From contig NZ_CP038033.1 in the NCBI RefSeq assembly GCF_004421105.1, forward strand, positions 3,181,659-3,245,658: a stretch of DNA of 64,000 bases, in the 5' to 3' direction. The notes beneath the pieces were generated by a model, which saw nothing but the letters and a program-made list of their open reading frames with translations, searched no databases and had not been told where the DNA came from. Below, piece by piece: positions 1 through 64,000 of this stretch (its first letter is position 1; the number at the start of each line of letters is the position of its first letter). The position numbers and the translations under genes are program-made. The stretch comes from Nitrosococcus wardiae. GTDB lineage: Bacteria > Pseudomonadota > Gammaproteobacteria > Nitrosococcales > Nitrosococcaceae.

Positions 1-18
1 CACTGGAAAATATTTATT

Positions 19-1179
19 ATGGCAGAGCTCATTATTGACAACGTCACTAAGCGCTTTTCTGATGGTACTGAAGCGGTAAGAAATGTTAGTTTAACCATCC
101 AAGACGGCCAGTTCTTTATTCTGGTGGGCCCTTCAGGTTGTGGAAAATCTACTTTGCTCAATATGATTGTGGGACTTGAAGAGATCACACAAGGGGAGCT
201 TCGGGTAGATGGCCAAGTAATTAATACCCTGGATCCCAAGGATCGGAACATGGCCATGGTTTTCCAAAGCTATGCCATTTACCCTCATATGACGGTGCGG
301 GAAAATATGGCGTTCCCTCTGAAATTAGCCAAAAGACCCCAGGAAGAAATTGCCCAAAAAGTAAACCAAGCAGCCACGATACTGGAACTTACTGAATTTC
401 TGGACCGCAAACCCGCTAGCTTATCGGGGGGGCAACGACAACGGGTCGCCATGGGACGGGCCATTGTACGCCAACCTCAAGCATTCTTGCTAGATGAGCC
501 CTTATCTAACCTTGATGCCAAACTCCGGGTCCAGATGCGTACCGAACTGTCACGCTTACAAAAGCGCCTAAGGACGACCACCATTTACGTCACTCATGAC
601 CAAAGTGAAGCTATGACCCTGGGCGACCGAGTCGCCATATTCCACCAAGGTGTGGTACAACAGGTGGGAACACCCCGGGATCTTTATACTGCTCCCCGTA
701 ACCTATTTGTGGCTGGCTTTATTGGCTCTCCCGCAATGAATTTTCTCCCTGCTCAACTAGAAAGCGAACACCTTATTCTGCCTATGGCTAAATTCAAGCT
801 TCCTGCTAAATTACGGGACCGACTTCCCAATTTCCAGGGTCCTGTCATTGCCGGTATTCGCCCTGAACATTTTCAAGATGTTGCTCTCGTAGGAGAGGAT
901 AAAGAGATCCTCCCTACTTTCAAGGCTACTGTTGACGTTATTGAATGGATGGGGGCTGACGTCTATGCGCACTTTGCAATTCAAGGGGAAATCAATGAAC
1001 AGCTACAAAACTTGACTAAAGACTTAGAAGTTCAGCCCCTCCAAGACAGCACTATCCGGCTAATTGCTCGGCTAGGCGCAGCAAGCCAAGCCACGGAAGG
1101 AGATGAACTGGAGATACAGCTTGATATCCACAAACTGCATCTATTCGATAGCCAAAGTGGCGAAAATCTCACTGGCTAA
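19..1179 (+). CDS. ABC transporter ATP-binding protein, UgpC/MalK type
   Basis: This 386-residue protein is the ATPase subunit of a carbohydrate-type importer; it would hydrolyse ATP at the cytoplasmic face of a permease dimer. Walker A (GPSGCGKST) is at residues 37-45, the Q-loop at Q83, the signature LSGGQ at 135-139, Walker B (FLLDEP) at about 156-161 and the H-loop histidine at H193. From about residue 230 there is a TOBE-like extension typical of MalK, UgpC and SmoK. The permease and binding-protein genes are not in view and probably lie upstream of the window. The substrate cannot be read from the sequence. A copy of the gene's last 35 bases recurs near position 30516. Confidence 0.9.
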   Translation: MAELIIDNVTKRFSDGTEAVRNVSLTIQDGQFFILVGPSGCGKSTLLNMIVGLEEITQGELRVDGQVINTLDPKDRNMAMVFQSYAIYPHMTVRENMAFPLKLAKRPQEEIAQKVNQAATILELTEFLDRKPASLSGGQRQRVAMGRAIVRQPQAFLLDEPLSNLDAKLRVQMRTELSRLQKRLRTTTIYVTHDQSEAMTLGDRVAIFHQGVVQQVGTPRDLYTAPRNLFVAGFIGSPAMNFLPAQLESEHLILPMAKFKLPAKLRDRLPNFQGPVIAGIRPEHFQDVALVGEDKEILPTFKATVDVIEWMGADVYAHFAIQGEINEQLQNLTKDLEVQPLQDSTIRLIARLGAASQATEGDELEIQLDIHKLHLFDSQSGENLTG

Positions 1180-1209
1180 CATCCTTCCCTTCAAGGATAT
1201 TTAATGTCC

Positions 1210-1521
1210 CTATTTCACGGTAATTCTATTCTCAACGTCCCTCACGCCTTCAATACTACGGGCAACATCTTCCGCTTCCCGGGATTGTTCTCTAGTATCA
1301 ACAAATCCGCTGAGCTGCACTATACCTCGATAAGTTTCTACCTGAATATCAAACCCACTCACCTGTGGATCCGCTATTAAGGCACTTTTAACCTTTGAGG
1401 TAATCCATGCATCACTAACATATTCTCCTCTCCCTTTTTCAGGGCTACTCGCACAACCTAACATTAAAATAGTCATCAAGATAATTAATATAAAAATCTT
1501 GTATTTATCTGGTTTTTTCAT
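1210..1521 (-). CDS. BON-domain lipoprotein
   Basis: This is a 103-residue envelope protein. A hydrophobic N-terminus ends in a lipobox (LMLGC, Cys23), so it should be lipid-anchored after signal peptidase II cleavage. One BON domain fills residues about 36-103; BON domains occur in OsmY and related proteins and are thought to contact membranes or other envelope components. An AAGGAG ribosome site lies 7 bases before the ATG. It converges on the ABC ATPase gene with a 30-base gap. A paralogue with about two thirds identity over the BON domain is at 30625-30936, in the same position next to a remnant of the ABC gene. Confidence 0.85.
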   Translation of the reverse strand: MKKPDKYKIFILIILMTILMLGCASSPEKGRGEYVSDAWITSKVKSALIADPQVSGFDIQVETYRGIVQLSGFVDTREQSREAEDVARSIEGVRDVENRITVK

Positions 1522-1687
1522 GTTTTTCTCCTTATCAGGGCATGCACCATTTAGAAATGACTAATCAACACTATCCAGTTTTCTTTTTCCTAGAATTTTA
1601 GAACAAAGAATTAGGAATACCACTAACATTAAAATTTTTATCAACCTAAACTCCTTGCCCAAAAGTTAATCAAGTGAAAAAAACATA

Positions 1688-1774
1688 AATGAAAAGATGA
1701 AGCGCTCCGAATTCAACGCTTTCGAGACTATAGAAATAGCAAGAACGGGGGAAGGAAAAAGAAAAACAGCCTAG
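1688..1774 (+). pseudogene. Remnant of the C-terminus of an EF-hand protein gene
   Basis: In one frame these bases read NEKMKRSEFNAFE followed by about 15 residues and a stop. This matches the last calcium loop and exit helix of the EF-hand proteins at 7157 (DRSEFSAFE) and 40479 (GKIDRSEFSAFE). Nothing upstream in this frame resembles the rest of such a protein, so it is probably the tail of a deleted paralogue. Between the BON gene (ends 1521) and the protease-like gene (starts 1941) I otherwise see only a 7-bp hairpin at 1865-1890. Confidence 0.5.
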
Positions 1775-1940
1775 AGTGAAGAGCAGTGATTAGATTCCCA
1801 TCTACACGGGCAGAGTAAGCTGCGTAGCTCCAGTGTATTTAATTACGAATTAATAACATGTTAGCCGAGCGATCTCTTTAAACCGCTCGGCAGGAGAAGA
1901 TTGACAACCTTGAAATTCAAGCAATTATATCTTTTATATT

Positions 1941-2459
1941 TTATTTTGCCGTAGAAAAATCACTTGTTTTAGATAAGATATTATCAGGTGCACTATCACA
2001 GTGGCTTAGCACTAATTGAGGTGGATCAACCGAAAAAATGAAAGGAGCTGCCCGTTGAAGGGCGCTTAATCCTAAAATATGGCGTGTTCTTCCTGGGAAT
2101 ACCGCAGCTTCAATATCTCGAAGCCAGCAATTTTCCCCCAGACGGATAGCACTGACCGAATACACCGGCACTATCATTTCTCTACCATCTGCTAAAATAC
2201 CCCTTAGATCTTTCACGTAACGGATGCGTTTCTCCTGCTTAAGCACGGCAAGCGTGTCTTCATTAATTGTGAGATAACCTGAACCAGTATCCACCATAAA
2301 CTCCACTGATCCATAACCATTAATATTTCCTTGAATATAATAGGTAGCAGAATCTTTTCCTTGCATGGAGACTATGGTATCAAATTCATTAGCTGCTATA
2401 TGATGAACCGGGACACCCAACCATAAAATCACAGCAAGCCCGATAAAAAAGCGCTTCAT
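1941..2459 (-). CDS. Exported retropepsin-like aspartic protease family protein
   Basis: This 172-residue protein has an N-terminal signal peptide (hydrophobic to about residue 23). A single Asp-Thr-Gly-Ser motif at 57-60, preceded by VEFMV, and a later hydrophobic-Gly motif (ILGLSAL) are the two hallmarks of single-domain, dimeric retropepsin-like proteases (clan AA). Bacterial members are periplasmic or inner-membrane proteins of mostly unknown substrate. It is monocistronic, with no obvious partner. Activity is inferred from the motif only; some family members may bind peptides without cleaving. Confidence 0.75.
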   Translation of the reverse strand: MKRFFIGLAVILWLGVPVHHIAANEFDTIVSMQGKDSATYYIQGNINGYGSVEFMVDTGSGYLTINEDTLAVLKQEKRIRYVKDLRGILADGREMIVPVYSVSAIRLGENCWLRDIEAAVFPGRTRHILGLSALQRAAPFIFSVDPPQLVLSHCDSAPDNILSKTSDFSTAK

Positions 2460-2806
2460 ATTAATTTTCTCCTCACAATTCTGGTTGGGACAGATTTCAG
2501 CATTATTATGAATAAATAATCAATAACTTATATAACAAAAACACCTTAAAAGTCAGCCCAACCCACATTTTATTAACAACTCTCTAAAGATTAAATATAA
2601 TTGTTTGGTTTATATAAATTTATCAAAGAATTACGTTTTATTTCTTGATTTTTTCTAACCAGTATACTACGGAGGTATTAATTACTCCAACTCCTGCTAA
2701 TGGATAGCGGCACAAGCAAGTGAATATTTACGGGGCTGAAAGATAAATTGGATTGGCAGGCTTCTAATCGTCGTTCCGAGTCTTAACTCCAAGAAAAAAT
2801 ATTTTT

Positions 2807-3038
2807 TAAGTACCTATGAATGAGGTGTTTTAGGAGCAAGCTGGTGGTGTTCCGCAAACCCGTTTTTCCTCCCTGGAAAAAGGGTTTAATGCGCGCCCTC
2901 CCTGGCGCGCCCCCTGAGGGGCCTCCTGCGGATGTCCCGATTCGCTCCCGGCGAATCGGTGGGGGGACTTCCCTGTCCCCTGGCTCCACGCCACCGGCTC
3001 GCTCCAGGAATACTTCAAAACTTTTACTGAGATATTTA
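2807..3038 (+). repeat. TAAGTA-end dispersed repeat, copy A (long form)
   Basis: This is one of four copies in the window of a MITE-like element (others at 26685, 36591 and 60557). The left end reads TAAGTACCTATGAAT; the right end is the complement of a related end (TAAGTATCTCAGT in the better copies), here decayed to GATATTTA. Subterminal GGAGC(G/A)AGC(C/T) motifs face each other. The centre carries consecutive hairpins, including CGATTCGC/GCGAATCG and CGCGCC/GGCGCG, that the short copies lack. No transposase is encoded. The element lies in the 654-base gap upstream of the DUF1328 gene; the rest of that gap (2460-2806) is AT-rich with nothing recognisable. Confidence 0.75.
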
Positions 3039-3113
3039 ATCAAAAATTTAAAAAAAATATTTTTTTCCTTCTATACTTAAATTTAAACAATAATCCGTAA
3101 TAGGAGGAATAAA

Positions 3114-3284
3114 ATGCTTGGTTGGGCAATAACTTTTTTAGTCGTAGCAATCGTAGCAGCGCTTCTAGGATTCACAGGAATAGCTGGAATTGCCGTAGAA
3201 ATTGCTTGGATCTTATTTATTGTAGGAATTATTTTGTTTGTAGTATTTTTGCTTCTAGGACGGCGGCGCTCTCCGCCACTATAG
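3114..3284 (+). CDS. DUF1328 family small membrane protein
   Basis: This is a 56-residue, almost wholly hydrophobic protein (begins [16 protein letters not shown], ends GRRRSPPL) with two transmembrane segments. Length, the LGWA start, the glycine-rich turn GFTGIAGIA and the short basic tail match DUF1328 (YtjA-like) proteins, which are small inner-membrane proteins common in stress regulons of proteobacteria and of unknown function. An AGGAGG ribosome site at 3102-3107 fixes the start. The MITE-like copy A ends 75 bases upstream, so it may lie within or next to the promoter. Confidence 0.85.
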
Positions 3285-3332
3285 GGAAATTGAAGATTAC
3301 TTATATGGATATGTCTGAATAGCAAATATTCC

Positions 3333-3379
3333 ATTCACCAGGGCAAATTTCGGTTCAACCGAAATTTGCCCTGGTGAAT
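3333..3379. terminator. 47-bp perfect palindrome, probable bidirectional terminator
   Basis: Two arms of 23 bases (3333-3355 and 3357-3379) are exact reverse complements around a single central C. The element sits between the convergent DUF1328 (+) and response-regulator (-) genes, where a two-way terminator is expected. There is no clear T-run on either side. The near-zero loop favours a cruciform or mobile-element relic as an alternative. Confidence 0.6.
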
Positions 3380-3437
3380 CACTTCCATACTACTTTGTTT
3401 TAGTACTCTCCTATTAGCTTGGCTCAAATATTTTAAT

Positions 3438-4130
3438 TCAATGTTCCACTACATTTGAACATAATAAAGCCAAGCGAATCAGATCGGCCTGAGTTTTGGC
3501 TTGAAGTTTTTTCATTACTTGCGACCGGTGATTTTCAACTGTTTTAAGGCTAATCCCTAGTTCGAAAGCAATCACCTTATTCATTCGTCCCTTCACCACC
3601 AACTCCATGATCTCCCTTTCACGTGGAGTTAATCGGGCCATCCGTGCAATAACTTCTTCCTGCCTTCTTTGGTGCTCTCGAACATGCTGGTCTCTTTCCA
3701 GGCATGTCCAGAGGCGCTTCAGTAGTACTGATTCTTGCCAAGGTTTTGTAAGAAAATCGGCAGCTCCTCCATGGATAGCTTCTACCGCCTCTGGGACTGT
3801 TCCATGGGAGGAAATAAAGATAATAGGCAAAAAGCTGTTCATTTCTCGCAATTGTTTCTGAAGTAATAAGCCACCCATTTTAGGTACGTGGACATCAAGT
3901 AGCAGGCACCCTGGACGCGCAGGATCAAATTCATCCAAAAAGGATTCAGCCGAAAAATAGGTTTCAATCTCCCATTCTGTCGAGGCGATCATCCGACGCA
4001 GTGCATAGCTCTCTTTTTCATCATGATGGACAATAAAGACGCTCGCCTTTTGAATAACATCATGAAGCTCTAGCAGTGGCTTGCCAGGGCCTTTGATAGC
4101 ACTCCCTAAGCATTGATCCTTCATACCCAT
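3438..4130 (-). CDS. FixJ/NarL-type response regulator (receiver + LuxR HTH)
   Basis: This 230-residue DNA-binding regulator has a receiver domain at about residues 30-145 and a LuxR-type helix-turn-helix at about 160-225 (LTPREREIMELV, then GISLKTVENHR). The phospho-acceptor Asp is in LLLDVHVPKMGG and the conserved Lys in FLTKPW. The acidic pair that binds Mg2+ is altered: the usual DD before E is HHDE here, so one acidic residue seems lost, which may change phosphorylation. An N-terminal extension of about 29 residues precedes the receiver. No histidine kinase gene lies nearby, so it is an orphan. A -24/-12-like promoter lies upstream at 4206-4221. Confidence 0.88.
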   Translation of the reverse strand: MGMKDQCLGSAIKGPGKPLLELHDVIQKASVFIVHHDEKESYALRRMIASTEWEIETYFSAESFLDEFDPARPGCLLLDVHVPKMGGLLLQKQLREMNSFLPIIFISSHGTVPEAVEAIHGGAADFLTKPWQESVLLKRLWTCLERDQHVREHQRRQEEVIARMARLTPREREIMELVVKGRMNKVIAFELGISLKTVENHRSQVMKKLQAKTQADLIRLALLCSNVVEH

Positions 4131-4205
4131 GCAAAACCTCCTACCTAATTGGGACTAATTCTTTAATAAATGCATTCACCAACAATGCCTCGTTAATGAT
4201 TTCAA

Positions 4206-4221
4206 TGCAAAAGAGATGCCG
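4206..4221 (-). promoter_or_regulatory. Candidate sigma-54 promoter of the response-regulator gene
   Basis: On the minus strand this reads CGGCAT-N5-TTGCA. The invariant GG and GC are separated by exactly 10 bases as sigma-54 holoenzyme needs; only the first T of TGGCAT is changed. Initiation would fall about 60 bases before the ATG at 4130. Confidence 0.4.
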
Positions 4222-4430
4222 CATTCATTCTTATTAAAATCAATAAATTACAAATAAGGCAATAAAAAAAAATCACCAATTATGTCGCTATGAAACGACA
4301 TCTTTAGATAAAAACTAAATTCAATAAAATAGGAAGTAGGTTTCAAAAGAACTGGGCAGACTTTAACCCCTTAGATTCAGGGTCTTCTCATTAAGTAAGA
4401 AAATATCATCAGGTAAATGGGCTATACTTA

Positions 4431-4582
4431 GAAGCTGTTGGGAAACTTTTTCAACAACTTATTTAGGGAAGTCCCTGCGCTTTAAGGATTTAATATCTTA
4501 TTAGTTTTAAAGAGGTTGTTCTAACCACTCTCTAGCATTAGGAGATATAGCGCTTATAGCCAAGGGGTTTTCCAGCAGCTTC
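4431..4582. mobile_element. Short TIR element flanked by TTA repeats
   Basis: The left end GAAGCTGTTGGGAAAC (4431-4446) and the complement of the right end, GAAGCTGCTGGAAAAC (4567-4582), match at 14 of 16 positions. Both sides are flanked by TTA, which looks like a 3-bp target duplication. The 152-bp interior has no coding capacity, so this is a MITE-like element. The right-hand TTA is the stop codon of the adjacent minus-strand gene. It occupies most of the 452-base gap after the response-regulator gene. Confidence 0.6.
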
Positions 4583-5050
4583 TTAGCTTCTTGAACGAAT
4601 TTCAAGCAAACGTTTTTGTGTTATTTCTATCTCTTCTTCAATATGCCGTAATAAAGACCTTGTCTTATCTGGGATCTTCTGCTTCAATGCTAGTTTCACA
4701 AGTTTCTTTAATTCTTCTTCCTCCTTTTGCCGCTCATCTAATAAAATATTATGTTCATCATCAGATAAAGCTACTTTTGTATGTGTAATAATTTCTTCTA
4801 ATACTTGCTTCTCCGGATCTATGTCGCTCGGCAACCCCCCCAGCTTACGTATATGCGACTCCAAGCGTGCTACCCAATTTTTCCGTTGTTCAGCCAACTC
4901 CTCAAAAAGATGGAGCAAAAGAAGATCATCAGTAAGACTCGACACTTTTTTGTAATCACGCTCAATATCCTTGCATTTAAGGATAACTTCATCAAGCGCA
5001 ACCTCTCTATCATCTAACCACATCACTAGTTCCTCAATAATAGCTTTCAT
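4583..5050 (-). CDS. Helical-bundle protein of unknown function
   Basis: This is a 155-residue soluble protein, highly charged and almost entirely helical by composition, with heptad-like leucine spacing. No signal peptide or membrane segment is seen. The pattern of four long amphipathic helices with conserved E and H positions (LLHLFEEL, LESHIRKLGG) recalls ferritin-like or DUF2383-type four-helix bundles, but I cannot assign a family firmly. The stop codon (4583-4585) falls on the flanking TTA of a mobile TIR element, so the natural C-terminus may once have been longer. Upstream, 5051-5251 holds a 31-codon plus-strand ORF (5182-5277) that looks coding-like but is unassigned. Confidence 0.6.
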   Translation of the reverse strand: MKAIIEELVMWLDDREVALDEVILKCKDIERDYKKVSSLTDDLLLLHLFEELAEQRKNWVARLESHIRKLGGLPSDIDPEKQVLEEIITHTKVALSDDEHNILLDERQKEEEELKKLVKLALKQKIPDKTRSLLRHIEEEIEITQKRLLEIRSRS

Positions 5051-5251
5051 TTCTTGGAATATACACCTGTAAAACCCCAGATACTATAAATGGCGTACTG
5101 GTATAGGGGCTTTAAATCCTCCATCAGCGCTCACTAATAAGTGATTTGCTGATCTAGTTATATAATCAAGCACCCCTATCAATGCAAGGATTAGTTGTAA
5201 GGGATACGGCGGAAAAGACCGATGAGGCTATTGAAGAACGGATTCAATTGG

Positions 5252-6163
5252 TTAGGAATGGAATTCTGCTCCAATGACCTGGAGTGCTTGCGGCCGTGTA
5301 CGAAAAACGAGTGGGGAACGTAAAGCAACAACCTCTCCATCCAGGGCTACATATAATCGTCGTTTAGCTCTTCTAATGATAAGTTCTTGTACATAGCGCT
5401 CTTCAAAAGCCGGATCTTGCTGAATGGGACGAAGCAACGCCTTTGTCACCATCATGATAAGGCTTTTCCGACCCACTCCAGGGGTAAATAAGACGCTGAG
5501 GCAACCCTGCGATAAACCATTCTCCCGGACCAAAGGCAAGGGTTTAGAGGTATAAGGATTATTACCAACAAACACAAAGGGCACCCGAACCGATTGGAAC
5601 CCTGTTGGCAGAGAGGCCAATTGTAGATCGAGGCGAGGAAAACGCCACAGTACGGCCAAAATAGCATAAACCATTGCCGGCATCTTGGATAATCCCAATC
5701 GGCGCCTTAGCATCTCACGCAAGCGCACTGCACGGACGTAGATTCCCACTGAGGCATTATTGATAAAAGTATATCCATTGACTTCAGCCACATCAACGAG
5801 TGTCCGAGCGTCTTTTGCAATGACCTTAACCGCCTCGTCTAATATGAGAGGAATTCCTAAAGTACGGGCAAAATTATTAAACGTCCCTAATGGTAGTATT
5901 CCAAGGGTTATAGAAGTCTGGGAAAGAACACTCGCTGCTGTTCTAAGCGTTCCATCACCACCCCCAACAACGACGGTCGTAAATTTCCGACGACAAACCT
6001 CATTCAACACCTCTGTCAACTGCTCAAGATCCACCCAATAAAACTCAGCTTCTAAGTGGTGTATAGCAAACAGCTTCTGCAAACTCGCTTGGGAAGAAGG
6101 GGAAGATAAAGATAACCCCTGTCCAGAGGACATATTAACGACTACTGCTAGCCGCGAGTGCAT
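5252..6163 (-). CDS. Diacylglycerol kinase-family lipid kinase (YegS/DgkB-like)
   Basis: This 303-residue protein has a DAGK catalytic domain in its first ~130 residues. The nucleotide-binding GGGDGT loop is at 67-72, followed by LGILPLGTFNNFARTLGIP, the classic phosphate-binding and acceptor segment. The C-terminal beta-rich lobe contains NNPYTSKPL and DGEVVALRSPL, as in YegS. It should phosphorylate a lipid such as diacylglycerol, or a related substrate, at the inner membrane. It is divergent from the PRC-barrel gene at 6573 across a 409-base gap that carries a sigma-54 promoter for the latter. Specific lipid substrate unknown. Confidence 0.85.
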   Translation of the reverse strand: MHSRLAVVVNMSSGQGLSLSSPSSQASLQKLFAIHHLEAEFYWVDLEQLTEVLNEVCRRKFTTVVVGGGDGTLRTAASVLSQTSITLGILPLGTFNNFARTLGIPLILDEAVKVIAKDARTLVDVAEVNGYTFINNASVGIYVRAVRLREMLRRRLGLSKMPAMVYAILAVLWRFPRLDLQLASLPTGFQSVRVPFVFVGNNPYTSKPLPLVRENGLSQGCLSVLFTPGVGRKSLIMMVTKALLRPIQQDPAFEERYVQELIIRRAKRRLYVALDGEVVALRSPLVFRTRPQALQVIGAEFHS

Positions 6164-6502
6164 AGAAATATAACCTTCCTTCGTACATAATTAATTTATC
6201 ACTTTATAGGGACCATACAATAAATAGCTTTAAATGTAGTGCTTTTCAGCCTCCACTCACAGAAGAGCTTATCAATTTATAGCAGAAACACAGTTTCCCA
6301 AAGATACTTCAATAAATAGCCATAATTTTTAAACCCTTAAATTCTCATGGGCTTAGATTTGTAAAAATTGCTAAGTTATATACCCAGTTACAATACAACG
6401 GAATAAGAATATTGTAAGTTTAGCCTACCCATAATTCCGCAAAGCCAAAAACATCAAGCCCTTATAAACTTCCAATAAGGCGCAATTAGCCTTTCCTGGA
6501 AA

Positions 6503-6518
6503 TGGCACCGTTTTTGCT
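6503..6518 (+). promoter_or_regulatory. Sigma-54 (-24/-12) promoter of the PRC-barrel gene
   Basis: The sequence TGGCAC-CGTTT-TTGCT matches the consensus TGGCAC-N5-TTGCW at every conserved base, with exact spacing. It lies 55 bases before the ATG at 6573, so initiation near 6528 would leave a leader of about 45 bases. The upstream part of the gap (6164-6500) holds no gene; activator sites are not evident by eye. Confidence 0.72.
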
Positions 6519-6572
6519 AATTATTCAAGTAAAACAAACTTTGAATAGCAATCAAGTTAAGAGAAATAATTT

Positions 6573-7091
6573 ATGAATAAGTCAATTTTAAATATCAAAC
6601 CACCGGGCAAAGCCATCATTTTTGTATCTGGCATTGCCTTATCCATAACCTTGTCAGGAAAAGTTCTATCCGCAAATCAGGATTTGCAGGAACAACAGGA
6701 AACCAATACACAGGAGCAAGCTCCTGAAAAACCGTTACCGAAAAATGCCTATAAGGCAGATCAATTGCTTGGAAAATCAGTAAAAAACCGGAAGGACGAA
6801 AACGTAGGAGAAATAAAAGAATTAGTTATTGATGAATCGGGCCAGATAAAGTATGCAGTCTTATCCCATGGGGGAGGATTACTCAATCTAGGAACAAAAA
6901 TGACTGCTGTTTCCTGGAAAGTACTGCAGCCATCTCCCGAAGAAGATCATTATATCCTGAACATGGATATAACTAAAGAGCAGTTGTCTGATGCACCTAC
7001 TTTTAACGAAGATAACTGGCCCACAGAAGCGCAAGTGACTGAGTTCAGTGCTTTCGAGAGCAAAAAAATCGAAAAACCTGAAGCTCAGTAA
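6573..7091 (+). CDS. Exported PRC-barrel domain protein
   Basis: This 172-residue protein starts with a signal peptide (hydrophobic to about residue 33) and a Gln/Glu-rich linker, followed by a PRC-barrel domain at about 62-145 (LLGKSVKNRKDE..GEIKELVIDESGQIKYAVLSHGG). PRC-barrels are small beta-barrels found in RimM and the photosynthetic reaction centre H subunit; exported stand-alone members are of unknown role. The tail NWPTEAQVTEFSAFE is shared with the PRC protein at 51040, and the first part of it with the one at 40479. It sits 65 bases upstream of an EF-hand gene, and those two domains are fused in the gene at 40479. It is preceded by a strong sigma-54 promoter. Confidence 0.85.
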   Translation: MNKSILNIKPPGKAIIFVSGIALSITLSGKVLSANQDLQEQQETNTQEQAPEKPLPKNAYKADQLLGKSVKNRKDENVGEIKELVIDESGQIKYAVLSHGGGLLNLGTKMTAVSWKVLQPSPEEDHYILNMDITKEQLSDAPTFNEDNWPTEAQVTEFSAFESKKIEKPEAQ

Positions 7092-7156
7092 GGTAAATGT
7101 AACCTAAAAATTATGGTTGCATAACGTAATCTCTATCTCTAAAGAGGAGTAAAACC

Positions 7157-7555
7157 ATGAATAGGAAAAATTTACTTAATCTTATTTCCATTTCTGCCGC
7201 TGCTCTATCCCTTATGCTAGCAAACACAGCATTCTCGGCTGGTCAGCAAACCCAGCAACGGGGCATGGAAGAAGGCCAGGGGTCTACACAGCAATCAAAA
7301 TCATTCTCAGAACTAGACCAAAACCAAGATGGTTCTATTAGTGAAGAGGAAGCCGAAAATTGGCACACATTAGGCTCTAAATTCGACGAGGCTGATAGGA
7401 ATAGCGATCAGACGATTGACAGATCTGAATTTAGTGCCTTTGAAAGGATGGAAGGAGAAAAATCTATGCATCCTCAGGAAGGAGGCATGGGAGGAGAATC
7501 TATGCGTCAGCAGGAGAAAGACACGGCGCGTGAAAGAGGAAACTATCCTGATTAA
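7157..7555 (+). CDS. Exported EF-hand calcium-binding protein
   Basis: This 132-residue protein has an N-terminal signal peptide ending near ANTAFSA. Two EF-hand loops follow: DQNQDGSISEEE and DRNSDQTIDRSE. In the second, the conserved glycine is replaced (SDQT instead of the usual DGxI), which may weaken binding. The C-terminus is Met/Gln/Glu-rich and probably disordered. A GAGGAG ribosome site precedes the ATG. It lies just after the PRC-barrel gene and may share its sigma-54 transcript. A hairpin at 7626-7642 ends the unit. Confidence 0.85.
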   Translation: MNRKNLLNLISISAAALSLMLANTAFSAGQQTQQRGMEEGQGSTQQSKSFSELDQNQDGSISEEEAENWHTLGSKFDEADRNSDQTIDRSEFSAFERMEGEKSMHPQEGGMGGESMRQQEKDTARERGNYPD

Positions 7556-7625
7556 CTAAATTTCTTTATTTTTAAAGATTAATTGTGTGACAAGGAAGTC
7601 GCACAAAACCCACTTCAACAAAAAA

Positions 7626-7642
7626 GGCGGCATTACGCCGCC
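7626..7642. terminator. Bidirectional terminator hairpin
   Basis: GGCGGC-ATTAC-GCCGCC forms a perfect 6-bp GC-rich stem. An A-run lies before it (a T-run for the minus strand) and ATAAAAATT follows. It separates the convergent EF-hand (+) and CsbD (-) genes. Confidence 0.7.
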
Positions 7643-7686
7643 ATAAAAATTAGCTTTAATAGCTAAGCATCGCCTTCTATTACAGT

Positions 7687-7890
7687 CTACATCCGGCTCT
7701 CAAAATCTTTTAATTGTTGTTCTGCTTCTTCCCTTTCAATTCCATAACGCTCTTGTAGCTTACCTATAAGACGCTCTCGATTACCTTCAATTTCATCAAT
7801 CTCATCATCGGTTAATTGACCCCACTTCTGCCTAATCTTTCCTCTGAATTGTTTCCAGTTCCCCTCAATCTGATCCCAGTTAACAGGCAT
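7687..7890 (-). CDS. CsbD family stress protein
   Basis: This is a 67-residue hydrophilic helical protein beginning MPVNWDQIEGNWKQFRGKI. The repeated pattern WxQxxGxWKQxxGxxxxxWGxLTDDE and the closing YGIxREEAEQQL motif are diagnostic for CsbD/YjbJ proteins, abundant small cytosolic proteins induced in general stress and stationary phase. Biochemical role unknown. A clear AAGGAG site precedes the ATG. It is divergent from the DUF3309 gene at 8022 with 131 bases between. Confidence 0.92.
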   Translation of the reverse strand: MPVNWDQIEGNWKQFRGKIRQKWGQLTDDEIDEIEGNRERLIGKLQERYGIEREEAEQQLKDFESRM

Positions 7891-8021
7891 AATTTTGTCT
7901 CCTTTGTAAACTCTCTTAACGAATGATATAAATTACTTTGCAACTTCCTATTTTACTTTCTTTATAGACTATCTATACTATATTTTCAAATGATTATTTT
8001 TTAGAGGAAAAGGCTATTTAA

Positions 8022-8165
8022 ATGGAAACTTTATTATTAATATTGGTTATACTATTGATTGTAGGCACTCTCCCTAGCTGGCCTTATAGTAGAGGTTGGG
8101 GCTATTATCCGAGTGGAATATTAACGCTTATTTTTATTATATTGCTTGTTTTATTATTATTATAG
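8022..8165 (+). CDS. DUF3309 family small membrane protein
   Basis: This 47-residue protein is built as hydrophobic segment, conserved turn (TLPSWPYSRGWGYYPSG), hydrophobic segment. That turn, close to the family's LPxWPxSxxWGYxPSG, identifies DUF3309, a tiny inner-membrane protein of unknown function often found beside CsbD, DUF1328 and other stress genes in proteobacteria. An AGAGGAAA ribosome site is about 12 bases upstream. It is not inside a larger gene. Confidence 0.85.
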   Translation: METLLLILVILLIVGTLPSWPYSRGWGYYPSGILTLIFIILLVLLLL

Positions 8166-8752
8166 TGAGCTGTTATTATTCCACCCGCAGTCTCTCTATC
8201 TCCACAAGGATGTGGGAGAATCCCTTTGCGACTAGGATGGGTTGAGTACAGAGGAACCCACGGGGCGCCAGTAGGGAGGGAATACATCATTTTTTTCTAT
8301 GGATCCCTTTGTTTTTTTGCCATGCATTGCTACGCTCTGCATGCCCTGCGCCAATATCAAACCTTTTCAACAGCTCTTACCTCTTCAACAACTCTTACCT
8401 CTAAAGAGAAAATAAGGACTAAGTCATTAGTTCAATTTCGCCCACCCCCAAGCCTATTATCTAATAAAGCAGAGTTATTGTCTCCACATGCTTTTTCTCT
8501 ATATTAATGGAATTGAAGCCCAGAGGAGACAGTAGAATAACCCCTCTCTACTTCAAAAGTAGATATCGAAGAGAACCTCTTCTACCCCATACTTGGGGGA
8601 AACCCTTATTTACTTCTGGACCGCACTCCCTAATATTTTAATCATACAGCCTACATTTATTTCTGATCCGGTAAGCCTATTTATTATAGACGAACTGTGG
8701 GGATCAATCCCATTTACTCCCAAAATATCCATCTACAGACACCTGGTTTACA
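8166..8752. other. 587-bp intergenic region with repeat fragments
   Basis: No gene is convincing here. Positions about 8230-8262 hold a reversed, partial copy of the TAGGGTG/CAACCCA repeat found whole at 11993 and 31443. An 18-bp unit (TTCAACARCTCTTACCTC) is tandemly repeated twice at 8366-8401. A 93-codon ORF across the region has no recognisable features. Confidence 0.5.
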
Positions 8753-9742
8753 ATGAAACATAGTGGAATCAAACACATAGTAGGAACATCAAAAGGGGTG
8801 CGCAGTTTATGCAAAGCTATAAAGAAGGTCGCACCTTTGGATGCAACAGTATTGCTATATGGTGAGAGTGGTACAGGAAAAGAGCTAGTTGCACGGGCGA
8901 TACATAGTCTCAGCAATCGGCATAAAGGCCCCTTTCTTCCAGTGAATTGTGGTGCCTTATCCGGCGACTTATTGAACACCGAGTTATTTGGCCATGAAAG
9001 AGGCAGCTTCACAGGAGCTGTCCGCCAGCATCACGGATACCTTGAGCGTGCTAACGGCGGGACTCTTTTCCTCGATGAAATTACAGAAATGCCAGCTAAC
9101 TTTCAAGTTTACCTGTTACGTACTTTGGAAACAGCCACGTTCATACGGGTGGGAGGCTATCAGGAAGTTAAAACAGATATACGATTTATTGCCGCCACGA
9201 ATATTGATCCATGGCAAGCGGTCGAAGCAGGTAAATTGCGTCACGATCTATTCTTCCGATTAACAGAATTCCCAATCCATCTTCCTCCGTTACGTGAGCG
9301 AGATGAAGACATTATATTACTCGCACAATATTTTCTTGATCATTTTAATGAATCTTATAAAGAGAAAAAGCGATTCACAAATGATGCCTTACAATACATT
9401 TCTAGAAACAGCTGGCCTGGGAACATACGAGAATTACGGCATGCTATTCACCATGCTTTTATTTTGGCAGATGATGAGATAAGTGATAAGGATTTTTACA
9501 AGAGACCATTACAGGATAATAACAGCTACCAGGAAAATTTTGTCCACTCCCTAGTAGGCTTACCTATCGAAGAAGTAGAAAAGAACCTCATACTCGCTAC
9601 CCTAGAGCACTTTAAAGGCGATAAGAAGAAAACAGCACAATGCCTGGGTATTAGTTTAAAAACACTTTATAATCGCCTTAATCTTATTAGGGATACAGGC
9701 AGAGAGGAAGACCAAAATAAAGTAGTCAATTTTTTTAATTAA
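8753..9742 (+). CDS. Sigma-54-dependent transcriptional activator lacking a receiver domain
   Basis: This 329-residue enhancer-binding protein starts directly with the AAA+ domain. Walker A GESGTGKE is at 37-44, the sigma-54 contact loop at 84-89 reads GSFTGA (Ser for the usual Ala) and Walker B GGTLFLDE is at 102-109, followed by a sensor arginine region. A Fis-type helix-turn-helix ([18 protein letters not shown]) closes the protein. With no N-terminal sensory domain it resembles PspF, which is controlled by a partner protein; no such partner is evident here. It probably serves some of the -24/-12 promoters in this window, but the target is unproven. Confidence 0.9.
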
Positions 9743-9743
9743 A

Positions 9744-9766
9744 AAGGGAGGGAAAACACCTCCCTT
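9744..9766. terminator. Terminator hairpin between activator gene and ftsH
   Basis: AAGGGAGG and CCTCCCTT form an 8-bp stem around a GAAAACA loop, between the convergent sigma-54 activator (+) and ftsH (-) genes. No long T-run follows. Confidence 0.5.
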
Positions 9767-9801
9767 ATACCAGAATTAAGTCTAGAGTTTTACAAGTCAA
9801 T

Positions 9802-11727
9802 TCATCCTGTACTAGTCGCAAAAGCCTCACCTCGGCTCTGCCCTCGTGTATCAACTTCCTTAAGAATTTTTTCTATTTTATTGGCCTCAAGAGTCTCCGT
9901 TTCGATAAGTGCCTTAGCTAGTGCCTCTAACTTATCACGGTGTTTTTGCATCAAATTGTCGGTCTTTTTTTCTACTTCATCTAGGATGTGCCGAATTTCA
10001 TCATCAATGAGTTGCGCTGTCTGCTCACTAAAATCCCGTTGCTGGGCCAGTTCCCGGCCAAGAAAAACATGCTCCTCGCCACGACGAAAAGCCGCTGCTC
10101 CCAGTTTGTCGCTCATTCCCCATTGACAAACCATGCGGCGTGCTAGCTGAGTGGCTTGTTTAAGATCAGATTCAGCGCCTGATGTTACATCACCAAAAAT
10201 AGTTTTCTCCGCTACCCGTCCCCCCAACATCACTCCAAGACGGTCAAGCAAATAGCTGCGTTTCAGGTTGTGACGTTCTTCTTCCGGAACCTGTTCCGTG
10301 GCTCCTAAGGCCATACCATGGGGGATAATCGTTACCTTATCCAGGGGATCGGCCTCTGGCAATAACCAGGCCATCAGTGCATGACCTGATTCATGATAAG
10401 CAACGAGTTTTTTCTCCTCCTCGCTCAATATTGTCTCTCGTTCGGCACCTAATACAATTTTATCCCTAGCAAGATTCAGCATGTCCATATCTACTTTTCT
10501 CTTCCGCTCCCGCGCAGTCAGCAAAGCAGCCTCATTCACTAGGTTGGCAAGATCGGCGCCAGAAAAGCCTACCGTGCGCTTAGCGATAACTTCCAAATCC
10601 ACATCTTCAGCTAGAGGCACCTCCTTGGCATGGACTTCCAGAACTTTTTGGCGGGCTTTTTTATCGGGAAGTTCAAGAATGACTTTACGGTCAAACCGTC
10701 CTGGTCTAAGCAAGGCTGGATCCAGGACGTCAGGACGGTTAGTAGCGGCTAAGACCACCACATTCTCCTGGGCTGCAAAACCATCCATCTCACCTAATAT
10801 TTGATTTAAGGTCTGCTCCCGTTCATCATGGCCACCCCCTAATCCTGTTCCCCGTGCTCGCCCCACAGAGTCAATTTCATCAATAAATAAAATGGAGGGG
10901 GCCTCTTCTTTGGCAGCTTTAAACATGTCGCGCACTCGGGCAGCCCCTACCCCCACAAACATCTCTATAAAGTCTGAGCCGCTGATGCTGTAAAAGGGCA
11001 CTCCCGCTTCACCGGCGACTGCCTTGGCCAAGAGAGTTTTTCCCGTTCCTGGGGGGCCCATGAGAAGAATACCTTTAGGGATTTTGGCGCCTACTTCTTC
11101 GAATCGCCGCGGATCTTTCAGGTAATCGACAATTTCGTGAAGATCGCGCTTAGCATTTTCCACCCCAGCCACATCCTCAAAGGTGATGCCTGTACTCCCC
11201 TCACGAAAACGTTTGACTGGAGCCTTGCCAAAACCAAAGGGACCGCCTCGCCCCCCTCCTCCCATCATCCGTTGCTGCATCCTATAGGAAGCATAGAAAA
11301 TCAGCCCCAAGATTAAGAGCCAGGGCAACATTCCAATTATGGCCTGTGCCCACAAGGAAGTTTTTTGGCTCTCCGCGCGCACTGTAACCCCTTGTTGTTC
11401 CAGCAAATCCATCAATTCTGGGTCCTCAAAGGGTGGCCTCGTCGTGGAAAATTTCTTCACTCCCTTTCCCTCACCTTCTTCCTGGGCATTCTTATAGGCT
11501 TCGGTATAGGCTCCCGAAATCTGTTGTCCCTCAAGGGTAACTTCTGCGATCTGTCCTTGGCGTAATACCTGCTTGAACTCTGTGTAGGTGATCTCAGCTG
11601 CGGCTTGGCGATTAGCACTACCCAACCAGTACATGAGAAAAATTATCACCAAAATCATCCAAAGCAGATAACGCCAGTTCAGGGATGGCTCTGCTTGAGG
11701 TGGGTAGGATTGCTTTCCATTACTCAT
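9802..11727 (-). CDS. ftsH: ATP-dependent zinc metalloprotease FtsH
   Basis: This 641-residue membrane AAA+ protease degrades misassembled membrane proteins and regulatory proteins. Two transmembrane segments flank a periplasmic domain (about residues 20-38 and 130-148). The AAA module has Walker A GPPGTGKT, Walker B ILFIDEID and the second region of homology with RPGRFDRK. The zinc site HESGH lies in the C-terminal protease domain. I place the start at 11727 because AGGAG lies 6 bases upstream; an in-frame TTG six bases earlier is less likely. The periplasmic domain carries a Glu/Gly/Lys-rich insert ([10 protein letters not shown]). It appears monocistronic; a second FtsH may exist elsewhere. 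Confidence 0.96.
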
Positions 11728-11992
11728 AAGCAACTCCTATCAGAAATTCAGAAATAAGAAAATCACTGCCACTCCACGCTGGCCAAAATTTTGTTACAAA
11801 CAATTTTTTAGCTCCATTCATTATAAACTTAGCATATTGTAACCACCAGGATCGATGAATTCATTGAACTTAGGAACTACACTGCTTCAACGCTGAATTT
11901 GAAAGATAGCCTCAGAAATGCTAAACCTATTCTTTAATAGCTTTTTATTTTTAATTACTTATAAGCTTTCTTAAAAACGATTGGGAAAATGT

Positions 11993-12086
11993 TATAGGGT
12001 GTGCAGAGTACGGTGATGCGCATTATCAAAATGGAACAGCAAACGGCGGTAGGTTTCGTTGCACTCAACCCATCCTACCCATAATA
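11993..12086 (+). repeat. TAGGGTG-type intergenic repeat, copy 1
   Basis: This segment starts TATAGGGTGTGCAGAG, has ATGCGCATTAT in the middle and ends GCACTCAACCCATCCTAC. A close relative is at 31443-31555 and a reversed fragment at 8230-8262. The ends can pair imperfectly, giving a hairpin. Both full copies lie just upstream of a plus-strand gene. The rest of the 11728-12150 gap holds no gene. Confidence 0.55.
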
Positions 12087-12150
12087 GGGAATTCTCCAAC
12101 AAGCTCTTAGCAATGCCGTCGGGGCAGAGCCAACTAAAAAGAATGGCCAC

Positions 12151-13248
12151 ATGAACAAACGTTTTACCCGAATAATTATCCTTTGGTGCTTGATATTACT
12201 AACCTTATGGATCGGATATGACTATGTTTACCTAACTCTTTCTAGATACACTGCCGAACCTCATCCAGTAGCCCCGCGGGCCCCCCTGACCGAAACTGAA
12301 CAAACTACCACCGAAATTTTTAAGCGCACTTCTCCTTCGGTCGCTTTTATTATGACGGAAAGGCGAGAGGGTGGTTTCTTTCCCTTTGCTCCTGGCCCAA
12401 CCCAAGTCGGGACCGGTTCAGGTTTTGTCTGGGATAAAGCAGGGCATATTGTTACCAATCACCATGTTGTCAAAGGCGCCCAAAGGATGGGGGTTCGTTT
12501 TGGTTCTGAAGAATTATTAGAAGCAAGGATTCTGGGTTCAGCACCAGACTATGATTTGGCAGTGCTCCATATTTTACGCCCCCAACGCACCTTCTCACCT
12601 ATTCCTATTGGGAATTCTGAAAACTTGCAGGTTGGCCAATTCGCCTATGCCATCGGTAACCCCTTCGGTCTGAGCCGGACTCTTACCAAAGGAATTATTA
12701 GTGCCCTCGATCGGCGCTTACCAACCGCCTCAGGTCGAGAGATCCAAGGAGTTATTCAAACCGATGCGGCTATCAACCCAGGAAATTCAGGAGGCCCACT
12801 ACTGGATTCGGCAGGCCGTCTGATTGGGGTCACTACTGCCATTATCTCTGGGACCGGCTCTTTTGCGGGTGTTGGCTTTGCTGTTCCGATTGATATTGTT
12901 AATCGGGTAGTGCCACAACTGATTAAAGAAGGTAGAGTCCCACGCCCTGGCATCGGTATCGCTGCCTTACCAGAGGAGACTGCCGCCCGTCTCGAGATTC
13001 AAGGAGTCATTGTCGCCGAAGTAATACCTGGCTCACCGGCAGATAAAGCTGGACTAAAAGGAATGAATTTATCCACCGGTGAACTGGGAGATATTATTAC
13101 CCACGTTAATAATCGGAGAATAAGATCGGTACCGGAACTGGCTGCGGCATTGGCAGAAATAGGCATTGGCAAAAAAGCGCAATTGACGCTACTACGGGAG
13201 GGAAAAACCCGTACGGCTAAGGTGACCATAGTGGATATTTCTGAATAA
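12151..13248 (+). CDS. HtrA/DegP-family trypsin-like serine protease
   Basis: This 365-residue protein has one N-terminal membrane anchor (about 9-30) and a periplasmic protease domain. The triad is visible: His105 in TNHHVV, Asp135 in DYDLAVL and Ser213 in GNSGGP. A single PDZ domain occupies about 240-360. Membrane anchor plus one PDZ domain is the DegS layout rather than DegP (two PDZ domains), so it may cleave an anti-sigma factor, but such trimers also do general quality control. There is no clear Shine-Dalgarno before the ATG. It follows the TAGGGTG repeat copy 1. Confidence 0.9.
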   Translation: MNKRFTRIIILWCLILLTLWIGYDYVYLTLSRYTAEPHPVAPRAPLTETEQTTTEIFKRTSPSVAFIMTERREGGFFPFAPGPTQVGTGSGFVWDKAGHIVTNHHVVKGAQRMGVRFGSEELLEARILGSAPDYDLAVLHILRPQRTFSPIPIGNSENLQVGQFAYAIGNPFGLSRTLTKGIISALDRRLPTASGREIQGVIQTDAAINPGNSGGPLLDSAGRLIGVTTAIISGTGSFAGVGFAVPIDIVNRVVPQLIKEGRVPRPGIGIAALPEETAARLEIQGVIVAEVIPGSPADKAGLKGMNLSTGELGDIITHVNNRRIRSVPELAAALAEIGIGKKAQLTLLREGKTRTAKVTIVDISE

Positions 13249-13295
13249 ACCCCTTGCCGGAAAAACCCGCAAAACAGCTTCCTCTAATTGGGGAC

Positions 13296-13955
13296 TTAAC
13301 TCAGCTGAGCCGAATCAATAATCTTAACATCGCTGGCTATCAGGTCCTGGCGTACCTGGTCATCGGAGGAAGGCTCTACGGCACGGGTAAGATCCCAAAG
13401 CACGTAAACATTAAAACCGGCCGCGGCACCATCTTCCGCGGTCCATTTGACACAAATGTCGCGGGCAAGACCGCAGATAAATATTTCTTCCATGCCCCGT
13501 TCTCTCAAATAACCGGCTAATCCGGTGTGAGGGCGTTCACCCGCGGGGTTCCAGTTATTACGAAATCCGCTGTAAGAATCACTTTCTGGATCTATCCCCT
13601 TGCGTATGATAGCCGCCACCTTTTCCCAGGGTAGGCCTCCATGGAGTTCAGCCCCTGGCGTTCCCTGAATGCAATGATCCGGCCACAGGGTCTGGGGATG
13701 ATTATCGATCTCAATAGTCTCCATAAGTTTACGCCCTGGATGACTGCTGGCAAAAGAGATATGACCGGATGGATGCCAATCTTGAGTTGCCACATAATGG
13801 CAGAATTTATTTGCTTCCATCAGCATGCTCACCGGCTCGATAATCTGGTCACCTTCTGCTACAGGCAATGCTCCTCCGGGTAGGAAATCTGGTTGGATAT
13901 CCACCAATAATAATACTGCACTAGATCTATTAAACGTAATAGAGGGTCTTTCCAT
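13296..13955 (-). CDS. pncA: Nicotinamidase (isochorismatase family)
   Basis: This 219-residue cytosolic hydrolase converts nicotinamide to nicotinate for NAD salvage. The catalytic triad is visible: Asp19 (LLVDIQPDF), Lys119 (IIRKG) and Cys168 (GLARDICVKW). The metal-site motif TQDWHPSGH is at 57-65. An upstream in-frame extension of 30 codons exists, but AAGGAG lies about 7 bases before the ATG at 13955, so I use that start (or the ATG one codon earlier at 13958). It converges on the HtrA gene with a 47-base gap. Confidence 0.9.
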   Translation of the reverse strand: MERPSITFNRSSAVLLLVDIQPDFLPGGALPVAEGDQIIEPVSMLMEANKFCHYVATQDWHPSGHISFASSHPGRKLMETIEIDNHPQTLWPDHCIQGTPGAELHGGLPWEKVAAIIRKGIDPESDSYSGFRNNWNPAGERPHTGLAGYLRERGMEEIFICGLARDICVKWTAEDGAAAGFNVYVLWDLTRAVEPSSDDQVRQDLIASDVKIIDSAQLS

Positions 13956-14143
13956 CATTAAACTCCTTAGAACTTGGAAAACATCATTTCTACGCCAGCG
14001 TTTCTTTAAGTAAAGCCAACAGGAAGAGAGTTTACTAGAGCCCACAGGAAGCTATTTTTTATTACCGGTAATAACTATGAAAGTGGGCTAAAAACACTTC
14101 AAAAAATAGGTAGAAATACCTCAATGATGACAGTGAGATTCCC

Positions 14144-14845
14144 ATGAAAAAATCAATCCAAATCCTTAATACATCAATTCAATGCTATTTCTCAGCAACT
14201 ATGCTAGGTTACAGCGTAGTGATTATAGGGGGCATAGGGCTTTTTATCGCCCTTGCACAACAAGTCCATCAGCATGGAGAGCTCTGGTTTGATACAGCGA
14301 TCCTCACTTTACTTTCTGAACACCGCACACTGGTACTAGATGAATTTTTTCTCTGGATAACTTGGGCGGGCTCAAAATTTTTTCTTCTACCCCTTAGCAT
14401 GGCCATTATTGGTATTCTGATTTACCGCCGCCATTATCCGGAAGCCATCCTTATGGGCATTGGTTTTGGCGGGGCCAGCCTTATAAACCTGGCCCTAAAA
14501 GTCTTAATAGTCCGGGAGCGACCGCTCTTATTTCTGCCTCTAGAAGAGTACGGTGGATTCGCCTTTCCTAGTGGGCATACCGCCCAGATTACCGCCTTTG
14601 CCCTTTCCGCCTTCCTTATCATTCACCGACTTCATCCTCGCTGGCAATGGCCAACAGCTATACTCTTAATCATACTTGTCCTATGTGTATCCACTTCAAG
14701 GCTCTACCTACAAGTCCATTATCCTTCCGATATCCTGGGAGGGTTCTTAGTCGCCTTAGTATGGATTTTCAGTATTGATGCGCTCATCCACATAATCAAC
14801 CAATCGGAACATTATCCTACAGAAAAAGAGGGGAATAACACATGA
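14144..14845 (+). CDS. PAP2-family membrane phosphatase
   Basis: This 233-residue multi-pass inner-membrane protein carries the three PAP2 motifs: K...RERP, PSGHT and SRLYLQVHYPSD. The family dephosphorylates lipid phosphates such as phosphatidate, phosphatidylglycerol phosphate or undecaprenyl diphosphate. It overlaps the transaldolase-transketolase gene by 4 bases (ATGA), so the two are translationally coupled. No biochemical reason for that pairing is clear. Exact substrate unknown. Confidence 0.88.
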   Translation: MKKSIQILNTSIQCYFSATMLGYSVVIIGGIGLFIALAQQVHQHGELWFDTAILTLLSEHRTLVLDEFFLWITWAGSKFFLLPLSMAIIGILIYRRHYPEAILMGIGFGGASLINLALKVLIVRERPLLFLPLEEYGGFAFPSGHTAQITAFALSAFLIIHRLHPRWQWPTAILLIILVLCVSTSRLYLQVHYPSDILGGFLVALVWIFSIDALIHIINQSEHYPTEKEGNNT

Positions 14846-17787
14846 ATCCACTTTTAAGGTTGCTCAAATTTGGACAAGGTTACTGGATTGATAATCTCAC
14901 CCGGCATATGATAATAAGTGGAAATTTAAAGCGCCGTGTTGATAAACAAGGTTTACGTGGCGTCACTTCCAACCCTAAGATTTTCCATGAAGCCATTGCT
15001 AAAAGTGATGATTACGATGCCCAAATTGAAACCCTGATCGCAGAAGATCGCTCCAATATCGAGATTTATGAAGCGCTTGTTACCACCGATATTCGAGATG
15101 CCTGCGATATTCTTCGCCCGCTTTACGACGAACTAAAAGGCCAAGACGGATTCGTCAGCCTTGAAGTCTCTCCCCATCTCGCCCATGACACTCAAGGGTC
15201 CCTCCAGGAAGCGCGACGGTTATGGCAAATTGTGGATCGGCCTAATTTGCTCATCAAAATTCCCGCTACCACCGCTGGTATTCCGGCGATTGAAGAATTG
15301 TTATTCGAAGGGATCAATATCAATATCACCCTCCTGTTTTCCATCGAACGCTACCAAGCCGTGGCCCAGGCCTATCTCAAAGCACTGGAGCGACGCCTGG
15401 AAGCAGGAAAGCCAGTGGCTCATATTGCCTCTGTGGCTAGCTTCTTCCTGAGCCGGATTGATGTGTTAGTAGACCAACTCCTAAGCCATCGCATTCCTCT
15501 ACCAGGACGATCTCATTTAGAGCCCCATCCGGAGGACTTGCAAGGTAAGGTGGCCATTGCCAATGCCAAGCTGGCCTACCAGCATTTTAAGCAAATTCTC
15601 CAAAGTGATTGCTGGCAAGCCTTGGAGGCTAAGGGAGCCCAAATGCAGCGAATGCTCTGGGCCAGTACCAACACCAAAAATCCCGCCTACCGGGACGTTA
15701 TGTATATTGAGCCTTTGATTGGCCCCCACACCATTAATACCATGCCGGAAGACACCATTGAGGCCTTTGCCGACCATGGTAGGGTTAAAGAAACAGTCGA
15801 GGAAAATATAGAAGAAGCTCAAAAAATCATTACTGAGCTGGAGAAAATAGGGATTGATTTTCACTTCGTCGCGTCACAACTAGAAAATGAAGGCATCCAA
15901 AAATTTATCGAACCCTACGATGCGCTCTTAGAAGCATTGGGTACCAAGTGCCAACAACGCAGAAACCGCCAACAGGTGAAACCCCTACAAGAAGTAGCTC
16001 AACAACTCCGCCGCCTCGTTATCCAGATGACTACCGATGCCGGATCAGGCCATCCTACCTCTTGCCTCTCCTGTGCAGAGATTGTCGCTGCCTTGTTTTT
16101 CCATGAAATGCACTGGGATCCCAGGGCCCCCAAAGCTCGTAATGTGGATACCTTTATCCTTTCTAAAGGCCATGCCGCACCGATTCTTTGGGCGGCCCTA
16201 TGGGAAGCCAAAGCCATTGACGAAGATCCCCTCTCTCTTCGTAAGCTGGATAGTACTCTGGAAGGCCACCCTACCCCGAATAACCCCTGGATTAAGGTAG
16301 CCACCGGATCCCTAGGTCAGGGTCTAGCTGCGGCAAACGGAATCGCCTTAGCCAACCGTTTAGATAACATCCATGCCCGGGTCTATTGCCTGCTTGGGGA
16401 TGGAGAATGCTCAGAAGGATCCGTTTGGGAAGCTGCCCAATTTGCTTCCTTGAACAAGCTCTCTGATTTGGTGGCTATTGTGGATGTCAACGCCCTAGCT
16501 CAAAGCGGTCCTGCGCCCTACCAGCACGATACCCCTGTGTTTGCCCATCGTTTTCAATCCTTTGGCTGGGAAACCATAGAAATTGATGGTCATGATCTAG
16601 CGGCCATCCTCAACGCCTTTGAGCAAGCTAAAAAAACAGGGCCAACTGCCATTATTGCAAAGACTGAGAAAGGCAAAGGCGTTTCTTTCCTGGAAGGTAA
16701 AGATGGTTGGCATGGCAAAGCCTTGGACCCAGCAAGCATGGAAAAGGCCCTGGCAGAACTAGGAGAAAATCAAGCTAACGTGATAGTGGAACCTCGACGT
16801 ATAGGAACCTACATCCCCCCTCAAAGAAAACCAGCACCTGCGCTCTCCATTGGCTATTCTATAGGAGATGAAATCGCCACAAGGGATGCCTTTGGCAAGG
16901 CGCTGAAAAAACTAGGAGACTTTCTTCCCGAGCTTGTGGTCTTAGATGGCGATGTCAAAAATTCTACCCGAACCGAATATTTTTCCGAAGAATATCCCAA
17001 TCGATTTTTCGAAAGCTATATTGCCGAACAGAATATGGTAGGCACCGCCCTCGGGCTAGCAGTTTGTGGCAAAATCTCCTGCGCCGCCAGCTTCGCTTGT
17101 TTTCTGACCCGGGCCTACGATTTTATCCGGATGGCTGGTCATAGCCGACCGCCACATCTCATTTTTTGTGGCAGCCATGCCGGCGTTTCCATTGGCGAGG
17201 ACGGTCCCTCCCAGATGGGATTGGAAGATCTAGCCATGTTTCGAGCTGTCTCTGGCAGCACGGTTCTGTACCCCTGTGATGGTGTCAGCGCTGAGCGTTT
17301 GACCGCACAGGCAACACAAACCCAAGGAATTGTTTACATTCGCACAACCCGTCCCAAAACCCCTGTAATCTATACCACTGATGAAAAATTTCCCATCGGA
17401 GGAAGCAAAATCTTACGTACTTCAAAAGAGGACAAGTTTACCCTTGTAACAGCAGGTATTACCGTACATGAAGCACTTGCCGCTTACGATAGGCTTAAAC
17501 AAAAGGGGATCTCTACTCGAATCATTGACAGCTATTCGGTAAAACCACTCGATGTAGAAACGCTGTCCAAAGCGGCTCATGAGACCCAAGCACTATTTGT
17601 CATCGAAGATCATTGGATCGAGGGAGGCCTCGGCGATGCCGTGGCAGCCGCCGTCAATTCCCCAACGCCAGTATACCGTCTCGCAATTACAGAAGAACCC
17701 CGTTCTGGAAAATCAGAAGAACTATTAGAACGATATGGGATTTCTCAAAAAGCTATCACCCAGAAAATCCTGGAATTTATGGGTTAA
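14842..17787 (+). CDS. Transaldolase-transketolase fusion protein
   Basis: This 981-residue protein joins two non-oxidative pentose-phosphate enzymes. Residues 1 to about 370 are a transaldolase with VTSNPKIFHE and the Schiff-base Lys139 in NLLIKIPATT. From about 378 a full transketolase follows, with SGHPTSC, the thiamine-diphosphate motif beginning GDGECSEGSVWEAA and the pyrimidine-domain segment with AEQNMVG. Normally these are separate proteins; fusion would pass sedoheptulose-7-phosphate, erythrose-4-phosphate and glyceraldehyde-3-phosphate between sites and fix a 1:1 ratio. Its start overlaps the PAP2 gene's stop. Both active sites look complete. Confidence 0.93.
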   Translation: MNPLLRLLKFGQGYWIDNLTRHMIISGNLKRRVDKQGLRGVTSNPKIFHEAIAKSDDYDAQIETLIAEDRSNIEIYEALVTTDIRDACDILRPLYDELKGQDGFVSLEVSPHLAHDTQGSLQEARRLWQIVDRPNLLIKIPATTAGIPAIEELLFEGININITLLFSIERYQAVAQAYLKALERRLEAGKPVAHIASVASFFLSRIDVLVDQLLSHRIPLPGRSHLEPHPEDLQGKVAIANAKLAYQHFKQILQSDCWQALEAKGAQMQRMLWASTNTKNPAYRDVMYIEPLIGPHTINTMPEDTIEAFADHGRVKETVEENIEEAQKIITELEKIGIDFHFVASQLENEGIQKFIEPYDALLEALGTKCQQRRNRQQVKPLQEVAQQLRRLVIQMTTDAGSGHPTSCLSCAEIVAALFFHEMHWDPRAPKARNVDTFILSKGHAAPILWAALWEAKAIDEDPLSLRKLDSTLEGHPTPNNPWIKVATGSLGQGLAAANGIALANRLDNIHARVYCLLGDGECSEGSVWEAAQFASLNKLSDLVAIVDVNALAQSGPAPYQHDTPVFAHRFQSFGWETIEIDGHDLAAILNAFEQAKKTGPTAIIAKTEKGKGVSFLEGKDGWHGKALDPASMEKALAELGENQANVIVEPRRIGTYIPPQRKPAPALSIGYSIGDEIATRDAFGKALKKLGDFLPELVVLDGDVKNSTRTEYFSEEYPNRFFESYIAEQNMVGTALGLAVCGKISCAASFACFLTRAYDFIRMAGHSRPPHLIFCGSHAGVSIGEDGPSQMGLEDLAMFRAVSGSTVLYPCDGVSAERLTAQATQTQGIVYIRTTRPKTPVIYTTDEKFPIGGSKILRTSKEDKFTLVTAGITVHEALAAYDRLKQKGISTRIIDSYSVKPLDVETLSKAAHETQALFVIEDHWIEGGLGDAVAAAVNSPTPVYRLAITEEPRSGKSEELLERYGISQKAITQKILEFMG

Positions 17788-17922
17788 ATCTTCTATATCT
17801 TAACAACATCATCTGTTAAATGTGAGTGCAAAAATTACAATCTAAAGCCGCTAATCCTCACATTTCGCCCATTTATTTACCCATATTTACACATAACCGG
17901 GTAACAAAGGAGGAAAATAGCG

Positions 17923-19251
17923 ATGAACCTCATTAAAAGGTTAGACATTACTATCCTGGCAGGTCTCTTAGGGTTGCTAATATCTGGCTGCCAGGACCAA
18001 TCGGAGCAATCAATGCAGCCGCCCAGGGAGAGCAGCGCAGCAGGGCAGGAAACACAGCCCTCCGAACGCCAGACCGACCAAACAATGACCGAACCAGAGG
18101 AGAGCACAGCAGGACAAGAAACGCAGCCCTCCGAACGGGAGGCCGATAAAACAATGACCGAAAAGGAGAGAATGGAAAAGGAACAACCCTCTTTCTCTCA
18201 ACTTGATACCGATGGCAATGACGCCATCAGCCAAGAGGAAGCTCAAGCCTTTGATCCCCTGGCCTTATACTTTAGAGAGTTTGACCGAAACCAGGACGAC
18301 AAAATTGACTCCGAGGAATTCCGCGGCTTTAAGGCCCTGCAAATGCGGGGATTTGATCATGGCGGCGACAGCACCGGGGAGTACGGAGAGCATGGCGCCC
18401 TATCAGCCAAACAAGAGAAGAGCACAGCAGGGCAAGAAACACAGCCCTCCGAACGCCAGACCGACCAAACAATGACCGAACCAGAGGAGAGCACAGCAGG
18501 ACAAGAAACGCAGCCCTCCGAACGGGAGGCCGATAAAACAATGACCGAAAAGGAGAGAATGGAAAAGGAACAACCCTCTTTCTCTCAACTTGATACCGAT
18601 GGCAATGACGCCATCAGCCAAGAGGAAGCTCAAGCCTTTGATCCCCTGGCCTTATACTTTAGAGAGTTTGACCGAAACCAGGACGACAAAATTGACTCCG
18701 AGGAATTCCGCGGCTTTAAGGCCCTGCAAATGCGGGGATTTGATCATGGCGGCGACAGCACCGGGGAGTACGGAGAGCATGGCGCCCTATCAGCCAAACA
18801 AGAGAAGAGCACAGCAGGGCAGGAAACACAGCCCTCCGAACGCCAGACCGACCAAACAATGACCGAACCAGAGGAGAGCACAGCAGGACAAGAAACGCAG
18901 CCCTCCGAACGGGAGGCCGATAAAACAATGACCGAAAAGGAGAGAATGGAAAAGGAACAACCCTCTTTCTCTCAACTTGATACCGATGGCAATGACGCCA
19001 TCAGCCAAGAGGAAGCTCAAGCCTTTGATCCCCTGGCCTTATACTTTAGAGAGTTTGACCGAAACCAGGACGACAAAATTGACTCCGAGGAATTCCGCGG
19101 CTTTAAGGCCCTGCAAATGCGGGGATTTGATCATGGCGGCGACAGCACCGTGGAATATGGAGAAAAGGGTGCTCTATCAGGCAAACAAGAAGAGAGCACA
19201 ATAGAGCAACCCTCTGAAAGCGAGAGTGAGAGAATGGAAAAACAACAGTAA
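17923..19251 (+). CDS. EF-hand lipoprotein with three near-identical 129-residue repeats
   Basis: This 442-residue lipoprotein (lipobox LISGC, near residue 26) contains three tandem units of exactly 387 bases, at 18034-18420, 18421-18807 and 18808-19194, that are almost identical in DNA. Each unit has a low-complexity stretch with two versions of STAGQETQPSER and an EF-hand pair (DTDGNDAISQEE and DRNQDDKIDSEE). The second loop lacks the usual glycine. Six potential calcium sites result. The near-identity implies recent expansion or ongoing homogenisation. An AGGAGG site precedes the ATG. The role is unknown; a calcium-binding envelope protein is an inference. Confidence 0.85.
   Translation: MNLIKRLDITILAGLLGLLISGCQDQSEQSMQPPRESSAAGQETQPSERQTDQTMTEPEESTAGQETQPSEREADKTMTEKERMEKEQPSFSQLDTDGNDAISQEEAQAFDPLALYFREFDRNQDDKIDSEEFRGFKALQMRGFDHGGDSTGEYGEHGALSAKQEKSTAGQETQPSERQTDQTMTEPEESTAGQETQPSEREADKTMTEKERMEKEQPSFSQLDTDGNDAISQEEAQAFDPLALYFREFDRNQDDKIDSEEFRGFKALQMRGFDHGGDSTGEYGEHGALSAKQEKSTAGQETQPSERQTDQTMTEPEESTAGQETQPSEREADKTMTEKERMEKEQPSFSQLDTDGNDAISQEEAQAFDPLALYFREFDRNQDDKIDSEEFRGFKALQMRGFDHGGDSTVEYGEKGALSGKQEESTIEQPSESESERMEKQQ
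18034..19194 (+). repeat. Three 387-bp in-frame tandem repeats
   Basis: Three units of 387 bp lie within the EF-hand lipoprotein gene. Units 1 and 2 differ by a handful of bases near the start, and unit 3 diverges only in its last ~45 bases. A partial fourth unit start (STIEQPSE) follows. Such arrays can gain or lose units by recombination. Confidence 0.9.
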
Positions 19252-19259
19252 TTTTACTT

Positions 19260-19335
19260 TAAGGGGGCTATCTAAAGTAGTCACTCAGTAAGGTGCTACA
19301 CCTATGGCAAATAAGTAACTTAGGTAGCCCCCTTA
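19260..19335 (+). terminator. Large hairpin downstream of the EF-hand lipoprotein gene
   Basis: TAAGGGGGCTA pairs with TAGCCCCCTTA across 54 bases, extended inward by TCTAAAGT with ACTTAGG (imperfect) and by GTAG with CTAC. It starts 9 bases after the stop codon. No T-run follows, so it may end transcription weakly, protect the mRNA 3' end, or be a structured RNA. Confidence 0.5.
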
Positions 19336-19528
19336 TATTACCGCCATTTTATTAACTACATTACTTTAATTTTGGCCTTTCCCATATGCTCCCCACAACT
19401 CACCCCTTTTTTAGCGATTATTCTCAATTTATCAGAGGATAGCTCTCTGGATAATTTTTTAAAAATAAATAATGCATCGCTCTAAAACCAAATGGGCTAA
19501 TTTTTAGTTGATCTTTAGGCACACCACC

Positions 19529-19969
19529 ATGGAAAGAATATATAGGTTAATCCTGGGTAGAACCTTCTCCTTTATTTTTATTGGTCTTTCTGTGGGGTTG
19601 ATCGGACTTGCTGTATATCAGTTCATTCAAGGAGTACTCGTCGGGGAAGAACTAATCAAAATCATCCTTCAATCTATTAACACGACTGTGATTTCTTTAG
19701 CAATGTTTGAATTAGGTGTAGGGGTTAGTGAAGAATACGCGGTATCTAACCAACAAGCCAACATATTTACAGTATTGAGACGCACCATTACTCGCTTCGT
19801 AGGTCTAGTTTGCATTGCCCTGGTCCTAGAAGCACTTATTTTGGTCATCAAATACAGCCAGCTTGAACTTGCAGGAAATCTGTATTACCCCGTCGGAATC
19901 CTTATCGGTGCCAGCACCCTGCTCATCGCACTCGGCACTTTTTTAAAACTCACGAAAATATCACCTTGA
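19529..19969 (+). CDS. Four-helix membrane protein of unknown function
   Basis: This protein has 146 residues from the ATG at 19529; an in-frame TTG seven codons earlier is possible. Four hydrophobic segments are visible, near residues 12-34, 44-62, 85-108 and 116-138, and one helix contains ELGVGVSEEY. I do not recognise a family. It lies 58 bases before the acyl-CoA synthetase/GNAT gene on the same strand and may be co-transcribed. There is no strong ribosome site. Confidence 0.6.
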   Translation: MERIYRLILGRTFSFIFIGLSVGLIGLAVYQFIQGVLVGEELIKIILQSINTTVISLAMFELGVGVSEEYAVSNQQANIFTVLRRTITRFVGLVCIALVLEALILVIKYSQLELAGNLYYPVGILIGASTLLIALGTFLKLTKISP

Positions 19970-20027
19970 GCCCGCGGATCAATCCTTATTTCCTTATTTT
20001 TTGGCATTTGCTGACTTACTAAAAGCC

Positions 20028-22703
20028 ATGAGTATTCGCAATCTTGAGCACTTGTTTCAACCCCAGTCAGTAGCGGTAATTGGTGCATCCACTAAACCCC
20101 ATAGTGTGGGCGGTACCGTGATGCGCAATCTCTTAGAAGGGGGGTTTGGTGGCCCGATTATGCCTGTCAATCCCAAATACAGAGCCGTGGCTGGAGTCTT
20201 GGCCTACCCGAATATCGCCAGTTTACCAGAGACCCCAGATCTAGCTATCATCGGTACCCCACCTACCACCGTACCAGGTCTCATCACCGAATTGGGCGAG
20301 CGTGGAACTAAGGCGGCCATTGTACTTACTGCGGGTCTGCCCCAGACCAAAGATAAGCAGGGACAAAACCTCCAGCAAAAAATGTTGGAAGCTGCCCGGC
20401 CTCACCTTTTGCGTATTCTAGGCCCTAACTGCGTAGGTCTCATGATTCCTTTACTGGGGTTCAATGGCAGTTTTGCCCATACTCAGGCTAGGAAAGGCGA
20501 AATCGCCTTTGTTTCCCAATCAGGGGCCCTCACCACAGTGGTCCTTGATTGGGCCAAATCGAAAGATATTGGCTTTTCCTATTTTATTTCCATGGGAGAT
20601 AGTGCGGATATTGATTTCGGGGATGTACTGGACTACCTGGGAGGTGAGCCCAATACGCGCGCGATTCTCCTCTATATCGAATCCATTAAAGAGGCCCGAA
20701 AATTTATGTCTGCGGCCCGGGCAGCGGCACGCAACAAACCGGTACTGGTGGTCAAATCTGGCCGCGCTCCAGAGGGGGCCCAGGCCGCAGCTTCCCATAC
20801 CGGTGCCCTGGCCGGTTCCGATGATGTCTATAGTGCTGCCATTCGTCGCGCAGGCATGCTGCGTGTCGTCACCATTGAAAATCTGTTTGGTGCGGTAGAA
20901 ACCTTAGCCCGGGCCTTACCCATGCAAGGCAATCGGCTAACCATCCTGACCAATGGGGGCGGTCCCGGCGTCATGGCTACCGATGCGGTAATTTTGGCTG
21001 ATGGCCAACTCGCCACCCTCTCCAAGAAAACCATCCAGCAATTGGACCAGGTGCTCCCTCCCACCTGGTCCCATGGCAACCCGGTTGATATTATCGGGGA
21101 TGCCCCAGCCGAACGCTATGTGAAGGCCTTAAAGATTTTGCTCAACGATCCCCAATCTGATGCGCTTTTGCTTATTCATGCCCCTACCGCTATCGTCCCC
21201 AGTGACCATATTGCAGAAGCCATCGTGACTGTCGTGAAAGAAGCTAAGCGCAATGTACTCACCTGCTGGCTAGGTGGCGAGGCGGTTGAAAAAGCCCGGG
21301 ATATTTTTGCGAGGGCAAATATTCCTACTTATGGAACGCCTGAAGAAGCAGTTCATGCTTTTCTGAATATGGTGGAATACCATCGCAATCAAGTGCAATT
21401 AATGGAAACGCCCCCTTCAATCTCTCAGGAATTCACTCCCGACCGGAAGGCAGCACAGCAGGTTATAAAAAAGGTCCTCGCTTCCTCTCACCGTCTATTA
21501 AGCGAACCCCAGGCTAAAGAGATTTTGGCGACCTACGGCATTCCAGTCGTCGCCACCCGAGTGGCAAAAACCCCTGAAGAAGCTCAACGGATGGCCCAAG
21601 AACTGGGTTTTCCAGTAGCGCTAAAAATTCTCTCGCCAGATATTTCCCATAAATCAGACGTCGGAGGCGTTGTCTTAGATTTAGAAACTCCTGAAGCTGT
21701 CCAGGCGGAAGCTGAAAGGATACTTCGCCGCCTTCAAGAATTGCGCCCTGAGGCCCAGTTGGAGGGTTTCACAGTACAAGAAATGGCCCACCGTCCTGGC
21801 GCCCATGAACTTTTGATTGGTGCGACCACAGACCCCATTTTTGGTCCAATTATTTTATTTGGCCAAGGAGGCACTGCCGTTGAGATCATTCAAGACCGAG
21901 CTGTCGCATTGCCTCCCCTCAATATGCACCTGGCACAAGAACTGATCTCCCGGACCCGCGTTGCCAAACTACTTGCAGGTTATCGAGATCGCCCCGCTGT
22001 CGATCAGGAGGCCATTGCACGGGTTCTCATCCAGATCGCAGAGCTAATAGCTGATATTCCAGAAATCACTGAACTCGATATCAATCCGCTCCTCGCTGAT
22101 GATAAGGGAGTCTTGGCCTTGGATGCGCGTATGGGAATAGCACCCGCTAAGAGCTCGGGACCCGAACGGCTTGCTATTCGTCCTTATCCTAGAGAGCTTG
22201 AAGAATGGAGCGATTTTCAAAGAGAAAAGGTACTACTACGTCCCATTCGCCCTGAAGATGAACCCCAGTACCGGGAATTTCTCCAGCAGCTGGACCCCCA
22301 AGACATCCGCTTTCGTTTTTTTGACATGATCAAAGAATGGCCCCATTCTGAACTGGCCCGCTATACCCAGATCGACTATGACCGAGAAATGGCTTTTCTA
22401 GCTATCCCCAAAAATGTAGATGATTGGCCAAAAATTCTAGGGGTCGCCCGAGCAATCACCGATCCCCTTAACATCCAAGCAGAATTTGCAATCATTGTGC
22501 ACTCGGCACTTAAAGGCAAAGGGCTAGGCCATCTTTTGCTAGATAAGATGATCCAGTACTACCAATCCTGTGGTACTAAGGAGCTGATCGGCAATGCACG
22601 CCGCACCAATCAGCGGATGTTGGCCCTAGCAAAAGACCTAGGTTTTGAAATCCAGCCCATCGAAGAGGAGATCGTCCAAGTGCGGCTAAATTTACAATCA
22701 TAG
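20028..22703 (+). CDS. Acyl-CoA synthetase (NDP-forming)-like/GNAT acetyltransferase, Pat-like
   Basis: This 891-residue protein has domains in the order CoA-binding Rossmann (1-135), succinyl-CoA-ligase-like (about 140-300, with SHTGALAGSD), an ATP-grasp region (about 480-700) and a C-terminal GNAT domain (about 725-890). This is the layout of the protein acetyltransferase Pat/YfiQ (PatZ), which uses acetyl-CoA to acetylate lysines, for example in acetyl-CoA synthetase, and so couples enzyme activity to carbon status. The N-terminal part often acts as a sensor rather than an enzyme in that family. I chose the ATG at 20028 over an upstream TTG. It sits among glycolytic genes. Confidence 0.88.
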   Translation: MSIRNLEHLFQPQSVAVIGASTKPHSVGGTVMRNLLEGGFGGPIMPVNPKYRAVAGVLAYPNIASLPETPDLAIIGTPPTTVPGLITELGERGTKAAIVLTAGLPQTKDKQGQNLQQKMLEAARPHLLRILGPNCVGLMIPLLGFNGSFAHTQARKGEIAFVSQSGALTTVVLDWAKSKDIGFSYFISMGDSADIDFGDVLDYLGGEPNTRAILLYIESIKEARKFMSAARAAARNKPVLVVKSGRAPEGAQAAASHTGALAGSDDVYSAAIRRAGMLRVVTIENLFGAVETLARALPMQGNRLTILTNGGGPGVMATDAVILADGQLATLSKKTIQQLDQVLPPTWSHGNPVDIIGDAPAERYVKALKILLNDPQSDALLLIHAPTAIVPSDHIAEAIVTVVKEAKRNVLTCWLGGEAVEKARDIFARANIPTYGTPEEAVHAFLNMVEYHRNQVQLMETPPSISQEFTPDRKAAQQVIKKVLASSHRLLSEPQAKEILATYGIPVVATRVAKTPEEAQRMAQELGFPVALKILSPDISHKSDVGGVVLDLETPEAVQAEAERILRRLQELRPEAQLEGFTVQEMAHRPGAHELLIGATTDPIFGPIILFGQGGTAVEIIQDRAVALPPLNMHLAQELISRTRVAKLLAGYRDRPAVDQEAIARVLIQIAELIADIPEITELDINPLLADDKGVLALDARMGIAPAKSSGPERLAIRPYPRELEEWSDFQREKVLLRPIRPEDEPQYREFLQQLDPQDIRFRFFDMIKEWPHSELARYTQIDYDREMAFLAIPKNVDDWPKILGVARAITDPLNIQAEFAIIVHSALKGKGLGHLLLDKMIQYYQSCGTKELIGNARRTNQRMLALAKDLGFEIQPIEEEIVQVRLNLQS

Positions 22704-22945
22704 CAATGAAGGCTTTTTCCTTACCACGCGAGTACTTTCTGGACAACTTTAATTAACAAGTTTCAGCCCCTGAAGCAAAAACATAAAAGAAGATAGCTTC
22801 CAGGATAAAATTTTGTATATGAGAAATCCAGACTAGCGAAAGCGTTCTGTCTATACTAGAAAGTTAGTTAAGCAACCGTTTTGTAATAGGCTAGATTAAT
22901 TTACTATAGGTAAAAACCACATGCCTTTTAATGGAGAAATTCCCC

Positions 22946-23533
22946 ATGAAACATGAATTACCCCCGCTTCCCTATGAGATGAATGCTCTTGAACCGGATA
23001 TTTCCGCTGAAACTTTGGAATATCATTATGGCAAGCACCACAAAAAATATGTGGATACTTTAAATAGTTTAATACCAGGGACACAGTTCGAAGATCAAAC
23101 CCTGGAGCAGATCATTGCAACCGCTAGTACGGGCCCCATTTTTAACAATGCTGCTCAAGTCTGGAACCACACTTTTTATTGGCATTGTTTAAGTCCCACC
23201 GGAGGTGGTACTCCCACCGGCCCCCTCGCCGATGCCATCAATAAAACTTTTGGTTCTTTTGATAACTTCAAAGAAAAGTTTACAGCAGAGGCTACTCAAC
23301 TGTTTGGCTCTGGCTGGACTTGGCTGGTAAAGGATACGGAGGGTGTGATCTCCATGGAACAATCGAGTAACGCCGGTAACCCACTTCAATATGGCCGCAT
23401 TGTGTTGATGACTTGTGACATGTGGGAGCATGCCTATTATATTGATTATCGGAATGAAAAAGCCAAGTACTTGAATGCTTTCTGGAATCGGGTGAATTGG
23501 GATTTTATCGCCAAAAACTTTCAAGGCGAGTAA
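22946..23533 (+). CDS. sodB: Iron superoxide dismutase
   Basis: This 195-residue cytosolic enzyme dismutates superoxide to hydrogen peroxide and oxygen. Metal ligands are seen in HYGKHHKKYV, AQVWNHTFYW and DMWEHAYYIDY. The AAQVWNH segment, with Gln at the position that is Gly in manganese enzymes, marks the iron type. The ATG at 22946 has GGAGA about 8 bases upstream and gives the typical start MKHELPPLPYEMNALEP; an ATG 15 bases earlier is unlikely. The stop codon overlaps the ATG of the PfkB-type kinase gene by one base. Confidence 0.95.
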   Translation: MKHELPPLPYEMNALEPDISAETLEYHYGKHHKKYVDTLNSLIPGTQFEDQTLEQIIATASTGPIFNNAAQVWNHTFYWHCLSPTGGGTPTGPLADAINKTFGSFDNFKEKFTAEATQLFGSGWTWLVKDTEGVISMEQSSNAGNPLQYGRIVLMTCDMWEHAYYIDYRNEKAKYLNAFWNRVNWDFIAKNFQGE

Positions 23534-24471
23534 TGGAAACCGTCATCACCATCACCATGAATCCCTCCCTCGATCTTTCAACCGAGGTTGAAGAAATGAT
23601 CCCTGGGCGTAAATTGCGGACAACGGCGCTTTGCCGAGAGCCTGGTGGAGGTGGCATTAACGTGGCCCGTGGGATTCATGCACTCGGTGGCCAGGTCTCT
23701 GCGCTTTATACCCTCGGTGGCCCAACCGGGCAAACGCTAAAGAAACTGATCGAACAAGCGGGTATTAAACATCATCCTATTCCTATTGAACGCCCTACTC
23801 GGGAGAATTTTTCTGTCCTAGAAAAATCAAGTGGTCATCTTTTTCACCTTGTCTCACCCGGCCCTGAACTTAGCCAGCAAGAGTGGCAGCAATGTTTAGA
23901 TAAAATCAAGCAATGGAAACCCCCACCAACCTACCTGGTTGCCAGTGGCAGCCTGCCGCCAGGAGTTCCAGATAATTGGTATGCTCGGCTAGCACGAATT
24001 GCCAAAAAGCAAGAGATGCGCCTGATCCTGGATACCTCAGGAGCCCCCTTACAGGCTGCACTAGAGGAAGGCGTTTATCTGGTCAAACCTAATCAACATG
24101 AGTTTCAAAACTTAACTGGATATTCCGTAGACACTCCGGAAGAACAAGCCGCACTGACCCGAGAGTTTGTTGAGCAAGGGAAGGCCGAGGTGGTTATTTT
24201 AACTCTAGGCGAAAAAGGGGCTTTGCTGACCACTCGGGAAGAACAGCAGCGCGCTCAGCCTCCAGAAGTTAAGGGCATCAGCCCAGTCGGCGCAGGAGAT
24301 AGCTTTGTCGCTGTGATTACCTTCAATTTGGCCCGCGGTCGATCCCTCAAAGATACTTTGTACTATGGCGTTGCCGCCGCAGCGGCAGCGCTTTTGACTC
24401 CTGGCACCGAACTCTACCGCACTGAGGATATCGAACGCCTCTATCAGCAAATGTGTCGCGAGAAAAACTGA
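23533..24471 (+). CDS. pfkB: PfkB-family sugar kinase (6-phosphofructokinase II-like)
   Basis: This 312-residue ribokinase-fold enzyme probably phosphorylates fructose-6-phosphate or fructose-1-phosphate. Its N-terminus (TMNPSLDLSTEV) and GGGGINVARGI are typical of PfkB/FruK/LacC. The C-terminal signature GAGDSFVAVITFNLA carries the catalytic Asp. It starts in a TAATG overlap with sodB, so translation is coupled; a longer in-frame start (TTG at 23497) lies inside sodB and is unlikely. It fits with apgM downstream and the transaldolase-transketolase upstream in a central-carbon block. Preference for the F6P or F1P substrate cannot be told. Confidence 0.88.
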   Translation: METVITITMNPSLDLSTEVEEMIPGRKLRTTALCREPGGGGINVARGIHALGGQVSALYTLGGPTGQTLKKLIEQAGIKHHPIPIERPTRENFSVLEKSSGHLFHLVSPGPELSQQEWQQCLDKIKQWKPPPTYLVASGSLPPGVPDNWYARLARIAKKQEMRLILDTSGAPLQAALEEGVYLVKPNQHEFQNLTGYSVDTPEEQAALTREFVEQGKAEVVILTLGEKGALLTTREEQQRAQPPEVKGISPVGAGDSFVAVITFNLARGRSLKDTLYYGVAAAAAALLTPGTELYRTEDIERLYQQMCREKN

Positions 24472-24522
24472 AGTTAGAAAACTTTTTTCTGAGAATTTTT
24501 AATTCCTACTCAAGGTCATGGC

Positions 24523-25752
24523 ATGGAATCGGAAATCCCTACGGACATTTCTCTAGTTTGGGAGAAGCTCGTCCAATCCGGCGGGCGGATCGTTTACCTC
24601 ATCCTCGATGGCGGAGGTGGATTACCCCACCCTGAGACAGGGAAAACCGCCTACCAAGAGGCCCACACACCAAATCTAGATCAGCTAGCTCAATCCTCAA
24701 GCTGCGGCCTCTTAGAACTTGTCGGGCCAGGCATTACCCCCGGCAGTGGACCAGGCCATCTTGCCCTTTTTGGCTATCACCCCCTACGCTATACTCTCGG
24801 TCGCGGCGTGCTCTCTGCGCTCGGGATAGATTTCCCCTTACAGGAAGGGGATGTGGCTGCCCGGGTAAATTTTGCAACCGTTGACACTGAAGGCCGGATC
24901 ACTGACCGACGCGCTGGCCGGATTGCCACAGAAACCAATCAACGTTTGTGCGAAACAATCCGACAAACAGTTCGACTAGATTTTGAGGGTGAATATTTTT
25001 TTGAAACCGTTAGTGAACACCGGGCGGTATTTGTTCTACGGGGTCCAGGGTTAAACGCAAAGGTGCAGGATACCGATCCCCAGCGTACAGGGGTCTTCCC
25101 TCATCCAGCCGAAGCAGAAACAGCAGATTCTCAACAAACCGCAACCCTGGTCAACACCTTTGTTGAACAAGTTAAAGAAGTATTAAATAACGAAAAACCT
25201 GCTAATGCTATTTTGCTACGGGGCTTTGAGCGTTATGAACCCCTGCCCTCGCTCCAGGAACGTTTCCAGTTGCAAGGACTCTGCCTGGCAAGCTATCCCA
25301 TGTACCGTGGTGTCAGCCGTTTGCTTGGAATGGATTTAATCGCTCCTCCCACCAGTATGGAGGCTGCTTTTGAAGCATTAGGAGAACATTATGGAGATGA
25401 ACACAACTTCTACTTCCTGCACGTTAAAGGCACAGATAGCCGCGGAGAAGATGGTGATTTTCAAGGCAAAGTGGCGGTCATGGAAGCAGTGGATCGCTTA
25501 CTCCAAAAAATCTTAGCACTTGATCCGGAAGTATTCGTGGTCACTTCAGACCACTCGACCCCTGCTGTGATGGCACAGCATAGCTGGCATCCGGTACCGG
25601 TACTGATCCACTCCCAGTACGCACGCAGTGACAAATTGCCCCAATTTGATGAATACCACTGTCTACGGGGTTCCCTAGGGTTACGGCCTGGTATCCATTT
25701 GCTAGGATTAGCACTAGCCCACGCGGGGCGCCTTAAAAAATTTGGTGCTTAG
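24523..25752 (+). CDS. apgM: 2,3-bisphosphoglycerate-independent phosphoglycerate mutase, archaeal type
   Basis: This 409-residue member of the alkaline phosphatase superfamily interconverts 3- and 2-phosphoglycerate with a phosphoserine intermediate and two metal ions. The N-terminal metal motif is LILDGGGGLP; TPGSGPGHLALFGYHP holds the nucleophile region; FYFLHVKGTDSRGEDGD and VVTSDHSTPAVMAQHSWHPVPV supply further metal ligands. Those motifs and the ~400-residue length mark ApgM rather than the ~510-residue GpmI. It lies 51 bases after pfkB on the same strand, so the two lower- and upper-glycolysis steps may share a transcript. Confidence 0.9.
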   Translation: MESEIPTDISLVWEKLVQSGGRIVYLILDGGGGLPHPETGKTAYQEAHTPNLDQLAQSSSCGLLELVGPGITPGSGPGHLALFGYHPLRYTLGRGVLSALGIDFPLQEGDVAARVNFATVDTEGRITDRRAGRIATETNQRLCETIRQTVRLDFEGEYFFETVSEHRAVFVLRGPGLNAKVQDTDPQRTGVFPHPAEAETADSQQTATLVNTFVEQVKEVLNNEKPANAILLRGFERYEPLPSLQERFQLQGLCLASYPMYRGVSRLLGMDLIAPPTSMEAAFEALGEHYGDEHNFYFLHVKGTDSRGEDGDFQGKVAVMEAVDRLLQKILALDPEVFVVTSDHSTPAVMAQHSWHPVPVLIHSQYARSDKLPQFDEYHCLRGSLGLRPGIHLLGLALAHAGRLKKFGA

Positions 25753-25835
25753 CTGATGCCGAACGAATGTCTTTGAAAGTCTCGATCGGAAGATCTAGAC
25801 TTTAATTCAAAGAGTCTTAAAGTGGAGGTAAGGCA

Positions 25836-26267
25836 ATGGCTAAAACAACCTACGCAAATTATGAGGAAGCCCGAGAGGAGGTCCACTGGTCCAGTGGCAT
25901 CAATATTATTGCCGGCGTTTGGCTTATCATTGCGCCGTTTGCTCTAGGCTACACTGATATGGCAAACGCTTTGTGGAACGACATTATCCTGGGCATCGCC
26001 GTGTTTATTCTGGCCATCGTCCGAACAAATGCCCCCTTACAGTATGAACCGGTAGGATGGACAAATATCGTCCTCGGATTATGGCTGATCATCGCGCCGT
26101 TCGTGTTGGACTACACCGGAATCAATGCGACAGCAGCCATGTGGAACGATATCTTTCTCGGCAGCATCATTGCCATCTTAGCTGCGATAAGTGTCTACGC
26201 CACTCACAGGGCACGTAGGGCTATGACTGGCACAAGAACTGCAGAGGAGTTACGCCGAACACGGTAA
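25836..26267 (+). CDS. SPW-repeat membrane protein
   Basis: This 143-residue protein has two copies of a membrane hairpin: a GINIIAGVWLIIAPFAL...ALWNDIILG unit and a GWTNIVLGLWLIIAPFVL...AMWNDIFLG unit, giving about four transmembrane helices. This duplicated pattern is the SPW repeat, in which the first motif is often SPW or similar. The function is unknown; homologues often lie with stress genes. An AGTGGAGGTAAGGCA leader gives a good ribosome site. A strong hairpin follows at 26275-26344. Confidence 0.85.
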   Translation: MAKTTYANYEEAREEVHWSSGINIIAGVWLIIAPFALGYTDMANALWNDIILGIAVFILAIVRTNAPLQYEPVGWTNIVLGLWLIIAPFVLDYTGINATAAMWNDIFLGSIIAILAAISVYATHRARRAMTGTRTAEELRRTR

Positions 26268-26274
26268 ATGTTAA

Positions 26275-26344
26275 GTCCCCGGTTTGGCTGAAATTCTTGC
26301 TCATTTATACGTTTGAGTTTTCAGTTCTACCGGGGACCATTTTT
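26275..26344 (+). terminator. Terminator after the SPW gene
   Basis: GTCCCCGGT (26275-26283) pairs with ACCGGGGAC (26329-26337), extended inward by GGCTGAAA with TTTTCAGTT, and is followed by CATTTTTAT. It looks like a long-stem factor-independent terminator. Confidence 0.6.
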
Positions 26345-26389
26345 ATCCAGCCCCTTCCCCATCAACTAACGTTCTTCCTGCTTAGAACA

Positions 26390-26463
26390 CTACCGCTCAT
26401 GGCTATAAGCCGCCTCTCCCCGTCGATCCGCTATTGCTGATTAAAAAGATCGTGTTTTTGAAT
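26390..26463 (+). pseudogene. Possible transposase remnant
   Basis: One frame reads TTAHGYKPPLPVDPLLLIKK and then IVFLN before a stop. The PP-hydrophobic-DP-LLLIK pattern resembles the N-terminal region of IS5/IS1182-type transposases. Nothing downstream continues the protein, so at most it is a decayed fragment in the 592-base gap upstream of opgG. Confidence 0.3.
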
Positions 26464-26684
26464 TAGGAAGGGCCACCTTAAAGACGGGTCGAGCTTCAGA
26501 AAACTCGCGAACAGTTTATTTCCTGATTTAAACGTGCCTGGGATTATTGGCTCAGGCAGTTTTCAAACTATTTCATTCCTGTCGCCCTCCTAAGATGCCA
26601 TGAGACACTGATTAGATGGCAAATTCGGCTCGCTTTGCCTATTCTGTCATTACTCTAAATAATGACTTTATCTTAAAGGATAAA

Positions 26685-26852
26685 TAAGTATCTCAGTAAA
26701 AGTTTTGCAGTATTCCTGGAGCGAGCCGGTGGCGTGGAGCCCCAGGGGACAGGGAAGTCCCCACAAACCCTTTTTTCAGGGAGGAAAAACGGGTTTGTGG
26801 AACACCTCCGGCTCGCTCCTAAAACACCTCATATTTTATTCATAGGTACTTA
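26685..26852 (-). repeat. TAAGTA-end dispersed repeat, copy B (short form)
   Basis: This is the reverse-orientation copy of the element at 2807 and 36591. It has both ends (TAAGTATCTCAGTAAA and GGTACTTA) and the facing GGAGCGAGCC motifs, but lacks the central ~75-bp hairpin block of copies A and D. It ends 7 bases before the opgG start codon, so it forms the immediate leader region of opgGH. An open frame runs through it into opgG. Confidence 0.8.
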
Positions 26853-26859
26853 CTCAGTT

Positions 26860-28419
26860 ATGCGGCAAAAAATAAACTCCTTATTAATAATATTTTTTCT
26901 CCTAACAGCAGGAATGGCACTAGCAGAACCTAAGCTCATACCCCCTCAAAATGCGGAGATATCATCCTCTCCACCCTTTGACTTTTCAGTAGTGGAGAAA
27001 ATAGCTCGCCAACTGGCAGCACAACCCTATGTCAAAAATACCGAAATGTTACCAGAGTCTCTAATTAATCTCGATTATGACCAATACCGTGACATTCGCT
27101 ATAAGCCGAAACACACTCTCTGGCAGGAGGAAGAACTGCCGTTTCAATTGCAGTTTTTTCATCGTGGATTCATGTTCAAGGATCCCGTTAAGATCCACAT
27201 TATTGATAAAGGCCTTTCCTATACAGTGGCTTACGCAAATAACTTATTTGATTTTGGAAAAAATCAATTCTCTGAGACACTACCCAGCGATCTTGGGTTT
27301 GCCGGCTTCCGGATATTTTACCCCCTTCGCAAAGGGAAGGAATTAGACGAAATCGCTGCTTTTTTAGGCGCTAGTTACTTTCGCGCCATTGGCTTAGGAC
27401 AGGTCTATGGTCTCTCTGCCCGGGGATTAGCCGTAGATACTGGCTTAACGAGAGCGGAAGAATTTCCGCTATTTAAAGAATTTTGGATTGAAAAGCCTAG
27501 CAAGGAAAATACCAAACTTGCTGTATATGCTCTCCTTGATAGTCCAGCCATGACAGGTGCTTATCATTTTATTATTCAACCAGGCGTGAAAACAATGCTA
27601 GAAGTTACCGCCCATTTGTTTTTCCGCCATGGAGTTGAGCGTCTGGGAATGGCCCCCCTTACAAGCATGTTTTTCCATGGAGAAAACACCGACTATTTTA
27701 TTGACGATTTTCGCCCTGAAGTCCATGACTCTGATGGCTTGCTCATTGGCAGAGGCAACGGAGAATGGGTATGGCGGCCACTGAGTAACCCACGCCAGTT
27801 ACAGATCAATGTTTTTGAAGATACTAACCCCATAGGCTTTGGCCTAATGCAGCGTGATCGCCACTTTGAGCACTATCAAGATCTGGAATCTAAGTATCAT
27901 TTACGGCCAAGTGCCTGGGTGGAAAGACTCGGGAAGTGGGGAGCAGGCGCTATTTATCTTATCGAAATCCCAAGTGATGCAGAAAAATATGATAACATCA
28001 TTGCTTTTTGGGTTCCCAAACACCAGCTCGGCAAAGATCAAGACTGGGTGTTTAAATACCGCCTGCATTTTCTGCTAAACAACTCGCCTGAACCTAGCGG
28101 AGGTAAGGTTCTGGCTTCCCGGATTGGCGGTGGCGGAACAGATGTATTGGATGGTAAGCGGCGTAAATTCGTGGTGGATTTTGCCAGTGAGACTCTCCAT
28201 TTTCTTAGCAAGCACGCCCCTGTAGAAGCTGAGATTAGCGCCTCGCGCGGCCGTATTATCAATCCTGTGGTACACAAGAACCCATTTACCCATAGCTGGC
28301 GTTTGAGTTTCGAGCTAGAACCTGAGGCGGAGGAAGAACCAGTGAACTTGCGAGCCTATCTTAAAACCGGGACAGAAACCCTGAGTGAAACCTGGATTTA
28401 TCAGTGGGGTAAACCATGA
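26860..28419 (+). CDS. opgG: Glucans biosynthesis protein G (osmoregulated periplasmic glucans)
   Basis: This 519-residue periplasmic protein is needed for branching and release of osmoregulated periplasmic glucans (MdoG/OpgG family). A signal peptide (hydrophobic to about residue 22, ending GMALA) is followed by a body with family motifs such as FDFSVVEKIARQLA and YDQYRDIRYKP and a long beta-sandwich region. The reading frame stays open 42 codons upstream through a mobile repeat, but only the ATG at 26860 gives a proper signal peptide. Its stop overlaps the opgH start (ATGA), as is usual for opgGH. No clear ribosome site precedes it. Confidence 0.93.
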   Translation: MRQKINSLLIIFFLLTAGMALAEPKLIPPQNAEISSSPPFDFSVVEKIARQLAAQPYVKNTEMLPESLINLDYDQYRDIRYKPKHTLWQEEELPFQLQFFHRGFMFKDPVKIHIIDKGLSYTVAYANNLFDFGKNQFSETLPSDLGFAGFRIFYPLRKGKELDEIAAFLGASYFRAIGLGQVYGLSARGLAVDTGLTRAEEFPLFKEFWIEKPSKENTKLAVYALLDSPAMTGAYHFIIQPGVKTMLEVTAHLFFRHGVERLGMAPLTSMFFHGENTDYFIDDFRPEVHDSDGLLIGRGNGEWVWRPLSNPRQLQINVFEDTNPIGFGLMQRDRHFEHYQDLESKYHLRPSAWVERLGKWGAGAIYLIEIPSDAEKYDNIIAFWVPKHQLGKDQDWVFKYRLHFLLNNSPEPSGGKVLASRIGGGGTDVLDGKRRKFVVDFASETLHFLSKHAPVEAEISASRGRIINPVVHKNPFTHSWRLSFELEPEAEEEPVNLRAYLKTGTETLSETWIYQWGKP

Positions 28420-30440
28420 ATTTACAGGCCATTCCTAAGTATAAACGCATTCTTAGACAACAAGGATACTATACCCTAGTCCTTCTCACTACCTTTAGCG
28501 CCCTCTTCCTGCTCACAGGGGTTTTCCAGAAAAACGGCATTACGCCCTTGGAAAGTTTACTTCTTTTATTATATATGCTTTTGATCCTATGGATCAGCGC
28601 CTCTTTCTGGACTGCAATCCTAGGATTTTGGAATTTGCTCGGTAAACGCGATCACCCATCCATTTCTACCCAAGCATCAAGAAAAAAGTACAGTAATAAG
28701 GCCCCTCTAGGTAAGACAGCGCTGATTATGCCGGTTTATAACGAAGAACCGGAGAGGGTATTTGCCGGGCTGCGGGCAATCTATCAGTCTTTACTCAAAA
28801 CAGGCCAAGCCGAGGCGTTTGAAATCTTCATCCTTAGCGATACCCAGGATCCCGACATCTGGGTTGAAGAGGAGTTACATTGGTATCGGATGTGCCAGGA
28901 TCTAAATGCCCATGGGCGCATCTTTTACCGGAATAGGGAAAAAAATAGCGGTCGCAAGAGTGGTAATGTTGCGGACTTCTGCAAGCGTTGGGGAGAACGC
29001 TACCGTTATATGATTGTACTCGACGCAGACAGTCTTATGGGCGGCCACACACTGGTGCAGATGGTTAAATTGATGGAGGCCAATCCCCAAGTAGCCTTAA
29101 TTCAGGTACCTCCGCGTCCCATTAATCGGGAGTCTCTATTTGCCCGTATCCTACAATTTGGAGCTAACCTCTATGGTCCCTTATTTAATGCAGGAATTGC
29201 TTTCTGGCAATTAGGCCATAGCAATTATTGGGGACACAACGCCATTATCCGCATCCAGCCGTTTGTGCAGCATTGCGGCCTACCTAAGCTTCCTGGCCGC
29301 GAACCTTTTGGTGGCGAAATATTAAGTCATGACTTTGTCGAAGCGGCTCTACTCCACAAAGCAGGTTGGGAAGTCTGGCTAGCGCCCGATCTTGGAGAAA
29401 GCTATGAGGAACTACCCTCGACCCTAATTGACTACGCCAAGCGAGACCGACGCTGGTGCCAGGGCAATCTACAACATCTTCGCTTCCTATTTTCTCGAGG
29501 CTTCTACTTTATGAGTCGCCTCCACCTGACGATGGGAATCATGTCTTACCTAGCATCGCCTCTCTGGCTTCTATTCCTCGTCATTACTGGTACCGAAGCC
29601 TATGTCCAAAGCCACACGGAAACCGTTTACTTTTTTGGTAACCAGTTGTTTCCTGTCTGGCCAGAATCTTACACTTTTGAGATGACGACGGTGCTGATAG
29701 TCACCCTTTCCATGCTTTTCCTGCCCAAGCTTCTGGGACTTGTCCTCTTGCTCCTGAAGAACCAAGAATTAGCACGCTACGGGGGGATATGGAGGGTCAG
29801 CATTAGCGTAGTACTTGAAACTTTATTCTCAATGCTCATTGCTCCAGTGCTAATGCTCTACCAGAGTAAGTTCGTCACTGCAATTTTGTTACGTCAGCAC
29901 ATTGGTTGGCCCGTGCAACGGCGAAATGATCATAGATTGAGTCTAAAAGAAACCTTTGTTGCCCACCGGGGGCATACCTTGATTGGCCTTACGGCAGGTC
30001 TAGTAAGCTACTTTTATCTTCCTACTTTTTTCTGGTGGCTCACGCCTGTACTAGTAGGGCTAGTGTTATCAATCCCTCTTTCCATGTATTCAAGTAGCAC
30101 TTACCTTGGGCAGCGCGCCCGAGAGAAAGGATTGTTCCTGATTCCTGAAGAAACCCAGCCCCCCCAGGTGCTTACATTGCTGCGCGAAAACCTTGCACCT
30201 CTATCTCTACAATCTAGCGCTAGTGACCAAGGAGCGAAGCGGGTCCTAGTCGATCCGGGTGTTTGTGCTCTCCATCTGGCCTTATTACCTCAACGTCCCC
30301 TGAGTAAGGGGGATCGCTATTATCTCAAGTCATTAAGCTGCAAACTGCTTGAGCAAGGATTTGATAGCCTATCAACAACCGAAAAACGCTACCTACTCTC
30401 CGACCCAGCAACCCTGCATCGCCTACCCACCCAATCTTAA
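28416..30440 (+). CDS. opgH: Glucans biosynthesis glucosyltransferase H
   Basis: This 674-residue inner-membrane family-2 glycosyltransferase polymerises beta-1,2-glucose from UDP-glucose for periplasmic glucans. Two N-terminal helices (about 20-70) precede the catalytic domain with PVYNEEPERV, VLDADSLMGG, a later SHDFVEAA and the RRWCQGNLQ motif; several helices follow. At 674 residues it is much shorter than the ~847 of E. coli OpgH, mainly at the N-terminus, which in E. coli contacts the division machinery, so that moonlighting role may be absent. It is translationally coupled to opgG. Confidence 0.93.
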   Translation: MNLQAIPKYKRILRQQGYYTLVLLTTFSALFLLTGVFQKNGITPLESLLLLLYMLLILWISASFWTAILGFWNLLGKRDHPSISTQASRKKYSNKAPLGKTALIMPVYNEEPERVFAGLRAIYQSLLKTGQAEAFEIFILSDTQDPDIWVEEELHWYRMCQDLNAHGRIFYRNREKNSGRKSGNVADFCKRWGERYRYMIVLDADSLMGGHTLVQMVKLMEANPQVALIQVPPRPINRESLFARILQFGANLYGPLFNAGIAFWQLGHSNYWGHNAIIRIQPFVQHCGLPKLPGREPFGGEILSHDFVEAALLHKAGWEVWLAPDLGESYEELPSTLIDYAKRDRRWCQGNLQHLRFLFSRGFYFMSRLHLTMGIMSYLASPLWLLFLVITGTEAYVQSHTETVYFFGNQLFPVWPESYTFEMTTVLIVTLSMLFLPKLLGLVLLLLKNQELARYGGIWRVSISVVLETLFSMLIAPVLMLYQSKFVTAILLRQHIGWPVQRRNDHRLSLKETFVAHRGHTLIGLTAGLVSYFYLPTFFWWLTPVLVGLVLSIPLSMYSSSTYLGQRAREKGLFLIPEETQPPQVLTLLRENLAPLSLQSSASDQGAKRVLVDPGVCALHLALLPQRPLSKGDRYYLKSLSCKLLEQGFDSLSTTEKRYLLSDPATLHRLPTQS

Positions 30441-30515
30441 GAGGCCTCAACTAAGATTACCCAATTAACGTCCTCTTAGATGCAGCAGCTCAGATTGCTG
30501 GAGACGACCAATCGA

Positions 30516-30559
30516 AGATGCAGCTTGATATCCACAAGCTGCATCTATTCTACATCTGA
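30516..30559 (+). pseudogene. Remnant of the 3' end of a MalK/UgpC-type ABC ATPase gene
   Basis: Thirty-three of 35 bases match the end of the first gene of the window (positions about 1112-1146). One frame reads QLDIHKLHLF and then a premature stop. It stands just before a BON gene, as the intact gene does at 1179/1210, which points to a segmental duplication whose ABC part has decayed. Confidence 0.6.
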
Positions 30560-30624
30560 AGCTGAAGAAATTTTACGGGTTGAACTTAAGCTTCGTTAAA
30601 GGAATTCTCTTTTTTTCTTTTGTC

Positions 30625-30936
30625 CTATCTTACAGACAGCTTATTATTAACCTCCCTCACTCCCTTAACGCTTTGTGCAAGATCTTCCGCCTCACGGGCT
30701 TGCTCCCACGTATCCACAAACCCGCTAAGCTGCACTACTCCTTCATGAGTTTCTACTTCAATATCTAGCCCGCTGACTTCAGGGTCAGCCAGCAACTTAC
30801 TTTTCACTTTCGTAGTAATCCATGCATCATCCACATGAGTACCCGCGCTTTTTTCAGGACTAGGCGCGCACCCTAGCATCCCTACAGTTAAGAAAACACA
30901 TAATAAGAACCCCTTATATCTCATTGAGTTTTCCAT
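30625..30936 (-). CDS. BON-domain lipoprotein, second copy
   Basis: This 103-residue protein has a lipobox (GMLGC, near Cys22) and one BON domain from about residue 36. It aligns without gaps to the protein at 1210-1521, with about two thirds of the BON residues identical. An AAGGAG site lies 6 bases before the ATG. The remnant of an ABC ATPase gene at 30516-30559 stands in the same relation to it as the intact gene does to the first BON gene. The two lipoproteins probably have overlapping envelope roles. Confidence 0.85.
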   Translation of the reverse strand: MENSMRYKGFLLCVFLTVGMLGCAPSPEKSAGTHVDDAWITTKVKSKLLADPEVSGLDIEVETHEGVVQLSGFVDTWEQAREAEDLAQSVKGVREVNNKLSVR

Positions 30937-31170
30937 TTTACTCTCCTTAATATCAAAACAATTCAGTGTTCAAGCTTTAATCTTGCTCACTATAATAATA
31001 ATAGATGGTTATACAAAGGGTCTCCACCTCTCAGTTATAAGTGCTCTTACCAAAGCTATTCAAAGTAGAGCAAATAGGCAAGATTTTAATAAATATCCAC
31101 TTAAGTAATTTTATATATACTAAAATAATAACTACTTTAAAGTATAGCGGTTTCCATTTAGATGGACGGG

Positions 31171-31365
31171 GGGTCAGCGTGACTAAACCGCCGGCGGCAG
31201 GGGTGAGCCGAGAGCGTGGGGCCATGGAGCCTCGCAGACGGGTGAACGCCCGTCTCAGGAATGGACAGGCTGGACTTGCCCTCTAGGCACAGGAAAGCCT
31301 GGCGTGGCAAGCCGACGTCGAGCTTCCAGGAAGGAATTGACAGCGTGTCTGGTCACGCTGGCCCC
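31171..31365. repeat. GC-rich multi-hairpin element with inverted ends
   Basis: In AT-rich DNA, a 195-bp GC-rich block starts GGGGTCAGCGTGAC and ends with the complement of GGGGCCAGCGTGAC (13 of 14 matching). Inside are hairpins such as AGACGGG/CCCGTCT and CCGCCGGCGG. It has no ORF of substance and lies in the 676-base gap between the second BON gene and an AI-2E permease gene. It resembles a non-autonomous mobile element or REP-like structure. Confidence 0.5.
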
Positions 31366-31442
31366 AAACGCCTGAGGTCTCATTTAAACGAGAAGTGCTA
31401 TATAAAGTAGTTTAGAGGCTATTAAAAAATTTTGGTAACAAC

Positions 31443-31555
31443 TTAGGGTATGCAGAACGCAGCGATATGCATTATTAAAATAAGGAGAGACTCACGAACT
31501 GCCGTAGGTTTCTCTGCACTCAACCCACCCTATCCATCAAGGGATTTTCTTTAAA
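31443..31555 (+). repeat. TAGGGTG-type intergenic repeat, copy 2
   Basis: The segment TTAGGGTATGCAGAAC...ATGCATTATTA...GCACTCAACCCACCCTATCC corresponds along its length to copy 1 at 11993-12086. It lies 57 bases before the AI-2E permease start, as copy 1 lies 64 bases before the HtrA gene. Confidence 0.55.
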
Positions 31556-31612
31556 TAATTTCTGAAATGGTGCGATGGCATCTTGCGCCAGGCTGAAAGG
31601 CAGGAATCATTC

Positions 31613-32689
31613 ATGACCCAATTAGATAAATCCCAAACCCGCTACCGCAAAGCCTTTATACTACTATTGCTGGTATCCATCTTAGCAACCTTTCTGGCGA
31701 TAATTCATGAGTATATCATCGTCACACTTTTAGCAGTTATTTTTACTGCCCTTCTCTATCCAGTTTATACTCAAGTTGTGAAGATATTGCATGGACGCCG
31801 GGCGTTATCGTCAGTCATTGTATTAGTACTAGCCATTCTCGTGGTTGGCCTGCCACTGCTAGGATTACTCGGCGTCGTAGCCGCTGAAGCGATACAGATC
31901 AGTGAGGATGTCAAACCCTGGATAGAAAAAAAAATTCCTGATCAGTATGACCTTTCCCGTGATCTTCCAGAGCAGCTGCCCTTTTCTGAGCAACTCGAGC
32001 CTTATGAATCACGTATTATTGCTAAGGTGGGTGAGCTTGCCGGTAATACAGGAGAATTCCTTGCAAAGAGCATTTCTAAAATTACCCAGGGCACGATCAG
32101 TATCGTTGTAAAACTTTTTATTATGGTATATGCAATGTTTTTCTTTTTTATATGGGGACCGGATACGCTCACTGCTTTGATGCGCTACATCCCCCTTACC
32201 GAAAAAGACCGCTTGCATATTCTTGAAATAGGGCTCGCAACAACAAAGGCAATCTTAAAGAGCATTCTGGTCATTGGCGTGCTGCAAGGTATACTTGTGG
32301 GCCTCGCTTTCTGGGCCGCTGGAATCAAAGGTGCCATCTTTTGGGGTACTATCGTCGTAGTATTTTCTGCAGTTCCGGGTCTTGGTGCGCCAATCATTTG
32401 GATTCCGGGGGTGATCTATCTTGCAGCCACGGGGCAAACGGGTTGGGCAATCGGTATGACTGTATGGGGTATAGCTGTCGTAGGCTTGGTGGACAACATT
32501 CTGCGTCCCCATATTGTTGGCAGCGAAGCTAAGATGCCGGATTTACTAGTCCTATTAGCTACCTTGGGCGGTATTCTTATGTTTGGTGCTATCGGCATTA
32601 TTATTGGCCCGGTTATCGCCGCATTGTTGGTCACCATTCTTGAGATCTACAGAAAAATATTCTATGATTTGTATTCTACATCAGAATAA
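31613..32689 (+). CDS. AI-2E family transporter (first paralogue)
   Basis: This 358-residue multi-pass membrane protein of the PerM/TqsA superfamily has about eight hydrophobic segments and a soluble insert after the second or third, then the conserved GGILMFGAIGIIIGPVIAAL ending. Members export small molecules or ions (TqsA: autoinducer-2; others: Na+/H+ antiport); the substrate here is unknown. The ATG at 31613 has CAGGA upstream; an in-frame TTG at 31583 is less likely. A second family member is at 41355. Confidence 0.88.
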   Translation: MTQLDKSQTRYRKAFILLLLVSILATFLAIIHEYIIVTLLAVIFTALLYPVYTQVVKILHGRRALSSVIVLVLAILVVGLPLLGLLGVVAAEAIQISEDVKPWIEKKIPDQYDLSRDLPEQLPFSEQLEPYESRIIAKVGELAGNTGEFLAKSISKITQGTISIVVKLFIMVYAMFFFFIWGPDTLTALMRYIPLTEKDRLHILEIGLATTKAILKSILVIGVLQGILVGLAFWAAGIKGAIFWGTIVVVFSAVPGLGAPIIWIPGVIYLAATGQTGWAIGMTVWGIAVVGLVDNILRPHIVGSEAKMPDLLVLLATLGGILMFGAIGIIIGPVIAALLVTILEIYRKIFYDLYSTSE

Positions 32690-32780
32690 AGCTTATAATT
32701 CTGTTTTCCTTGGCGCTTTTCACAATGATAACTTTTCCCGGTTAGATTTTTTGATTACTCCATAAAGAGGTAATTTACAA

Positions 32781-33113
32781 ATGGCAGATAACACCCCTAA
32801 AGCAGATAACACACCTAAAAAAGAGGTTGAGGAATTAAAGGAAGAACTTAGCCAGCTTCGAGAAGATATGGGAAATCTAGTTGTAGCCGTTAAGAATCTC
32901 GGCCAGAGCACAGCTCGGGCGACAAAAACAAAAGCGGAGCGAGAGCTAGACGAAATGATGGGCAAATTAAACCAGGCTTACATCGCGGCTCGCAGAACTG
33001 GAGAACAGGCCACTGAATCAACGCAAGATGAAATTGAGAAACATCCTATCACCAGTCTCGCTGTTGCTTTTTTAGCGGGATTAATCACAGGAAAACTTTT
33101 TTCACAAAAATAA
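32781..33113 (+). CDS. DUF883 (YqjD/ElaB-like) tail-anchored protein
   Basis: This 110-residue protein has a hydrophilic helical body (about 15-80) and one C-terminal hydrophobic anchor (TSLAVAFLAGLITGKLF). That pattern fits YqjD/ElaB proteins, which dock to the inner membrane and bind ribosomes in stationary phase in E. coli. It begins with a short repeat (ADNTPKADNTPK). Its stop is 3 bases from the next gene, a holin-like protein, matching the yqjD-yqjE order in enterobacteria. Confidence 0.8.
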   Translation: MADNTPKADNTPKKEVEELKEELSQLREDMGNLVVAVKNLGQSTARATKTKAERELDEMMGKLNQAYIAARRTGEQATESTQDEIEKHPITSLAVAFLAGLITGKLFSQK

Positions 33114-33116
33114 ATC

Positions 33117-33392
33117 GTGACTGCGCTTGTTGAAATTTTCCTCGCTATGATCGAATTGATCAAAGCGGAATTGCAACAATCAAAAATGAGCCTTTTTCAT
33201 TTTATTGTTGCTTTAACTTTTTTTTTAGTCGGAATATTTTTCTTTACTGGGGCACTTGTTTTAATTTTAATATCCATTGGGCTCGCGTTAAACAATGTCC
33301 TTCCAACGCCTGTAGCTGTACTCATTACAGGGATTATATCGATTTTATTTGGCGTCATTTTAATCTTTGTGGGAAGAGTAAAGATAAGATAA
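33117..33392 (+). CDS. Phage-holin-superfamily (YqjE-like) membrane protein
   Basis: This 91-residue protein starts from a GTG at 33117. An amphipathic N-terminus (FLAMIELIKAELQQSKMS) is followed by two long hydrophobic helices (about 26-55 and 63-88). Length, topology and the position right after a YqjD-like gene fit the YqjE/holin_6 family, which are stress-linked inner-membrane proteins, not true lysis holins. An ATG at 33147 is an alternative start but would cut the conserved N-terminal helix. It converges on the App1-like gene. Confidence 0.7.
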   Translation: MTALVEIFLAMIELIKAELQQSKMSLFHFIVALTFFLVGIFFFTGALVLILISIGLALNNVLPTPVAVLITGIISILFGVILIFVGRVKIR

Positions 33393-33437
33393 TAGAGGAG
33401 TACAAACAACTAAGCGATAATTCGCAAGGAAGCCCTT

Positions 33438-34703
33438 CTAGTGCGAGCGTCTCTCTCTTTCTTCAGATTCCACCACTACATTCGGTGGTGTGTCTTGGCT
33501 GTCCCCTTGCTCTAATGTTTCTTCCAATTCGCCACGTTCTAAAGCCTTTTGGGAATTCCGCTTTATCTTTCGGGTTGGCTTTAAATCCGGCTCGCCCTGC
33601 TGTTGCTCACGCTCCTTGATCACCTCTGATACGGCCTCCGGCGCGATAAGGCCATGTTCAACGGCATGCTCCGCCATGGCAAAGCTGTCTGCGGCAAGCA
33701 ATAAAGTACTACCGGCATTAACTACTTCTTTGGCCAATGCCTCAATCTCTTGATGCCGTTCTGGTTGATGGCTAATATGGCGGATATAGATGGCCAAGAC
33801 ACGCCCAGGGTGTTCCTGGACTATCTGGCTATAGATCTCTGGATCGCGCTGGCCGCTATCTCCAATGAGGATAAAAGGTTGCTCCTGGTAAAGCGCCAGC
33901 ATATCCCGGATCAGGGCAAGTTTGTGGCCCTCCCTCCGACGGGGAAAAGGGTGCCTAGGAGTAAAACCCCAATCCCGTAGGAATAGAATAGGCCCTATGG
34001 GAATACCATGAAGGTGAAAGAACTCGTCAAGGACTTCATAAAGGCTCCATGGTCCTCGAGAGACGTACAACACTGGATTCTGCTCGGTACCGGCAACACC
34101 GTTATGCAATGCTCTGTAAAATGCTGCCACGCCGGGAAAGGCCACTCGACTATGAGGCCCTTGAACAAACAACCGCCACAGCATCTTAATCTTGTTAGCG
34201 ACACCCGTATACATGACGGTATCGTCAATATCGCTGATCATTACATAGCGGGCCGTGCTCGGCGGTATAAATAGGTCACCCCTCGCCATCGCACCAAGCG
34301 GCTCAATGACTTTGAGATCCAGGTGATGCCAGAGACGATCTTCGGCTGGGGGCTGTAGGGATTGCAGATGGACGTGAAAGTAGCCATCCCGATCGGCAAT
34401 CACTTGCTGTTCCCTCCCCTGGAAACGGGCTGTGAGGACCGCTTCAGCAATTCCCCGCCTCAGAAGCCGCCGTGCAATATCCATAAGGTCGCGGCCTAGC
34501 GCTCCCTCCTGTGCTCCTGAAATATTCCCACGCTGTTTAAAAACGCGGCCCATCAGGAAGACCTCCTTGCGCGAACCATAGCCGCGATAGGGCTGGATAA
34601 CGATGCCACCACGGCCGCGATCACTTTTGACGGGACGAGCTAATACGTGCACGGCCCTGCGTAATGCTTGGGCGATGGTCTTTAACACACTGCGAATATC
34701 CAT
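33438..34703 (-). CDS. App1-family (DUF2183) phosphatase domain protein
   Basis: This 421-residue protein contains a DUF2183/APP1 catalytic domain (about 165-320) with the HAD-like motif ISDIDDTVMYTG, a downstream SRGPWSLY and the acidic ILIGDSGQRDPEIY. Yeast App1 is an actin-patch phosphatidate phosphatase; bacterial relatives are of unknown substrate. An N-terminal ~130-residue beta-rich region with VFLMGRV and a long hydrophilic, charged tail flank the domain. No signal peptide is evident. It probably acts on phospholipid phosphates at the membrane, an inference from the family. Confidence 0.85.
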   Translation of the reverse strand: MDIRSVLKTIAQALRRAVHVLARPVKSDRGRGGIVIQPYRGYGSRKEVFLMGRVFKQRGNISGAQEGALGRDLMDIARRLLRRGIAEAVLTARFQGREQQVIADRDGYFHVHLQSLQPPAEDRLWHHLDLKVIEPLGAMARGDLFIPPSTARYVMISDIDDTVMYTGVANKIKMLWRLFVQGPHSRVAFPGVAAFYRALHNGVAGTEQNPVLYVSRGPWSLYEVLDEFFHLHGIPIGPILFLRDWGFTPRHPFPRRREGHKLALIRDMLALYQEQPFILIGDSGQRDPEIYSQIVQEHPGRVLAIYIRHISHQPERHQEIEALAKEVVNAGSTLLLAADSFAMAEHAVEHGLIAPEAVSEVIKEREQQQGEPDLKPTRKIKRNSQKALERGELEETLEQGDSQDTPPNVVVESEERERRSH

Positions 34704-34907
34704 AAATGTTGGTTAAGAAAAACCTACCTCCCTCTTAAAGAACAGTTTACTTCGCCAGAGATTAAAAGCCTACAACTAAGCAAGCAGACTAACTCTTTGT
34801 AGTCTAAGTTTTATAGATAGGTAATTTAGCCTCTATCTAGAGATATAGACGCCGTTGAGCGATTGTCAAACTTTCAAAGCCATCGGGTGTATTGGACATT
34901 GTGAGTA

Positions 34908-36041
34908 ATGGGTTGGCAAAATAAGATGAGTTTCCGCAATCTGCCCCGTGAGAGTATTTTGTGGGTAGTATTCGTGCTTTTTTCTCCCTTGCTGATGGCC
35001 TCCTCGAAAGCCCTTCCCCCGGATTTTTATCAGCAAGTCGACCGTTTCCTGGTCAGCCCGCAAATCACCAGCGAGACCCTGGTTCAAGAGGCTCACCACA
35101 TTGTTAAGCGGCTGGTGGAGGCTACCGAAAATAGGGAAGACTTTATTCAAAAAGTCAAGGTGTTAAAATCCTATCTGCGGCTCGTCTGCGATTTTACCCA
35201 ACAGCAAACCTTTCAACGAACCCTGCTGCTCGAGGAAGAAATCAATACCCACGTGACCTCCTGGAATGAGGAAGTCAAACACAAGCGAAGCACCATCACC
35301 TGGAGCGCCATTGGACTCGGGGCCCTGGTCGGTCTGCTCGTCGCCGTCACCCGAGCGACTCAAGAAAACCGGCTCGATCTAACTCGGTTCCAGGAAATAG
35401 GGATTAATTTTCTCATCTGGGCCCCCATTAGCGTGGGCGGAGGGTTGAGCTTGGGCAGTCTGGTGGCTGAACAAGAAGTCGAACAGCGTCAAGTGCTCCT
35501 CATCCACCCGACTGAACTGGTGAAGAAGTATTCTGGAGATGTGCCCATGTATAAAATTGAATCTCACTTAAAAGCCTTTCTCGGGGCAAAAGAAGGGCCT
35601 TTCCGCTCACAAGCTCAGAAAAAACTCCAGGCGCTTCATTCCAAAGCCCCTGAGAAGGTGGAAGGCCGCATCCGCTATATGCAAGCAGTGCTAGCGCATG
35701 CGCCAGGGGAGTTAATCCCTTCCCAAAAAGCACAACAAGACCGGCTCGCAGTGCTTGAAGAAGTCCTTTCTTTACAATTCCCCTCCCAATCCCCTTCTTC
35801 CTGGGACGAAATACGCTCTTTCCTCAGCCACCATCTGTATGGGTTTGCGGTAACAGGCGCTATTTTGGGAGTCATTATTTTTCTTCTCCCCCTCCATCTC
35901 AGTGGAGGGTGGTCATGGCCATATGCCGCCCTTAGCTTTGTCATTGGCCTTAGGGTGGGTTTCGCACTGGGCCAAATGGCAGGAGAACTCATCAAAATAG
36001 AAAGACCCGATGAGATCCTCCATCACGAAGTATTTTTCTAG
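34908..36041 (+). CDS. Membrane protein of unknown function
   Basis: This 377-residue protein starts from the ATG at 34908 (an ATG at 34926 is possible). A hydrophobic N-terminus ending MASSKA looks like a signal or anchor. A helical domain follows (to about 120), then glycine-rich membrane helices near 125-145 and 162-182, a charged soluble segment (about 185-300), and two more helices near 310-332 and 338-360. I recognise no family. It faces the next gene (36061, minus strand) tail to tail with a gap of 19 bases. Confidence 0.65.
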   Translation: MGWQNKMSFRNLPRESILWVVFVLFSPLLMASSKALPPDFYQQVDRFLVSPQITSETLVQEAHHIVKRLVEATENREDFIQKVKVLKSYLRLVCDFTQQQTFQRTLLLEEEINTHVTSWNEEVKHKRSTITWSAIGLGALVGLLVAVTRATQENRLDLTRFQEIGINFLIWAPISVGGGLSLGSLVAEQEVEQRQVLLIHPTELVKKYSGDVPMYKIESHLKAFLGAKEGPFRSQAQKKLQALHSKAPEKVEGRIRYMQAVLAHAPGELIPSQKAQQDRLAVLEEVLSLQFPSQSPSSWDEIRSFLSHHLYGFAVTGAILGVIIFLLPLHLSGGWSWPYAALSFVIGLRVGFALGQMAGELIKIERPDEILHHEVFF

Positions 36042-36060
36042 AAATGTATTTAGGGCTTTT

Positions 36061-36534
36061 CTATTCAAAGCTTTGCTCTGGCATCGCCAACGGTGCTTCC
36101 GGTGGCGTCGCTTGGGGCAATCTATCTTTCAGGGAATTCCCCATTCCCATCTGCGGAGAAACATTTTCTTGTCCAAAGAGTTCCTCAAGGGAAAGAGGAG
36201 CTTGCCCAAGCAATAGGGCAGCACGGGCGCGGGCTATTTCATGATGGTTGAGATATAAACCTGAACCTAAATGACGAGAAAGTGCCCCATCTAAACACTT
36301 CCAAACTTCTTTCAGCGCCTGTTGGTAAAGGGTAGGGCTAGTTAAGGTCCTCCTGGTTCGTCTCATAGCCCGCTGCACACACTCACGGGCAAATATCCGA
36401 AGGCACCGTCCATCTTGGAATCCTAGGTGCTGCAGATACGCCACGAGCTGAGCTTCCACTTCCGTGATAAAAAAACAATCGTATAGTGCCCCCGTCTCTT
36501 CCTGAAGGGCCGCAGAACAGGCAAAGCGTGTCAT
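36061..36534 (-). CDS. Hypothetical protein
   Basis: This 157-residue protein has no signal peptide or membrane segment. The first half contains several cysteines, an EVEAQLVAYLQHLGFQDG helix and an arginine-rich stretch (QRAMRRTRRTL); the C-terminal third is Pro/Glu/Met-rich. I do not recognise a family. The coding sequence spans the whole frame without stops, and its codon usage resembles its neighbours. Upstream lies copy C of the TAAGTA-end repeat. Confidence 0.55.
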   Translation of the reverse strand: MTRFACSAALQEETGALYDCFFITEVEAQLVAYLQHLGFQDGRCLRIFARECVQRAMRRTRRTLTSPTLYQQALKEVWKCLDGALSRHLGSGLYLNHHEIARARAALLLGQAPLSLEELFGQENVSPQMGMGNSLKDRLPQATPPEAPLAMPEQSFE

Positions 36535-36590
36535 TGCTTACTCCACAGGTAATCCAAGTCTATTTTGCTACTTCCGCAACGAGAGCTGTC

Positions 36591-36748
36591 TAAGTACCTA
36601 TGAATGAGGTTTTATTAGGAGCGAGCCGGAGGTGTTCCGCAAACCCGTTTTTCCTCCCTGAAAAAGGGTTTGCGGGACTTCCCTGTCCCCTGGCTCCACG
36701 CCATCGGCTCGCTCCAGGAATACTTCAAAACTTTCACTGAGATACTTA
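36591..36748 (+). repeat. TAAGTA-end dispersed repeat, copy C (short form)
   Basis: This is the best-preserved short copy. It starts TAAGTACCTATGAATGAGG and ends CACTGAGATACTTA, the complement of TAAGTATCTCAGTG. The inner motifs GGAGCGAGCC face each other and a hairpin of AAACCC/GGGTTT type sits in the middle. It lies in the 542-base gap between a hypothetical gene and the LysM gene. Confidence 0.8.
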
Positions 36749-36800
36749 TAAGCCCCCATATCCCACATCCTCTACCAAAAATTACTTTTATCAAGTTTCA

Positions 36801-36841
36801 TAGGCCGAACCAAAAAAATATAGCATTATTTTTTTGGCCTA
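36801..36841. terminator. Hairpin with A/T-run stem
   Basis: CCAAAAAAATA (36810-36820) pairs with TATTTTTTTGG (36827-36837), and the flanks TAGGCC and GGCCTA also complement. It could terminate transcription in either direction, but no gene ends close by, so it may be a relic. The rest of the gap up to 37077 shows no gene. Confidence 0.35.
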
Positions 36842-37076
36842 ATAAATCAGGGTAAACCCCCAGAGATAACCCATGAAGTTGGCCTGGAGAAGGTTGGAGC
36901 ATGTAGCCGTATAATTATGCTGTATAAAATGCCGTCTATATATACTATAAATTGGTTATAGGGCATGCTCATTTTGAGGTGCTCCAGAGAAAGTAAGGAG
37001 GATCGAGGCGAAAATATTCTCGCCCCTTGTCCCAAATTTAGACTTTGAACTGAGCTAAGAGACATTAGGAGCAACC

Positions 37077-37931
37077 ATGGCCCATTCTAAACACAGCATT
37101 CCTAGCTACGCCCGAGCGATACATAGGCACTCTGTCTATGGGCGATCTAGAAATTATGGACAGGTTTGGTCTACGGTTATTGTACTTTTATTGATCGTGG
37201 TACTAGCAGGAGGTGCAGTGTGGGTGTATCTCAGCCGTCAGGGTGAAGAAGTAGAGGTCGCTAGGGAGGAAAGTGAAGCCCTCGTTCCCCAAGCGACTGC
37301 CCCTGAGCCTACAGAGCCGGAACCCACCGAACCACTTACCCAAGCGGAAGCGCCTGAACCAGAAGCGCCTGAACCCATTGCTAAAGAAGAGGAAGCTGCT
37401 CCCAGCGAGGAAGAGGACGAGTTTGCCGCAATTTTGGAAGAACTAGGCATAGAAGAGGAGACCGCCCAACCTGAGGAAGAAGCAGAACCTGCTGAGGAAT
37501 TGGCGTTGGAGGACGAAGTGACTGCCCCCCCTCCTCCTGAACCAACTGAACCCCCTGCAAGGGAGGAGGAATTTGAACCGGCACCGGAAGAATTAGGCGA
37601 ACCTGAGCCATTGGAAGAGGAGCCTGAGCCACTAGAAGAGGAAGTGGAAGAATTAGGCGAATTTGAGCCATTAGAAGAGGAAGAAAAATTAGGTGAACCT
37701 GAACCGCCACAAAAAGAACCTCAATTTATAGAAGAGCCGATGGAAGAGGAAGAGGTTACCCCAGAGACAGTGACTGTTCAGCGTGGCGATTCTCTGTCGC
37801 TCATTGCCGAGCGTGTCTACGGTGATGCTGGTAAATGGCGTCAGATCTACGAAGCTAATCAGGACAAAATCGAAGATCCTAATCAATTACTTGTTGGAAC
37901 CCAGCTGACTATTCCTGCTCCGAATGAGTAA
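37077..37931 (+). CDS. Membrane-anchored LysM protein with acidic proline-rich stalk
   Basis: This 284-residue protein has one transmembrane helix (about 31-52), then a ~170-residue Glu/Pro-rich stalk with EPEPLEEE-type repeats, and one LysM domain at the end (about 230-283: [18 protein letters not shown]...[18 protein letters not shown]). LysM binds peptidoglycan, so the protein probably spans the periplasm to the wall. The LysM module is almost the same as that closing the protein at 51040, whose N-terminus is unrelated. An AGGAG site lies 5 bases upstream of the ATG. Confidence 0.85.
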
Positions 37932-38307
37932 ACGCTGCTATGAATGAAACTAATTCCGACTCTACAGAGAAGAGGAATGAAGGATAGATCCGCGCTCCTA
38001 AATAAGGAGCGCAAGCTATCCCTAAATCTGTCTATGAAGGGGCGTGGATGATTTAGCACGCATACTAAATACATCCAGGGAAAAGACCACCACCCCGATT
38101 CATAAATGCACTCGGAATCACAGGACAAACTTCGTTTATCAGAAAGGCCGGAAATTGCTCCAGCTTCAGCATGCTCGCAACTAAAGTAGAAGAAGCTAAT
38201 AAGCAGTTGGGACGAGGGAAGCGGGCTATAATTATCACTGTGGCAGACATCAACAAACTTTAGGCTTAAATATTTAGGCCGCTCCAATTCCCGATTCCAA
38301 AGGAAAA
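37932..38307. other. 376-bp intergenic region, no firm gene
   Basis: A 30-codon plus-strand frame (38170-38262, MLATKVEEANKQLGRGKRAI) looks coding-like and may be a remnant. A 134-codon minus-strand frame has no recognisable features. The short inverted repeat AGGAGCGC/GCGCTCCT near 37991-38012 could end the LysM transcript. Confidence 0.4.
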
Positions 38308-39942
38308 ATGATGCGTGATCTGTGGTATAAGGACGCCATCGTGTACTGTCTCGATGTGGACACGTACATGGATGCTAATGGCGATGGTATCGGCGATTTC
38401 AAAGGGTTAGCACAACGGGTAGACCATATTGCTGGCCTTGGCGCTACCTGTTTGTGGCTGCTGCCTTTCTACCCTTCGCCTAACCGGGATGATGGGTATG
38501 ATGTGAAGGACTACTACGCCGTAGATCCCCGTCTAGGGACGCTCGGAGATTTTGTGGAGTTCATTCACTACGCCCATGAGCGGGGCTTAAGGGTGATTAT
38601 TGACCTTGTGGTCAATCATACTTCCGACCAACACCCCTGGTTTCAGGCAGCCCGCAAGGATAAGGATTCCCCCTATCGCGATTATTATGTCTGGTCAGAG
38701 ACGAAGCCAGCGGATGCAGAGGAAGGAGTAGTATTTCCGGGTAGGCAAGAGGCAATCTGGACCTACGATGAAGAAGCTGAGGCCTATTACTTCCACCGCT
38801 TCTATAAACATCAGCCCGATCTAAATATTGCTAACCCTGCTGTGCGGGAAGAAATACGCAAGATAATGGGTTTTTGGCTGCAGCTAGGGATCTCCGGTTT
38901 CCGAGTTGACGCAGCACCCTTTTTGATTGAATTGAAGGGAATCCAGAATGCGACGGTTAAGGATCCATACAATTATTTGCGGGAGTTTCGGGAATTCCTC
39001 CAATGGCGTCGAGGGGATGCCATTCTCTTAGCAGAGGCAAATGTGGCCATGGACAAAGTTCCCAGCTATTTTGGCGATGGCACTAAATTGCATATGCTAT
39101 TTAATTTTCTCCTTAACCAGTATCTATTTCTTGCACTTACACGCAAGCAGGCGGCGCCCCTTATAGAAGGATTGCATAAACTACCCCCGCTCCCTCACAC
39201 CGGTCAATGGGCGAACTTCCTGCGTAATCACGACGAATTAAATCTAGGTAGGCTTAGCAAAGCCCAACGGGAAGAGATTTTTCAGGCGTTAGCCCCGGAA
39301 AAGCGAATGCAGATTTATGGACGGGGAATTCGCCGCCGGTTGCCACCCATGTTTGATGGGGATCAAAAGCGGATCAGGCTTGCCTATAGTTTAATGTTTT
39401 CACTTCCAGGAACACCGGTGCTACGCTATGGAGAGGAAATTGGAATGGGCGATGATCTCTCCCTCAGCGACCGCAACAGTGTGCGCACGCCCATGCAATG
39501 GTCTAATGAGAAAAACGGTGGGTTCTCATCTGCACCAGAGGAAAATCTGATTCGCCCCGTGATCAAAAATAGCCAGTATGGCTATGAGCAGCTCAACATG
39601 ATAAGGCAAGAATATGATCCCGATTCGCTGCTCAATTGGATAGAGCGATTAATGCATACTCGTAAGGAAAATCCTGAATTCGGTTTTGGCCACTGTCGTA
39701 TTGCCAAGACGGGTGATCCCGCTGTCTTTGCCCATACCTGCGAATGGGAAGAAGGCATTGTATTGGCTGTCCACAACCTCTCCGATCAACCCCGAACGGT
39801 CACCCTTGATCTAAGCGATTATAAGGCTAATCAGTTGCTCGATATTTTAGGCGATCATAAATATAGTTCGATTACCAATGGTGCTCCGCGGATCGAACTC
39901 CAAGGTTATGGCTTTCGCTGGTTCCAGCTTAAAAACAAATAA
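38308..39942 (+). CDS. GH13 alpha-amylase family enzyme, trehalose-synthase-like
   Basis: This 544-residue glycoside hydrolase has a (beta/alpha)8 fold. The Ca2+ site DANGDGIGDF, VIIDLVVNHTS, the nucleophile region GFRVDAAPF, the general acid in LLAEANVAM and the FLRNHDEL motif give the catalytic set. The closest pattern is trehalose synthase (maltose to trehalose isomerase, GH13_16), but the fused maltokinase of many TreS proteins is absent. Trehalose or maltose turnover would fit an osmotic-stress theme with opgGH. The start may be either ATG of the ATGATG pair. It has no signal peptide, so it acts in the cytosol. Confidence 0.85.
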   Translation: MMRDLWYKDAIVYCLDVDTYMDANGDGIGDFKGLAQRVDHIAGLGATCLWLLPFYPSPNRDDGYDVKDYYAVDPRLGTLGDFVEFIHYAHERGLRVIIDLVVNHTSDQHPWFQAARKDKDSPYRDYYVWSETKPADAEEGVVFPGRQEAIWTYDEEAEAYYFHRFYKHQPDLNIANPAVREEIRKIMGFWLQLGISGFRVDAAPFLIELKGIQNATVKDPYNYLREFREFLQWRRGDAILLAEANVAMDKVPSYFGDGTKLHMLFNFLLNQYLFLALTRKQAAPLIEGLHKLPPLPHTGQWANFLRNHDELNLGRLSKAQREEIFQALAPEKRMQIYGRGIRRRLPPMFDGDQKRIRLAYSLMFSLPGTPVLRYGEEIGMGDDLSLSDRNSVRTPMQWSNEKNGGFSSAPEENLIRPVIKNSQYGYEQLNMIRQEYDPDSLLNWIERLMHTRKENPEFGFGHCRIAKTGDPAVFAHTCEWEEGIVLAVHNLSDQPRTVTLDLSDYKANQLLDILGDHKYSSITNGAPRIELQGYGFRWFQLKNK

Positions 39943-40123
39943 ATACTTATGATCACTCATAAGACAAAAGGAATTCTAAGTACTATATTTGTAAATGACA
40001 GGGTATATAATCAATAATCAACTTTAATTAACTTGCAGCCTGAAAAAAATGAGCTATTGTTTTGTGTAAACCGGTTGTAATTAATTAATTTTTTTAATCC
40101 CTTGTTAATGTAAGGAGAAAACG

Positions 40124-40306
40124 ATGAAAATGATGAAAACTAAGCTTGCTATCATGACTCTACTGCTAGCGGGGAGTGCCTGGTTGAGTGGCTGTGAACA
40201 AGAGGGCCCGGCCGAACAAGCGGGTGAGAACATAGACGAAGCAACGGAGGAGGCCGGTGAGCGCATGGAAGAATCCGGTGAGCGCATGCAGGAACGTGTG
40301 GATTAA
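40124..40306 (+). CDS. Small lipoprotein with Glu-rich repeats
   Basis: This 60-residue lipoprotein has a lipobox (WLSGC, Cys24) and a mature part of only ~36 residues, rich in Glu and Gly with two EESGERMQ/EEAGERME-type repeats that should form one helix. It recalls entericidin-like small lipoproteins, but similarity is compositional only. An AAGGAG site precedes the ATG. Two hairpins follow at 40325-40352 and 40361-40394. Confidence 0.75.
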   Translation: MKMMKTKLAIMTLLLAGSAWLSGCEQEGPAEQAGENIDEATEEAGERMEESGERMQERVD

Positions 40307-40324
40307 GCATCCTGAAGATGGGGC

Positions 40325-40352
40325 AAATTTCTCCTTCTAAGTGGAGAAATTT
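40325..40352. terminator. Hairpin after the small lipoprotein gene
   Basis: AAATTTCTCC and GGAGAAATTT form a perfect 10-bp stem with an 8-base loop, 18 bases after the stop codon. It is followed by a second strong hairpin. Confidence 0.55.
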
Positions 40353-40360
40353 CAATCTGG

Positions 40361-40394
40361 TATACAGCCCGACACCACCGCGTCGGGCTGTATA
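40361..40394. terminator. Second hairpin of the pair
   Basis: TATACAGCCCGAC and GTCGGGCTGTATA pair perfectly over 13 bp with an 8-base loop. TTGGATAAAA follows, so there is no full T-run. It probably ends the lipoprotein transcript before the PRC+EF-hand gene. Confidence 0.6.
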
Positions 40395-40478
40395 TTGGAT
40401 AAAAATATTATAAAGGGCATTCATCACGTAAAATTCACATTCCTTCCAGCAGCCAATCTTTTAAGGAGAGCAATAGTC

Positions 40479-41171
40479 ATGAGCAGGCCTACTTTGCATA
40501 AGGGTCGGTTATATAAGGTAATATTTATTTCTGCGAGTACTTTCTTGCTTGTGCTATCAGGGACGGCACAGTCTGTTAATCAGGATCCACAGCAGCAGTC
40601 TATGGAAAGTGCTCAGGAAACTGAAGCACAGAGACAAAATGCAGAACAAGGAAGGCAATTACTGTATAAAATGAGCGTATTACGGGACAGAGAAGTTCAA
40701 AGCCCCGAAGGTGAACAATTAGGTAGAATTAGTGAGTTGGTCGTTGATAAGTCAGGTCAGGTGAAGTATGCCGTCTTGTCCCATGGAGGGACTCTTGGAA
40801 TAGGCGAAAAAATGACGGCTGTTCCTTGGGATGCGCTTCAGATATCCAAACAAGGAGAATACTACACTTTAAATGTAACCAAAGAACAGCTAGCTGATGC
40901 CCCCACATTTAGTGAAGAAAATTGGCCAACCAATGCCCAATGGACTCCCAGTTCCGCAGGCGGCACATCGCCGCAAGCCACATTTGCAAAACTTGACCAG
41001 GATCAGAGTGGTGACATTAGCAAAGATGAGGCTGAACAGGCACGTGAATTAAGTGCTAATTTCGATGAAGTCGACCAAAACGAAGATGGAAAAATTGATC
41101 GTTCTGAATTCAGCGCCTTCGAAGTGACTCGCCAATATCATGGAGAAGGTCAAGCCAATGAGCTGCAATAA
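40479..41171 (+). CDS. Exported PRC-barrel + EF-hand fusion protein
   Basis: This 230-residue protein has a signal peptide (hydrophobic about 14-32, ending GTAQS), a Gln-rich linker, a PRC-barrel at about 60-150 (REVQSPEGEQLGRISELVVDKSGQVKYAVLSHGG) and an EF-hand pair at about 165-218 (DQDQSGDISKDE and DQNEDGKIDRSE). The two domains correspond to the separate adjacent genes at 6573 and 7157, with the same PRC tail APTFxExNWP and the same EFSAFE ending. An AAGGAG site fixes the start at 40479; the frame is open further upstream but runs through a hairpin. Function unknown. Confidence 0.85.
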   Translation: MSRPTLHKGRLYKVIFISASTFLLVLSGTAQSVNQDPQQQSMESAQETEAQRQNAEQGRQLLYKMSVLRDREVQSPEGEQLGRISELVVDKSGQVKYAVLSHGGTLGIGEKMTAVPWDALQISKQGEYYTLNVTKEQLADAPTFSEENWPTNAQWTPSSAGGTSPQATFAKLDQDQSGDISKDEAEQARELSANFDEVDQNEDGKIDRSEFSAFEVTRQYHGEGQANELQ

Positions 41172-41354
41172 CATCAGCCTTTGTAGTGGGGAGCTCAAAG
41201 AGTCTTAGCTTTTAGTGCCTTGTGCTTGATAAAGTGGCATAAGGAGGGAGGTCACACGGCTAAATTAAATTCATTTCCTTCAACAACTTACAAATAAAAT
41301 TAAAATCCTCCCACTTACTCAATAGACACAGGTTCTCCCTACAAGTTTCTATCC

Positions 41355-42395
41355 ATGACTGTCCTCTTTTCTTCAAGGGCTTTAACAGGGATTTTTATAC
41401 TAGCTCTATTTTTTTCATTATATGTAGCCCGAAGTTTTCTCCTTCCCATTATCATTGCTTTTCTGTTAAACCTTATTTTGGCACCTCTAGTCCGCTCTCT
41501 TAAACAATTAGGGGTAAACGACGGTCTTGCAGCAGCGCTCATAGTCATTGCCCTACTAGAAGGTGCGGCTTTTGCTGTCTTGGCATTAGCAGAACCTGCC
41601 TCTCAATGGATGCAAAGGAGTCCCGTCTTACTCCAACAGGCTGAACGAAAATTATTCCCCCTAAAAGAAGCTGTCAAAGAAGTGGAAAAAACAGCTGAAG
41701 AAGTGGAGGACCTCACCAAAGCGAAGCCAGAGGGATATTCAATAGAAATCGAACAAGGCTCCCAACTCAAAGATATACTTTTCACGAGTACTTGGGGGAC
41801 GGTTACTAATCTGATATTTATCTTCTTTTTGCTATATTTTTTTTTAGCTTTTGGAGATTTATTCTTACACAAATTAGTTAAGGTAATGCCCACCTGGACA
41901 CAGAAGCGTCAAGCTCTAGAAATGGTATATGAAGTGCAAGCTAAAGTGTCCCGATATTTGCTCACTATCACTTTGATTAATTTGGGGTTAGGCCTTGTGG
42001 TGGGAACCACTCTATATTTTATCGATTTGCCCAATGCATTACTTTGGGGAGCCCTAGCAGGATTATTTAATTTTATTCCTTATTTAGGACCTTTAGGGAT
42101 CTTTATCATCCTTACAGGGGCAGCTATTTTGTCCTTTGAAGAGCTTAGCCAAGTTCTTCTAGTACCAGGCGTATTTTTATTTATCACTACTCTTGAAGGG
42201 CAATTAATTACACCTTTGATTCTCGGCCGTAGCCTTTCCTTAAATCCCTTAGTCATCTTTTTAGGGATTACGTTTGGGGTATGGTTTTGGGGGATTCCCG
42301 GCGCATTTACTGCCGTACCGCTACTTGTAATTGCAAAAACTATTTGTGATCATTCTTCCTCACTGACCCCCATAAGTGAGTTTCTAGCCAGATAA
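41355..42395 (+). CDS. AI-2E family transporter (second paralogue)
   Basis: This 346-residue membrane protein of the PerM/TqsA family has hydrophobic segments near the N-terminus (8-45, 60-80), a soluble insert (about 85-140) and a C-terminal cluster with FNFIPYLGPLGIFIILTGA, then the conserved GxPLILGRSLSLNPLVIFLG region. It is clearly different from the copy at 31613, so the two are ancient paralogues or have different substrates. It lies 183 bases downstream of the PRC+EF-hand gene. Confidence 0.85.
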   Translation: MTVLFSSRALTGIFILALFFSLYVARSFLLPIIIAFLLNLILAPLVRSLKQLGVNDGLAAALIVIALLEGAAFAVLALAEPASQWMQRSPVLLQQAERKLFPLKEAVKEVEKTAEEVEDLTKAKPEGYSIEIEQGSQLKDILFTSTWGTVTNLIFIFFLLYFFLAFGDLFLHKLVKVMPTWTQKRQALEMVYEVQAKVSRYLLTITLINLGLGLVVGTTLYFIDLPNALLWGALAGLFNFIPYLGPLGIFIILTGAAILSFEELSQVLLVPGVFLFITTLEGQLITPLILGRSLSLNPLVIFLGITFGVWFWGIPGAFTAVPLLVIAKTICDHSSSLTPISEFLAR

Positions 42396-42660
42396 TAGGG
42401 ATTATATAAAGAACGTACCGACTAGTGAGATGTAATTTTTCCACTCTTTTGTAAATATTACAAAGTCAATAACAAAGGAGGAATCGCCGTTCCACCTTTC
42501 TTCATTGCTGCTCATGAGCGATAATATTCATATTGATTTCTCCATGTTCTTTTTCCTTTGTATTGAGCCTCCGTACAGGCTGCTGGATAAAATCCTTTTA
42601 TTATTCTTTAATAATGATAGTAGAAAAGCTGACTTGCTTCGGAATTAAAGGTCTATCCGT

Positions 42661-43209
42661 ATGAGAAATCCACTAGAAATCCCTCCCACACTAGCAACTC
42701 CTCCCCCACCAGCCACGCCTACAAGGATGGCGCTAGCGGGTCATCCAATACATCCGATGATGGTGACCTTTCCTGTTGCTTATCTACTTGGCGGTTTCGC
42801 CACTGATATTGCTTTCTGGTGGACCCGTGATCCCTTCTGGGCAAGGGCCTCATTGTGGCTCATTGGTGCCGGTGCATTGATGGGAATATTGGCTTCACTA
42901 ATCGGTATGTTGGAATTTCTATGGGTTAAGGAGATACGCACCCATGTGAGCAGCTGGAGTCACTTCCTGGCGGCTGTTATGCTGCTGGCAATTGCAGCAG
43001 CAAATTGGCAGTTGAGAATTGACGATCCCGTCGTTGCATTGCTGCCGTGGGGGATGTTTTTATCCGTTATCACCGCCTTAGCAGTTGGCTTCGCCGCTTG
43101 GTTAGGGGGCGATTTGGTATTCGAATATAGAGTAGGAATCGGTATCGAAGAAGACGAAGAGCCATCAGAACGGCTTACTGACAACGAGCATGATAACATT
43201 CGTAATTAG
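42661..43209 (+). CDS. DUF2231 family membrane protein
   Basis: This 182-residue protein has a proline-rich N-terminus (PPTLATPPPPATPT) and then four membrane helices. GHPIHPMMVTFPVAYLLGG at about 28-46 is the DUF2231 signature, with conserved histidines that may bind haem or metal. Family members are often near cytochrome or respiratory genes, as here (a cytochrome c oxidase operon starts 700 bases on). Its last 45 bases overlap the tail of the opposite-strand CopD-like gene. Role unknown. Confidence 0.82.
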   Translation: MRNPLEIPPTLATPPPPATPTRMALAGHPIHPMMVTFPVAYLLGGFATDIAFWWTRDPFWARASLWLIGAGALMGILASLIGMLEFLWVKEIRTHVSSWSHFLAAVMLLAIAAANWQLRIDDPVVALLPWGMFLSVITALAVGFAAWLGGDLVFEYRVGIGIEEDEEPSERLTDNEHDNIRN

Positions 43210-43578
43210 CAGCAGTGGTATTAACAATAATATTTGGTAATAGACCACCCGCTGCTGTACGTGGTGGCGGATTAAACCGTCCATTAATTTGCCACAATAG
43301 GCATGGAAAATCACCATGAATAGCACTAATACGAGCTTGACTGGAAGCCAGCCACCATGGAAGCCGCGTTCAAATATGAGCCAGATACCTGCCGCTATGG
43401 TCAGCAGAGCACTTGGTGTCATCACATGCGCATAAAGTCTATATTGCATCAAAACAATATCAGTCTGATTCTTGATATCCTTGGCAAATGCCTGATTGGC
43501 AAATAGTTGTGGAAAATACAGCAAGGATGCCGACCAAATAATTAAAAATATGATATGCAAAACAAGCATCAAAGACAT
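43165..43578 (-). CDS. CopD/HemJ-like four-helix membrane protein
   Basis: This 137-residue protein has four membrane helices. LHIIFLIIWSASLLYFPQLF near the start and an internal histidine pair pattern (YAHVMTPSALL, IFHAYCGKLMDG) resemble the CopD/HemJ superfamily. HemJ oxidises protoporphyrinogen IX in haem synthesis; CopD relatives move copper. Both would suit a gene next to a haem-copper oxidase operon, and I cannot tell which is right. It overlaps the DUF2231 gene tail to tail by 45 bases. Confidence 0.7.
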   Translation of the reverse strand: MSLMLVLHIIFLIIWSASLLYFPQLFANQAFAKDIKNQTDIVLMQYRLYAHVMTPSALLTIAAGIWLIFERGFHGGWLPVKLVLVLFMVIFHAYCGKLMDGLIRHHVQQRVVYYQILLLIPLLLITNVIMLVVSKPF

Positions 43579-43913
43579 GGGGTTTAATTCTACATGTAGG
43601 TCAAAAGCAGTTTATATGTCGATATCTGTAGAACTTCTGGAGACAAGTCAATTTTCCTACGCAACCAGAACAAGGTTGCTGCTTAAAAATACCTTATGCA
43701 ATATCCATTCTATAGAAAAAATATTTTTAGATAATTTAGCATTCTTAAAATACACTTCCTATAATAATATTAAGATTATTTTTCTAACATCCTTAAAAGA
43801 AAGGAAATCAATAATCTTCCACGCCGATATGCGCGATTTGTAATTGATCATCTTTAAAAGAATATCTAATTAAGAACATACTGAATCTTTACTATAGCCA
43901 ACATCATTGCTTC
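43579..43913. other. 335-bp AT-rich intergenic region
   Basis: This is the probable promoter region of the oxidase operon. I see no gene, repeat or confident promoter; a plus-strand frame (to 43843) is Ser/Asn/Ile-rich and not protein-like. Confidence 0.4.
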
Positions 43914-44960
43914 ATGAGTAGCAAAAAACCAATAAAAGCATCTGGACGGAGAAAAGTTGGCCCATCGCGACAATTAAGGGAGGGGCTAATTATTGCCACC
44001 GCTGCCCTCTCAGGATGTGAAGGAATTCAGTCGACGCTAACGCCACGCGGCCCCGCTGCGGAATCTATCGCACGCATTAACTGGATAATGTTTTGGGGCG
44101 CGACAGCTATCTTGCTTCTTGTCATGACGCTGGCCCTATACGCAGTTTACCGCCATCCCCGCAAGCGCCGCCCAATTTCGGGCAATGGGATGATCGTCAC
44201 CGGAGGCGTGATTTTGCCCCTAGTGGCGCTTTCCGCCCTTCTAATCTATGGCACGCATGGGATGAGCAATTTGCGCCATGAGCCGTATGAGGGGGCCCTC
44301 CGGACTATGCGCATTGAAGTGGTCGGAAATCAATGGTGGTGGGATGTATATTATTGGATTGGCGATCAGGGTACTAACGTTATAACGGCCAATGAAATTC
44401 ATATTCCGGCCGGCTTCCCGGTGGCAATTTCAGTGCGTAGCAATGATGTCATCCACAGTTTTTGGGTACCTAGCTTGGCCGGCAAAATCGACCTGGTCCC
44501 GGGGAAAAGCAATCGCATCCTATTGCAAGCCGACCGCCCTGGCGTCTTCCGCGGACAATGTGCAGAGTTCTGCGGTGCGCAACACGCTCGGATGGCGCTT
44601 TTCGTCGTCGCCGAATCCCCCCATACATTTGCCACCTGGTTGGCCAAACAACGTCTGCCAGACTCTACCCCAGTACATCCTATCTTGCAACGCGGACAGG
44701 ATGCATTTGTTGCAAACGGCTGTCTCGAATGCCATACGATACGGGGCCTTGGCAAGGCAAAGCTCCGTGGCCCGGATTTGACCCATGTAGGAGATCGGTT
44801 GTTTCTGGCAGCCGGCTCGATTAAAAATAATCCCGCAAATTTGGCCAAAATAATTGCACATAGCCAATTCGTTAAGCCGGGGAGTGCAATGCCTTCGTTC
44901 ACGGAACTCGATAGCGATACCCTACAGTCCATAGCAGCTTATCTCTGGAGCCTTAAATAA
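43914..44960 (+). CDS. coxB: Cytochrome c oxidase subunit II with fused cytochrome c domain
   Basis: This 348-residue subunit accepts electrons for a caa3-type oxidase. A lipobox (ALSGC, about residue 35) suggests lipid anchoring, and two membrane helices follow (about 58-82 and 95-112). The CuA cupredoxin domain carries VIHSFWVPSLAGK and the CuA ligands in GQCAEFCGAQHARM. A C-terminal haem c domain has CLECH and a later Met region (GSAMPSF). The stop overlaps the next ATG (TAATG). It is the first gene of the oxidase operon. Confidence 0.95.
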   Translation: MSSKKPIKASGRRKVGPSRQLREGLIIATAALSGCEGIQSTLTPRGPAAESIARINWIMFWGATAILLLVMTLALYAVYRHPRKRRPISGNGMIVTGGVILPLVALSALLIYGTHGMSNLRHEPYEGALRTMRIEVVGNQWWWDVYYWIGDQGTNVITANEIHIPAGFPVAISVRSNDVIHSFWVPSLAGKIDLVPGKSNRILLQADRPGVFRGQCAEFCGAQHARMALFVVAESPHTFATWLAKQRLPDSTPVHPILQRGQDAFVANGCLECHTIRGLGKAKLRGPDLTHVGDRLFLAAGSIKNNPANLAKIIAHSQFVKPGSAMPSFTELDSDTLQSIAAYLWSLK

Positions 44961-47497
44961 TGACCCCGCCTCCAGTGCTCCAGCCTGATAATAAAGCAGT
45001 CCATCTGCACGAACGATTACAATCCATCTGGCAAAGCCCACCAGGCATGGGGAACCTGTGTGCCGTTAATCACACTACGATCGGGCTGCGTTTTATTGTT
45101 ACAGCCTTTATATTTTTTCTCATTGGCGGCATCGAGGCTATGCTAATTCGCAGCCAACTGGCCATTCCGGGCAACACTCTATTAAATCACGATGCATATA
45201 ACGAAATTTTCACGATGCATGGCACGACCATGATGTTTTTATTTTCTGTGCCCATCATGGAAGGCTTTGCTATTTATTTAATTCCCAAGATGATTGGCGC
45301 GCGCGACTTAATTTTTCCACGTCTCAGCGCCTTCGTCTATTGGTGTTTCTTATTCGGCGGCATTCTATTGTATTCGAGTTTTCTTGTTGGGGCAGCCCCC
45401 AACGGCGGCTGGTTCATGTACGTACCGTTAAACAGCCAACCCTTTGCACCAGGACTAAATGCCGATTTTTGGTTGCTTGGCGTGACTCTTGTCGAAATTT
45501 CCGCGGTAGGGACTGCTATTGAATTGATTGTCTCCATTCTGAAAACACGTTCGCCTGGCATGGCCATCCATCGCATGCCGCTATATGCATGGTATATCCT
45601 CATTACGGCGTTTATGATCGTATTTGGCTTTCCACCACTGATTCTCGCTAGCATTCTGCTTGAAATTGAACGCACTTTTGGGATTCCTTTTTATGAAGTT
45701 GCCGACGGTGGTGACCCGTTGCTTTGGCAGCACTTGTTCTGGTTTTTCGGTCATCCGGACGTCTATATCATCTTTCTGCCGGCAGCCGGCCTGGTAACGA
45801 CAATGCTACCCACGTTTGCACAACGCCCCGTAGTGGGATATACCTGGTTAGTCCTTGCGGTAATCGGCACCGGCTTCATCAGCTTCGGCCTCTGGGTTCA
45901 CCATATGTTCGCGGTCGGTATCCCATTGCTATCATTAGCGTTTTTCTCGGCAGCAAGTATGACGGTCGTGATCCCAGCCGGGATCCAAGTATTTGCCTGG
46001 ATTGCGACGCTGTGGAATGGACGTCCGGTCATGGAAACGCCGCTACTATTTATTCTGGGTTTCCTGTTTATTTTTGTCGCCGGTGGCTTGACTGGTGTAA
46101 TGGTCGCCCTAGTGCCGTTCGATTGGCAAGCCCACGATACGCACTTTGTTGTTGCTCATTTTCATTACGTGTTGTTTGGCGGCATGGTGTTTCCACTGTT
46201 TGCCGCACTTTATTATTGGTTACCGCTATGGTCGGGGAAAATACCTTCTAAGGTACTGTCCCGCCTGACTTTTTGGTTGATTTTTATTGGCTTTAATCTG
46301 ACTTTTTTGCCGATGCACATAACAGGCTTGTTGGGAATGCCACGGCGGGTTTACACCTATGCACCGGACCTTGGCTGGAATGGGCTGAATTTTACCTCTA
46401 CTGTCGGCGGCTTTTTGACTGCTGTAGGTGTGGGTATATTCGTAATAGATTTCTTAATGCATTTCCGCTATGGGAAACCCGCATCGAAAAATTCATGGAA
46501 TGCGGGTAGCTTAGAATGGGCCTTAAAAACACCGGTTCCCCCTTATAACTTTGCTTCACAGCCGCTCATCGAAGACCGCTATCCATTGTGGCACAAACCT
46601 GCCTTGGAGGAGCAAGTAGAAAGGGGAGCGTATTTTCTAGGGGATGCGAACGTGCAGCGGCGGGAAACCCTAATGACCGGAACTTTGCGGGCGAAACCAG
46701 AGCAAATAGCCGTGCTGGCGGGAAACACTTGGACGCCGCTGATTACGGCAATTTTTACCCTTTTATTTTTTATCGGGTTTCTGGCTCAGATCTATTGGTT
46801 CGCAGCAATAGGTTTAGCCCTAGCTTTGACAGCATTGCTTTTTTGGGCTTGGCAAGGCGGCGACAAATCCCATGAGGCCACCCTTGAAGCAGGCTGTGGT
46901 TATCATTTGCCGATCCATTTTTCCTGTCAGCAGTCACCCGGTTGGTGGGGCATGCTAATCACATTGGTGGTCAATATAGCGCTGTTCGGATCTTTGATAT
47001 TCGCCTACTTTTATTTATGGACTGTCTCGCCTGCTTGGCCGCCAGCAGGATATCGTGATATTGATCTGCTGCTCCCGTCAATCGGTATGGCAATGCTATT
47101 AGCTAGTGGAGGAGCAATTTACTGGGGCGGAGCCGAAAACCGCATCAGGCACCCTAGACATAATAAACGAATGCGCTTCAGTTATATTGCTGGGATAGTG
47201 CTGGCAATGGGGTTTATTGGACTACAAACGATAGCATTACTGCTCAGTGATATTTCCGCTAAAAGCCATGCTTATGGGGCATTGCTTTATACGATATCCG
47301 GTTTTCAAATAATCTACGTCTTCATTGCCATCCTGATGGCAGGATTTGTGGTGTTGCGATCCTATTTTGGCTATATCGATCAACACCGCCCGGTCGAGTC
47401 TAGTGTCACCGCAACCTTTTGGTACTACATGATCTTGCAGTGGCTTGCCGGCTTTGCCACTATTCACCTGTTTCCGTTCCTGGTTGGTGAGGGCTGA
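44960..47497 (+). CDS. coxA: Cytochrome c oxidase subunit I+III fusion
   Basis: This 845-residue protein reduces oxygen to water and pumps protons. The subunit I part (to about 560) shows the haem ligand in MHGTTMMF, the CuB/Tyr motif HPDVY, the HH pair in WVHHMFAVG and the two haem ligands in HFHYV. The usual HPEVY glutamate at the end of the D-channel is Asp here. From about 590 a subunit III-like part follows, with SPGWWGMLITLVVNI and several helices. Fused I+III subunits are known in caa3-type oxidases. It overlaps subunit II by one base. Confidence 0.94.
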   Translation: MTPPPVLQPDNKAVHLHERLQSIWQSPPGMGNLCAVNHTTIGLRFIVTAFIFFLIGGIEAMLIRSQLAIPGNTLLNHDAYNEIFTMHGTTMMFLFSVPIMEGFAIYLIPKMIGARDLIFPRLSAFVYWCFLFGGILLYSSFLVGAAPNGGWFMYVPLNSQPFAPGLNADFWLLGVTLVEISAVGTAIELIVSILKTRSPGMAIHRMPLYAWYILITAFMIVFGFPPLILASILLEIERTFGIPFYEVADGGDPLLWQHLFWFFGHPDVYIIFLPAAGLVTTMLPTFAQRPVVGYTWLVLAVIGTGFISFGLWVHHMFAVGIPLLSLAFFSAASMTVVIPAGIQVFAWIATLWNGRPVMETPLLFILGFLFIFVAGGLTGVMVALVPFDWQAHDTHFVVAHFHYVLFGGMVFPLFAALYYWLPLWSGKIPSKVLSRLTFWLIFIGFNLTFLPMHITGLLGMPRRVYTYAPDLGWNGLNFTSTVGGFLTAVGVGIFVIDFLMHFRYGKPASKNSWNAGSLEWALKTPVPPYNFASQPLIEDRYPLWHKPALEEQVERGAYFLGDANVQRRETLMTGTLRAKPEQIAVLAGNTWTPLITAIFTLLFFIGFLAQIYWFAAIGLALALTALLFWAWQGGDKSHEATLEAGCGYHLPIHFSCQQSPGWWGMLITLVVNIALFGSLIFAYFYLWTVSPAWPPAGYRDIDLLLPSIGMAMLLASGGAIYWGGAENRIRHPRHNKRMRFSYIAGIVLAMGFIGLQTIALLLSDISAKSHAYGALLYTISGFQIIYVFIAILMAGFVVLRSYFGYIDQHRPVESSVTATFWYYMILQWLAGFATIHLFPFLVGEG

Positions 47498-47499
47498 AA

Positions 47500-47871
47500 A
47501 TGCGCAACCCGCTGAAAAGCGATCACTTACTCAGCATGGTCAGTGCGGCTATTATTTGGATAATACACTTTCTCTTGTCCTATGGAATCGTTTCTTTAGC
47601 CTGCGCTTATGGCTATGCGCGGTCACGTCTACTGGGTCTCAATTCGGTGATGCTCGGTATCGGTTTTACGACAGTTGTTGCGCTTATACTCCTTATCTAT
47701 ACAGCGGCTATCAATTACCGCAAATGGCGCCATGAACTCAATTTGTCTGCTTCTGATATAAGCCCAAGTCCCTTTATTGCGCTAAATTCCATGCTCCTTT
47801 GCGGTCTCTCTATTATTGCTGTACTTTGGGTCGCCCTTCCTTCGCTGATGCTACCGCCATGCGCTACCTAG
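47500..47871 (+). CDS. Small membrane protein of the oxidase operon
   Basis: This 123-residue protein has three hydrophobic segments (about 13-38, 45-69 and 92-115). It starts 2 bases after the fused subunit gene and overlaps ctaG by 13 bases, so it belongs to the operon. It may be an accessory or subunit IV-like protein, but I recognise no family. Confidence 0.7.
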   Translation: MRNPLKSDHLLSMVSAAIIWIIHFLLSYGIVSLACAYGYARSRLLGLNSVMLGIGFTTVVALILLIYTAAINYRKWRHELNLSASDISPSPFIALNSMLLCGLSIIAVLWVALPSLMLPPCAT

Positions 47872-48770
47872 TCCGCCTTTCTGCAATCGTAATCACTTAT
47901 ATGAGTGTGGCTTTACCTAATGCGATAGCTCACACTGACACTAATCTCCTATCAACACAGGAATGGACATTCGATCCTTGGGTATGGTTGCCCATCTCAA
48001 TAGGAAGCTTGTGGTATTTCAAAGGCAGCTGGATGCTACGCAAAAAACGCTCTTCCATCCGGGCCAACCATCTCCGCTTACTCACCACCTTTGGCGTTGC
48101 TCTTATCATTTTATTCTTCGCGCTAATCTGGCCACTGGATAAGCTTAGTACAGTGAGTTTTGCAGCGCATATGATACAACACATGCTACTGATCGTTATA
48201 GCCGCCCCACTGCTCATCTTAGCTGAGCCGTCAGTAGCATTGATTATGGCCCTACCCCAAGCCTGGCGGCGGTCTTTTTCGGCCCTCCATGCGAGGCTAC
48301 GTAGAATCCGACGGATTTTTCTTCTGCCACAAACCACCTTTACCGTTCATGCTGCAATTATCTGGATATGGCATGCACCGCTGTTATTTGAATTAGCTTT
48401 ACACTGGCAATGGATGCATGCAATCGAGCACTTTACCCTCTTTGGGAGCGCGCTGTGGTTTTGGACATCACTGAAACGCGCTGGTCGCCGAAGCGATGAC
48501 GGCTATGGTGTAGGAGCACTGTGGATCTTAGCGATGCTAATTCACACGGGGTTACTTGGCGCATTAATTACATTTGCACGACAGCCACTTTACGTTCACT
48601 ATGCCACCAGCGATTCTCTTTTATTCTCATTAACCCCGCTCGAAGATCAACAGCTGGCCGGACTATTAATGTGGATTCCAGTCGGCATTTGCTACCTCCT
48701 TGCTGGAATCCTATTTGCTTTGGCTTGGCTAAAAAGCGCCGAAGATGAAGATAAGCAGCTATTCTATTAA
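47859..48770 (+). CDS. ctaG: Cytochrome c oxidase assembly protein, CtaG (caa3) family
   Basis: This 303-residue protein has about seven membrane helices and a histidine-rich pattern: FAAHMIQHMLLIVIAAPLLIL, IIWIWHAPLLFELAL and HAIEHFTLF. This is the caa3_CtaG family, thought to help insert copper or assemble the oxidase. It is distinct from the Cox11-type protein also called CtaG. The ATG at 47859 is preferred over an upstream in-frame start inside the preceding gene. It is the last firm gene of the operon. Confidence 0.88.
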   Translation: MRYLVRLSAIVITYMSVALPNAIAHTDTNLLSTQEWTFDPWVWLPISIGSLWYFKGSWMLRKKRSSIRANHLRLLTTFGVALIILFFALIWPLDKLSTVSFAAHMIQHMLLIVIAAPLLILAEPSVALIMALPQAWRRSFSALHARLRRIRRIFLLPQTTFTVHAAIIWIWHAPLLFELALHWQWMHAIEHFTLFGSALWFWTSLKRAGRRSDDGYGVGALWILAMLIHTGLLGALITFARQPLYVHYATSDSLLFSLTPLEDQQLAGLLMWIPVGICYLLAGILFALAWLKSAEDEDKQLFY

Positions 48771-48932
48771 ATGGTAAATGGCGATGGGCAGGGGGTAAGC
48801 AGAGTGAAGCCCAGGCAGTGTCTCTTATTAACGGCTCATGCTATTGCCCAACTCCGGGAAGACAATAAGCCTTCCCAGCCCCTTTCCCCCGAAGAATTCC
48901 AAACCCCCGAGAGCGAGGAAAAACGGAAATAA
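48771..48932 (+). CDS. Possible 53-residue hydrophilic protein
   Basis: The ATG follows the ctaG stop directly (TAAATG) and the frame is open for 53 codons, ending ESEEKRK. The sequence is Pro/Glu/Gln-rich with no known motif. No independent ribosome site is seen; translation would depend on ctaG. It may be a remnant. A strong terminator follows at 49093, so it lies inside the oxidase transcript. Confidence 0.3.
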   Translation: MVNGDGQGVSRVKPRQCLLLTAHAIAQLREDNKPSQPLSPEEFQTPESEEKRK

Positions 48933-49092
48933 AGTTTGTGAAATCCTACTGGTAGGGTTTACCCAGGTGGGGTATATCCCTATAGAATAACCCATGGGAA
49001 GGAAATATATTTTATATGAAAGGTTTAAAGATAGCCTCCTAAACCGCCCGCCCCTGAGGCGGAAATATTATGGCAATTTGCCATCTCCCTTT

Positions 49093-49122
49093 AGCCCGGT
49101 CCCCTACCGGGCTATTTTTTTT
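49093..49122 (+). terminator. Factor-independent terminator of the oxidase operon
   Basis: AGCCCGGT-CCCCT-ACCGGGCT forms a perfect 8-bp stem and is followed by A and eight Ts. This is the clearest intrinsic terminator in the window. A smaller palindrome (TGGCAATTTGCCA) lies 20 bases before it. Confidence 0.88.
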
Positions 49123-49172
49123 ATGCCATGGCTTCGTGTTCTTTGGTGTTATACCCGGCTTGCTCCTGTACA

Positions 49173-50576
49173 CTACAGGGTATAGAGATAAGCTAATAGA
49201 TCCTCTTTCTCCTGAAGTGTCAAATCCAACTGCAAGACCAGATTAAAGAACTCCACAGTATCCGCTAAAGTCAAAAGCCGGCCATCGGCTAAATAGGGGG
49301 GTGAGTCCTTAATACCACGTAAGGTGAACGTCTTAATGGGACCATTAGGCACATTATATTGATCATTGATCCTTTCCGCTTTATAGAACCGCCCTAGATG
49401 AAGGTCGTGCATCTGATTATCTAAGAAATTGGGCGGCACATGACAAGTACTGCATTTACCTTTACCAAAAAAGACTCTTTCACCCCGCAATTCCTCTTCA
49501 GAGGCTTGTTCAGATATTAGGCGACCCGTTGCATCTAATTTAGGTGCAGGCGGAAAATCAAACATATTCTGCATTTGGGCCATCATCGAGACCTGGTCCG
49601 TGCGGTCAGGCAAATGAACGCCTTTTTTAGCCGCAGTCACATGATCACCATCAAAATAGGCAGTGCGTTGTTCAAACTCGGTAAAATCTTCCACCGAGCG
49701 CAAGGATCGTTTGGAGCCGTGGATCTGCTGATTAAACATACCCCGTAAACTCACCGTATCAATCCGAAACCGCTTCTCTTGGGGCCGGGTATCCGGATTG
49801 AGATGGAAGGCCGCATTGGTATGTCCGTTGACATGACAATCCAAACAGGTAACACCCAAACTAGGCTCTTTGACCTTCCGGTCTTCCGTCTGGTTAAATT
49901 GTTGTTGCGGGAAAGGAGTGAGCAATAACCGCAAACCTTCCATTTGAACCGGGGTTATCAATCCATTCATAATGCGGTAGTAATTTTTGATTGTCAGCAC
50001 TTCCCCCTGAGAAACGTCTCCCAACTCAGGATGGGTGCTTAAATAGATGGGCGGAGGAAACTCAGGTAAGAAATGTTCAGGCAGATCAAATTCCACATCG
50101 AAGCGGAAGAGATCCCGGCTTTCCGCTTTTTGAATGGCCTCAATTTGGTTGGGAGGAAATACCTGACCACCCGGATTATGCTTGGCATGGGGAAGCGTTC
50201 GAAAGCCTTTGGGAAATAGATCCTGTTGCTTAATCTCCGCTGGCGTCATTTCAGAGAGTTGCTCCCAAGTGACCCCTTCAGGCAATTTCACGCGAACGCC
50301 TTCTTGTACGGGCTTACCCCCCGACATGGTGATTGTCGTTGAGGGCCGATCCTGAAGATCATAGCGTCTCTCCAATAACGCTTGTTGACGCTCCATGATT
50401 TTAGGCTTATCTGCTAAATCCTGCTTTCTCACTTCATCAAAATCTTTTTCTATAGCCACCGGCATATAAATCGTCGGTTGCTTAGCGGACGCCAAGATCC
50501 CACCGCATCCAAGCAGTACCAGACCCAACGCTACCGCTATTCCCTGGGGACGCGGGATAGATTTTCTTCTTTCCAT
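49173..50576 (-). CDS. Dihaem c-type cytochrome, cytochrome c peroxidase/MauG-like
   Basis: This 467-residue exported protein has two CXXCH sites: CLDCHVNGHTN in the middle and CSTCHVPPNF in the C-terminal part. An N-terminal hydrophobic segment (about 12-30) ends with a Cys after LVLLG that may be a lipobox. The haem arrangement and the ending GIKDSPPYLADGRLLTLADTVEFFN resemble the dihaem peroxidase family, but it is longer, so its substrate is unclear. The start at 50576 has AGAGGA upstream with good spacing; an ATT-linked longer frame exists. It may receive electrons or detoxify peroxide near the oxidase operon. Confidence 0.85.
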   Translation of the reverse strand: MERRKSIPRPQGIAVALGLVLLGCGGILASAKQPTIYMPVAIEKDFDEVRKQDLADKPKIMERQQALLERRYDLQDRPSTTITMSGGKPVQEGVRVKLPEGVTWEQLSEMTPAEIKQQDLFPKGFRTLPHAKHNPGGQVFPPNQIEAIQKAESRDLFRFDVEFDLPEHFLPEFPPPIYLSTHPELGDVSQGEVLTIKNYYRIMNGLITPVQMEGLRLLLTPFPQQQFNQTEDRKVKEPSLGVTCLDCHVNGHTNAAFHLNPDTRPQEKRFRIDTVSLRGMFNQQIHGSKRSLRSVEDFTEFEQRTAYFDGDHVTAAKKGVHLPDRTDQVSMMAQMQNMFDFPPAPKLDATGRLISEQASEEELRGERVFFGKGKCSTCHVPPNFLDNQMHDLHLGRFYKAERINDQYNVPNGPIKTFTLRGIKDSPPYLADGRLLTLADTVEFFNLVLQLDLTLQEKEDLLAYLYTL

Positions 50577-51039
50577 CATTGTTCCTCTAATCATTATTCT
50601 CTGACTTACTCTTGATAGGCGACAAGGCCTTTTAATATAAGAATAGAATATAACCCAGAAGAATTTTAAAATGATGGAAATTAGCCGTAAGAATTCTCTT
50701 TACTCACGAATCACTCTATAAGCTCAAATCAAGATTAAGGGAGTATTTATCCAATCCACTCGAGCAATGCCAGCGGCATCCCAGGCCAAATCCCTAAGAT
50801 AAACGTACCCAAAAGACAACCGGCATGCATGGCAATATGCCCTGCCTGCAAAGGAAGGGCATAAACATGAATCGGGGAAAAAATCTTCAGTAATTTATTT
50901 CTAGATTTCTAAAAGAGCACGCCTACTCCGGTGGGTACTAAGGGTTTCCCTGTATAGAAAAAACTTCCCTTGGAGAAATACACTCAACATATACCTTCTC
51001 TATTTATTAGCAGCAGAGAAATTAAAGAGGATAGCAGCC
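50577..51039. other. 463-bp intergenic region
   Basis: This divergent promoter region lies between the dihaem cytochrome gene (-) and the PRC-PRC-LysM gene (+). I see no gene or repeat. A GG/GC pair near 50828 has -24/-12-like bases but the spacing is one base too long. Confidence 0.4.
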
Positions 51040-51966
51040 ATGAACAAGTTAGCTTTTCCTGTTCAGTTATCTGGTAAAAACAAAGTTTTTGTCTCTATGA
51101 CTACCCTGTCAATGACGCTGGCAGGCACCCCTTTGTTTGCGGATCAGGATATGCAACAACAGCGCATGGAAGAGCAACAAAGTGGAACCCAGAGACAAAC
51201 CTATGCACAAGGGCCACGCGGTGCCTATCAGGCCACTCAGGTAGTGGGTAAAACCGTTAAGAACCGCCACAACGAGGAGTTAGGTGAAATCAGCGAGTTA
51301 GTCATCGATAAATCGGGCCAAGTGAGGTATGCGGTCTTATCCCACGGTGGAATGGGCGAAGGGGAAGCAGAGAAGAGTGCTGTTCCCTGGGAACTCTTTC
51401 AAACCTCTCCTGAAGGCGATCACTATCTCTTAACTAAAGAGGATTTAGAGAAAATTAGCGAATTAGCCATCGATAAATCAGGCCAAGTGCAGCATGTGGT
51501 CTTATCTCAGAAAGGAATGCTCGATGCGAATGCGCAAAAGACTGCTGTTTCCTGGGAACTGCTTCAGATCTCTCCTAAAGGCGATCACTATGTTTTAACG
51601 CTAGATGCTACTAAAGAAGAGCTGGCTAATGCGCCTTCCTTTAATCAAGATAACTGGCCCGCCGAGGCACAAGTGACGGATTTCAGTGCCTTTGAAACCC
51701 AGGAAGGATCTGAGAGGCAGAGGCAAGAATTTCGCCAAGAGGGCCAATCCCCTGGTGCAACATCCACAGGGCAACAATTGATGGGAGAACAATCACCCCA
51801 GACCGTAACTGTTCAGCAAGGTGATACCCTTGCCAGCATTGCCCAGCGTGTTTACGGCAATGCTGACAAATGGCGCCTCATCTATGAGGCCAATCGGGAC
51901 AAAATCGAGGATCCTGAACGCTTGTTAGTAGGCACAGAATTGACTATTCCACCCCCGAATGAATAA
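51040..51966 (+). CDS. Exported double PRC-barrel + LysM protein
   Basis: This 308-residue protein has a signal peptide (ending TPLFADQ, about residue 31), a first PRC-barrel at about 66-130, a second, abbreviated one at about 134-215, a shared linker (NWPAEAQVTDFSAFETQE) and a LysM domain at about 254-306. The second PRC copy lacks the front of the domain and joins the first in mid-strand. The LysM module is almost the same as in the protein at 37077. It should bind peptidoglycan in the periplasm. A perfect terminator follows. Confidence 0.87.
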   Translation: MNKLAFPVQLSGKNKVFVSMTTLSMTLAGTPLFADQDMQQQRMEEQQSGTQRQTYAQGPRGAYQATQVVGKTVKNRHNEELGEISELVIDKSGQVRYAVLSHGGMGEGEAEKSAVPWELFQTSPEGDHYLLTKEDLEKISELAIDKSGQVQHVVLSQKGMLDANAQKTAVSWELLQISPKGDHYVLTLDATKEELANAPSFNQDNWPAEAQVTDFSAFETQEGSERQRQEFRQEGQSPGATSTGQQLMGEQSPQTVTVQQGDTLASIAQRVYGNADKWRLIYEANRDKIEDPERLLVGTELTIPPPNE

Positions 51967-51985
51967 GCCCTTACTGTGAAAATCG

Positions 51986-52022
51986 GTATGGACGGATCAT
52001 ATTCATCCGTCCATACTTTTTT
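51986..52022 (+). terminator. Factor-independent terminator of the PRC-PRC-LysM gene
   Basis: GTATGGACGGAT and ATCCGTCCATAC form a perfect 12-bp stem around a 7-base loop, followed by six Ts. Confidence 0.88.
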
Positions 52023-52195
52023 AAAATGAGAATTTGCAAGGAAAGAAGGTCCATGAGCTTATTCAATTAGAAACTATAGCCTTCTTTAATAAAATTTAGC
52101 TCCCCACCAAGAGACCAAGACTTTAATTTTCTCTTAGGTAAAGGAAACGTTATAAATTAAAAAAGAAGCAACCTAAAGAAGATATCACGGTAAAA

Positions 52196-53182
52196 ATGAC
52201 CTTTTCATCCAAAGTCGTTGTAATCACTGGGGCTTCCGCAGGCGTAGGGCGGGCAACAACACTGGCATTCGCCAAAGTCGGGGCATCTATTGGGTTGCTT
52301 GCACGGGGACGCAAAGGATTAGAAGACACCTCTCAGGAGGTAGAGGCCTTAGGGGGAAAAGCGTTAATCCTCGAAACCGATGTTGCTGATCCTGGGCAAG
52401 TGGAAGCAGCAGCAGCAGCAGTTGAAGAGGCGTTCGGACCCATTGATATTTGGGTTAATAATGCCATGACCGCGGTGTTCTCTCCCGTCAAAGACATGAC
52501 ACCCGAGGAGTTTCGACGGGTCACCGAAGTCACTTACTTAGGCTATGTCAATGGGACCCTGGCCGCGCTCAAACGTATGTTACCCCGCAATCGAGGAGTC
52601 ATTATTCAAGTGGGTTCGGCATTAGCCTATCGGGCCGTTCCTTTGCAGGCTTCTTATTGTGCTGCCAAGTATGCCATCCGGGGCTTTACCGACTCATTAC
52701 GGTGTGAATTGCTTCATGAAAAATCCCAGGTCCGAGTCACCATGGTGCAAATGCCCGCGTTCAATACACCCCAATTTGATTGGGTTAAATCCCATTTATC
52801 ACGTAAAGCGCAGCCTATGCCGCCCGTCTATCAGCCAGAAGTTGCGGCCCAGGCCATTTTATGGGCAGCCAAGCATCACCGGCGTGAACTCAAAGTGGGA
52901 CTGCCCACTTTTTTAATTATTGCTATTAATAAAATTGCACCCACCCTGCTTGATCATTATCTGGCACGTACTGGATATCAATCACAACAGAGAGAAGAGC
53001 CTGAAGATCCTAACCGCCCCTATAATCTATGGGATCCGGTACCTGGCGATTATGGTACTCACGGTAGTTTTGATGCGAAAGCCCATCGCTTCAGCATTCA
53101 CCTCTGGGCAACTACCCACCGAAGCTGGCTTACACTCGCGGCTGGATTGTTTTTAGCATATTTCCTTTTAAATCTTTTATAA
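52196..53182 (+). CDS. Short-chain dehydrogenase/reductase with C-terminal membrane anchor
   Basis: This 328-residue SDR has the cofactor motif TGASAGVGRATT (about 11-22), NNAMT and the catalytic SALAYRAVPLQASYCAAKYA (Ser-Tyr-Lys). After the catalytic domain (about 250 residues) a ~60-residue extension ends with a hydrophobic helix (SWLTLAAGLFLAYFLLNLL), which suggests membrane anchoring. Substrate unknown. It starts a run of same-strand genes ending at 60034, but the 98-base gap to the next gene leaves operon membership open. Confidence 0.88.
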   Translation: MTFSSKVVVITGASAGVGRATTLAFAKVGASIGLLARGRKGLEDTSQEVEALGGKALILETDVADPGQVEAAAAAVEEAFGPIDIWVNNAMTAVFSPVKDMTPEEFRRVTEVTYLGYVNGTLAALKRMLPRNRGVIIQVGSALAYRAVPLQASYCAAKYAIRGFTDSLRCELLHEKSQVRVTMVQMPAFNTPQFDWVKSHLSRKAQPMPPVYQPEVAAQAILWAAKHHRRELKVGLPTFLIIAINKIAPTLLDHYLARTGYQSQQREEPEDPNRPYNLWDPVPGDYGTHGSFDAKAHRFSIHLWATTHRSWLTLAAGLFLAYFLLNLL

Positions 53183-53280
53183 GGATTTTTAAGCGTCCCG
53201 CTGAATTTGCAATCATCTATGCTATAGAGAGCCAGACAAAGTTAAGCACGAGCAATCCTCAAAAAGGGAGGTTGAGTGGC

Positions 53281-55077
53281 ATGAGTCAAACCGTCAGCGA
53301 TTTTCTACTACAGCGATTAAGCGATTGGGGCATTAAGCGAATCTATGGTTATCCTGGCGATGGCATTAACGGGATCGTCGGTGCCTTGGATCGCGCTCAA
53401 GACCGAATCGAGTTTATTCAGACTCGTCACGAGGAGATGGCGGCTTTCATGGCCTGCGCCCACGCCAAATTCACCGGTGAAGTGGGGATTTGTTTGGCCA
53501 CTTCAGGGCCCGGGGCTATTCACCTGTTGAACGGGCTTTATGACGCCAAATTAGACCACCAGCCGGTGGTGGCCATCGTGGGCCAACAGTCCCGTGCCGC
53601 CTTAGGAGGAGATTACCAGCAGGAAGTGGATTTGATCTCTTTGTTTAAGGATGTCGCCCATGAATACGTGCATATGTGTTCCTCTCCCGCGCAGGTCCGG
53701 CATTTGATTGATCGGGCTGTCCGCATTGCCAAGACCGAGCGCACCGTCACCTGCGTCATCTTTCCCAACGACGTGCAAGAGCTGGATGCAGTCGAAAAAC
53801 CCCCTCGGGCCCATGGCACCATCCATTCCGGTATCGGTTATACGCTCCCCCAGGTGATTCCCCATCAACAAGATTTACAGCGGGCCGCCGAGGTGCTTAA
53901 TACAGGCAACAAGGTGGCCATCCTAGTGGGTGCCGGCGCCCTAGGGGCTACAGATGAAGTCATTAAAGTCGCTGATCTACTAGGCGCAGGGGTGGCAAAG
54001 GCCTTATTAGGCAAAGCAGCCCTGCCCGATGATCTCCCCTTCGTGACCGGCGCAATCGGTCTTCTAGGCACCAAACCCAGTTGGGAGTTGATGGATGACT
54101 GCGACACTTTTTTGATGATTGGTTCTGGCTTCCCCTACTCCGAATTTCTCCCAGAGGAAGGCCAGGCCCGCGGAGTGCAAATCGACATCGACGGGCGCAT
54201 GTTAAGTCTCCGCTATCCTATGGAGGTAAACTTAGTAGGAGATAGCGCCGAAACTTTACGGGCCCTGATCCCGCTCCTTCATTCCAAGACGAACCGCGCT
54301 TGGCGCGAGAAGATCGAAAAAGACGTGGCGGAGTGGTGGCAAGTATTAGAAGGCCGGGCCATGCACGATGCTAACCCTATTAACCCCCAGCGGGTCTTTT
54401 GGGAACTCTCACCACGGTTACCCGAAAACTGTATCATCACCAGCGATTCAGGTTCAGCCGCCAATTGGTACGCCCGGGACCTTAAAATCCGTCGAGGTAT
54501 GATGTGTTCTCTTTCTGGTGGGCTAGCCACTATGGGGCCTGGCGTTCCCTATGCCATCTCCGCAAAATTCGCTTTTCCAGATCGAACGGTGATCGCCACC
54601 GTCGGCGACGGGGCCATGCAGATGAACGGCAACAGCGAACTGGTCACCGCGGCGAAATACTGGAAACAGTGGAGCAATCCCCGCCTGATTGTCCTCGTGC
54701 TCAATAACCGGGATCTCAACCAGGTGACTTGGGAGCAGCGGGTGATCTCCGGCGATCCTAAATTCGAAGGCACTCAAAACATTCCCGACTTTCCCTATGC
54801 CCGCTATGCCGAGTTGTTAGGCTTTAAAGGTATTCGCGTAGACCAGCCGGAAAACATTGGCCCCGCTTGGGAAGAAGCCTTAGCCGCTGATCGACCCGTC
54901 ATACTAGAAGCCTACACTGATGGGAACGTGCCGCCTCTGCCGCCCCATATCAAGCTGCAACAGGCCAAGGCTTATGCCTCCGCCCTGCTGCATAGAGACC
55001 CAGAAGCCATCAACATCATTAAGCAATCCATTAAGGAAATTAAAGCCAACTGGCTTCCTCCTAGCCAGGAAAAATAA
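53281..55077 (+). CDS. Thiamine-diphosphate-dependent enzyme (pyruvate oxidase/acetolactate synthase-like)
   Basis: This 598-residue enzyme has the three-domain POX/ALS layout: an N-terminal pyrimidine domain with the catalytic Glu in TRHEEMAAFMA, a central Rossmann-like domain, and a C-terminal ThDP domain with VGDGAMQMNGN and LVLNNRDLN. Which 2-oxo acid it decarboxylates is unknown; the family also includes sugar-acid-linked and acetaldehyde-forming enzymes. AAGGGAGG lies 9 bases before the ATG at 53281; a TTG three codons earlier is less likely. The next gene starts 12 bases on. Confidence 0.88.
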   Translation: MSQTVSDFLLQRLSDWGIKRIYGYPGDGINGIVGALDRAQDRIEFIQTRHEEMAAFMACAHAKFTGEVGICLATSGPGAIHLLNGLYDAKLDHQPVVAIVGQQSRAALGGDYQQEVDLISLFKDVAHEYVHMCSSPAQVRHLIDRAVRIAKTERTVTCVIFPNDVQELDAVEKPPRAHGTIHSGIGYTLPQVIPHQQDLQRAAEVLNTGNKVAILVGAGALGATDEVIKVADLLGAGVAKALLGKAALPDDLPFVTGAIGLLGTKPSWELMDDCDTFLMIGSGFPYSEFLPEEGQARGVQIDIDGRMLSLRYPMEVNLVGDSAETLRALIPLLHSKTNRAWREKIEKDVAEWWQVLEGRAMHDANPINPQRVFWELSPRLPENCIITSDSGSAANWYARDLKIRRGMMCSLSGGLATMGPGVPYAISAKFAFPDRTVIATVGDGAMQMNGNSELVTAAKYWKQWSNPRLIVLVLNNRDLNQVTWEQRVISGDPKFEGTQNIPDFPYARYAELLGFKGIRVDQPENIGPAWEEALAADRPVILEAYTDGNVPPLPPHIKLQQAKAYASALLHRDPEAINIIKQSIKEIKANWLPPSQEK

Positions 55078-55089
55078 GGACGGTGAGTA

Positions 55090-56193
55090 ATGGTGGCCCG
55101 GTATATAGAGGCTCCTGTCGAAAAGCTGGAAGTCTCAGTATACACTGTTCCTACCGACTTCCCTGAAGCGGATGGCACTTTAAGCTGGGACTCAACCACG
55201 CTCATCTTGGTCAAGATCCATGGCGGCGGCAAGCAAGGCCTTGGTTATTCCTACGGAAATAAGGCCGCAGCAGTTTTGATTGATAGCAAATTTGCCGCAA
55301 CCATCACCGGCCAGGATGCCATGGCCATTGCCGGTAGGTGGCAAGCCATGGTGAAAGCAATTCGCAATCAAGGCCGCCCAGGCCTTAGCTCCATGGCCAT
55401 GGCCGCCGTGGATAATGCCCTGTGGGATCTCAAAGCTCGCCTTCTCGATCTGCCCCTAGTCACTCTGCTAGGTGCGGTGCGAGAAGGGGCGCCTATTTAT
55501 GGTAGCGGAGGATTTACCAGCTATTCTCCCCAGCAGCTTCAGAAACAACTGAGCGGCTGGGCGAACGAAGGGATTCAAGCCGTCAAAATGAAGGTGGGAA
55601 GCTGCCCAGAGAAAGATCCGGAGCGGGTACAGCTTGCCCGCGAGGCCATTGGCGAAGAAGTGGCCCTGTTTGTGGACGGCAACGGCGCCTATGACCGTAA
55701 GCAGGCGTTAGCCTTGGCGGAGTCCTTTGCCAAATGTGGCGTGACTTGGTTTGAAGAACCGGTCTCATCGGATGATCTGGACGGCCTTCGGTTGCTCCGC
55801 GATCGGGGCCCCGCCGGAATGGATATCGCCGCCGGGGAATACGGCTATGACCAATATTATTTCCGCCATCTGCTGGAGGCCGGTGCTGTGGACGTGCTAC
55901 AAGCGGACGCCACCCGCTGCGCCGGCATCACCGGATTTATGCGGGCCGGGGCCCTTTGTGAGGCCTATGGGATTCCCCTTTCAGCCCATACTGCCCCTTC
56001 CCTCCACGCCCATCCTGTCTGTGCACTCCCCCATATCCGGCCCTTGGAGTATTTCCACGACCACGCCCGTATTGAAGCCATGTTCTTTGATGGTTTTCTG
56101 AGTCCTGTAAACGGCATCCTCAAACCCGACCTTTCCCGCCCTGGGTTAGGCTTGGAGCTACGAGAGGCGGATGCTGCTCGCTACGCCGTTTAA
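55090..56193 (+). CDS. Enolase-superfamily sugar-acid dehydratase/racemase-like protein
   Basis: This 367-residue member of the mandelate racemase subgroup has a capping domain at 1-120 and then a barrel. The KxK motif is in AVKMKVGS; metal ligands follow in FVDGNGAYD, WFEEPVSSDD and AAGEYGYD; the His base is in LSAHTAPSLH. Enzymes of this kind abstract a proton next to a carboxylate; most related ones dehydrate acid sugars to 2-keto-3-deoxy acids. The exact substrate is unknown. It lies 12 bases after the ThDP enzyme gene and 28 before the oxidoreductase gene. Confidence 0.88.
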   Translation: MVARYIEAPVEKLEVSVYTVPTDFPEADGTLSWDSTTLILVKIHGGGKQGLGYSYGNKAAAVLIDSKFAATITGQDAMAIAGRWQAMVKAIRNQGRPGLSSMAMAAVDNALWDLKARLLDLPLVTLLGAVREGAPIYGSGGFTSYSPQQLQKQLSGWANEGIQAVKMKVGSCPEKDPERVQLAREAIGEEVALFVDGNGAYDRKQALALAESFAKCGVTWFEEPVSSDDLDGLRLLRDRGPAGMDIAAGEYGYDQYYFRHLLEAGAVDVLQADATRCAGITGFMRAGALCEAYGIPLSAHTAPSLHAHPVCALPHIRPLEYFHDHARIEAMFFDGFLSPVNGILKPDLSRPGLGLELREADAARYAV

Positions 56194-56221
56194 TCATGTT
56201 AAAGAGGAAAGAGAGAGTAAG

Positions 56222-59167
56222 ATGGCTCCCCGAACGCATCCCTTCCCGCAGGCAGCCGCGGAAGCCCTAGCCAACGATTTACGCCAGCGAATCCAAGGCG
56301 AAGTGCGGTTTGATAATGGCAGCCGCGCTTTATACGCCACCGACGGTTCCAACTATCGCCAGGTCCCCATCGGCGTCGTCCTCCCTCAACATAAGCAAGA
56401 TATCCTGGAAACGGTGGCTGTCTGTCGCCAACACCAAGCCCCCGTGCTCGCTCGAGGAGGCGGGACGAGCCTGGCCGGACAGTGCTGCAACACGGCGGTG
56501 ATCATGGATATGTCCAAATATCTGCGGCGGATTCTGGAAATCGATCCTGAGCACCGACGGGCAGTGGTAGAGCCCGGCTGCGTATTGGACGACTTGCGCG
56601 ATCATGCCGAAAAACATCACCTTACCTTCGGCCCGGATCCGGCCACCCACGACCATAACACTTTAGGGGGCATGATCGGTAACAATTCCTGCGGCATTCA
56701 CTCGGTAATGGCGGGGCGCACTGCCGATAATATCAATGCGCTGGAAATTCTCACCTATGACGGCCTGCGCCTGTGGGTCGGCCCCACTTCGGAAGAGGAA
56801 CTGGAGCAGATTATTCGCCAAGGAGGCCGCCGGGGCGAAATTTATGCCGGCTTAAAAGCCATTCGAGATAAGTACGCGGACCTGATCCGGGAACGCTATC
56901 CCCAGATCCCACGGCGGGTCTCCGGCTACAATTTGGACGAACTGCTTCCTGAGAAGGGCTTTAATGTGGCCAGAGCCGTAGTGGGCACCGAAGGCACCTG
57001 CGTGACCGTGCTTCAGGCCGATCTACGCCTTGTCCCCAGTCCTCCCCATCGGACTTTGGTGGTGCTCGGCTATCCTGACGTTTACACTGCCGGGGAGCAT
57101 GTCCCCCAGATACTTGAGTACGCTCCCGTAGGACTGGAGGGCATTGATGATGTGCTGCTCAAGTACATGAAGGAAAAGCATATGCGCCCCAAAGGCCGAT
57201 CGCTGCTGCCGGAGGGGCGCGGCTGGTTACTGGTAGAGTTCGGTGGTGAAACGAGGGCAGAATCAGAGCAGAACGCCCAAAGCCTGCTGCAGGCCCTTAA
57301 ACAATCTGCTAATCCGCCCCATATAAAACTCTTTGATGACCCTGAAGAAGCGGAGCGCATTTGGGAAATTCGGGAGTCAGGCCTTGGAGCCACAGCCCAT
57401 TTACCCGGCCAAAGTGATGCCTGGCCGGGCTGGGAGGATGCTGCTGTCCCTCCTAAGAAGGTGGGGACTTATCTTCGGGACTTTCGGCAGCTGCTAGAGC
57501 GCTATGATTACGGTTGCTCCCTCTATGGTCATTTTGGAGATGGCTGTATTCATGTCCGAATTGATTTCGATCTTACCTCTGAGGGAGGGATCGAAAAATA
57601 CCAAGCCTTTACCAATGATGCCGCAGATTTGGTCATAGGCTATGGCGGTTCCCTGTCGGGAGAACATGGAGACGGCCAATCCCGTGCCGACCTGCTCGGG
57701 AAAATGTATGGCGAGGAATTACTTCAAGCCTTCCGGGAGTTCAAAACACTTTGGGATCCGCTCAACCGTATGAACCCCGGCAAAGTCGTTGATCCTTATC
57801 CCCGGGATTCCAATCTGCGCCTAGGCACCGATTTTCGCGCGCCCCAGCTAGAGACCGTTTTTGCTTATCCCAAGGATAACGGCAGCTTTACCGGCGCCTC
57901 TTTACGCTGTGTGGGCGTAGGCAAATGCCGCCATATTAATAAGGGCGTAATGTGTCCAAGCTATATGGCCACAAAAGAAGAAATGCATTCCACGCGCGGC
58001 CGGGCCCGCCTGCTCTATGAAATGATCTACGGCATGACCCATGAGAATGCGCCGCTTAAAGAAGGCTGGAAGAGTGAAGCGGTCTACGAGGCCCTGGATC
58101 TGTGCTTAGCTTGCAAGGGGTGCCTCAGTGACTGCCCGGTAGATGTGGATATGGCAACCTACAAAGCCGAGTTTAATTACCATTATTTTAAGGGTCGATT
58201 GCGGCCGCGGGTGGCTTATTCCATGGGCGGGATTTATTGGTGGAGTCGGTTAGCCTCGCGGGCGCCCCGGGCGGTTAATTTCTTCACCCAAACTCCCGTT
58301 TTCTCAAACCTGGCTAAATTTACTGCCGGTATTGCCCAAGAAAGACGGTTACCCCGCTTTGCCCCCCAAACCTTCAAGCAGTGGTATCAACAGCGCAACC
58401 CCCGCCCTCCCAAGGGTCATAAGGTCTTACTGTGGCCGGATACGTTTAACAACCACCTGCACCCGGAGATCCTGGTGGCCGCCGTGGAAGTGCTGGAAGC
58501 CGCCGGATTCCAAGTTATCGTACCCACCTCTTCCCTGTGTTGTGCCCGCCCTCTCTACGCTTGGGGCATGTTGAATAGGGCCAAGAAGCTGCTCACTCAA
58601 ATAATGGAAACGCTGACCCCAGAAGTGCTCCAAGGGACTCCTGTCGTTGGCCTGGAACCGTCCTGTGTCGCCGCTTTTAGAGATGAACTCATCAAGCTAT
58701 TTCCCAAAGATGACCGGGCCCAGCGCCTCAGCCAGCAGACCTTTATGTTGGGCGAGTTTCTGGCCCAGCAAGAAAACTATGAACCTCCACTGCTCCACCG
58801 TAAGGCGGTGGTCCATGCCCATTGCAACCATCATGCAGTTATCGGTTTGGAAGGGGAAAAGCAGATTTTTGAGCAGATGGGGCTTAATTACAATTTGCTA
58901 GATTCTGGCTGCTGCGGCATGGCCGGCCCGTTCGGATTTGAGGCTGACCATTACCCGGTGTCTCTTAAAATCGGGGAGCGGATTCTCCTGCCCACCGTGC
59001 GCGCAGCCGAAAAGGATACTTTGATCCTCACCGATGGCTATGCCTGTCGTGAACAAATCGCCCAAACCACCGACCGCTATGCCCTGCATTTATCCCAGAT
59101 CTTACTTATGGCCCTGCGCGAGGGCTATAATGGAACAGGAGGCGATTATCCTGAACGGCAATGGTAA
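56222..59167 (+). CDS. FAD-binding and iron-sulfur oxidoreductase fusion (GlcD/GlcF type)
   Basis: This 981-residue enzyme contains a PCMH-type FAD domain (about 40-220, with ARGGGTSLAGQCCN), an FAD-oxidase C-terminal domain (to about 540, with HFGDGCIHVRIDF and GEHGDGQ), a ferredoxin-like region with a variant cluster (CVGVGKCR...) and CLACKGCLSDCP, and two CCG-type domains with SLCCARPLY and SGCCGMAG. This fused layout is found in YdiJ-type D-2-hydroxyacid dehydrogenases that pass electrons to the respiratory chain. The ATG at 56222 is used; an earlier in-frame start overlaps the enolase-type gene. It would oxidise a 2-hydroxy acid made or used by its neighbours. Confidence 0.9.
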   Translation: MAPRTHPFPQAAAEALANDLRQRIQGEVRFDNGSRALYATDGSNYRQVPIGVVLPQHKQDILETVAVCRQHQAPVLARGGGTSLAGQCCNTAVIMDMSKYLRRILEIDPEHRRAVVEPGCVLDDLRDHAEKHHLTFGPDPATHDHNTLGGMIGNNSCGIHSVMAGRTADNINALEILTYDGLRLWVGPTSEEELEQIIRQGGRRGEIYAGLKAIRDKYADLIRERYPQIPRRVSGYNLDELLPEKGFNVARAVVGTEGTCVTVLQADLRLVPSPPHRTLVVLGYPDVYTAGEHVPQILEYAPVGLEGIDDVLLKYMKEKHMRPKGRSLLPEGRGWLLVEFGGETRAESEQNAQSLLQALKQSANPPHIKLFDDPEEAERIWEIRESGLGATAHLPGQSDAWPGWEDAAVPPKKVGTYLRDFRQLLERYDYGCSLYGHFGDGCIHVRIDFDLTSEGGIEKYQAFTNDAADLVIGYGGSLSGEHGDGQSRADLLGKMYGEELLQAFREFKTLWDPLNRMNPGKVVDPYPRDSNLRLGTDFRAPQLETVFAYPKDNGSFTGASLRCVGVGKCRHINKGVMCPSYMATKEEMHSTRGRARLLYEMIYGMTHENAPLKEGWKSEAVYEALDLCLACKGCLSDCPVDVDMATYKAEFNYHYFKGRLRPRVAYSMGGIYWWSRLASRAPRAVNFFTQTPVFSNLAKFTAGIAQERRLPRFAPQTFKQWYQQRNPRPPKGHKVLLWPDTFNNHLHPEILVAAVEVLEAAGFQVIVPTSSLCCARPLYAWGMLNRAKKLLTQIMETLTPEVLQGTPVVGLEPSCVAAFRDELIKLFPKDDRAQRLSQQTFMLGEFLAQQENYEPPLLHRKAVVHAHCNHHAVIGLEGEKQIFEQMGLNYNLLDSGCCGMAGPFGFEADHYPVSLKIGERILLPTVRAAEKDTLILTDGYACREQIAQTTDRYALHLSQILLMALREGYNGTGGDYPERQW

Positions 59168-59219
59168 CTGGAAATACCCCTACCCAACGCTTTAACCCCG
59201 TTACTGTAGGAGATAGATT

Positions 59220-59597
59220 ATGAGTACCCCCATCGGAAAAACCCTTTGGGCCATCGCCGAAGGTTATATTCCGCCCACCAGTACAGGACCGGCGCCCCAA
59301 ATGACCAGCCACGAAACAGCCTGCATCCTGAATACCACCAATCAGGAAGCCCAAATCGCCATCACCATCTACTTCAGCGATCGAGAACCTGCCGGCCCTT
59401 ACCAACTGACCGTCCCTGCCCAGCGCACCCGCCATGTTCGTTTTAATGAGCTCAAGGATCCCGAACCGATCCCCAAGGATACGGATTTCGCCAGTGTGAT
59501 TAAATCGAGCGTACCCATTGTCGTGCAACACACCCGATTGGATTCACGCCAGGCAGAATTGGCATTGTTATCGACACTTGCTTATGCAAGTGAATAA
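59220..59597 (+). CDS. ASRT-family protein (sensory rhodopsin transducer homologue)
   Basis: This 125-residue soluble beta-rich protein has GKTLWAIAEGYIPPTSTGP near the start, SHETACILN, ITIYFSDREPAGPYQLTVPA and a C-terminal VQHTRLDSRQAELALLSTLAY. The pattern is that of the Anabaena sensory rhodopsin transducer (ASRT) family, a homotetrameric small-molecule-binding fold predicted by comparative genomics to bind sugar-like ligands. No rhodopsin gene is in view. It sits 52 bases after the oxidoreductase gene, so a metabolic rather than light-sensing role is likely. Confidence 0.9.
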   Translation: MSTPIGKTLWAIAEGYIPPTSTGPAPQMTSHETACILNTTNQEAQIAITIYFSDREPAGPYQLTVPAQRTRHVRFNELKDPEPIPKDTDFASVIKSSVPIVVQHTRLDSRQAELALLSTLAYASE

Positions 59598-59626
59598 AAA
59601 AATTAGATTTATTATTTAGAATTGGT

Positions 59627-60034
59627 ATGGCAGAAAAAGGCAAACAACAGCTAGCACAAGATCGTACCGACTTAGCCTTTCACCGCAACTTGCTAGCCGA
59701 GCAACGAACCTTTAGCGCCTGGGTACGCACGGGGCTCACAGCGATAGCCCTTGGATTCGCAGCTGTTAAACTTCTTGATAGAGCCGAGCCGAAGTGGGCA
59801 GTTTATGTCGCCGGCAGCATTCTTATCGCCGCTGGTATTGGCATTCATTTACTTAGTTTCTGGAACTATTACGGCACTTTCCGTAGGTTAAAGCAGGAGG
59901 GGCTCCCTGGATTGCCAATCTGGTCCGTCGTTCTCATTACCCTCTCTCTTCTTCTCAGTGGAACATTAATATTAGCTTTGATCTTAGCGGAGGCAAATAT
60001 GCTGTCACTGGAGGGATTTGGATTGAAATCTTAA
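59627..60034 (+). CDS. DUF202 family membrane protein
   Basis: This 135-residue protein has a hydrophilic start with DRTDLAFHRNLLAEQRTFSAWVRTGLT, the DUF202 (YidH-like) signature, and three membrane helices (about 40-58, 66-88 and 108-128). Function unknown. It lies 29 bases after the ASRT-like gene and may end the same transcript. Confidence 0.88.
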   Translation: MAEKGKQQLAQDRTDLAFHRNLLAEQRTFSAWVRTGLTAIALGFAAVKLLDRAEPKWAVYVAGSILIAAGIGIHLLSFWNYYGTFRRLKQEGLPGLPIWSVVLITLSLLLSGTLILALILAEANMLSLEGFGLKS

Positions 60035-60217
60035 CTGCTATAGATCTCTCCATGGCAGGTTTTCTTTCATCTTCAAAGCCATTAGCTTCTTCCATTTGGC
60101 GAGCCCCCTGAGGGGGGCCTTCCTTGGCCATTTCTCCTCAATATCAGGGTATCTCCCCTTGCTCCAGCATGCCATTAGGATAAACCCCCAGAGGGAAGCT
60201 CCCCTTCGCCATAAGCG

Positions 60218-60448
60218 TCATGCGCTTTTGCGTACCCAGCGCTCGTCTTTATGCTCGTATTTATTCTTTACGGCAGACCAGGCAACTTTATGGGCGACTT
60301 CTTCCCGCGATGCGTCGCCACGGCGCTTGTCTGGGTCAGCATATTGCTCCCAAGCATGGTTATAAGCTTCTTTGTAAATTTCCTGAGCATGCTTAGGTAA
60401 GTGGTCTTTAACCGAATCGGGCAGTTCAGCTAGCTTATTGTAGGGCAT
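60218..60448 (-). CDS. chaB: ChaB family protein
   Basis: This 76-residue basic protein has the ChaB pattern: MPYNKLAELPDSVKDHLPKHAQEIYKEAYNHAWEQY and a later AHKVAWSAVKNKYEHKDERWVRK (given here in two parts). ChaB was first named as a regulator of the cation antiporter ChaA; no chaA is seen here. Its tail faces the DUF202 gene. Confidence 0.9.
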   Translation of the reverse strand: MPYNKLAELPDSVKDHLPKHAQEIYKEAYNHAWEQYADPDKRRGDASREEVAHKVAWSAVKNKYEHKDERWVRKSA

Positions 60449-60556
60449 TATGTCACCTCATCTAAAAATCAGCATATTGCACACTATAAGATGGCTATTT
60501 ATTCCATCTCGCATCAGCATTTTTATGCAAATATTAGGCTAATTAATGTAAATAAA

Positions 60557-60730
60557 GGGAAGTCCCCGCACCGATTCGCCGGGAGCGAATCGGGACATCC
60601 GGAGGAGGCCCCTTAGGGGGCGCACCAGGGAGGATGCGCATCAAACCCTTTTTTCAGGGAGGAAAAAGGGGTTTGCGGAACACCACCGGCTCCCTCCTAA
60701 AACACCTCATATTTTATTCATAGGTACTTA
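60557..60730 (-). repeat. TAAGTA-end dispersed repeat, copy D (long form, one end missing)
   Basis: In reverse orientation, this copy keeps the central hairpin block seen in copy A (CGATTCGC/GCGAATCG mirrored) and the GGTACTTA end, but lacks the outer ~60 bases of the other end, including one GGAGCGAGCC motif. It lies in the 416-base gap between chaB and the SDR gene, just before a sigma-54 promoter. Confidence 0.7.
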
Positions 60731-60750
60731 GCCAAGGAATCCTTTTTGTT

Positions 60751-60766
60751 TGGCATAGTGATTGCC
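60751..60766 (+). promoter_or_regulatory. Sigma-54 (-24/-12) promoter of the SDR gene
   Basis: TGGCAT-AGTGA-TTGCC matches TGGCAY-N5-TTGCW except for the last base; the GG-GC spacing is exact. Initiation near 60777 would leave an ~88-base leader to the ATG at 60865. It starts 20 bases after the end of repeat copy D. Confidence 0.65.
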
Positions 60767-60864
60767 TAACAATTCGGAAAAGCAATATCTCTATCCCATC
60801 CCCGGAGGCCTATCTCCGATACGGATGAGAAATATCAGCAATGCCAAACACGGGAGTAATTAAG

Positions 60865-61740
60865 ATGACTGACAAACCACGGGAGCCAAAACCTCCTTTT
60901 CCAGAACAGCACCAAGAAAAGCCCGGGCAGGAATCAGAGCTACAACCCCGACCCCGCTATTCAGCGCCCCTTTACAAAGGGGCAGAGAAATTGCGGGGCC
61001 AGGTGGCGTTAATCACTGGGGGCGACTCGGGAATCGGACGGGCAGTCGCGGTCCTGTTTGCCCGCGAAGGCGCCAATGTCGCGATTACTCATCTTCCGGA
61101 AGAGGATACCGATGCCGAAGAGACCCGGCGCGCTGTTGAATCTGAAGGCCAAAAAGCTTTATTAATCTGCGGTGATGTCAGGGAGGTTGCATTCTGCCGA
61201 AGCGCCGTCGAGCGCACCATTCAAGCCTTCGATCAGCTGAATATTTTAGTCAACAATGCCGCCTATCAGCAGCACCGGCAGGAGCTAGACGAGCTCACAG
61301 AAGAACAGTGGGATCGGACTTTCAAAACCAACATCTACGGTTATTTCCATATGGTAAAGGCAGCAATGCCTCATTTAAAACCCGGAAGTGTGATTCTCAA
61401 CACCGGCTCCATCACCGGGCTTGAGGGCAGCAGCGCACTGCTGGATTACTCCGCCACTAAAGGCGCCATCCACGCCTTCACGAAATCCCTCGCCCAAAAG
61501 CTCGTGGAAGCTGGAATTCGGGTCAATTGCGTGGCTCCGGGCCCTGTGTGGACGCCGCTCAATCCAGCCGATCGGCCTCCCGAGGAAGTCGCCCAGTTTG
61601 GCGCACAAACTCCCTTCCAACGACCCGCTCAACCCGAAGAAATTGCTCCAGCCTATGTTTATTTTGCTTCAGCGGCCGATTCCAGTTACGTCACCGGCGA
61701 AGTGCTCACCCTGCTAGGGGGTAGCACCAGAGCAGGATAA
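60865..61740 (+). CDS. Short-chain dehydrogenase (YghA/Gsp39-like)
   Basis: This 291-residue SDR has an N-terminal ~35-residue Pro-rich stretch (REPKPPFPEQHQEKPG) typical of YghA-like, stress-induced SDRs. The cofactor motif GGDSGIGRAVA, VNNAAYQ and the catalytic Ser, Tyr and Lys (GSITG...DYSATKGAIHAF) are complete. GGGAG lies 8 bases before the ATG at 60865; an ATG at 60841 lacks a site. Substrate unknown. It has a sigma-54 promoter match upstream. Confidence 0.88.
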   Translation: MTDKPREPKPPFPEQHQEKPGQESELQPRPRYSAPLYKGAEKLRGQVALITGGDSGIGRAVAVLFAREGANVAITHLPEEDTDAEETRRAVESEGQKALLICGDVREVAFCRSAVERTIQAFDQLNILVNNAAYQQHRQELDELTEEQWDRTFKTNIYGYFHMVKAAMPHLKPGSVILNTGSITGLEGSSALLDYSATKGAIHAFTKSLAQKLVEAGIRVNCVAPGPVWTPLNPADRPPEEVAQFGAQTPFQRPAQPEEIAPAYVYFASAADSSYVTGEVLTLLGGSTRAG

Positions 61741-62053
61741 ATGGGCTTACTGCCGCAAAGCGACAGATTAAAACTTCTCCTACCCTGGGGCATTATGCAA
61801 TGAAAGCTCACTCACCTTTGAAACGATTACATCGGGTAGCAAATTTTACAGAAAATCCTCAGTGGCTGAGGGCCCAGATAGGAAAAAAAAGCCAGAATTT
61901 CCACCCTAGACGCTACCTTCATCGGAGATCACGGGCTTGGCAAATAAGGATGAGCTTTCTCGGCGTGTTTTTTGCACAAACAGGTGTGGAGCATATTCTA
62001 AATGCGAGATTAGAGATTAATAAGGTAAGTATGATCAATTTCGGAGGAAAGCG
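61741..62053. other. 313-bp gap with a weak sigma-54-like site
   Basis: No convincing gene. An 85-codon basic frame (61800-62057) overlaps the next gene and has no family features. The site at 61962-61977 may drive the PRC-barrel gene. Confidence 0.4.
61962..61977 (+). promoter_or_regulatory. Weak candidate sigma-54 promoter of the cytosolic PRC-barrel gene
   Basis: CGGCGT-GTTTT-TTGCA keeps the GG and GC at the right spacing and a consensus -12 element, but the -24 element has two changes. It lies 77 bases before the ATG at 62054. Confidence 0.3.
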
Positions 62054-62476
62054 ATGAGTACATATCCAGAAAGCGGTGCTCGAGTCATAGGTGGTGAAGA
62101 CAATACCAACGGTCCAGGCCCTTATATCATGGCCGCAAGCACTCTAGAAGGGGATACAGTCGTCAACCTGGAAGGAGAAGAACTCGGTACCATTACCGAC
62201 ATCATGGTAGATGTGCCCAAAGGCCGCATTGCCTATGCGGTGCTATCCTTTGGGGGGTTTCTGGGCATGGGAGATAAACTATTCGCCGTGCCGTGGAATG
62301 CGTTAATTTTGGATGCGGAGGACAAGTGCTTCGTATTAAAAGTTGATAAAGAAACCCTTAAAAATGCACCGGGTTTTGACAAAGGTAATTGGCCAACTAT
62401 GGCCGATCAGCGCTGGGCGACCCAAGTACACACCCATTATGGAACCCGACCTTATTGGGAAGACTACACTCCCTAG
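62054..62476 (+). CDS. Cytosolic PRC-barrel domain protein
   Basis: This 140-residue protein has no signal peptide, unlike the other PRC proteins here. The PRC-barrel covers about 30-115 (VNLEGEELGTITDIMVD...GRIAYAVLSFGGFLGMGDKLFAVPW) and ends with the APGFDKGNWP motif. A tyrosine/histidine-rich tail follows. A GGAGG site lies 7 bases upstream. Function unknown. Confidence 0.87.
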   Translation: MSTYPESGARVIGGEDNTNGPGPYIMAASTLEGDTVVNLEGEELGTITDIMVDVPKGRIAYAVLSFGGFLGMGDKLFAVPWNALILDAEDKCFVLKVDKETLKNAPGFDKGNWPTMADQRWATQVHTHYGTRPYWEDYTP

Positions 62477-62677
62477 TGAAGGCTCTTGTTGTGTTCAGCA
62501 AAGTTTATTCTTTGAAGATAGCCTTCATGATAACTCTACCTTTTCCCACGCGGGCAGTGGGTGTGTCCAGAAAGGATTTTAGAAGCGCTTGGAAGCGCAT
62601 AATCTAAGATCACAAGCTAACGGACGAACTTGCCAGGGAAGGCAAGTTCAGCCAAAGCAAATAAATGAGTATGGAAT

Positions 62678-63487
62678 TTGCCTATCCGTGAGGCACAAGC
62701 AGCCCACCGATTAGAGTGCCGCCGGACCACCGTCAATGGCCTCTCCCTACATTTTCGAGCCTCCACCAACCCAGGGCGGAAAGAACACCTGCCCATTATT
62801 TTGATCCATGGACTGGCCTCAAGCCACTATATGATACCCATTGCTGAGCATCTTGCTTCTGATTTTCAAGTGTATGCCTTGGATCTTCCTGGGTTCGGTA
62901 AGAGCGATAAACCCCGTCGTGTTCTCAACTTGGCTGAACTAGCCGATGCGCTTGCCGCCTGGATGGCAAGCCTTGGTCTCAAACACGCCAATGGGGTTGG
63001 CAACTCGCTCGGCTGCAATGTCTTAGTCGAATTAGCTTTACGCCACAGGGAGCGGGTTAACTGCCTGGTTCTGCAAGGGCTGACCATAGATCCGGCCATT
63101 CGTACAACACACCAGCAGGTGGCACGCTGGCTTATCAATGGCCGCCGTGAGCCGTCGATGGGCAGCATTCTATTTAAGGACTATGCAGACGCGGGCTTAC
63201 GCTGCATGTCCTTAACCTTCCGTCATCTACTTCTGCTGCATCATCCAATTGAAGACAAACTCCCCTTAGTGCACGCACCAACGCTCATTGTTCGCGGTAG
63301 CCGTGATCCGATCGCCTCCCAGGAATGGGCAAGGGAAGCGGCACATCGACTCCCTCACGGACGATGGGTTGAAATTCCTGGAGAAGCCCATACACTTAAT
63401 TTTTTGCGCCGCGGAAATTCGCCCGCGTGCTGCGCCTATTTCTTGGTACAATGCTTGTCCATCAGGCCATTGAGCGCTGATTCCTAA
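62678..63487 (+). CDS. Alpha/beta hydrolase, frame apparently broken near both ends
   Basis: The open frame of 269 codons starts at a TTG. It has the hydrolase nucleophile elbow GNSLG, the Asp in RGSRDP and the His in GEAHTLNF. Both ends look shifted. Removing one T from 62677-62679 would join an ATG start (62665, reading MSMELPIREAQ). Adding one T to the run at 63400-63405 would give a natural tail, APRKFARVLRLFLGTMLV, ending at 63480. The core is intact, so the gene may be functional if these are sequencing errors. Confidence 0.7.
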   Translation: MPIREAQAAHRLECRRTTVNGLSLHFRASTNPGRKEHLPIILIHGLASSHYMIPIAEHLASDFQVYALDLPGFGKSDKPRRVLNLAELADALAAWMASLGLKHANGVGNSLGCNVLVELALRHRERVNCLVLQGLTIDPAIRTTHQQVARWLINGRREPSMGSILFKDYADAGLRCMSLTFRHLLLLHHPIEDKLPLVHAPTLIVRGSRDPIASQEWAREAAHRLPHGRWVEIPGEAHTLNFLRRGNSPACCAYFLVQCLSIRPLSADS

Positions 63488-63558
63488 AACAAAAAAACTA
63501 AAGCACCATAGGCCACCAACCTCCTCCCTATTTAGCCAATTTTGACTCTGCCTCTGCA

Positions 63559-64000
63559 ATGCTGCGAGCACTGAGCCATTTTCTCAAGGGCCAAGACTTC
63601 CCGGCACTCGGCCAATCGCGAGCGCTTGAACCCTTTACTCAAATGGTGAACTGGCTGCCTTCTTCTATGCGTAAGAAAATTTTTGCACTCAGCGGATCTT
63701 TCGAGGCGGTCTCACCCAAAAAAATGCATCAGGTCAGCGCCGACGCCATCGCCCCAGTGGATGGCCAGCCAGTATCCGCGGCAGCGATATCCAGCCGTAA
63801 TGGTAGGTTCTTCTAACGGGGCACTAATTCACCTATGCGCTGCCTTGCAGATACCTTGGTTACCCCAAACCTATCTTATTCCCGTACGCCAGAATGCTGA
63901 TCCCGATGATCCAAAACAAGCGCTAGCATTAGGACGGGAAGCAGGGCAGCAACTTTTTAGCAGCCAATCCCGATCTTCAACTTCACCATATGCACGATCC
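63559..64000 (+). pseudogene. Conserved gene with two homopolymer frameshifts, running off the window
   Basis: The frame starts at 63559 and breaks at CCCC (63752-63755): removing one C continues as QWMASQYPRQRYPAVMVGSS. It breaks again at TTTTT (63954-63958): removing one T gives LLAANPDLQLHHMHDP to the window edge. The text recalls a hypothetical family with an alpha/beta-hydrolase-like VGSSNGA motif, but I do not recognise a name. It follows the hydrolase gene on the same strand. The end lies beyond the window. Confidence 0.55.

Follow-up and report, generated by a model that had tools for sequence, protein, structure and literature searches.

What does a homologue of the Anabaena sensory rhodopsin transducer (ASRT) do in a bacterium where its partners are metabolic enzymes? 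This question is raised by a locus of Nitrosococcus wardiae, located in a stretch of 64,000 nucleotides analysed as a whole (hereafter the window). Four open reading frames on the + strand encode a ThDP enzyme, a mandelate-racemase-type enzyme, an FAD/Fe-S 2-hydroxyacid dehydrogenase and an ASRT-family protein, separated by 12, 28 and 52 bases. The initial annotation had called these four genes in this order on one strand; ORFs and profile matches agree with it, and the operon-like spacing is borne out. The genes of interest are:

52196..53182, + strand, SDR oxidoreductase, PRK07109-type (NF005495, 495.6 bits, cut-off 264); probable but not constant member
53281..55077, + strand, ThDP-dependent enzyme, pyruvate-oxidase-like, PRK08273 (NF006129)
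55090..56193, + strand, mandelate-racemase-subgroup enolase-superfamily enzyme (MR_MLE_N, MR_MLE_C)
56222..59167, + strand, FAD/4Fe-4S 2-hydroxyacid dehydrogenase, GlcD-GlcF / YdiJ-like fusion (FAD_binding_4, FAD-oxidase_C, Fer4_8, CCG)
59220..59597, + strand, ASRT-family protein, 125 aa, 14 kDa (PF07100), in the clade of the Anabaena protein

Shine-Dalgarno-like purine tracts are located 5′ of the starts at 53281, 56222 and 59220, and no terminator-like site was detected in the three spacers between the four genes. The SDR gene ends 98 bases before the start of the ThDP gene, and a DUF202 gene lies 29 bases 3′ of the ASRT gene. Stress-type genes, such as those for PRC-barrel and DUF202 proteins, are abundant in the window.

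The ThDP enzyme passes the equivalog cut-off of NF006129/PRK08273 (1102.3 bits against 724). Its best solved relative is 3ey9, a pyruvate dehydrogenase [cytochrome] (7.4e-90), and it displays the motifs RHEE, GDG and NN at positions 49, 442 and 475. In the enolase-type enzyme both MR/MLE domains were matched (PF02746 and PF13378), with the motifs KMK, DGN, EEP, GEY, ADATR and SAH at 165, 194, 221, 247, 271 and 298; the KxK and His-Asp motifs are the acid-base motifs of this superfamily. Its closest solved relative (1.8e-135 over 357 residues) is 3cyj, an MR/MLE-like structural-genomics protein that presumably comes from Rubrobacter xylanophilus and has, to our knowledge, no assigned substrate. 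The enzyme is probably an acid-sugar dehydratase. Naming it L-talarate/galactarate dehydratase (NF047820) was rejected at 188.2 bits for an equivalog cut-off of 500; no such cut-off was passed among the 16 NCBIfam families listed, and the solved relatives are mixed, so that we did not retain any substrate name. The FAD/Fe-S enzyme carries a CLACKGCLSDCP cluster motif, and its identification as the D-2-hydroxyglutarate dehydrogenase YdiJ (NF049975) was likewise discarded (525.9 bits, equivalog cut-off 1350). In the order of steps that we propose, the enolase-superfamily enzyme would convert an aldonate by dehydration into a 2-keto-3-deoxy acid. Decarboxylation or cleavage of a 2-keto acid would then fall to the ThDP enzyme, and a D-2-hydroxyacid would be oxidised by the FAD/Fe-S enzyme, with its electrons passing to the quinone pool.

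The conservation of this arrangement was evaluated around 144 ASRT genes, retained from 136 stretches and the window by a score, length and no-stop filter (L174, L199 and L200 were left out). The 136 stretches comprise 56 hand-picked ones and 80 named loci, which score best among 255 and are therefore biased to close relatives; two ASRT genes each occur in ten loci, L059 and L202 are apparently the same gene counted twice, and neighbours can be missed because some loci end close to ASRT. ThDP and enolase-type genes occur within 6 kb and on the same strand in 14/144 cases, a raw count that includes the window and has no random-gene baseline; all three partners, with the FAD/Fe-S gene, occur within 6 kb in 9/144 (window counted). 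The expectation of the initial annotation that the gene order is kept in other genomes is supported by this neighbour check for the ThDP, enolase-type and FAD/Fe-S genes. The cassette is spread over at least three phyla, with ThDP matches only 42–48% identical in L045, L075, L087, L078 and L155, and 29% in L187. ASRT is the first gene in 9 of the 14 cassettes and the last in 5, and in most of them 10–120 bases separate it from the next partner. The four genes very probably form one mobile cassette for the oxidation of a sugar acid.

The flanking SDR and DUF202 genes had also been suggested as members. The SDR family is found within 6 kb of 11/144 ASRT genes (the copy in the window is 37 bases too far to count), on the same strand in 5; this supports its membership only in part. 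DUF202 was rejected as a cassette member, the window being the only case among the 144. Glycosidase families are present within 6 kb of 55/144 ASRT genes, and LLM (F420-G6PDH-like) or sugar-lactone-oxidase families of 37/144; in one locus, L149, a glucose-6-phosphate dehydrogenase ORF abuts ASRT. None of the tested sugar families was found within this distance of 44/144.

The window ASRT matches PF07100 over the complete profile (positions 1–119 of 119; 189.8 bits against a Pfam cut-off of 25, 1.6e-56). This is its sole profile, PF05336 (RhaM) giving no match. The protein is 73% identical to Anabaena ASRT and 34% to TM1070, and contains the SHExxCxxN signature of the solo intracellular branch (S30-H31-E32-T-A-C35-I-L-N38). 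In a tree of 130 rows, where 56 of the 127 inner branches are open, the family splits into clades I and II (99*), the window and Anabaena proteins being located in clade II. H31, E32, R69, R74, Q103, R106 and D108 are common to both clades (64 sequences, down to 28% identity); the putative acid-base residues are unchanged though the neighbouring pathways differ. Gene context changes 52 times along the same tree, and no cassette gene is present on the 3.2-kb contig of L008, the closest relative of the window ASRT (86%). The monomer model (pLDDT 91.9) is closest in fold to 1nc7 (Z 18.5). Foldseek returned 19 matches with E 0.001 or better, all to chains of 2ii7, 2ii8, 2ii9, 2iia and 1nc7 and none outside the ASRT family. 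In the VIA structure comparison, the ASRT chains were followed by a GH32 entry (Z 6.8) and then by carbohydrate-binding modules, which we treated as noise; known mutarotase or lactonase folds were absent from the 50 matches listed.

Anabaena ASRT has been reported to bind ASR and, weakly, DNA. In agreement with the initial annotation, which saw no rhodopsin gene, PF01036 gave no match in the 4.02-Mb genome that contains the window. A first search of this genome had given no match in control genomes either; the repeated search found rhodopsins in 8/41 ASRT genomes and is therefore able to detect them. Rhodopsin matches were absent from 7/13 cyanobacterial and 26/28 other ASRT genomes searched, some of these absences being possibly gaps because the genomes are drafts. 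The rhodopsin-linked cyanobacterial ASRTs form one supported group within a clade otherwise flanked by metabolic genes, and this nesting is new. The ASRT family usually adjoins sugar enzymes and only rarely a light sensor.

The role proposed in Anabaena, that of a light-signal transducer that binds DNA, is highly improbable for the window ASRT, which would here operate with another photoreceptor. Its 73% identity to the Anabaena protein would fit such a role, and two DNA-contact residues, R109 and Q110 in the numbering of PMC8660804, correspond to R110 and Q111; the third, N113, is L114. However, R110 is kept in only 2/19 clade I sequences, the own genome and most ASRT genomes searched lack a rhodopsin match, and according to the same paper random DNA was looped better than the promoter fragment, with a KD of about 10 µM. 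Since the genome of this protein gave no rhodopsin match, we rejected light or DNA signalling as unlikely to be the main role of this protein.

A different role is suggested by rhamnose operons, which we read separately from the 6-kb counts since RhaI and RhaEW are often more than 6 kb from ASRT. Eight rhamnose-type loci combine, as far as the contigs reach, a DeoR or LacI regulator, ASRT, an FGGY kinase, an ABC transporter, RhaI and RhaEW. One draw of 396 genomes contained 45 with RhaEW, 7 of them with ASRT in the rhamnose operon. RhaM was found nowhere in these 7, as opposed to 25/38 other RhaEW genomes (Fisher p 0.0017), and is also absent from G874, the eighth genome with such an operon, from another phylum. 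RhaM can be missing without ASRT, because 13/38 other RhaEW genomes also lack RhaM and 12 of these 13 lack ASRT too. On a RhaEW tree (30/45 proteins, 5/7 ASRT-operon genomes) there are four independent contrasts, two of them supported; RhaM accompanies ASRT in none, but with only 2–4 contrasts the exclusion is not significant and is not proof. RhaM lies within 15 kb of RhaEW in 20/21 genomes, the other 4 of the 25 having the two genes on different contigs, and in G662 RhaEW is matched only by a fragment, located on a different contig. Incomplete assembly may account for some absences, because G396 (with RhaM) and G418 (with neither gene) are nearly identical in RhaEW. PF05336 has no match in the own genome of the window, nor in Thermotoga maritima, which possesses PF07100. 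T. maritima nevertheless has a rhamnose operon with the name rhaMADBC, whose expression rises 27- to 37-fold with rhamnose (PMC3750489); in spite of this name, the word mutarotase does not appear in the main text of that paper. We infer that the rhaM of this operon is TM1070. From gene content, ASRT would functionally replace RhaM in rhamnose operons. Our search of the open-access literature on TM1070, DUF1362/PF07100 and rhamnose mutarotase found no paper naming ASRT a mutarotase.

The reading that we tentatively prefer is that of a four-gene sugar-acid cassette in which ASRT, instead of transducing light, would act on the sugar of the pathway in its ring form. It would exchange anomers, as RhaM does with L-rhamnose, or alternatively open an aldonolactone ahead of the dehydratase, using the conserved His31/Glu32 with Arg74, Gln103, Arg106 and Asp108. 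A sugar in its ring form, more than an acid sugar, is suggested as the ligand by the association of ASRT with rhamnose isomerase/kinase operons, with glycosidases and with oxidoreductases of aldoses or lactones. De Souza et al. (2009, PMC2739507) viewed ASRT as a tetrameric, non-catalytic sugar sensor that, through contacts with other proteins, adjusts enzymes or transporters encoded in the same operon, a possibility that we find somewhat doubtful. The version of the initial annotation had an acid sugar as ligand. An ethanediol bound in the 1NC7 cleft beside a conserved His and Cys, and a beta-sandwich resembling carbohydrate-binding modules (both PMC2739507), are consistent with sensing, as is the association of ASRT with many different sugar operons. 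However, the pocket of a sensor is expected to vary with the sugar, yet the six residues just named hardly do; the rhamnose-type operons already have DeoR or LacI regulators of their own, and there the presence of ASRT coincides with the loss of an enzyme gene, RhaM. Support for an enzyme-like role is at least equal to that for a sensor, and we weakly favour the former over pure sensing.

ASRT could also accompany sugar-oxidation and stress islands in a passive or structural capacity, as a chaperone, scaffold or genomic hitch-hiker. The mixed context along the tree, the 44/144 genes without tested sugar families and the abundance of stress-type genes in the window would agree with this, but in unrelated phyla, and with either gene order, ASRT lies on the same strand as ThDP, enolase-type or FAD/Fe-S genes and close to them. 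Together with the strict conservation of polar residues, this makes such a role distinctly improbable. The preferred ring-form reading draws on cassette recurrence, RhaM absence, sugar-ring neighbours, kept residues and the regulators already present in rhamnose operons. The lack of a mutarotase- or lactonase-like fold among the matches listed, the RhaEW genomes that have neither RhaM nor ASRT, the few contrasts, the reported binding of Anabaena ASRT to ASR and DNA, the contig of L008 without a cassette gene and the 44 genes without tested sugar families within 6 kb count against it. The RhaM comparison concerns clade I only, and it is by analogy that a ring-form role may be extended to the window protein, from clade II.

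Generalising the ring-form reading to the family is less probable than that reading itself. ASRTs would be unrecognised sugar-ring enzymes (mutarotases and/or lactonases) that replace RhaM, serve glycosidase and aldose-dehydrogenase operons, feed the cassette of the window and were recruited late by a rhodopsin in some cyanobacteria. Such a rhodopsin would have a metabolic enzyme as its binding partner and might control it. If sugar rings are what ASRT works on, a textbook example of soluble rhodopsin signalling would connect light with sugar metabolism, the lack of a mutarotase gene in Thermotoga and several Actinomycetota would be accounted for, and the 3cyj-type dehydratases, so far uncharacterised, could be placed in a pathway. 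Should ASRT instead be a sensor, the window would only add one example to the neighbourhood described in 2009.

Among known systems, RhaM/RhaU, the L-rhamnose mutarotase (PF05336), occupies the same place in rhamnose operons as ASRT and was not found where ASRT sits. The two belong to different Pfam families, and the fold of RhaM is ferredoxin-like. The rhamnose-linked TM1070 of Thermotoga (1nc7) shares with the window ASRT its fold and H31, E32, R74, Q103, R106 and D108, but belongs to the other clade and to a sugar pathway that proceeds by phosphorylation, not to a cassette for sugar-acid oxidation. The Anabaena transducer (2ii7, ASR-ASRT operon) is closer, with the same fold and clade, whereas the window genome has no detected rhodopsin and the partners are metabolic enzymes. 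The cassette itself is of a known kind, its neighbourhood and the idea of sugar sensing having been published in 2009. De Souza, Iyer and Aravind described a recurrent operon of ASRT with a pyruvate decarboxylase/oxidase, a sugar-acid dehydratase/racemase and a glycolate-oxidase-like protein, one copy being placed in Rubrobacter xylanophilus (PMC2739507). The window contains the same four gene kinds, and only the extent differs: one more genome with the intact set, counts drawn from 144 ASRT genes, and the occurrence of the genes in two orders.

The ASRT gene of the window stands last in a set of four genes on the forward strand:

53281-55077, +, ThDP enzyme
55090-56193, +, mandelate-racemase-type enolase-superfamily enzyme
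56222-59167, +, fused FAD/4Fe-4S oxidoreductase
59220-59597, +, ASRT-family protein

The ORF coordinates bear out the initial annotation, which had described four same-strand genes separated by 12, 28 and 52 bases. No terminator-like site was found in these gaps, and Shine-Dalgarno-like purine-rich tracts lie 5' of the starts at 53281, 56222 and 59220. The set is flanked by an SDR gene, 98 bases before the ThDP gene, and by a DUF202 gene, 29 bases after ASRT. The closest solved relative of the ThDP enzyme is a pyruvate dehydrogenase [cytochrome] (7.4e-90), which we take to be the E. coli type; proteins of its family, PRK08273, resemble pyruvate oxidases. The enolase-type protein is closest to 3cyj (1.8e-135), and the best solved relatives of the FAD/Fe-S enzyme are D-lactate and glycolate dehydrogenases. 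In the family search of the window proteins, matches to the talarate/galactarate dehydratase and YdiJ equivalogs fell below cut-off. The window also encodes a GH13 protein (38308-39939, about 19 kb upstream of ASRT) from the same cluster as ASRT-linked GH13s, as well as a fused transaldolase-transketolase and an ADP-forming-type acyl-CoA synthetase that carries a GNAT domain (14842-17784 and 20001-22700).

A three-sequence alignment scan of genome contigs yielded 255 ASRT relatives; the best 80 of 255 were kept and 56 further stretches added, giving 144 ASRT genes, window included. PF07100 matched 3 of 299 genomes in the window's own phylum, 20 of 398 in that of a Firmicutes genome and 59 of 396 in that of a Rubrobacter genome, only part of the latter being solo ASRT proteins. 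Within 6 kb of the 144 genes, on either strand, we counted ThDP (22), enolase-type (19), FAD/Fe-S (11), SDR (11), DUF202 (1), GH13 (32), LLM oxidoreductase (33), GH15 (15), sugar-lactone oxidase (22) and rhodopsin (5) genes. ThDP and enolase-type genes occur jointly on the ASRT strand at 14 of the 144, and with FAD/Fe-S at 9 (window in both counts). The 14 include five stretches of the Rubrobacter phylum and, by locus title, Acidobacteria (L022, L030) as well as, among Pseudomonadota, Modicisalibacter (L027), Sedimentitalea (L074), Telmatospirillum (L078), Geminicoccaceae (L082) and Pseudosulfitobacter (L086). ASRT leads the gene order in nine (L022, L030, L074, L082, L086, L147, L148, L150, L151) and ends it in five (window, L027, L078, L153, L198). 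Conservation of the cassette is argued from how closely these genes are spaced on one strand in distant genomes. Of all relatives the nearest, in a Nitrococcus MAG (L008, 86%), lies on a 3.2-kb contig that carries none of the cassette genes. This neighbourhood was already described by De Souza, Iyer and Aravind (PMC2739507); the window is therefore a further instance, and the interpretation is theirs. The gene set is real, conserved and previously described, and its interest lies in an enzyme hypothesis for the ASRT family that is cheap to test.

Other neighbourhoods recur. Trehalose-synthase-like GH13 and TIGR03885 FMN-dependent LLM oxidoreductase genes accompany 19 of the 144 genes in the same orientation, at no more than 6 kb (loci L016, L036, L047, L049, L053, L054, L056, L060, L069, L071, L072, L076, L080, L083). 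Ten loci carry two ASRT genes (L036, L044, L048, L053, L056, L060, L061, L072, L076, L083), usually with a sugar-lactone-oxidase (ALO) gene between or beside them. One locus has an ORF for glucose-6-phosphate dehydrogenase directly adjoining that of ASRT, in the same orientation (L149:7548-9334).

In the ASRT tree, built on 125 columns of 130 rows and weak at many forks, a split with 99% SH-aLRT separates clade I (32 rows) from clade II (98 rows). Clade I includes TM1070 and contexts with rhamnose-type genes, M24 peptidase with LacI, aldolase and GH42; clade II holds the acid cassette, the GH13/LLM/lactone-oxidase clusters and cyanobacteria. Nine clade I loci place ASRT beside an M24-type peptidase gene (L168, L169, L171-L173, L175-L177, L195), sometimes also with LacI and a phosphotriesterase-family gene.

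The window ASRT shares 73% identity with the Anabaena protein, whose structure is solved, and 34% with TM1070. The model predicted for it (mean pLDDT 91.9) has clear fold matches within its own family only (1nc7, Z 18.5; 2ii8, Z 17.0; next entry 6.8). Among 64 aligned proteins, 28-74% identical to the window's (41 of clade II, 19 of clade I), N38 and R106 are invariant in both clades. H31 and E32 are each kept in 39/41 clade II and 19/19 clade I proteins, R69 in 40/41 and 19/19, R74 in 41/41 and 16/19, Q103 in 41/41 and 17/19, D108 in 41/41 and 18/19, and C35 and H72 each in 40/41 and 13/19. Four second copies from tandem pairs are changed at conserved positions (E32 to D in all four, H31 to Q in two, C35 to A and H72 to K in three each), as might be seen in a non-catalytic partner subunit.

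At eight loci (L160-L165, L167, L186) ASRT lies in rhamnose-type operons which, within the limits of the contigs, also comprise a regulator (DeoR or LacI), an FGGY kinase, an ABC transporter, RhaI and RhaEW. In Rhizobium, according to PMC3870299, the mutarotase RhaU lies directly 5' of the kinase. One draw of 396 genomes contained the RhaEW marker in 45 and, among these, RhaM (PF05336) in 25, no more than 15 kb from RhaEW in 20 of the 21 with positions compared and far away in one (G340). ASRT is inside the rhamnose operon in 7 of the 45 (G320, G326, G350, G427, G504, G579, G662). None of these seven has RhaM, versus 25 of the 38 others (Fisher p 0.0017); with over-cut-off RhaEW markers only, the figures are 0/6 versus 23/32 (p 0.0018). 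Two genomes with ASRT outside the operon (G515, G679) keep RhaM. From another draw, where only ASRT-bearing genomes were counted, RhaM was found neither in G874, whose ASRT belongs to a rhamnose operon, nor in the other 19. T. maritima has ASRT and no RhaM match; its rhamnose operon is named rhaMADBC in PMC3750489. Two results count against replacement of RhaM by ASRT: 12 RhaEW genomes have neither, and the RhaEW tree offers two supported independent contrasts (four in all), too few for significance.

MR-type enzymes with KxK and His-Asp dehydrate acid sugars, and GlcD/GlcF-type fusions oxidise D-2-hydroxyacids, passing electrons to quinone. Beside the genes, spacing, recurrence and motifs observed, we propose a pathway in which an aldonate would be dehydrated to a 2-keto-3-deoxy acid, which would then be broken down oxidatively. 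ASRT may, tentatively, prepare the ring form of the sugar (anomer or lactone). A role as sugar sensor is nearly as likely. Acid-base residues constant across rhamnose, glucosidase and acid-sugar settings would fit shared chemistry better than sensors with differing ligands, yet one common sugar-binding mode would also account for the fixed residues.

A light/DNA signalling role for ASRT in N. wardiae is unlikely. The initial annotation had reported no rhodopsin gene, and two PF01036 searches detected none in the genome. No control genome matched in the first search either; repeated on 41 ASRT genomes, N. wardiae included, the search matched 8 and is therefore able to detect rhodopsins. Matches came from 6 of 13 cyanobacterial and 2 of 28 other genomes. 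ASRT without detected rhodopsin is thus usual even in cyanobacteria, 7 of the 13, partly draft genomes, having no match. The two others (G350, G679, Rubrobacter phylum) combine an acid-cassette ASRT with a rhodopsin gene at a separate genomic site. In the tree, the six rows linked to a rhodopsin (Anabaena included) lie within one 12-row cyanobacterial group (97%) of clade II, whose other six rows have no rhodopsin within 6 kb and whose branch of origin is weakly supported. The simplest reading is that the protein was metabolic first and that a rhodopsin recruited it, not the reverse. PMC3198991 treated the ASR-ASRT association as peculiar to Anabaena PCC 7120. In five more cyanobacterial loci (L009, L010, L020, L055, L079) a rhodopsin gene lies in the same orientation as ASRT and no more than 6 kb from it, and the pair is therefore not limited to that strain.
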